23,539 bases of DNA from a virus: positions 1 through 23,539 of IMG/VR virus record IMGVR_UViG_3300038629_000118; one strand, 5' to 3'. Below, one piece after another: positions 1 to 23,539 of the stretch. A program made the translations under genes and the position numbers. The notes beneath the pieces are model-generated. The model saw only the letters and a program-made list of their open reading frames with translations. It made no database searches and was not told where the DNA came from. Numbering within the stretch: the stretch's first letter is position 1; each line of letters begins with the position of its first letter.

Positions 1-129
1 ATTGCAAACGGAAAATCTACTGATGCAGATGATAGTACAAAAGCAAAAACCAGACAACCAATTGCATTTGATGGAACATTAACAAGATTGGTTTATAAAA
101 CTAAAGACGGAGATACAACAACACAATGA
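1..129 (+). CDS. C-terminal part of a beta-rich phage structural protein (5' end outside window)
   Basis: Frame 1 is open from the window edge to a TGA at 127-129, giving 42 residues that include FDGTLTRLVYKTKDGDTTTQ. The fragment has no recognisable signature of its own. It reads directly into the product of the next frame (126-305) as one continuous beta-sandwich-like domain, of the kind seen at the ends of phage fibre or decoration proteins. The two frames overlap by ATGA at 126-129. This could be translational coupling, a programmed -1 shift, or a single-base loss in the assembly. The structural assignment is inferred from composition and from the tail genes downstream. Confidence 0.5.
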   Translation: MANGKSTDADDSTKAKTRQPIAFDGTLTRLVYKTKDGDTTTQ

Positions 130-305
130 AAATTCATGTCAACGGGGTTGTAGAGGGAACGGTTATACTTAGTTCAATGAATGGAAATAGTGGGGGTGTT
201 GAAACAATAAGCGTAAGTGTATCGGTTGGTGATTATGTAGAGATTGAATGGGATGCTAGTCAGAAACCAGGAGAATGTACAATGTATTTTATACAAGAAT
301 TATGA
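126..305 (+). CDS. Small beta-rich protein, likely the rest of the preceding domain
   Basis: This is a 59-residue frame starting at the ATGA overlap with the previous gene. It begins MKIHVNGVVEGTVILSS, followed by alternating polar/hydrophobic strands with SVSVSVGDYVEIEWD and a terminal MYFIQEL. The pattern 'VNG...VSVGDYVEIE' is typical of beta-sandwich domains in phage fibre or decoration proteins. Adding one A at the overlap fuses it smoothly to the upstream frame (TTTQ-MKIHVNG). It is therefore more probably the second half of a split protein than an independent gene. It ends in another ATGA overlap with the gene at 302. Confidence 0.5.
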   Translation: MKIHVNGVVEGTVILSSMNGNSGGVETISVSVSVGDYVEIEWDASQKPGECTMYFIQEL

Positions 306-1129
306 TAGTAGGAATAGTAAAAATAGGAGTAGGTCTATCAGTTGTTGAAGAATTTAGAACGGCTATAAATGAAGCAACAGCGGTTAGTGATTTCTGTAAT
401 GAGTATTCACCAATATTAAATACAGCTGATTATTTAGGTGTTAATGGAGATTCTACAGACTTACAAATTAATTGGGGTTGGGATTTTTCAGAAGTTACAC
501 CTGTTTTAAAAGAGGTTGTTAACATTATTAATCATCCAATGCCTATTAATGTAGGAGAATCTAACGATTATTACCAATTTAGAGAATATCAAAGAGGGCT
601 TTTAGATGTTAAAACATGGGTTAATTTAACTGATGTTGAAAGAGATTTTATGATTGAGTTGTATTTAAAAGAAACTGCAATAACAGAAGCACAAGATTCA
701 ATAAATAAGGTTACTCATTTAATTTCAACAGGACAAGCGACAGCAACGGAGGAAGCTAGATTGATAATAGTTGATAAATGGTCAGAACATCATATTTTAG
801 ATATTGAATCTTGCGAAAAAAGAGCGAAAGCATTAAGACTGTATTTAGAAGTTGGAACGTATTTAAGTATTGCTGATGCAACAGATTTTTTTACAACAGT
901 TGAAAATTTATATTTTGGCTATGAAAAACAAGCAATAAAAGGAACAAATGATGGTTCTGAAACTGGTTTATTTGACTATATTGAAAGTACGATTGGAACG
1001 GTTTATGAGTTTGCGGGGTTAGAATCAAAAGGTTACATAATGCAAAACGGAGATTTAGACGAAACAAATTTTATTATTGCAATAATGGACGTTTTAAGAA
1101 ATGGTAAATATATAAATTTAGAAGAATGA
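302..1129 (+). CDS. Hypothetical phage protein, 275 aa
   Basis: No family is recognised. The frame is open from an ATG at 275, but the ATG at 302 is preferred because it forms the ATGA overlap used repeatedly in this genome and avoids a 31-bp overlap with the previous gene. The protein is mixed alpha/beta, acidic and without membrane segments. Its centre (residues 110-200) is helical, containing TDVERDFMIELYLKE and EEARLIIVDKWSEHH. Its position between a structural protein end and the tail genes suggests a virion or assembly role, but nothing in the sequence fixes this. Confidence 0.75.
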   Translation: MIVGIVKIGVGLSVVEEFRTAINEATAVSDFCNEYSPILNTADYLGVNGDSTDLQINWGWDFSEVTPVLKEVVNIINHPMPINVGESNDYYQFREYQRGLLDVKTWVNLTDVERDFMIELYLKETAITEAQDSINKVTHLISTGQATATEEARLIIVDKWSEHHILDIESCEKRAKALRLYLEVGTYLSIADATDFFTTVENLYFGYEKQAIKGTNDGSETGLFDYIESTIGTVYEFAGLESKGYIMQNGDLDETNFIIAIMDVLRNGKYINLEE

Positions 1130-1398
1130 AAGCGGATTTTATAGCATACGAAATGGTTTTAAACGCCATAATGAAAGACCGTGTAATGTGGGTGATTAAT
1201 GAAGAAGATATTGATGAACAAAAAGTAATATCTTATGTTAAAATTGTGCCTAAATCACCGATAATTATGGTAACATTTACAGATGGTGACACTGTTGAAA
1301 TGAACGAAAATAAATGTTACACTTTTGAAGTCAACCAAAAATTAGAATGGAAAAAAGCAACTAGAAAACAAATAAATCAATCTACAGAAAATTTATAA
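1126..1398 (+). CDS. Hypothetical small phage protein, 90 aa
   Basis: The start overlaps the preceding stop as ATGA at 1126-1129, implying translational coupling. The product has an N-terminal helix (MKADFIAYEMVLNAIMKDRV) followed by beta strands (KSPIIMVTFTDGDTVEM) and a basic tail. No domain, signal peptide or membrane segment is recognised. The function is unknown. Confidence 0.65.
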   Translation: MKADFIAYEMVLNAIMKDRVMWVINEEDIDEQKVISYVKIVPKSPIIMVTFTDGDTVEMNENKCYTFEVNQKLEWKKATRKQINQSTENL

Positions 1399-1401
1399 AT
1401 C

Positions 1402-1815
1402 ATGAATATTGAAGCGATGAAAATATTAATGGTAGCAGGAGGTTTATTAATATGCTTTTTTTCGGGTTATTGGTTTAATAGAATTAATAAAAATCAAGAC
1501 GAAGTAGGGAGTGAGTTAAAAGTCTTAGCAGTTGACAGTATGGAGCATGAAATGACCTGTAAAAGAATAGATAGTGATACTAGAGATTTAAGAAAGCAAA
1601 ATGAAAAATTAGATGTTGAATTAAAAAAACAGGCATTACAACTATCTAAAGATATGGGTAACATGACACGTTCAATTGAGAAAATGTCTAAAACTACAAT
1701 GATTCACGATATAGAAATCAAGAATACAAAGATTGATATTATGAATTTAAAGAACGAAAATAGAAGTATATCTGAATGGATTAGAGGTTTTGACAGAGGC
1801 GATAAAGCAAGTTGA
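1402..1815 (+). CDS. Single-pass membrane protein with coiled-coil tail
   Basis: The 137-residue product starts with a hydrophobic helix at about residues 7-25 (ILMVAGGLLICFFSGYWF). A long charged helical region follows (about 45-125), rich in heptad-like K/E/L/I/M spacing, for example DLRKQNEKLDVELKKQALQL. This N-terminal anchor plus coiled-coil layout resembles inner-membrane spanin (Rz-like) or membrane-anchored scaffold proteins, but no family match is claimed. It is followed by a second, smaller protein of the same layout at 1839. Both sit far from the endolysin/holin cassette at 15066-16060, which weakens a simple spanin reading. Confidence 0.65.
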   Translation: MNIEAMKILMVAGGLLICFFSGYWFNRINKNQDEVGSELKVLAVDSMEHEMTCKRIDSDTRDLRKQNEKLDVELKKQALQLSKDMGNMTRSIEKMSKTTMIHDIEIKNTKIDIMNLKNENRSISEWIRGFDRGDKAS

Positions 1816-1838
1816 TGTAGTTTTTTTTAACTGAAAAA

Positions 1839-2078
1839 GTGAATATAGATATAAATAAAGTATCAAACAGCACAAAAAGTATCGCTGTATTAGTAATGTT
1901 TATAGTGGAAGGAGCTTGGCTTGTGTTCTCTATTCACGCTAACGAAAAGGAAATTCAACTAACTGAAAAAAGAAATCAAAAAAGATATGATAGAGAAATG
2001 AAAAAAGCTAAAGACCATGAAGAAAGATTAAGGTCTGTTGAGGCTTTTATGAATTACAGTAAAGGAAATAGTAAATAA
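1839..2078 (+). CDS. Small membrane protein with charged helical tail (GTG start)
   Basis: This 79-residue protein starts at GTG 1839; no ATG is available in frame downstream of the TAG at 1818-1820 before the hydrophobic helix. A polar N-terminus of about 14 residues precedes one transmembrane segment (IAVLVMFIVEGAWLVFSI, about 15-32). A strongly charged helical tail follows (KEIQLTEKRNQKRYDREMKK...). The layout repeats that of the gene before it. The function is unknown; envelope-associated action or anchoring of the PLA2-like neighbour at 2089 is possible but untested. Confidence 0.6.
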   Translation: MNIDINKVSNSTKSIAVLVMFIVEGAWLVFSIHANEKEIQLTEKRNQKRYDREMKKAKDHEERLRSVEAFMNYSKGNSK

Positions 2079-2088
2079 TAGCAAACAA

Positions 2089-2475
2089 ATGAGTAGCTAC
2101 CAACCATACAAATATTGGACAAGAGAGAAATTGTTAGGCCACGTTACCGAGCAATGCAATAGATTAGGTCAAGAGGATTTAATCCCTATGTTTGCAGATA
2201 TAATATTTGATAATCGTTGGAATCCAATAGAGGACTATAACGGTTGTAATTTAATACAGGATAAACTTCATCCTTTTCCTCCTTGTTTGAAGCATGATTT
2301 TGATTGGTTGGTTCTTGGTGGAGGTATAAAATATGATAGAGAATTTATGGAACTTTGTGAAAGTTTTGGAGAAACAACGTGTAAATCTAGATTGAATTTT
2401 ATAGGTGTTAGAATAGGGTGGATGTTCTATTATAAATGGGAAAAGATTTGGAAAAGATATAAGAATAGAAAATGA
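2089..2475 (+). CDS. Phospholipase A2-like protein (prokaryotic type), putative
   Basis: The 128-residue protein carries NGC at 52-54, then PPCLKHDFDW at about 64-73, with candidate catalytic pair H69-D70, and further on D83, F86 and C90 in DREFMELC. Secreted phospholipases A2 use a Ca-binding loop ending in (D/N)GC followed by C-x-x-H-D; the bacterial form reads C-x-x-H-D-F-x-Y. The spacing NGC to CxxHDF fits that form. There is no signal peptide, and the C-terminus is aromatic and basic (GWMFYYKWEKIWKRYK), which could bind membranes. It follows two small membrane proteins and overlaps the next gene by ATGA. The activity is inferred from the motif only; it could be an inactive structural relative. 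Confidence 0.5.
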   Translation: MSSYQPYKYWTREKLLGHVTEQCNRLGQEDLIPMFADIIFDNRWNPIEDYNGCNLIQDKLHPFPPCLKHDFDWLVLGGGIKYDREFMELCESFGETTCKSRLNFIGVRIGWMFYYKWEKIWKRYKNRK

Positions 2476-3074
2476 AAAAAGCTACTGTAAATATTATTAG
2501 AGATTTAGTTGGGCTGTTAACTTTTGTTGAAACAATCAAAAGTTGTGAGGTGCTTCCTAATGACCAAATAAAACTAACCGTTTGCAATACTCATGGATTG
2601 GTAGATAATGGCTTAATCGTTCTAGGAATCGTTGAGCATTTAGTTATTGATGTAATTGATAGTAAAGAAATTATTATTGCAGGAACAGGATGCCCAATTG
2701 AAGAAGAATTAACAATATTGGCTCCAACTTATATTCATGGAACGGTTAAAGCTGCAAGTTCTGAATTGACAACAATAAATTCAAGTAGAACGAGATTTCA
2801 AGTTGTTTACTTGTATGAGGTTATACAAGAAACCAGAAACAGAAACCCTTTAGACACTTTAGGAAGAACGGTTGACATTATAATGTTTTTCTTATCGTCT
2901 GCAAAAATGGAAGGAGAAATAACAACAGATAAATATGTAGAATATATAAACCCAATGGATAACCTCACAGAAGATTTCATTGATTTATTAGAAGCAAGTA
3001 ACATAGTTGGAAGCATTGAGGAAGGAACTTATACAATAATCCCACACTCAAAAGCAGGATTCTATGATAGATAG
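2472..3074 (+). CDS. Putative head-tail connector / tail completion protein
   Basis: The 200-residue product starts at an ATGA overlap with the preceding gene. Its N-terminal half is beta-rich (about 20-90, for example LTVCNTHGLVDNGLIVLGIVEHLVIDVI). The sequence TRFQVVYLYEVIQETRNRNPLDTLGRTVDI sits near residues 107-136, and a helical, acidic C-terminus follows. Position directly before the putative major tail protein and the compact size favour a connector or tail-terminator role. This is inference from gene order; no family motif is recognised. Confidence 0.5.
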   Translation: MKKATVNIIRDLVGLLTFVETIKSCEVLPNDQIKLTVCNTHGLVDNGLIVLGIVEHLVIDVIDSKEIIIAGTGCPIEEELTILAPTYIHGTVKAASSELTTINSSRTRFQVVYLYEVIQETRNRNPLDTLGRTVDIIMFFLSSAKMEGEITTDKYVEYINPMDNLTEDFIDLLEASNIVGSIEEGTYTIIPHSKAGFYDR

Positions 3075-3127
3075 GCCACGTAAAAAATCTTTTTAATGAA
3101 GATTACAGTGGTATTGAATTAAGGATT

Positions 3128-3152
3128 AGCCTTCCCTTATTAAAAGAAGGCT
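3128..3152 (+). promoter_or_regulatory. Hairpin in the leader of the major tail protein gene
   Basis: AGCCTTC (3128-3134) pairs perfectly with GAAGGCT (3146-3152) around an 11-nt AT-rich loop. It lies in the 126-bp gap between the connector-like gene and the major tail gene, one of the few sizeable gaps in the late region. No T-run follows, so it is not a standard intrinsic terminator. A role as an mRNA 5' stabiliser or processing site for the highly expressed tail-tube gene is plausible but inferred. Confidence 0.45.
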
Positions 3153-3200
3153 GCATAGATTGTAATTAATTAATTAAATAATAACTAAAACCAAGAAAAA

Positions 3201-4172
3201 ATGGCAGAATTCGAACCATGCACATGTGGGACAGGTGGAAAAAACACAGGTCAACCAACATGCGTACCAAACATTAAAAGAACCGCAATGATTGTTCTCA
3301 TGAGAACTTTCGCAAATGACGGTACAAGAAACTCAATTAGTAAATCTGATTTCACAGCAGGAATCTTAACTGATGCATTTATTGAGGGAAAAATTAACGA
3401 GGCTGACGAGTCTAAAAGGTGGTATATTACACCAAAAATCAACGCTGTAACTGATTTGAGAGCAGAACCAATAACATTTGATGTTGATGGAATCCCTCAA
3501 ATTATAGATCAAGGTGTAAGAACTTTCGCAGGTTCTTATTATGCAGGGTCTGGGAGTCCAACTTTCGCAGGAGTTTTAAATTCATTTGCTTGTTTCGACA
3601 TATCTTATTTTGAATTATCTGTTGAATCTGCTATTGTAGGTAAAGATGGAGGTGAGTTCTTATTTCCAAATGGAATTGAAAAAGGAACTTTATTTGCAGG
3701 AGTTGTAAGAGGAACTAAAACTGAATTAAATGCAGTTGGGTTAACTTTTGCAGTAAATGAATTAGAGAGAGATGAAACACTAACTCAAATTTCTTCAAGT
3801 CAAATTGAATCAAACGTTCTATTAAGAAGGGGTTTAATTGATGTTAATGGTGCTGCTTTAGCTGCTCCTGTAATTACTGCAACAACAGCAAGAATGGATT
3901 TAGATTTCATTTATGGAGATTTCAACAATGAAATTCCTTTTGAGGGATTAGTAGTTGCAGATTTAAGTTATGATTTAGGTGTAACACCTGCAACTGTATT
4001 TAATGTAACACAAACAACAAGTGTGGTTGTTTCATCTGTTACTCCTGTTTTAAATACTCCTGGTCAATATGATGTTGTTATTGCTGCAGGGGCTTTATCT
4101 GCTGATGTGATTTCAGTAGCATTATTTAAAGCAGGATTTGAAATGCCTGCATTCACTTATGTAATACCATAG
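3201..4172 (+). CDS. Putative major tail (tube) protein
   Basis: The 323-residue protein begins MAEFEPCTCGTGGKNTGQP and continues as a beta-rich fold with many small residues. The last 80 or so residues (VVADLSYDLGVTPATVF onward) look like a separate Ig-like or decoration domain with threonine/valine strands. A long A-rich leader (TAAAACCAAGAAAAA before ATG) is typical of strongly expressed Bacteroidetes genes, and a dedicated 126-bp upstream gap also suggests high expression. It lies two connector/chaperone-sized steps before the tape measure gene, the usual place of the tail tube gene. A head or other abundant structural role cannot be excluded. No catalytic motif is present. The Cys pair CTC near the N-terminus is unexplained. 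Confidence 0.6.
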   Translation: MAEFEPCTCGTGGKNTGQPTCVPNIKRTAMIVLMRTFANDGTRNSISKSDFTAGILTDAFIEGKINEADESKRWYITPKINAVTDLRAEPITFDVDGIPQIIDQGVRTFAGSYYAGSGSPTFAGVLNSFACFDISYFELSVESAIVGKDGGEFLFPNGIEKGTLFAGVVRGTKTELNAVGLTFAVNELERDETLTQISSSQIESNVLLRRGLIDVNGAALAAPVITATTARMDLDFIYGDFNNEIPFEGLVVADLSYDLGVTPATVFNVTQTTSVVVSSVTPVLNTPGQYDVVIAAGALSADVISVALFKAGFEMPAFTYVIP

Positions 4173-4176
4173 AGTT

Positions 4177-4356
4177 ATGACTAAGGAACAAAGAGAAGTT
4201 GCCGTAAAAAAGCAAGAATTAGAGTTTGCAAAACTTATAAATCCAAAAGCTTGGAAAGATTCAAACAAAACTGAGTTCAAGAAGCAATATAAAGGGAAAC
4301 TACCCTACGATCTTGAAACGGTGTGGAAATGGATTGATAAAAACAGGAAAGGGTAA
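4177..4356 (+). CDS. Small basic tail-module protein, 59 aa
   Basis: This short frame starts at ATG 4177, five bases after the major tail gene, and ends in a TAATG overlap with the next gene at 4354-4358. The product is helical and lysine-rich (MTKEQREVAVKKQELEFAKL ... LPYDLETVWKWIDKNRKG). The tight fit between neighbours supports it as a real gene. Position between tail tube and tape measure is where tail assembly proteins usually lie; no family is recognised. Confidence 0.65.
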   Translation: MTKEQREVAVKKQELEFAKLINPKAWKDSNKTEFKKQYKGKLPYDLETVWKWIDKNRKG

Positions 4357-4835
4357 TGCAGAAGAAGCTATTAAAATCAGCAAGGAGAGCTATTGCATTG
4401 GATGAAAAGAAGATGTTCAATACTGTTCTTGCTGATAAAGGCTTTCAGGGGTTTATATTATTCCTTAATAAGAGTCAGCTATTTGATGGTGAGGATTCAT
4501 TAGGAGTAAAACTAAGCAAGATAGGAGGGGGTTATTCATTAACAACTGAATTTCTAAGTGGTGGTAAAACTTTTACGTTTGCTGGAAAGTCAAAAACAAA
4601 GAAAGCAGGTGAATCTCCTTTTTTATTAGATGATGGAGATTATTATAACAGCTACAATCTAAAATTAGGTGATGGCTTTTTTGTTATAGACTCAAACCCA
4701 CAGAAAGAAGATAATAACTTGGAAGATAGTTATGGGGACAATTTGGAAGGGTTGCAAGATAAAAACTTACAAAAAATTATAAATGTCATTAGAAAAAAAT
4801 TCATCGAAGAAGTCAGAAAACAAATCTCAGGCTAA
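4356..4835 (+). CDS. Putative neck/tail assembly protein
   Basis: The 159-residue product has a basic helical start, a central beta region, and DDGDYYNSYNLKLGDGFFVI at about 91-110. A C-terminal stretch LQDKNLQKIINVIRKKFIEEV follows, ending in a basic helix. 'D-x-G-x-[FY]-x-N-S' followed by a short beta unit and a final helix resembles small phage virion-morphogenesis/neck proteins, but this is a loose resemblance. The start overlaps the previous stop (TAATG). The last 53 bp overlap the next gene, including a run of seven A at 4793-4799. Confidence 0.5.
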   Translation: MQKKLLKSARRAIALDEKKMFNTVLADKGFQGFILFLNKSQLFDGEDSLGVKLSKIGGGYSLTTEFLSGGKTFTFAGKSKTKKAGESPFLLDDGDYYNSYNLKLGDGFFVIDSNPQKEDNNLEDSYGDNLEGLQDKNLQKIINVIRKKFIEEVRKQISG

Positions 4836-5286
4836 AGTGTTTAGTTCTATTGATGATTTACCGCAGTGGAATTGGGTACAGATACACAGAACAGGAAACC
4901 TTGCGTATATTAAACAGCTAGACAGCTATAGGAAGCTTGACGTTGACAATTCGTTAACCTTTGAGCAGATATGGTTAGAGATTTATGACGAGTACTTAGA
5001 AGAGTTTGGATTGTCTAATGAATATAAAGAAATTTTAGAACGGAAGAAGCAGATTGCCAGAATGAAGAATGAGTTCATCTTAACAGATAATCGTTCTTTA
5101 TTAAATTTTATAAAGATTGAAGAGTTAGAGTTGGAGAACTCATTTGATAAATCTGAAACAATAGGTTTTGAAGGAGTTGTTGTTGGAATAGAGAAACTTC
5201 AAGGGATAAAGATTGAAACCAAAAAGATAACTGTTTATGAATATAACAATTATCTAAGAACCTTAAACAACAAGAGCGATGAGTGA
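4783..5286 (+). CDS. Putative tail assembly protein before the tape measure
   Basis: The 167-residue protein has a Ser/Lys-rich N-terminus, then LPQWNWVQIHRTGNLAYIKQ (about 26-45) and a helical region with WLEIYDEYLEEFGLSNEYK. It overlaps the previous gene by 53 bp and the tape measure gene by 8 bp. The position just before the tape measure gene matches that of tail assembly chaperones in siphoviruses. No slippage product is proven. If the ATG at 4783 is not used, translation could enter by a shift at the A7 run. The function is inferred from position. Confidence 0.5.
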   Translation: MSLEKNSSKKSENKSQAKVFSSIDDLPQWNWVQIHRTGNLAYIKQLDSYRKLDVDNSLTFEQIWLEIYDEYLEEFGLSNEYKEILERKKQIARMKNEFILTDNRSLLNFIKIEELELENSFDKSETIGFEGVVVGIEKLQGIKIETKKITVYEYNNYLRTLNNKSDE

Positions 5287-8155
5287 TACAATTAAGGGTG
5301 CAGGTGATATATACGAAAAAGACCTCTACGGAAATTTAAGGAAAAGTGGTAAGAGTGTCATCCCAATTATTGATGCTATTAATGATGGGTTAAAAGAAAC
5401 TGCAAAGATTAATAATAAAATTATCGATGTAGATCCGAAAGACATTACCAATTTAAATAAGATAAATAAAGGTATTGACGAAACTAATAAGGCATTTGAA
5501 GAAAAAGTTCAAATTGATAAGGAGCGTTCAATACTTCAAGATAAAATCAACAAGCAATTAAAAGAAGAAAACACTTCTTTAGAGGAAGCACAAGCAAACC
5601 TTGACAGTTTAAAAAAACAAAGAGCATCATTAAATAAAGCAGAAAAGGCAGGATTAGTTAATGCAAAAGAAGCTAATAAACAAAGAGCAGAATTAAATGT
5701 TCTGGTTAAAGTTGCAAATACAAATTTAGTTGCTCAACAAAAAGAAGTGATAGGCCTTACTGCTGTAAATAAAAAACTTGATGGTAGTTATGTTAAACAA
5801 AGCAAAGAATTAAGAGCATTAAAAACTCAATATAAAAATTTAAGAATTGAAACAGGTAAAGCAACTGATGAAACTGATGATATGCTTAAGGCTATCAATA
5901 AATTAGATAAAGAGTTAAAAGATGTTGATGAATCTGCAGGAGATTTCCAAAGAAATGTTGGTGATTATCCTGATACTTTAGGTGATGCAACAGATTCATT
6001 GTTAGGGTTCGCTGCAGGTGCAGTAGCAGCTAAACTAAGTGTTGATGGCTTAACCGAAGCGATGGAAAACACCGAAGAGGGAAGTGAAGCGTTAAGGGAA
6101 GCAACAAGTGGTTTAGGTGGTATTTGGGATCAAGCAAGTAATGCAGCTTCTTCATTTGTTTTAGATGTAGTTGATTTAGGTAAAGGATTAGCTGATGGTG
6201 AAGTAAGTGCTTTTGGTTTGGCTAAATCATTAGGTTTGGCATCAATAGGAATGAGTGATGCTGACAAATCAGCAACATCACTTGACAAATCATTTTCAAG
6301 AACAACAGATGCAACGGAAAACTTCGCAGAGAAAGCAAAAGCTAGTGCAGAAGCAGCAATATTACTTGAACAAAGAACAATCGCTTATGAGAAAGCAATT
6401 AGGCCATTAGAGAAGAGGTTAACGGTTTTAAATGGATTAATTGAAGAACAACAAAGTATTGCAGGAGATGGAACAAGAGCATTTAATGAATTGCAAACAG
6501 CAACTTTAAAAGGGCAAGAGTTACAAATAGAAGCTGCAGGAATTAATGTTAGAATTGCAAGTGAGGAATTAGCATTGACAAGAGAAAGCATAAGAATAAA
6601 GAATTTAGCAGGTGGAGCAGGAGTTGAGTTGAGGAATGCAGAAGTGGAAGCTGTTAATAAATTGATTGAAGCAGAAGATAAATTGAAACTTGAATTATTA
6701 GAAAACGACAAGGAGTTAAGACAAATAAAACAAGATAGAGTTGAGAAAGATTTAGATATTTTTATCGATGGTTTTGATAATCAAAAAACAATCAATGAGC
6801 AGATCATTTCAAATGAAAAAGAAACTTTAGCGAAAAGAGAACAACTGTTTGGTGCAACAGCAAAATTAGCAGATGCTTCATTTGATGCTCAACGAAGAGC
6901 ATTAAACGAATTATCAAAGGAAGAAATAGATTTTGACAGTTTATTATCATTAGATGCTACAGCATTACAAGAGCAAATTAGGTTGTTAGGTTTGTCGGAA
7001 GTTATTGAGGGTAGGTTATTGGAAGTGATCAGAGAAAGAAGAATAGTTTTACAGGATAAAAAAGTGTTGCAGGAAGAATTAAACGCAGCTGAACAAGAAG
7101 GTTTAGATTTAAGAAAAGATATTGAAGCACAAGAAGATGCATTGTTTAAAATAATAACAGGAAACGCAGAAGAAACAACAAAGGCATTAGAGGATTTAGA
7201 AAAGCAAAGAGAACAAGACAATATTGATAATTTAATAAGAAAATTAGATTTAGAAAAAGATGGTTCTATTGCTTCTTTAAATATTCAAAAAGAATTAAAT
7301 GATGCATTATTGGATCAACAAGAAAACAGAATTTCTAAAGAGCAGGAAAATGAAAAAGCTGCTTTAGAAGAAGAAAAAAAGATAGCAGAACAAAGAAGGG
7401 CCATTCAAGATGCCTTGTTAAGAGCATTAGAAAAATCTTTACAGAAAAGGTCTGATGCTAAGATAGAAGATTTAGATAATCAAGTAGATGCATCTGAAAA
7501 AAACCAGGACAGATTGAGAGAATTAGCAGATAAAGGTTCTTTAGATGCTGAAAAAAGTATTTCAATAGAAACAAAAAAACAAGCTGAATTAAAAAGAGCT
7601 AAAGAGAAAGAAGAAAGAAAACAGGAATTAGTAACTGCAGGATTTAAAATATTTGGTGCTTTGTTAGATCAAGGAAAAGACCCAACTGCTGCAACATTAG
7701 AAACAGCAGCTTTATTAGGGGCTTTACCTGCGATAATTGATGCAATACCTGCTTTCTTTGATGGAACAGAGAGTACTGGAACGGTTGCAAAACCTTTAGA
7801 TTCTAATGGAGGACGTTTGGCAATGGTACATGATAACGAAAGGATAATGACCGAAAAGCAAAACAATAAAATGGGTGGTGTCAGTAATGATGAAGCTGCT
7901 AATATTATTCAAAAATATAACATGGGCGAATTGTATAATCATAACCAAATAGGTTTAGATAATGGAATGTTAAACTCTATAAATTTAAACGGTTTAAATA
8001 AAGGTTTAGAGCGTAAAATGGATGCATTAAACGAAAGCATTAAAAATATAAAGATTCCAGAAACAACTGTAAAAGCAGATGAGCTTAGAAACATGTTGGT
8101 AATAACAAAGAAAGTAGGAAGCAAAGTTGAAATCCAAAGAAGTAAATTACATTAA
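5279..8155 (+). CDS. Tail tape measure protein
   Basis: This 958-residue protein is the longest in the window and lies in the tail module. Long coiled-coil segments cover about 60-230, 340-530 and 560-790. Hydrophobic Ala/Gly/Leu patches occur at about 241-254 (LLGFAAGAVAAKL) and 787-842 (ending LLGALPAIIDAIPAFF). The C-terminal region has GTESTGTVAKPLDSNGGR followed by AMVHDNERIMT, a pattern common at the end of Bacteroidetes phage tape measure proteins. Tape measure proteins set tail length and help DNA pass the inner membrane. No peptidase domain is visible. The start overlaps the previous stop. Confidence 0.9.
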   Translation: MSDTIKGAGDIYEKDLYGNLRKSGKSVIPIIDAINDGLKETAKINNKIIDVDPKDITNLNKINKGIDETNKAFEEKVQIDKERSILQDKINKQLKEENTSLEEAQANLDSLKKQRASLNKAEKAGLVNAKEANKQRAELNVLVKVANTNLVAQQKEVIGLTAVNKKLDGSYVKQSKELRALKTQYKNLRIETGKATDETDDMLKAINKLDKELKDVDESAGDFQRNVGDYPDTLGDATDSLLGFAAGAVAAKLSVDGLTEAMENTEEGSEALREATSGLGGIWDQASNAASSFVLDVVDLGKGLADGEVSAFGLAKSLGLASIGMSDADKSATSLDKSFSRTTDATENFAEKAKASAEAAILLEQRTIAYEKAIRPLEKRLTVLNGLIEEQQSIAGDGTRAFNELQTATLKGQELQIEAAGINVRIASEELALTRESIRIKNLAGGAGVELRNAEVEAVNKLIEAEDKLKLELLENDKELRQIKQDRVEKDLDIFIDGFDNQKTINEQIISNEKETLAKREQLFGATAKLADASFDAQRRALNELSKEEIDFDSLLSLDATALQEQIRLLGLSEVIEGRLLEVIRERRIVLQDKKVLQEELNAAEQEGLDLRKDIEAQEDALFKIITGNAEETTKALEDLEKQREQDNIDNLIRKLDLEKDGSIASLNIQKELNDALLDQQENRISKEQENEKAALEEEKKIAEQRRAIQDALLRALEKSLQKRSDAKIEDLDNQVDASEKNQDRLRELADKGSLDAEKSISIETKKQAELKRAKEKEERKQELVTAGFKIFGALLDQGKDPTAATLETAALLGALPAIIDAIPAFFDGTESTGTVAKPLDSNGGRLAMVHDNERIMTEKQNNKMGGVSNDEAANIIQKYNMGELYNHNQIGLDNGMLNSINLNGLNKGLERKMDALNESIKNIKIPETTVKADELRNMLVITKKVGSKVEIQRSKLH

Positions 8156-9933
8156 TGAGTGATTTAAGTATAAATACAGAACAGAAATACATCTTAAATG
8201 GGGTTCAGTACAATGCTCCAGAGGGGTGGGAAGATGTTACAATTGAAGCTAATTATATTGATGACAATACACAACCATCATTAACGGTTTCAGATTACAC
8301 ATTTCCATTAGAAGCAAGGGATGCCATACATAATTGGTTTCACGGTGCTATTGGTGGTTTTGAGGGGATGCCATTTGAATTATTACTTAACAATAATCAA
8401 TCTCAACAAGTAGGTTTTAAGGCTTTTTTAGATTTCTATACTAATTACGAAGAATTATTAGAGGATGGCAGGGTAAATGTAACGCTATTAAAAGAAGATA
8501 GCATAGACGATTTATACAGTAAGCTAGAATCTTTGACCTATGGTTATTTGGAGTCAATTGGTGCGGTTGGCCCTGCTGATTACATTAGCGTTGATTATGT
8601 AGTGGAAAAGAAATTCAATTTATTTGAGATTTTAATGACTGCGATAATGACTTTTTTAATGGTTAAAGAATTTGCAGAAGCAGTTTCAAAAACTATTGAT
8701 AATATAAATAAACTTGCTACATCAACCATACCGATTGTTGGTGTTGGAGGGCTTGGACCAGTAATATCTGTAAATGTTGGGGCTATAATTTTAGCCACAT
8801 TATCTTTGATTTTACAAATACTTTATACTGCAATTTTATTAATTGCTATTATTAAATTGGCTAAGACATTATTTGATATTTTAATACCACCAAAAAGAAA
8901 GCATAAAGTTATATTATTAAAAACAGCTTTATTGAAGGTGGCGAACCATTTAGGTTATGGATTAGTAATGCCATCGGATGTGTTTAATAATTTACATTAT
9001 TTACCAAGCAATCCCAGATTAGATGAAAAAAAATCAAATGGATTAATTAACAGCACAAAAGGAACTCCGACAGGCATTCCAAATGTATTGGATTACGGAT
9101 ATAATTGTGCTGATATGTTTAATCTTGCTAAGAAATTAATAAGGGGAAAGATTGCTATAATTGGAAACAATATACATGTCCGACCAATGAACGACCCATT
9201 TTGGTTTCAGCAATCCACATGGAGTTTGCCAGATGTTTTAATAAAGTCTAAAAGGTATAATTTAAGCGAATTGAAATCGACTAAAGTAATTGAATTTAAA
9301 ATTGACCCAAACGATGAATGGACAATTGACAATTACAAGGGAACAGCGTATGAGATAAAGACATCGCCAATAAATATATTGAACCAGAAAGCTGTTTTAT
9401 TAAAAGGTTTAGATGAAGTTAATTTCAATGTAGCTTTAGGGAATAGAAAGGACAAATTAAACTCAATAGAAAACATATTAAAAGCATTAGGTGGTTTAGT
9501 TGATTCTGTCACTGGGCTTTTTGGTGGTGGTACAAATTTGGCTAGTGGTATTACTGCGAAGGTTGGGGTATTAAAACAAACTGATAACTGGCATACAATA
9601 CCAAAATTACTGCCTTTAAATGGCGGTAAATTATCAATAAATCACAGAACTTTATTTTCATCAAAAGTGCTATGGAATAGTTACTTAAATTATGATAGTT
9701 TTATTAAGGATGGATTCAAAAGGCAGAGGGCATTATATGAGAATATAGAAATACCGTTTGGAATAGAGGACTTTAAACAATTGACTTTAAATCCATATTT
9801 TCAATTTAAAGGGAATACAGCAAAAATAACTAACTTTACATGGACAACAGGAAGGGATAAAGCGAACATATCTTTTTGGGTAGAAGAAATTTATTCAACA
9901 AATTTAAAAGAATCATTTATTGAAGCAGAATGA
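8155..9933 (+). CDS. Putative distal tail/tail-hub protein with membrane-like helices
   Basis: The 592-residue protein starts at a TAATG overlap with the tape measure stop. Residues 1-130 form a beta-rich domain resembling the place of a distal tail adaptor (WEDVTIEANYIDD ... FPLEARDAI). Two hydrophobic stretches follow, at about 156-176 (LFEILMTAIMTFLMVKEF) and 207-242 (VGAIILATLSLILQILYTAILLIAIIKL). A long mixed domain (250-590) with NGLINSTKGTPTGIPNVLDY and beta strands may be the hub. Gene order (directly after the tape measure gene) supports Dit/Tal-type function; the membrane segments are unusual. No peptidase or lysozyme motif is seen. Confidence 0.55.
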   Translation: MSDLSINTEQKYILNGVQYNAPEGWEDVTIEANYIDDNTQPSLTVSDYTFPLEARDAIHNWFHGAIGGFEGMPFELLLNNNQSQQVGFKAFLDFYTNYEELLEDGRVNVTLLKEDSIDDLYSKLESLTYGYLESIGAVGPADYISVDYVVEKKFNLFEILMTAIMTFLMVKEFAEAVSKTIDNINKLATSTIPIVGVGGLGPVISVNVGAIILATLSLILQILYTAILLIAIIKLAKTLFDILIPPKRKHKVILLKTALLKVANHLGYGLVMPSDVFNNLHYLPSNPRLDEKKSNGLINSTKGTPTGIPNVLDYGYNCADMFNLAKKLIRGKIAIIGNNIHVRPMNDPFWFQQSTWSLPDVLIKSKRYNLSELKSTKVIEFKIDPNDEWTIDNYKGTAYEIKTSPINILNQKAVLLKGLDEVNFNVALGNRKDKLNSIENILKALGGLVDSVTGLFGGGTNLASGITAKVGVLKQTDNWHTIPKLLPLNGGKLSINHRTLFSSKVLWNSYLNYDSFIKDGFKRQRALYENIEIPFGIEDFKQLTLNPYFQFKGNTAKITNFTWTTGRDKANISFWVEEIYSTNLKESFIEAE

Positions 9934-10154
9934 TAGAGGAACTAAAAAAATTAACTGAAAAGACATCTAAAGAACACAAAGCACTTGTTAATAGTGCAGA
10001 GCAATTGCTATCAAAGAATATGGAAAACATTGAAAAAGAATGTAGTCCAGAACAAGTTGCCTTCATTAAGCGTTCTTTCAAAGATGCTAAAAGTGGAGAT
10101 TTGGACATGGAAGGATTTATGAATAATATAAAAATATTTAAGCATGGGAGTTGA
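9930..10154 (+). CDS. Small helical tail-module protein, 74 aa
   Basis: It starts at an ATGA overlap with the previous gene and runs 11 bp into the next. The product is a charged helical protein (MIEELKKLTEKTSKEHKALV ... KSGDLDMEGFMNNIKIFKHG) with a single Cys at 38 and no membrane segment. A tail-assembly or chaperone-like helper role is possible from position; no family is recognised. Confidence 0.65.
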   Translation: MIEELKKLTEKTSKEHKALVNSAEQLLSKNMENIEKECSPEQVAFIKRSFKDAKSGDLDMEGFMNNIKIFKHGS

Positions 10155-12573
10155 AGTAGTTATATTAAACCAAGAATATTTCAACGAGTTTAAAAACGAT
10201 GAATTATTCAACGCAAATATGGGTGATTTCACTAACAATCTGACTGGCTCGGTAATGGAAAACCAGATGGTAAGAATGCTAATTTCAGTACAATATGATG
10301 CCCTTGCCACAGAGGAAAATGGAATGAAATTTACTGTTAGTGGTACTTATTACGAAAGGGATCAGGGAGATTGGCGAGATGATGGGTTGGCTGTTGGAGA
10401 TGCTATTGCTGTTGAATTTCACGATAGCTTGGGGGTATTTCATGGGCCATTTTTCAAAAACATAACTTCATTATCTGGTAACATTATGATTGTTGATACA
10501 ACTACAAGTGTACCAAATGCAATTTATAATAGAATGAGAATTATTGGGCAAGAACCAATAACATCATTAATACATAGCTTTTCTTTGATTGAGAACAGTG
10601 CCACTTTTGGAACTCAAAACCTAATAACAGGAAGTGATTCTGCATTTTATGGTAGTGGAATGGTTGCAGGTGGCGGTTGGGTAAACTTTCAAGGTTTAGG
10701 ACAAAATAAAGATTGGAATGGTGGAAGTTTTAGGTGCAGAAAGATTGTTTGGGGTGTAACTGAGCAGCGGTTTGAGTTTGAACACAATTTATTAATACCA
10801 TTTTATGCTGATGGAGATGATTTAAATTTCCTGCCAACATATTTGGATGGGTTAAATTCATTAAAATATGTATTTAAAAGCGATTTTAGAACTGTTATCT
10901 CTAACCCAAATACATCTAAGATACAAACTTATGAATCTCAGCTAGGGAGTGTTGCAGGGTATGGAGAAAATTTTAATGGCTTTGACAATAATTACAGCAT
11001 AAAGTCGGTAGATTATGTTGATGCAAATTCTAGTTCAAGTGCAAGTGGTATTTTAATTTCCTCAAAAACAAGAATAACTATTGTTGTCGACAAGATAGTT
11101 GGCGGTTTTTCTGGAACTGATAGATATGGAGTCTACGTTGGTTATAAAGCAGAACAGCAAGATTACACCAATACATTAATTAAAGATTTCAAACAGAATT
11201 TTATTTATGACAGGTCTTTAAATAGCGTTGGATTGGGTGCTGTTTCTGGTGGTGTTTTCATAACTAATAATACAGCAACAATAAATGGAGGTGGCGATTT
11301 AGTTATAGTTTTTGATGTAGAATATTCTATTGCTGATAAATTATTTTTAACAGATAAATTTGATACAACAATTGCTGAATTTGTGATTGGTGTTAATGTG
11401 GGAGATATAACTATTACAAGTGGCAATTCTGATAGGGTAATGCTTTTAGCAGCGAATACATTGTATGATAAAAGCCCAGACATTGCAGGATTGATGACTG
11501 TTACAAAATTTGATATTTACCCACATGACAGACAAATAGGGGTTGGTACACCATCCACAAATATGACTTCATGGAACGAAGATGGCTTGGCGATTGATTT
11601 CCTTTTTAATATAGACTTAAATTTAGATGCCTTTATTAACACATTAGATTTTAAATTGGTTGCGGAAAATAGTGTAACTGGCGAAATATTTGAATTAGAC
11701 AGCTATACTTATCCAATATTTGGAGCAGTTGTAAGTGCAGGAGTTCAGCAATTAAACATAAGCACAAATAGAGGTTACATATTAAAAGCAGGAGATCAGT
11801 TTAATGATATAGAATTAAGCACAGGAATAAACATTGGCGGTAATCAGTTTTATTCTGGCAGGTTTTCGCAAAAGGTTAGTTGGCAATCTTGGATTGAAAA
11901 TTTAGATGTTGACACTATTTTTTATGATAATAGTAAACCATTTAACAACTTCAATAATAAGTCAAGCAATTATTCTGCTTTAAATGGTTATGATATTAAA
12001 CTAATGATTTCTGCCAATTTATTTGGGACAGATGCTTTTGGAACTTCTGGACTTACTGATTATGCTTTTTTGAGTCCTGCAATTACTGTTTATGATTACA
12101 CATTAGATGGGTTAGTTCCTGCAGTATGGAGTGGGGTAATAGAAACATTTAACCCTGCAACTTTAACTAATTTGAATTTAGCAATATTAACAGGGCAAAA
12201 TACTTTGTTTAGAACAACGTGGACAAATTCAAATGGGGCAGTTGTATCACTTACTGGTTTATATGGAATAAACAGATTAGAGGAAAGCAACCAACTTGGA
12301 TATGGTATAACAGAAATGAGTTCTTTAAATGACCCCGATACCGTACAAATATTAATACCCTCAAGTGGAACAAAATTATTTATGTACTTAAATGCAGGTA
12401 ATGTTGTTTTAGAGTGTTTAATAGATGGAGCAGTTGCGGGAGCAGGAACAGATTATAATTTATCTTCACGAATACATAATGATAGTTCTTTTGTAGATGG
12501 AAAATTAACAAGCCCATTAAGTGAGGTAAAAGAGACAAGTGGAACAATCGAAACTAAAACAGAATCACCGTGA
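10144..12573 (+). CDS. Large baseplate/tail structural protein
   Basis: The 809-residue protein is almost entirely beta-strand/turn sequence rich in Asn, Gly, Ser, Thr, Asp and aromatic residues, with very few Cys and no transmembrane helix. Several separate beta-domains seem present, for example one at 1-130 (GMKFTVSGTYYERDQGDW, VGDAIAVEFHDSLGVFHGPF) and Ig-like or lectin-like units later. Such composition and size, plus its place after the tail hub, indicate an outer tail, baseplate or receptor-contact protein. No enzymatic motif is visible. It ends in a GTGA overlap with the next gene. Confidence 0.55.
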   Translation: MGVEVVILNQEYFNEFKNDELFNANMGDFTNNLTGSVMENQMVRMLISVQYDALATEENGMKFTVSGTYYERDQGDWRDDGLAVGDAIAVEFHDSLGVFHGPFFKNITSLSGNIMIVDTTTSVPNAIYNRMRIIGQEPITSLIHSFSLIENSATFGTQNLITGSDSAFYGSGMVAGGGWVNFQGLGQNKDWNGGSFRCRKIVWGVTEQRFEFEHNLLIPFYADGDDLNFLPTYLDGLNSLKYVFKSDFRTVISNPNTSKIQTYESQLGSVAGYGENFNGFDNNYSIKSVDYVDANSSSSASGILISSKTRITIVVDKIVGGFSGTDRYGVYVGYKAEQQDYTNTLIKDFKQNFIYDRSLNSVGLGAVSGGVFITNNTATINGGGDLVIVFDVEYSIADKLFLTDKFDTTIAEFVIGVNVGDITITSGNSDRVMLLAANTLYDKSPDIAGLMTVTKFDIYPHDRQIGVGTPSTNMTSWNEDGLAIDFLFNIDLNLDAFINTLDFKLVAENSVTGEIFELDSYTYPIFGAVVSAGVQQLNISTNRGYILKAGDQFNDIELSTGINIGGNQFYSGRFSQKVSWQSWIENLDVDTIFYDNSKPFNNFNNKSSNYSALNGYDIKLMISANLFGTDAFGTSGLTDYAFLSPAITVYDYTLDGLVPAVWSGVIETFNPATLTNLNLAILTGQNTLFRTTWTNSNGAVVSLTGLYGINRLEESNQLGYGITEMSSLNDPDTVQILIPSSGTKLFMYLNAGNVVLECLIDGAVAGAGTDYNLSSRIHNDSSFVDGKLTSPLSEVKETSGTIETKTESP

Positions 12574-13499
12574 TAAAAATACAACTTCCAAATACTACAC
12601 CGTACACTTATGGCTCTGGTAATGCAGTAAAAGAATTAGGCCCTGCACTTCCAGAAATAATAGTTACAGAGGTAAATAATATTTGCATTTGTGACTTTAT
12701 ACAATGCCAATACATTGAAAAGGTTTTTGCTAGTCAAGCACCAGACAATGAATGGTATAAAAATGATAAAAATGAATTTCTTTTTAAGCGTTTTGTTTCT
12801 GCTGACACTATAGATATAGAATTATATAAAGATGGCGATAAGATTGAGGACTTAAATAATAATTCATTTGGAACATTCTTCAATGGGTTTTCATCTGGAA
12901 CAACAGAACAACAACTTTATGTAGGTTATTTGTTAGATTGGGAATTGGTACAAGCAACACATGGGAATGGATTTTTTCAAGTAAAAGCACAAATGACTAT
13001 AATAGGAACATCTTCAACTTATGAAAGCAGGATGTTTAATTTACTTATTTACGGAGATAGGGAAGCGAATAAAACGGTAAGAATTGAATCATACCAAAAT
13101 GGCAATATCTTTGGAAGTAGTTTTGATTTTACAGGTTTAAATTGGTATCAAAGTTTAAGAGTACCAGGGACGTTTGGGAATCCTTCACCAGTTGTGGAGT
13201 TAGATAACTACATTAATTCTAACCATGAAAGCCGACAAATAACAGCTAAAAACAGTAGGGAATGGGAATTGGTTACAGGTTTAATTAATTATGAAGTTGG
13301 AACCATATTGCTTTACAATAAGTTTTTAGGTAATAAGATTCTGATAACAGATTATTTGATAAAGGCAGAAAGTATATTTAGACGAATAGATGTTATGCTT
13401 TTAGAGATTAATAAACCAGAAATAAAAGGAACTCCAGACAGAGCATATAATATAAAATTCACAGACAGAAAAGATACATTTAGAAAAAGAAACTTTTAA
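12570..13499 (+). CDS. Tail/baseplate protein (GTG start)
   Basis: The 309-residue protein begins at GTG 12570, which overlaps the preceding TGA by GTGA. It is beta-rich, with an N-terminal Pro/Thr segment (MIKIQLPNTTPYTYGSG), ICICDFIQCQY at about 38-48, and a basic C-terminus (FTDRKDTFRKRNF). Close coupling to the 809-residue protein suggests that the two act in one baseplate or fibre complex. No family is recognised. Confidence 0.55.
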   Translation: MIKIQLPNTTPYTYGSGNAVKELGPALPEIIVTEVNNICICDFIQCQYIEKVFASQAPDNEWYKNDKNEFLFKRFVSADTIDIELYKDGDKIEDLNNNSFGTFFNGFSSGTTEQQLYVGYLLDWELVQATHGNGFFQVKAQMTIIGTSSTYESRMFNLLIYGDREANKTVRIESYQNGNIFGSSFDFTGLNWYQSLRVPGTFGNPSPVVELDNYINSNHESRQITAKNSREWELVTGLINYEVGTILLYNKFLGNKILITDYLIKAESIFRRIDVMLLEINKPEIKGTPDRAYNIKFTDRKDTFRKRNF

Positions 13500-13511
13500 A
13501 AATCAATAGCA

Positions 13512-14702
13512 ATGGGAAAACAAATAAATCAATACACAAAAACAAGAACATCTGGAACTGTAAAAGATGATGATTACATGGACTTAGATTCTACAGAAGA
13601 TTCTGGAAGTACATTTGAGAGTGCAAAAATTACAGTCCTTAATTTCGTAAATTATTTAAAAATACAAATACCAACTATTTACAGTGCTAATGCGACACTT
13701 TTGAGTAATAGGATAATTACTGCAGGGGGGTTGTTCACTAAGTGGTCTGGTGGCGATGTTGTTGTTGAAATGGACAATCTTATTGATGATTATGGGTTTG
13801 TTGTCGAAGATTCAAGTTCTGTTGAAAAAGTTAGATTAGGATTTGATCAAGGTACATCATCTGCATTATTAGAGCTAAAGAGTTTGACAGGTACATTTTT
13901 AGAGGCTAACAATGATGAATTAAAAATTAATGGAGATGTAGTTTACGTTGATGAAGATAGTTTGAATCTTGGGACTTTAGCAAATGATTCGGGTTACAGA
14001 TTAAATATAGAAACAGCAGATAGTATTAATCCTATTTCAATACACGAGAATAGAGTGGGGGGTGCATCACAGGGAGATAGTTTTGCAATAGAGTTTTTTT
14101 ATAATGATTCATCAGGAACAAAAACCCTGGCAGGTTCAATTGCCTCCATAGTAAGCGCCCCACCTACTGCTGGAGACATACCAATGGATATGTATTTTAA
14201 TGACAATCTTAAAATACAGAACAATAACAGGGTTTTAATAACACCATCTGTTGCAACCCTAGCTGCTGTTGCTCAATTAGAAGTGAGGGGGTCGGCAACG
14301 ACTACAAACACGACTATATTGGCAAAATCTGGTGGGGCATCAGCTTCACAAACTGTTTTTTGGGCTCAAAATTCAAATAACAAAAATTTATTTTGGATTC
14401 AAGGAAATGGGAAAATAGTTCATAATCAAAGTAATTTAGCTACTTCAGATTTCCAAATGGAGGGATTGACCGATGCTTTCACGTTTTACATGGACTCATC
14501 TGCTGATAAGGTTGGTTTTGGCACTAATATCCCATCTGAAAAAGTACATTCAACAGAAAAGATTAGAGCAGATACTGCTTTTAATCTTAATGGTGTCGAT
14601 GGAATTACAGAGGTGCTAACTTTTGGCGGTGGAGCAACAGGAGAAGTTGCAACATTAACTGTTTCTGGTGGGATCATAACAGCACGAACTTTAGTACCTT
14701 AA
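13512..14702 (+). CDS. Tail fibre protein
   Basis: The 396-residue protein starts MGKQINQYTKTRT. It contains short Gly/Ser/Thr-rich strand repeats and a distal region KVGFGTNIPSEKVHSTEKIR followed by FNLNGVDGITE and a final TVSGGIITARTLVP. 'VGFGTN.PSEKVH' is the phage/bacterial fibre repeat usually written VGIGT..P..KL. The ending 'F.LNG..G.T.......TVSGGIIT' is common in fibres of Bacteroidetes phages. No S74 autoproteolytic chaperone domain is present, so the fibre would need no self-cleavage, or another chaperone. It probably mediates host recognition. Confidence 0.7.
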   Translation: MGKQINQYTKTRTSGTVKDDDYMDLDSTEDSGSTFESAKITVLNFVNYLKIQIPTIYSANATLLSNRIITAGGLFTKWSGGDVVVEMDNLIDDYGFVVEDSSSVEKVRLGFDQGTSSALLELKSLTGTFLEANNDELKINGDVVYVDEDSLNLGTLANDSGYRLNIETADSINPISIHENRVGGASQGDSFAIEFFYNDSSGTKTLAGSIASIVSAPPTAGDIPMDMYFNDNLKIQNNNRVLITPSVATLAAVAQLEVRGSATTTNTTILAKSGGASASQTVFWAQNSNNKNLFWIQGNGKIVHNQSNLATSDFQMEGLTDAFTFYMDSSADKVGFGTNIPSEKVHSTEKIRADTAFNLNGVDGITEVLTFGGGATGEVATLTVSGGIITARTLVP

Positions 14703-14736
14703 AATAAAATTACTAACTTTATAAAAAATACAAATT

Positions 14737-15063
14737 ATGATAAAAATTAACAAACAACTACAAAGGCCAGATGGTGGCAATGTTTCAACAGGAAGCATTA
14801 TTGATTATAATTCAAGATTCATAGGTAAAGGCAGGATTGTGTCTTTTGATTTGATGCACCATTTTAGTGAGTCAGCTTTAAATGAGGGAAAACAATTGAT
14901 TCCTTCAATTACAAATTTCATTTATAGGTTAAACAAAGAATGTACAATAGAAGAATGGACTGAATTAATGATAGGTGCAGATGCTTCTGGTGACCTTGTA
15001 CAAAATTGGTTGAAAAAATTAATTGATGTTAAAATAGGAAGCGGTTATACTGAAATAATATAA
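14737..15063 (+). CDS. Hypothetical protein after the fibre, 108 aa
   Basis: A 34-bp AT-rich gap separates it from the fibre gene, and the endolysin gene follows two bases after its stop. The N-terminal half looks beta-rich (QLQRPDGGNVSTGSIIDYNS), the C-terminal half helical with ECTIEEWTELMIG. It may be a fibre-associated or chaperone protein by position, but no motif supports a function. Confidence 0.6.
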   Translation: MIKINKQLQRPDGGNVSTGSIIDYNSRFIGKGRIVSFDLMHHFSESALNEGKQLIPSITNFIYRLNKECTIEEWTELMIGADASGDLVQNWLKKLIDVKIGSGYTEII

Positions 15064-15065
15064 TT

Positions 15066-15533
15066 ATGTTTAGATTAGGAAAAAGAAGTAAAAGGGTTTA
15101 CGATACACTTCACAGAGATTTGCAATTGGTAATTGATGAATCTTTGAAAGTTTCACAAGTAGATTTCACATTAACGGAAGGTGAAAGAACTGCTGAAAGG
15201 CAGCAAATGTTATATGATACTGGCAAGTCTAAAGTTAATCCGAGAAAATATACTCCGAAAGTTTTAGTAACTAAAGGAAAACATATTGTAAATGATTACA
15301 GAAAACTATCTGATGCTTTTGATTTCATTGCAGCAGTTCCAGGGAGAAGCGATTTAATTTATGACAGGTATCATTTATTTTATTTAGTTGGTGTTTTTAC
15401 TTCTGTTGGAAAACGGTTATACTTAGAGGGTAAAATATCGAAACAAATTAGGAGTGGTGCAAATTGGGATATGGATGGTACATTAAAATATGATCAATCA
15501 TTTTTGGATGCACCACACGTTGAAAGATTTTAG
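15066..15533 (+). CDS. Endolysin, M15-family peptidase (L-alanyl-D-glutamate type)
   Basis: The 155-residue protein has the M15 hallmarks. DFTLTEGERTAERQQMLYDTGKSK at about 33-56 is the usual 'v.eG.RT.e.Q..ly..GkS' segment. H73 and D86 would be the first two zinc ligands, and H151 in DAPHVERF the third, with D148 nearby. In T5-like endopeptidases the first ligands read SxHxxGxAxD; here H73 and D86 are 13 residues apart, so the loop is longer. M15 enzymes cleave peptide cross-links of peptidoglycan. There is no signal peptide, so release depends on the holin at 15644. Confidence 0.85.
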   Translation: MFRLGKRSKRVYDTLHRDLQLVIDESLKVSQVDFTLTEGERTAERQQMLYDTGKSKVNPRKYTPKVLVTKGKHIVNDYRKLSDAFDFIAAVPGRSDLIYDRYHLFYLVGVFTSVGKRLYLEGKISKQIRSGANWDMDGTLKYDQSFLDAPHVERF

Positions 15534-15640
15534 TGGGAAAAGATTTTGAATATATGAATAAATTGGTGGACAAATTCCCATCTGGATTTTTATTCCTTTT
15601 GTTTTTCACCTCAATAATATTAATAATGACTAAATGTTAG
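15533..15640 (+). CDS. Tiny single-pass membrane peptide in lysis cassette
   Basis: A 35-residue frame begins at GTG 15533, which overlaps the endolysin stop (TAGTG), and ends three bases before the holin start. An alternative ATG at 15554 gives 28 residues. The sequence is a short polar start, then a hydrophobic helix (FLFLLFFTSIILIM) and a final TKC. Position and topology suggest a holin accessory, antiholin or small lysis peptide. It is too short for homology, so its translation is uncertain. Confidence 0.45.
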   Translation: MGKDFEYMNKLVDKFPSGFLFLLFFTSIILIMTKC

Positions 15641-15643
15641 ATT

Positions 15644-16060
15644 ATGAGAGTTTTAGATTTTTTAAAAAGTAATACAGTAGAAGCCGTTGGAAGTATAATT
15701 GACAATGTATTTACAAATGATGAAGAAAAGAGTACTGCAAAGAAGCAATTAGCGGAAGTTGTTTTGAAATCTTTAAATGATGTTGCAGAAGTTCAAGGTG
15801 AAGTTATTAAAACTGAAATGAAAGGTAACTTCTTACAAAAAAGTTGGAGACCTTTAATGATGTTAACATTTGGAATTATATTAGTTTGTAAATGGTTTGG
15901 CTTAACGAATGATGCAATACCATTAGAATTAGAATTGCAGTTGTTAGACATCGTTAAATTAGGTTTGGGAGGTTATGTTGTTGGACGTTCAGTTGAGAAG
16001 GTTGCGACAACTGTAACTAAAAATATTGATATGCCATTTTTAAAGAAAAAGAATAGATAA
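15644..16060 (+). CDS. Phage holin, 3-TM family
   Basis: The 138-residue protein has a helical, acidic N-terminus. GNFLQKSWRPLMMLTFGIIL follows at about 62-81, and then KLGLGGYVVGRSVEKVA near 106-122. The signature 'GN.LQ.SWRP..ML.F' plus 'LGLGGYV.GRS.EK' is characteristic of the 3-TM holin family. Holins form membrane lesions that let the endolysin reach the cell wall. The hydrophobic parts are about 71-88, a weaker one at 93-105, and 106-118. The gene directly follows the M15 endolysin and is closed by a strong terminator, completing the lysis cassette. Confidence 0.9.
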   Translation: MRVLDFLKSNTVEAVGSIIDNVFTNDEEKSTAKKQLAEVVLKSLNDVAEVQGEVIKTEMKGNFLQKSWRPLMMLTFGIILVCKWFGLTNDAIPLELELQLLDIVKLGLGGYVVGRSVEKVATTVTKNIDMPFLKKKNR

Positions 16061-16100
16061 AAAAATCAATTAAATACGCTCTTTAGTTGGAAAAGAAAAG

Positions 16101-16131
16101 CCCTTTGAATTAAGTTTCAAGGGGTTTTTTT
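16101..16131 (+). terminator. Intrinsic terminator after the lysis genes
   Basis: CCCTTTGAA (16101-16109) pairs with TTCAAGGGG (16116-16124) with one G-U pair and a 6-nt loop, followed by seven T (16125-16131). A-rich DNA precedes the stem, so a weaker reverse-strand function is possible. It ends the tail/lysis transcript and insulates the promoter at 16163. Confidence 0.9.
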
Positions 16132-16162
16132 ATAATTCTTTTTAAAATAAATAAAACAATAT

Positions 16163-16192
16163 TTGTAATATGTTAAAAGTTTATTATATTTG
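16163..16192 (+). promoter_or_regulatory. Bacteroidetes-type promoter P1 for the early operon
   Basis: TTG at 16163-16165, 19 bp, then TATATTTG at 16185-16192. This fits the Bacteroidetes primary sigma consensus (TTTG, about 19-21 bp, TAnnTTTG). The predicted RNA start is at about 16198-16200, shortly before the ATG at 16215. A 16-base stretch, TTTATTATATTTGTAA at 16180-16195, is repeated exactly at promoter P2 (19888-19903). Confidence 0.8.
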
Positions 16193-16214
16193 TAAGGAAT
16201 TAAAACTATAACAA

Positions 16215-16535
16215 ATGAATTTAAAAAATATAAATTGGGAAAGCGAAACAGATTTAGCAGAATTAAATGAATGCGAAAATTTGATTTATTCAGAAACGGA
16301 TTTCAATATCACGTTTGAATATGATGGAATTAAAACATTTGCAGTAATTGACTTTTTAATTAACCTTTACGAAACTGGGGAAGAAGAAACCAACTCTTTA
16401 GATTTAGACGTTTTAGATGTTGATATAACTATTAAGCAGTTATTAGACGAAAATGACAACCCTTTAATGTTAGGAGTTAGAAAAGAAATTGAATTACAAA
16501 ACGAATTAGGAACGGATCTAAAAATACAATTTTAA
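16215..16535 (+). CDS. Hypothetical acidic protein, first gene of the early operon
   Basis: This 106-residue, strongly acidic protein (MNLKNINWESETDLAELNEC ... YETGEEETNSLDLDVLDVDI) lies just after promoter P1, so it should be among the first phage proteins made. No basic patch, membrane segment or known motif is seen. Small acidic first-in-operon phage proteins are often host-takeover or DNA-mimic proteins; that is only a general expectation here. Confidence 0.7.
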   Translation: MNLKNINWESETDLAELNECENLIYSETDFNITFEYDGIKTFAVIDFLINLYETGEEETNSLDLDVLDVDITIKQLLDENDNPLMLGVRKEIELQNELGTDLKIQF

Positions 16536-16539
16536 TATT

Positions 16540-16704
16540 GTGAGTAACCAACTTAACATATTTGATGAGCAGCACAAGGCTAAATGTAAAGCTTATAGAG
16601 AGGTTTTTTACAGGGGTGTTAAGGCAAGATATGAAAGGGAAAAAAAGGAATGGGAAATGAAAGATTTAACATTAATATCAATCAAAATAAATCCAAAAAA
16701 ATGA
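16540..16704 (+). CDS. Small early protein, 54 aa (GTG start)
   Basis: It starts at GTG 16540, four bases after the preceding stop, and its TGA (16702-16704) overlaps the next ATG as ATGA. The product begins MSNQLNIFDEQHKAKCKAYR and is followed by a charged helix rich in Arg, Lys and Glu (VKARYEREKKEWEMKD). Spacing on both sides supports it as a real gene. The function is unknown. Confidence 0.6.
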   Translation: MSNQLNIFDEQHKAKCKAYREVFYRGVKARYEREKKEWEMKDLTLISIKINPKK

Positions 16705-16880
16705 AGTACATATATTATAATAGGCTAAAGTCTATACTTGAAAGTGAAAAAAATAACCTTTTACATTTAGAAGCGTTGGAAGTTATGGTAAGCATGTTTA
16801 TTGAAATGTTTGGCGAATCAACTTTATCTACCAAATTAAAAATAAGATATAACAATTTAGTAATCAAATTAAATAAATAA
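16701..16880 (+). CDS. Small helical early protein, 59 aa
   Basis: The frame is open from an ATG at 16650, but ATG 16701 is preferred because it forms ATGA with the preceding stop and removes a 55-bp overlap. The protein is helical (YYNRLKSILESEKNNLLHLE, then VMVSMFIEMFGESTLSTKLK) with no known domain. It ends one base before the HTH gene at 16882. Confidence 0.6.
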   Translation: MKYIYYNRLKSILESEKNNLLHLEALEVMVSMFIEMFGESTLSTKLKIRYNNLVIKLNK

Positions 16881-16881
16881 A

Positions 16882-17124
16882 ATGATAAGAATTAAAGAAG
16901 CGATCAAACATTACAACGATAATGTTAAACCAAAAGAGTATCAGAAAATGACACAAAGAAGTTTAGGCTTATTTGTAATACCTGGCAATGGTGATTTTTA
17001 CATCTCAAATTGGAGCAATGGAAAACACATGGGTAAATTAAAACCAGAACACATTCATAAAATTTGTGAATTAACTGGAGTAGATGCTAACTTCCTTTAT
17101 GGAATTAAATCAATGAAATTATGA
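16882..17124 (+). CDS. Small helix-turn-helix DNA-binding protein
   Basis: The 80-residue protein has MTQRSLGLFVIPGNGDFYIS at about 24-43, then WSNGKHMGKLKPEHIHKIC and ELTGVDANFLYGI. This is the arrangement of XRE/Cro-like HTH proteins: a Q..LG helix, IS-WSNG recognition helix, LKPEHIHKIC..TGVDANFLYG. It lacks dimerisation or protease domains, so a Cro-like regulator of phage promoters is likely. It overlaps the next gene by ATGA. Confidence 0.7.
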   Translation: MIRIKEAIKHYNDNVKPKEYQKMTQRSLGLFVIPGNGDFYISNWSNGKHMGKLKPEHIHKICELTGVDANFLYGIKSMKL

Positions 17125-17414
17125 AAGTAGGTGATAAAGTAGTTTGTATAAAGAAAGGAAATTGGACTGTTGAAAAGGAAGGAAAAGGCCATTCAACAGT
17201 CCCAGTTTTTAATGATATTGTTACTATTTCTAAAATAATGTATGATAATTATTTGGAATTTTATGAGCATGGTGAATTCAATCTATTCGCAGGGTATATG
17301 TTTAGAAAAATAATAAAAGACCATACATTCACAAATGAGTTAACAAATAAATTAGCTAATAAGCCTTTAATAAAAGAGGGGTTAGAAATAATTAAAGAAA
17401 AAGAATTGGCATGA
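17121..17414 (+). CDS. Small SH3-like phage protein
   Basis: The 97-residue protein starts KVGDKVVCIKKGNWTVEKEG, continues with strand-rich DIVTISKIMYDNYLEFYEHG and FAGYMFRKI, and ends in a charged helix. 'VGDKVVCI...P.....YTI..I....L.F.E......F....FR.I' is a common small beta-barrel protein encoded by phages of many hosts, with no assigned function. It is coupled to both neighbours by ATGA overlaps. Confidence 0.6.
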   Translation: MKVGDKVVCIKKGNWTVEKEGKGHSTVPVFNDIVTISKIMYDNYLEFYEHGEFNLFAGYMFRKIIKDHTFTNELTNKLANKPLIKEGLEIIKEKELA

Positions 17415-17986
17415 AAAAGATATTAATAATAGATATAGAAACAACTGGCTTCCTTAAACAAGGTGGAAAGATTGTTGAAATTGGAATAGTAGAATTAGAC
17501 CTTGACAATGGAGAAAAAAGGATTTTATTTGATTCGATATGTTATGAAAATGGAATTTCGAGAGAGGAATGCGATGCTGCATGGATAATCGAAAATTCAA
17601 CTTTAACGACTGAGCAAATAAGGACCTCTAAGAACCTTAATATTTTACAGAAGGAGATACAACGAATTATCTTTAATTACCCATTAGGAGCTACAGCATT
17701 CAATAACACGTTTGATTTTGATTTCCTAAAGGATAGGGGGTTTATGTTTCCAAAAGAGTTGCCATGTCCAATGAAGCTTTCAACTGACATTTGTAAAATT
17801 CCACATAGGGCTGATAGGTACGGAAAAATAAGAAGTGGAAACAAATGGCCAAGCGTTATGGAAGCTTACAAATATTTCTTTCCAGAAAGCGAATATATTG
17901 AGCAGCATAGGGGGGCAGATGATGCATTTCACGAAGCAAATATAGTGCAAAAGTTGTACGAATTGAGTATATTTAAACTAGATTAA
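17411..17986 (+). CDS. DnaQ-like 3'-5' exonuclease (DEDDh)
   Basis: The 191-residue protein shows the DEDDh layout: D8-I-E10-T-T-G (Exo I), D102/D104 in NNTFDFDFL (Exo II), and H166 with D171 in HRGADDAFHEA (Exo III, H-x4-D). These residues bind two metal ions for 3'-5' exonucleolysis of DNA or RNA. The length covers only the catalytic domain, so it acts as a stand-alone nuclease, perhaps for proofreading, end trimming or host DNA turnover. It belongs to the early operon with recombination genes downstream. The substrate cannot be told from sequence. Confidence 0.85.
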   Translation: MKKILIIDIETTGFLKQGGKIVEIGIVELDLDNGEKRILFDSICYENGISREECDAAWIIENSTLTTEQIRTSKNLNILQKEIQRIIFNYPLGATAFNNTFDFDFLKDRGFMFPKELPCPMKLSTDICKIPHRADRYGKIRSGNKWPSVMEAYKYFFPESEYIEQHRGADDAFHEANIVQKLYELSIFKLD

Positions 17987-18004
17987 TAATTAACAACAAA
18001 TATC

Positions 18005-18199
18005 ATGAAAGAAAAAGGGTTTACATACGATATAGTAAGGAGAGACAGTTTTCCTACTCAAATATTAATTAGATATGCATATGACAATGATAGTAGTGAA
18101 GATGTTTTTGAAAGCCTTAGAAGTTGTAGGAAATCAGTTAACAATCATTTAAGAATGGACGTATTTATAAGTAGTGAAATTTTAAATGATTTATTTTAA
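18005..18199 (+). CDS. Hypothetical small protein, 64 aa
   Basis: It lies between the exonuclease and the annealing-protein gene with short AT-rich gaps on both sides. The product, starting MKEKGFTYDIVRRDSFPTQI, has a central SRSCRKSV-like basic patch (actual residues LRSCRKSVNNHL). No domain is recognised. It may be part of the recombination module by position only. Confidence 0.55.
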   Translation: MKEKGFTYDIVRRDSFPTQILIRYAYDNDSSEDVFESLRSCRKSVNNHLRMDVFISSEILNDLF

Positions 18200-18227
18200 T
18201 AATATTAATAATTAAAACTAAAGAGCA

Positions 18228-18896
18228 ATGAGTAATGAAAACAAACTAGCATTGGTAAATGAAACCGATTTAAGCCTAGTAGAGGACAACAGCTTAAACG
18301 CAAAACAACTTGCGATAATGCTAAAGAAAACACCTGCACAATACAAAAAGAAAAGACCTGCTAAAGGTGGCGGTGAATGGGAATATGTAACAGGTGGTTA
18401 TGTGAAAAAATGTTTAAACCTGATGTTCGGGTGGGATTGGGATTTTGAAATTATTGATGAAAAGATAATGATTGAAGCCAAAGAAGTTGTTGTAAAAGGA
18501 AAGCTTACTTGCCGAAGTGGTGGTAAGACAATTGTCAAGATGCAGTATGGCAATAAAGATATAATGTTTAGAGTCAATTGGGTTGATGGAAAGAAAGTTC
18601 CAACAGATATTCCTTTGTCGGTTGGTAATGACATGAAAGCTGCAGCAACGGATGCATTAAAAAAATGTGCAGCAGAGATTGGAATAGCTGCTGACATTTA
18701 TAACAAAGAAGATTTTAGAGAGGTTTTAGTTGACACTAATAAAGCAGAAATAAACATTGAAAACTTAATATCTTTATTTGATAAAAAACGAGAGTATTTA
18801 GGTCCAGAAGATGAAATGAATATTGAACGAATAATTGAGACAAAAGAAACGTCAAGTTATAAGAAAGCAATCACACTTTTAAATTCTTTAAAATAA
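18228..18896 (+). CDS. Rad52-family single-strand annealing protein (Sak/DdrA-like)
   Basis: The 222-residue protein carries KTPAQYKKKRP at about 34-44 and YVTGGYVKKCLNLMFGWDWDF near 53-73. VGNDMKAAATDALKKC at 132-147 is followed by AEIGIAADIY. Motifs of the form 'YV.g..v...LN..FGWDWdfei' and 'D..KAA.TDALKKCA..lGI..DiY' mark the Rad52-type annealing proteins found in phages. Such rings pair complementary single strands. The stop overlaps the start of a YqaJ-like exonuclease (TAATG), the usual two-component recombination pair. The C-terminal 60 residues are charged and may bind a single-strand-binding protein or nuclease. Confidence 0.8.
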   Translation: MSNENKLALVNETDLSLVEDNSLNAKQLAIMLKKTPAQYKKKRPAKGGGEWEYVTGGYVKKCLNLMFGWDWDFEIIDEKIMIEAKEVVVKGKLTCRSGGKTIVKMQYGNKDIMFRVNWVDGKKVPTDIPLSVGNDMKAAATDALKKCAAEIGIAADIYNKEDFREVLVDTNKAEINIENLISLFDKKREYLGPEDEMNIERIIETKETSSYKKAITLLNSLK

Positions 18897-19618
18897 TGAG
18901 TAGAGTAGGAAATTTTAGTAGTAGCTCAATACATAATTTAATGAGCAAAGGAAGGGGAAACTTTTCAATTGAAAACATAGGAAAACCATTTACAACTTAT
19001 GTAGAAGAAAAGGTTTTTGAAACTAACTTGAATCGTTCATTGTCTGCAGATAATAATGCAAGGCCAACTGCATGGGGAACTTTAGTTGAAGAACAAGCCT
19101 TTAGCAAAATGGGATTAGAATATTCCCTTGTTTCAAAAGAAAGATATTACAAAGGTGATTATTGGAGTGGGATGCCTGATTTAATAACTGATGAAGTTGT
19201 TGGCGATATAAAATGCCCTTGGACTTTGAAAAGTTTTTGCAATGTTGTTAAAACAATAAAGAATTTTAATGAAACTAAAGATTTAGAGTTATTCAAAAAA
19301 GAGCATCCAGAATGGTATTGGCAACTTGTATCGAATGGAATACTTTGCAAGAGAGATAAAGCCATCTTTGTTGTTTACTGCCCTTATAAAGAAGATTTGA
19401 TTGACATCAAAGAAATGGCAGAAAGCCATTTAGGTGATGGAAGTAACCGCTTTGCATTTATAACGTGGGCAGAAGATGAGGACCTACCATATTTAGTTAA
19501 AGATGGAAATTATAACGATCTGAATGTAATGGAATTTGAAATCCCTCAAGAAGATAAAGACATTTTAACAGCACGTGTTGAAATGGCTATTGTTGAACTT
19601 AAAAAACAATTAAAATGA
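18896..19618 (+). CDS. YqaJ/lambda-exonuclease-like recombination nuclease
   Basis: The 240-residue protein shows GTLVEEQAF at 61-69 (acidic residue of motif 1), SGMPDLI at 91-97 with D95, VGDIKCPW at 102-109 with D104 and K106, and WYWQLVSNGIL at 140-150 with Q143. This is the order of PD-(D/E)xK phage exonucleases that resect double-strand ends 5'-3' and load an annealing protein. The gene starts within the stop of the Rad52-like gene. The central region 112-139 is a helical insertion. Function as partner of that protein is strongly suggested by context. Confidence 0.8.
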   Translation: MSRVGNFSSSSIHNLMSKGRGNFSIENIGKPFTTYVEEKVFETNLNRSLSADNNARPTAWGTLVEEQAFSKMGLEYSLVSKERYYKGDYWSGMPDLITDEVVGDIKCPWTLKSFCNVVKTIKNFNETKDLELFKKEHPEWYWQLVSNGILCKRDKAIFVVYCPYKEDLIDIKEMAESHLGDGSNRFAFITWAEDEDLPYLVKDGNYNDLNVMEFEIPQEDKDILTARVEMAIVELKKQLK

Positions 19619-19884
19619 AAGGAATACATTTATTTAAAGCGATAAATTCAGACAAATTAGAGAAGTTAATTTCTGTTTTTACACAAAAAGAAATAGCAGG
19701 AATGTTTAATTGTACTGAAAGCACTGTTAGTCAATATTTAACTGATACACTAACAATTAATAATGTAGAAACAAATAAATCAATTTATGATACCGTTCCA
19801 ATTTACAGAACAAAAGGTTCGTGGATGAACTCGGCAGAAAGAAATTCTTTTATTGAAATGAAAAAATCTATTGAATATAATTAA
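19615..19884 (+). CDS. Small helix-turn-helix protein, putative regulator
   Basis: The 89-residue protein starts in an ATGA overlap with the exonuclease gene. FTQKEIAGMFNCTESTVSQYL at about 22-42 is a clear HTH: a 'TQKEIA..F' helix, turn, and 'T.STVSQYL' recognition helix. The rest has no known domain. Promoter P2 and the structured RNA at 19906-19990 lie directly after its stop, so it could act on that promoter; this is inference. Confidence 0.65.
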   Translation: MKGIHLFKAINSDKLEKLISVFTQKEIAGMFNCTESTVSQYLTDTLTINNVETNKSIYDTVPIYRTKGSWMNSAERNSFIEMKKSIEYN

Positions 19885-19900
19885 AATTTTATTATATTTG
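19871..19900 (+). promoter_or_regulatory. Bacteroidetes-type promoter P2
   Basis: TTG at 19871-19873, 19 bp, then TATATTTG at 19893-19900, the same spacing and box as P1. The 16 bases at 19888-19903 are identical to 16180-16195. The -33 element falls inside the end of the HTH gene. The expected RNA start is at about 19906-19908, immediately before the first stem of the structured RNA. Confidence 0.8.
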
Positions 19901-19905
19901 TAAAG

Positions 19906-19990
19906 TAAGAAGCGTAGGAACTTCAAAACAACTTTATTTAACAGAGCCTTTCGGTAACGGTCATCCTACGCACCCTGCCGAGAGGTTTTT
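19906..19990 (+). ncRNA. Structured phage RNA with pseudoknot and terminator-like 3' stem
   Basis: Two perfectly placed stems interlock. GCGTAGGA (19912-19919) pairs with TCCTACGC (19964-19971). CCTTTCGG (19947-19954) pairs with CCGAGAGG (19978-19985) with one G-U pair, extensible with A-U/G-U pairs on both sides. The 5' arm of the second stem lies inside the loop of the first and its 3' arm outside, giving an H-type pseudoknot. Five T follow (19986-19990). The segment is much richer in G+C than its surroundings and begins right after P2. It may be an independent RNA of about 85 nt or a regulatory leader for the gene at 20035. No match to a known riboswitch or ribozyme consensus is recognised. 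Confidence 0.6.
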
Positions 19991-20034
19991 GTGTTTATTA
20001 ATAGTTTACTGGTAACTTAAAACCTTTATTAATC

Positions 20035-20235
20035 ATGGCAATAGAAATACAATTCAAATGTTCAAGAGATGAACAGGATTATGTAATAGTAAATCAAATA
20101 GGTGACAATATTTGGTTGACAGGAATTTTTGATGACAATTCAATTGAATTTGTTTTTAACATCAAAACAGCTATAAAGCTTTCCAAAACAATTCGTACTG
20201 AAATCAACAAAGCAAAGGAGGTGAACAATGGCTGA
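20035..20235 (+). CDS. Hypothetical small protein, 66 aa
   Basis: It is the first gene after promoter P2 and the structured RNA. The product starts MAIEIQFKCSRDEQDYVIVN, is beta-rich to about residue 42, and ends with a helix (AIKLSKTIRTEINKAKEV). No family is recognised. Its 3' end contains the strong ribosome-binding sequence of the next gene, with which it overlaps by 8 bp. Confidence 0.6.
   Translation: MAIEIQFKCSRDEQDYVIVNQIGDNIWLTGIFDDNSIEFVFNIKTAIKLSKTIRTEINKAKEVNNG
20214..20223 (+). promoter_or_regulatory. Canonical Shine-Dalgarno for the replication initiator-like gene
   Basis: AAAGGAGGTG at 20214-20223, with GGAGG six bases before ATG 20228, is a near-perfect anti-16S match. Nearly all other starts in the window have none. 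It fixes the start of the downstream gene. Confidence 0.75.
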
Positions 20236-20878
20236 TCAAAAAAAGTCATTTGTTCTTTATGGGGATTTAATTCACACCACTCAACACTTAACAAATGAAG
20301 ATGCAGGCAAGGTGTTTAAATGGGTTTTGGAATATGTTAATGATAATGAACCCAAACCATTAAAAGGCTTATTAGCTGCTGTATGTGAACCTATAAAACA
20401 ACAATTAAAAAGGGATTTACTTAAATACGAAACCAAAAGGGAGCAATACAGCGAAGCAGGTAAAAGAAGTGCTGAGGCTAGAAGGTTAAAGAAACTTGAA
20501 GCTGAAAAAGAAAGTAACGAAATTCAACGAACGTTAACGAACGTTGAAAATCGTTCAACGAAATCAACTGTAAGTGTTAATGTAAGTGATAATGTAAATG
20601 TAACTGATAATGTTATTAAAAAGAAAAGTAATATAATAGAGAGAAAGCAGGATTTTAAAAAATCCCTTTTATCATTTTATCCTAAATATTCAAAAGATTT
20701 ATTAAATGAATTTTATTCTTATTGGACTGAACATGGAGATAAGGATAAAAAGATGCGATTTGAAAAGCAAACATCATTTAGCACATCCAGAAGATTATTA
20801 AGATGGGGTAAAAACAATTTTAATAATAACAGTTCAGAAACGAACACTGAATTTAACGCAAATAATTATGTAAACTAA
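20228..20878 (+). CDS. Replication initiator-like protein (DUF6291-type N-terminus)
   Basis: The 216-residue protein begins KKSFVLYGDLIHTTQHLTNE with DAGKVFKWVLEYVND (about 5-40), the pattern of a phage/plasmid domain found in replication proteins. A basic linker (70-95) and low-complexity linker (95-135) follow. The C-terminal part has FYSYWTEHGDKDKKMRFEKQ with TSFSTSRRLLRW (about 162-193), typical of proteins beside phage helicase genes. The linker DNA holds tandem repeats that look like an origin. The next gene is a DnaB-type helicase starting in its stop codon (TAATG), so a helicase-loading or origin-binding role is likely. Confidence 0.65.
   Translation: MADQKKSFVLYGDLIHTTQHLTNEDAGKVFKWVLEYVNDNEPKPLKGLLAAVCEPIKQQLKRDLLKYETKREQYSEAGKRSAEARRLKKLEAEKESNEIQRTLTNVENRSTKSTVSVNVSDNVNVTDNVIKKKSNIIERKQDFKKSLLSFYPKYSKDLLNEFYSYWTEHGDKDKKMRFEKQTSFSTSRRLLRWGKNNFNNNSSETNTEFNANNYVN
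20526..20611 (+). repeat. Iteron-like repeats and AT-rich repeats, candidate replication origin
   Basis: AACGAACGTT occurs twice in perfect tandem (20526-20535, 20536-20545). TTCAACGAA occurs at 20523-20531 and 20554-20562, with an inverted TCGTT at 20551-20555. Next come 12-base AT-rich repeats: GTAAGTGTTAAT (20570-20581), GTAAGTGATAAT (20582-20593), a half unit, and GTAACTGATAAT (20600-20611). The block lies in the linker region of the initiator-like gene, as in the lambda O gene. The origin role is inferred. Confidence 0.5.
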
Positions 20879-22296
20879 TGGGAGAAATAAAAGAATATAA
20901 AAAAAGAAAAAAGATTTCAAATTTAGGCGAAGGTAAATTACCGCCACAAGCAATTGATTTAGAGGAAGCAGTTTTAGGTGCTTTATTGTTAGAATCTCAA
21001 GCATTAAGGCAAGTAAGAAACATATTACATCCTAAAGTTTTTTATAAGGAATCAAATCAGAAAATTTTTCAAGCGATTATTGATTTAGAAGTTGAATCTG
21101 CACCAATTGATATTTTAACTTTATCACAAAAATTAATGAGCAAGGGCGAATTAGATTTAGTTGGGGGGCCTTATGCAATTACAACCTTAACAAATTCAGT
21201 AGCATCTGCTGCAAATATTGAGCATCATGCAATGATTATACTCCAAAAGTTTACTAAAAGGGAGCATATCAGAATGGGGAGCGACATGGTTACGCAGGGA
21301 TATGATGAAACTATTGATCCATTAGACACGAACCAAGCTGTAAGTATTATGGCAAATGATTTATTAAATTCTATTAATACAAATGTTGAAGTAACTAATT
21401 TAGAACTTGTAAAGGAAGCAACACAAAAAATTCAAGATGCTAAAAACCAAAAAGGTGTGACAGGAATACCAACTGGATTCCATGAACTTGATGATGTTAC
21501 TTGTGGGCTTCAAAATGGAGATTTAATAATTGTGGCTGCTCGTCCTGGAATGGGAAAAACCGCTTTCTCTTTATCAATGGCTAAAAATATGGCAGTTGAA
21601 CATGAAACACCTGGAGCAGTTTTTAGTTTAGAAATGACCTCAATACAATTGATGAACAGATTAATTTCTTCCGAAACAGAAATACCTTTAAAAAAATTAC
21701 AAACTGGAGATTTAACAGATTTAGAATGGAAGCAATACCATGAGAAAGTAACACCATTGATTAATGAAAAGTTAACCATTATTGATAGGACAAAAAATGT
21801 CCACAGAATTAAATCAAAAATGTTGGAATTACATTCAAAAGGAAAATTGAAATGGGCTGTTATAGATTATTTACAAATAGCTACTTATCCAGAATTTAAG
21901 AAAAACAGAGAAAGGGAAGTTTCAGAAATGTCTGCAATGTTTAAAGATTTAGCATTGGATTTAAACATACCGATTATTCTTTTAAGCCAATTGAGTAGGG
22001 AAGTAGAAAAAAGGTCTACAAAGAGACCTCAACTATCAGATTTGAGAGATTCTGGAAGTATTGAGCAAGATGCAGATATAATAATGTTTTTATTCAGACC
22101 ATCTTATTACAAAATGAGTGGTGCACCAGAAAGTCAAGCTTTAGGTATAATTGCCAAAAACAGAAATGGAGAATTGAAAACAATAAATTTCAAATTTGAT
22201 GGCCCAACTGTTACATATAAAGATTGGGAGGCCAAATCATTCGATTCACCTGCAGTTGATAGTATTAATAATGACAATGATTGTCCTTTTAAATAA
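20878..22296 (+). CDS. dnaB: Replicative DNA helicase, DnaB family
   Basis: The 472-residue protein has the DnaB layout. An N-terminal domain (about 20-125, LPPQAIDLEEAVLGALLLES) is followed by a linker and a RecA-like domain. That domain carries TGIPTGFHELDDVTCGLQNG, Walker A ARPGMGKT (221-228), the H1a-type FSLEM (249-253), Walker B WAVIDYLQI with D330, LLSQLSREVEKR, and a final LRDSGSIEQDAD with IIAKNRNGE. The length is near that of bacterial DnaB (about 470). It unwinds the fork and is loaded at the phage origin. Coupling to the initiator-like gene by TAATG supports a phage replisome operon. Confidence 0.95.
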   Translation: MGEIKEYKKRKKISNLGEGKLPPQAIDLEEAVLGALLLESQALRQVRNILHPKVFYKESNQKIFQAIIDLEVESAPIDILTLSQKLMSKGELDLVGGPYAITTLTNSVASAANIEHHAMIILQKFTKREHIRMGSDMVTQGYDETIDPLDTNQAVSIMANDLLNSINTNVEVTNLELVKEATQKIQDAKNQKGVTGIPTGFHELDDVTCGLQNGDLIIVAARPGMGKTAFSLSMAKNMAVEHETPGAVFSLEMTSIQLMNRLISSETEIPLKKLQTGDLTDLEWKQYHEKVTPLINEKLTIIDRTKNVHRIKSKMLELHSKGKLKWAVIDYLQIATYPEFKKNREREVSEMSAMFKDLALDLNIPIILLSQLSREVEKRSTKRPQLSDLRDSGSIEQDADIIMFLFRPSYYKMSGAPESQALGIIAKNRNGELKTINFKFDGPTVTYKDWEAKSFDSPAVDSINNDNDCPFK

Positions 22297-23004
22297 ATGA
22301 TTATGAAAACAAAAACATTAAAATGTAAAAATTGCAAACAAAAGCATTCACCATTTAATTCATTGGATAATTGGTGTAAGGAAATAGATTGCCAAACAAA
22401 AAAAGCGATGCATCTTTTGGGTAATAAAAAGAAGTTTGACAAGAAAAAGCAAAGGGATGAGGACAATAAAAAACTTCCAGGACTTTACCCCAGAAAGTAC
22501 AAAGGATTTTTAGACAAAGAGTGTCAAAAGTTAGCCAGAATGATTGATAATAAATTCGGTTTCAAATGTATTGATTGCGGAAAGGATTATGGAAAACAGC
22601 AAGATGGTGGGCATTTCAATTCAAAGGGAAAGAATCGAAGTTTAGCATGGAACCTTCACAATATACATTCTCAAAAAAGCGATTGTAACAGAAATGGTTT
22701 AGGTGGTGGGCGAGAAAGACAATATTATGATGGTTTAATAAGTCGTTATGGTTTAAAATATGCTGAATTTGTAGATGTTGGATTACAAAAGGAATTTGAA
22801 TATATTGGATTAAATAACGATGAAATTGGAGTAAAATTAGCACTTGTAAGAAAGTTGATTCGAGATTTTGATACCTTTGTATTGACTAATTCAATATCTG
22901 CAAGATGTATGTTTAACAACATAATTGGAATATATAAAACAGAGATTGGCGAGATTGATTTAATAGAAAATGAAAAGGACAAAGAAGAAAACAAATTATT
23001 TTAA
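22297..23004 (+). CDS. ninG: NinG/Rap-like recombination nuclease
   Basis: The 235-residue protein has C10-x2-C13, C27 and C32 in an N-terminal zinc-ribbon-like part. C91-x2-C94 follows, then GGH at 104-106, and NLHNIHSQKSDCN at 119-131 with H121, H124 and C130. Order and spacing match the lambda NinG (Rap) family, whose members act on recombination branch points. The zinc-binding and HNH-like residues are retained. ATG 22297 directly follows the helicase stop; ATG 22303 is an equally possible start. It completes the recombination set with the Rad52-like and YqaJ-like genes. Confidence 0.8.
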   Translation: MIMKTKTLKCKNCKQKHSPFNSLDNWCKEIDCQTKKAMHLLGNKKKFDKKKQRDEDNKKLPGLYPRKYKGFLDKECQKLARMIDNKFGFKCIDCGKDYGKQQDGGHFNSKGKNRSLAWNLHNIHSQKSDCNRNGLGGGRERQYYDGLISRYGLKYAEFVDVGLQKEFEYIGLNNDEIGVKLALVRKLIRDFDTFVLTNSISARCMFNNIIGIYKTEIGEIDLIENEKDKEENKLF

Positions 23005-23117
23005 CTACATTTATAAAATATTAGGGAGCAAAAGGAAAACAAAACACAAGAAAACAACTCATTCTGAGATGTTAATTATAAGCTCTTTTCACATTATACA
23101 TTTCTAAAAAAAACATT

Positions 23118-23539
23118 ATGAAAAAGATTGAAAATGAAATTGCTGTAAATAAACTTAAAAGAATAAAAAAATCTGGAGGTTTAGAGGTTCAATTTATTGA
23201 GCATATTGAAAACAAAGATAATACTGTAGAAAATAAGGAATGGAGCCTTAAATATGATGCAATACCTCATAATGATTTATTGGATGGATTGTACGATTTA
23301 AAGCAGTATTTAGCATCTTGCTATGGAATGTTAGACATTAGCATTGTAACCAAAGCAAAAGGGCTTCAAGCAGGTGCAAAAGAAGCTTTTAAGAAGGTTC
23401 AACCTCATTTAGATAAAATGATGCAAGAACGATTAATGAAATTAGAAGTTAATGGCTATTCTGTTTCTGGTTCAATTCAAGGTGAAAAAGATAAAAGAGG
23501 TGTTATTATTTTAGGAACATTTACTCATCCAAATGGAAG
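23118..23539 (+). CDS. Hypothetical phage protein, truncated by window end
   Basis: A frame open from ATG 23118 runs to the window edge (140 codons seen). It begins MKKIENEIAVNKLKRIKKSG and includes IPHNDLLDGLYDLKQYLA, then a helical region and SVSGSIQGEKDKRGVIILGT near the end. Proteins of this layout (EV-FIE, HNDL, 'GV.I.G') are frequent in phages of Bacteroidetes with no known role. The 113-bp gap before it holds a weak TAnnTTT-like box (TACATTTC, around 23097) but no good -33 element. Confidence 0.6.
   Translation, partial: MKKIENEIAVNKLKRIKKSGGLEVQFIEHIENKDNTVENKEWSLKYDAIPHNDLLDGLYDLKQYLASCYGMLDISIVTKAKGLQAGAKEAFKKVQPHLDKMMQERLMKLEVNGYSVSGSIQGEKDKRGVIILGTFTHPNG

Follow-up and report, generated by a model that had tools for sequence, protein, structure and literature searches.

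The window analysed here is a 23,539-nt stretch of phage DNA, and the parts of the element described below, with its promoter and the genes it leads, lie on the plus strand. The genes led by the element (20035..22296) are a 66-aa ORF without a Pfam match (20035-20235), a gene for a DUF6291 protein with weak primosomal-protein similarity (20228-20878), and a DnaB-type helicase gene (20878-22296). As the preliminary description had held, a promoter lies just before the element. It is of the Bacteroidetes type (19871..19900), with TTG at 19871-19873, a 19-nt spacer, and TATATTTG at 19893-19900, so that TTG-N19-TATATTTG ends at 19900; the promoter-like TATTATATTTG occupies 19890-19900. From this position, the RNA start is expected at about 19905-19908.

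A near-identical copy of the promoter region (96% over 23 nt) was found at 16173-16195, before an ORF at 16215-16535, with no kissing-hairpin leader. Because this near-identical promoter (at 16182) drives a different group of early genes that lacks the leader, the leader contributes something specific. Immediately before the promoter of the element, 19615-19884 encodes a small helix-turn-helix-like protein with a weak match to CII-like and DNA-binding phage families. A DnaA-like HTH protein takes this position in the L009 group. The helix-turn-helix-like protein is a possible regulator of the 19871..19900 promoter.

Two interlocking 8-bp stems had been proposed for this region, and they were recovered exactly, with loops of 27, 9, and 6 nt. 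The first pairs GCGTAGGA (19912-19919) with TCCTACGC (19964-19971), and the second pairs CCTTTCGG (19947-19954) with CCGAGAGG (19978-19985), one of its eight pairs being G-U. The claimed H-type pseudoknot stood as a topology, and its plain form was refined with the relatives to two kissing hairpins because the stems of H1 and the apical stem of H2 covary.

Hairpin H1 (19909..19924) is formed by GAAG (19909-19912) and CTTC (19921-19924) around the loop CGTAGGAA (19913-19920), and reads GAAG[CGTAGGAA]CTTC when written through. The 5' strand of the kissing helix, CGTAGGA (19913..19919), pairs with the 3' strand TCCTACG (19964..19970) in the H2 loop (19962-19971), a pairing supported by covariation; G19912 with C19971 gives an optional eighth pair. 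An A-rich linker (19925..19946; consensus among relatives AAnnATTwT) connects H1 to H2. Hairpin H2 (19947..19985) was supported by folding, the descriptor, and covariation. It consists of the basal stem S2 (19947-19954 / 19978-19985), an internal loop (19955-19958 / 19975-19977), and an apical stem, GGT 19959-19961 / ACC 19972-19974, that flanks the kissing 3' strand. Directly 3' of S2, the U-tract (T5, 19986..19990) confirms the five-T end given earlier. A stable hairpin followed at once by T5 is the signature of an intrinsic terminator, and H2 with the U-tract looks like a predicted terminator of this kind just before the first start codon.

The computed energies were -10.3 kcal/mol for the loop-loop duplex, -19.5 kcal/mol for H2, and a weak -1.0 kcal/mol for H1 alone. 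Each kissing heptamer occurs once in the whole window. Standard folding, which covers the nested part only, recovered H1 and H2, and its z-score of -2.47 is moderate; it is the relatives, rather than this score, that make the case strong.

The remaining 5' untranslated region (19991..20034) holds GGTAACTTAAAACC at 20011-20024, a conserved short motif, separate from the main element, that lies 10-20 nt before the small-protein start codon. The motif also occurs in contigs L004, L105, L116, and L122, and similar stretches were seen by eye in phi19:1, Harreka_1, and hemulen6-1. A GGT/ACC mini-hairpin is possible within it.

Relatives and shared architecture

The DUF6291 protein downstream of the element was used as the query at the start of the search, which returned 16 viral contigs. 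The sequence upstream of the matching gene is not visibly similar to that of the window in L006, L007, and L008, and is so to some degree in L004. The order found in the window (TAnnTTTG, first strand, linker, stem, return strand, stem, T-run) is kept in all four contigs, and a script based on order only found the same arrangement in most relatives. The sample was widened by two further protein-led scans and by named phages. The DnaB query gave a sole match, L003, a contig already in the sample and encoding an identical protein. L005 has a possible pseudoknot by eye that was too irregular and was left out of the counts.

Extra short stems around both strands of the first helix were recognised by eye from the lined-up elements and were built into a descriptor of the two-hairpin kissing form. 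This descriptor was applied, with a cut-off score of 55, to each strand of 1.2 Mb of DNA from related phages. The full architecture gave 131 matches scoring at least 55 on the coding strand, compared to none on the opposite strand and none in five shuffles of the 1.2 Mb. The window copy scored 65, and no control reached 55. Removal of duplicates left 72 distinct elements. The window copy has the features of the family, namely the promoter, H1, linker, two-stem H2, loop pairing, U-tract, and a start codon within about 50 nt.

Median values were 5 nt from promoter box to H1, 5 bp for H1, 7 bp for the kissing helix (6-9 bp across the family), 14 nt for the linker, 11 bp for the basal stem, and 4 bp for the apical stem. 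The length from the promoter box to the end of S2 is tightly held, with a median of 90 nt (IQR 88-92). The internal loop of H2 is mostly UGAA opposite GGAU, in either strand order, and GAGUA opposite GAAA in another group; we take the former to resemble tandem G-A pairs and the latter the loop-E (sarcin-ricin) motif. Loops and stems vary completely among phages with the internal pairing kept, and little sequence is conserved family-wide.

The flanking signals were recovered by searches that did not demand them. TAnnTTTG was present 2-10 nt upstream of H1 in 37 of 39 covariance-model matches, against a background of 2.5%. The model contains no promoter term; 18 or so of the 39 lie near the model-building sequences, which came from the promoter-anchored descriptor, and the rest were reached by the model. 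Among 77 elements from a search that did not require T, the first three positions past S2 carry T in 90-92%.

The preliminary description recognised no known riboswitch, ribozyme, or sRNA family, and the Rfam 15 covariance models agree: no match was obtained over the element in the window or at 18 further loci (E up to 5 or 1). No earlier description of the element was found in the literature (open-licence papers). The element belongs to an RNA family absent from Rfam. An HDV-like ribozyme, which would be a nested double pseudoknot with conserved catalytic residues, was rejected, as there was no Rfam ribozyme match and the relatives do not conserve the strands that come after the first stem.

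Two other structured RNAs were observed in the sample. In morran9-1, an intergenic gap holds a DUF805b RNA (RF02914) at L019:2556-2590, with 52 bits, above the gathering score. Another promoter-pseudoknot-terminator arrangement, shorter than the element and with no clear H1, combines CTTTCA/TGAAAG and AGGGTTA/TAACCCT at L011:2311, L012:2463, L013:2002, L015:1372, and L016:1064; its copies are nearly identical, too alike for covariation to be judged.

Covariation of the hairpins and the loop-loop helix

Compensatory change in both stems had been named as the check on the proposed fold, and it was found across class A, class B, and the subclass of the window taken together. The class-A alignment contains 18 sequences aligned without structure, and its 26 pairs in four helices give 468 cells. 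All 468 cells were standard pairs, and both-side changes occurred at 19 of the 26 pairs, kissing helix included; the H1 stem changed on both sides at four of its five pairs. When the partner was slid by 1-3 columns as a control, pairing fell to 30-47%. RNAalifold on class A found the nested helices independently. In class B (12 sequences), 93.8% of the cells were paired, compared to 26-45% when slid. In the subclass of the window (window, L004, L127, and L130), every member retains the whole kissing helix, in which three pairs have changed on both sides. The apical stem of this subclass has one both-side change, the H1 stem is invariant, and the basal stem is misaligned in this alignment.

The covariance models were built from the nested stems only, without encoding the kissing pairing, and they reach further relatives. 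In the matches of these models, complementarity between an element's own H1 and H2 loops averaged 6.85 nt, compared to 3.66 nt for loops taken from different elements (permutation p < 1e-4). The family model R2 did not report the window copy (19909-19990) at E up to 5 and found its relative L004 weakly (E 0.44); the descriptor detects both. In a linker-length test of a continuous coaxial stack, the correlation was negative (-0.47), a value confounded by the S2 cut point.

When the class-A alignment was scanned exhaustively for further helices, none showed covariation at more than a single pair. One candidate antiterminator in class A, the linker AAGG with CCTT of S2, was rejected, being missing from L012 and L071 and showing no covariation. 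The preliminary description had also suggested a leader that switches between pseudoknot and terminator. This was rejected, because the terminator stem is part of the pseudoknot, so that both coexist in one fold, and no rival helix has more than one covarying pair. On the same ground, a riboswitch or classical attenuator was rejected. The earlier proposal of a pseudoknotted RNA of about 85 nt with a promoter start and a terminator-like U-tract, for its part, is supported by the sequences.

Carriers and downstream genes

The cultured carriers are the Flavobacterium phages 11b, morran9-1, and hemulen6-1, the Olleya phage Harreka_1, and the Cellulophaga phage phi19:1; divergent forms occur in phi19:3, phi13:2, and elemoA. 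Among 395 Bacteroidota genomes searched with strict filters, three matched the covariance model. The R2 matches in L198 and L199, the two of these three that were not known beforehand, were rejected because the architecture is absent. Genuine bacterial copies are found in Sphingobacterium, adjoining genes that read as terminase subunits, and one lies ahead of a DnaB gene or operon. Given these terminase-like neighbours and, in one case, the DnaB gene, the Sphingobacterium copies are most likely prophages.

The next ATG follows the basal stem and U-tract by a median of about 23 nt (10-90%: 15-46 nt) in the 72 distinct elements. No TAnnTTTG promoter lies between U-tract and ATG in any of the 72 elements, so that expression from the leader promoter must read through the U-tract. 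A free small RNA combined with a separate promoter for the genes was rejected on this count.

Replication genes stand directly behind the element in most phages found. The genes were named by sequence recognition, and we take them to be replication initiators, DUF6291 proteins, and small proteins of 60-77 aa, and further HNH and GIY-YIG endonucleases and ERF-like, ParB-like, and lipoprotein genes. Because the element is common to unrelated downstream genes, a general leader function is favoured over a gene-specific operator. Several contigs contain a pair of elements whose loops differ; of the two in hemulen6-1, one lies before an endonuclease gene and the other before the gp040-gp041-primase genes. 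Homing-type endonuclease genes, identified by sequence, have their own leader copy at L104:308, L106:236, L115:1260, L137:1612, and L102:2517. These endonuclease-linked copies suggest that mobile genes carry the element along or bring it in. In morran9-1, the annotated hypothetical ORF gp042 (L176:14157-14300) is laid over a structured leader and is probably not a gene.

Proposed function and comparison with known systems

At the level of sequence, the comparison establishes the promoter, both hairpins, the kissing helix, the U-tract, their conservation and covariation, and the position before diverse early genes. We consider it moderately probable that the element is a cis-acting 5' leader of the phage early (replication) operon, with H2 and the U-tract as a regulated intrinsic terminator. 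Transcription would start at about 19905-19908 from the promoter ending at 19900, and the first 85 nt or so would fold into two hairpins locked by a loop-loop helix of 7-8 bp. Most transcripts would end at the U-tract (19986-19990), giving an RNA of about 85 nt, and the initiator and helicase genes would be expressed by way of regulated read-through. Regulation would act on the kissing fold. One option is that the kiss makes the terminator hairpin form reliably and that breaking it permits read-through; another is that the kissing fold is bound by a phage or host factor, or presents a surface to RNA polymerase itself. Since the pairing between the loops is possible as soon as the H2 loop has been transcribed, ahead of the 3' arm of S2, the kissing helix may fix the upper half of H2 and so assist closure of the terminator. 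With no conserved antiterminator helix found to compete, there is no sign of a classical attenuator switch, and one has to assume a factor acting in trans. The preliminary description had left open an autonomous small RNA or a leader; the position favours the cis leader and disfavours the autonomous small RNA. Beside the cis leader, a released 85-nt RNA is possible, either as a by-product or with its own role.

A device that needs no protein is a tentative possibility. The nascent RNA would carry its own terminator, and the loop-loop lock, formed before the terminator stem has been completed, would decide between stop and read-through; the kissing state would be the switch, without an antiterminator hairpin, in early operons across Bacteroidetes phages.

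It seems rather unlikely that the terminated transcript of about 85 nt is a functional product in trans, with the downstream genes served by leaky read-through. The transcript predicted from the sequence does begin at H1 and end in the U-tract, and a prophage precedent with short and read-through isoforms exists in IsrK of Gifsy-1, where one promoter gives a short terminated RNA and a read-through mRNA of the genes behind; IsrK is described as acting in trans by pairing with its read-through transcript (PMC4825925). The complete variation of loops and stems leaves no conserved seed visible, the heptamers of the window have no second site within it, and two copies in one genome differ in their loops. 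Furthermore, the tight link to the following start codon is unexpected for a free-standing small RNA. The element resembles IsrK in its one promoter with a predicted short terminated RNA and read-through; it differs in that no kissing-hairpin fold is noted for IsrK in the text consulted, and the likeness is one of description, not of sequence (PMC4825925).

HK022 put is an RNA of about 70 nt with two stem-loops near an early phage promoter and a compact tertiary fold, and it needs no protein factor (PMC9378689). It binds the beta' zinc-binding domain of RNA polymerase, by which pausing and termination are suppressed. A mechanism of this type, in which the two-hairpin RNA stays on its polymerase and causes read-through of its own U-tract and of later terminators, is judged unlikely. 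Place and size are alike, as about 85 nt with two hairpins and a tertiary contact stand at the very 5' end, and the tightly held total length fits as well. However, the second hairpin of put is described with no terminator U-tract (PMC9378689), and put contacts polymerase via specific residues, whereas the present family conserves little sequence. Compared by description only, putL and putR are likewise cis-acting phage RNAs that start early transcripts with two stem-loops just past the promoter (PMC9378689). They differ from the element in host phylum and promoter type, and the element has a kissing helix of 6-9 bp and a terminator-like H2 with U-tract before the start codon. By analogy, the element may work most like IsrK-type short-RNA/read-through leaders or HK022 put, and we would file it under neither.

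An improbable reading is a structured 5' end that protects the mRNA or serves as an operator for translational repression, with the U-tract as an AU-rich ribosome entry region. The fold does occupy the 5' end, with the start codon 15-46 nt further on, but in about 90% of elements the U-tract starts precisely where S2 stops, which is a terminator signature, and a common autogenous repressor is unlikely given that the downstream genes are unrelated. The 5' pseudoknot of T4 gene 32 mRNA is an example of such a structured 5' end. The likeness is that a phage replication gene has an mRNA beginning with a pseudoknot; the element differs in its terminator U-tract, its kissing hairpins, and the diversity of the genes it precedes.

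Very improbably, the element is a replication origin or primer RNA whose transcript primes phage DNA synthesis beside the initiator and helicase genes: it does directly precede replication genes in most phages found, but second copies in the same genomes precede homing endonuclease and other genes, and its position tracks the start codon of the next gene.

ToxI of type III toxin-antitoxin systems likewise forms a pseudoknot and has a terminator and then a gene behind it; here there are no tandem repeats and no ToxN-like toxin, and replication and other early genes lie behind. A type III system was rejected at the window on the single occurrence of each heptamer and on the next genes (66-aa ORF, DUF6291, DnaB). 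Intrinsic-terminator attenuators and riboswitch leaders share a terminator in the 5' leader between the promoter and the first gene. They differ from the element, which has no mutually exclusive covarying antiterminator, no conserved core resembling a ligand pocket family-wide, and no Rfam match. The new family would be a kind of leader attenuator.

To our knowledge, early gene control in Bacteroidetes phages is almost unknown compared to that in lambdoid phages. The present element is a common RNA with a defined promoter, fold, and position, carried by several cultured phages and absent from Rfam. Its fold, with two hairpins, a kissing helix, a tandem-GA or loop-E-like internal loop, and a terminator, makes it an inviting object for structural work, and it may serve Bacteroidetes genetics as a regulatory part. 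The finding raises the question of whether Bacteroidetes phages control their replication genes by termination in the leader, and what releases it.
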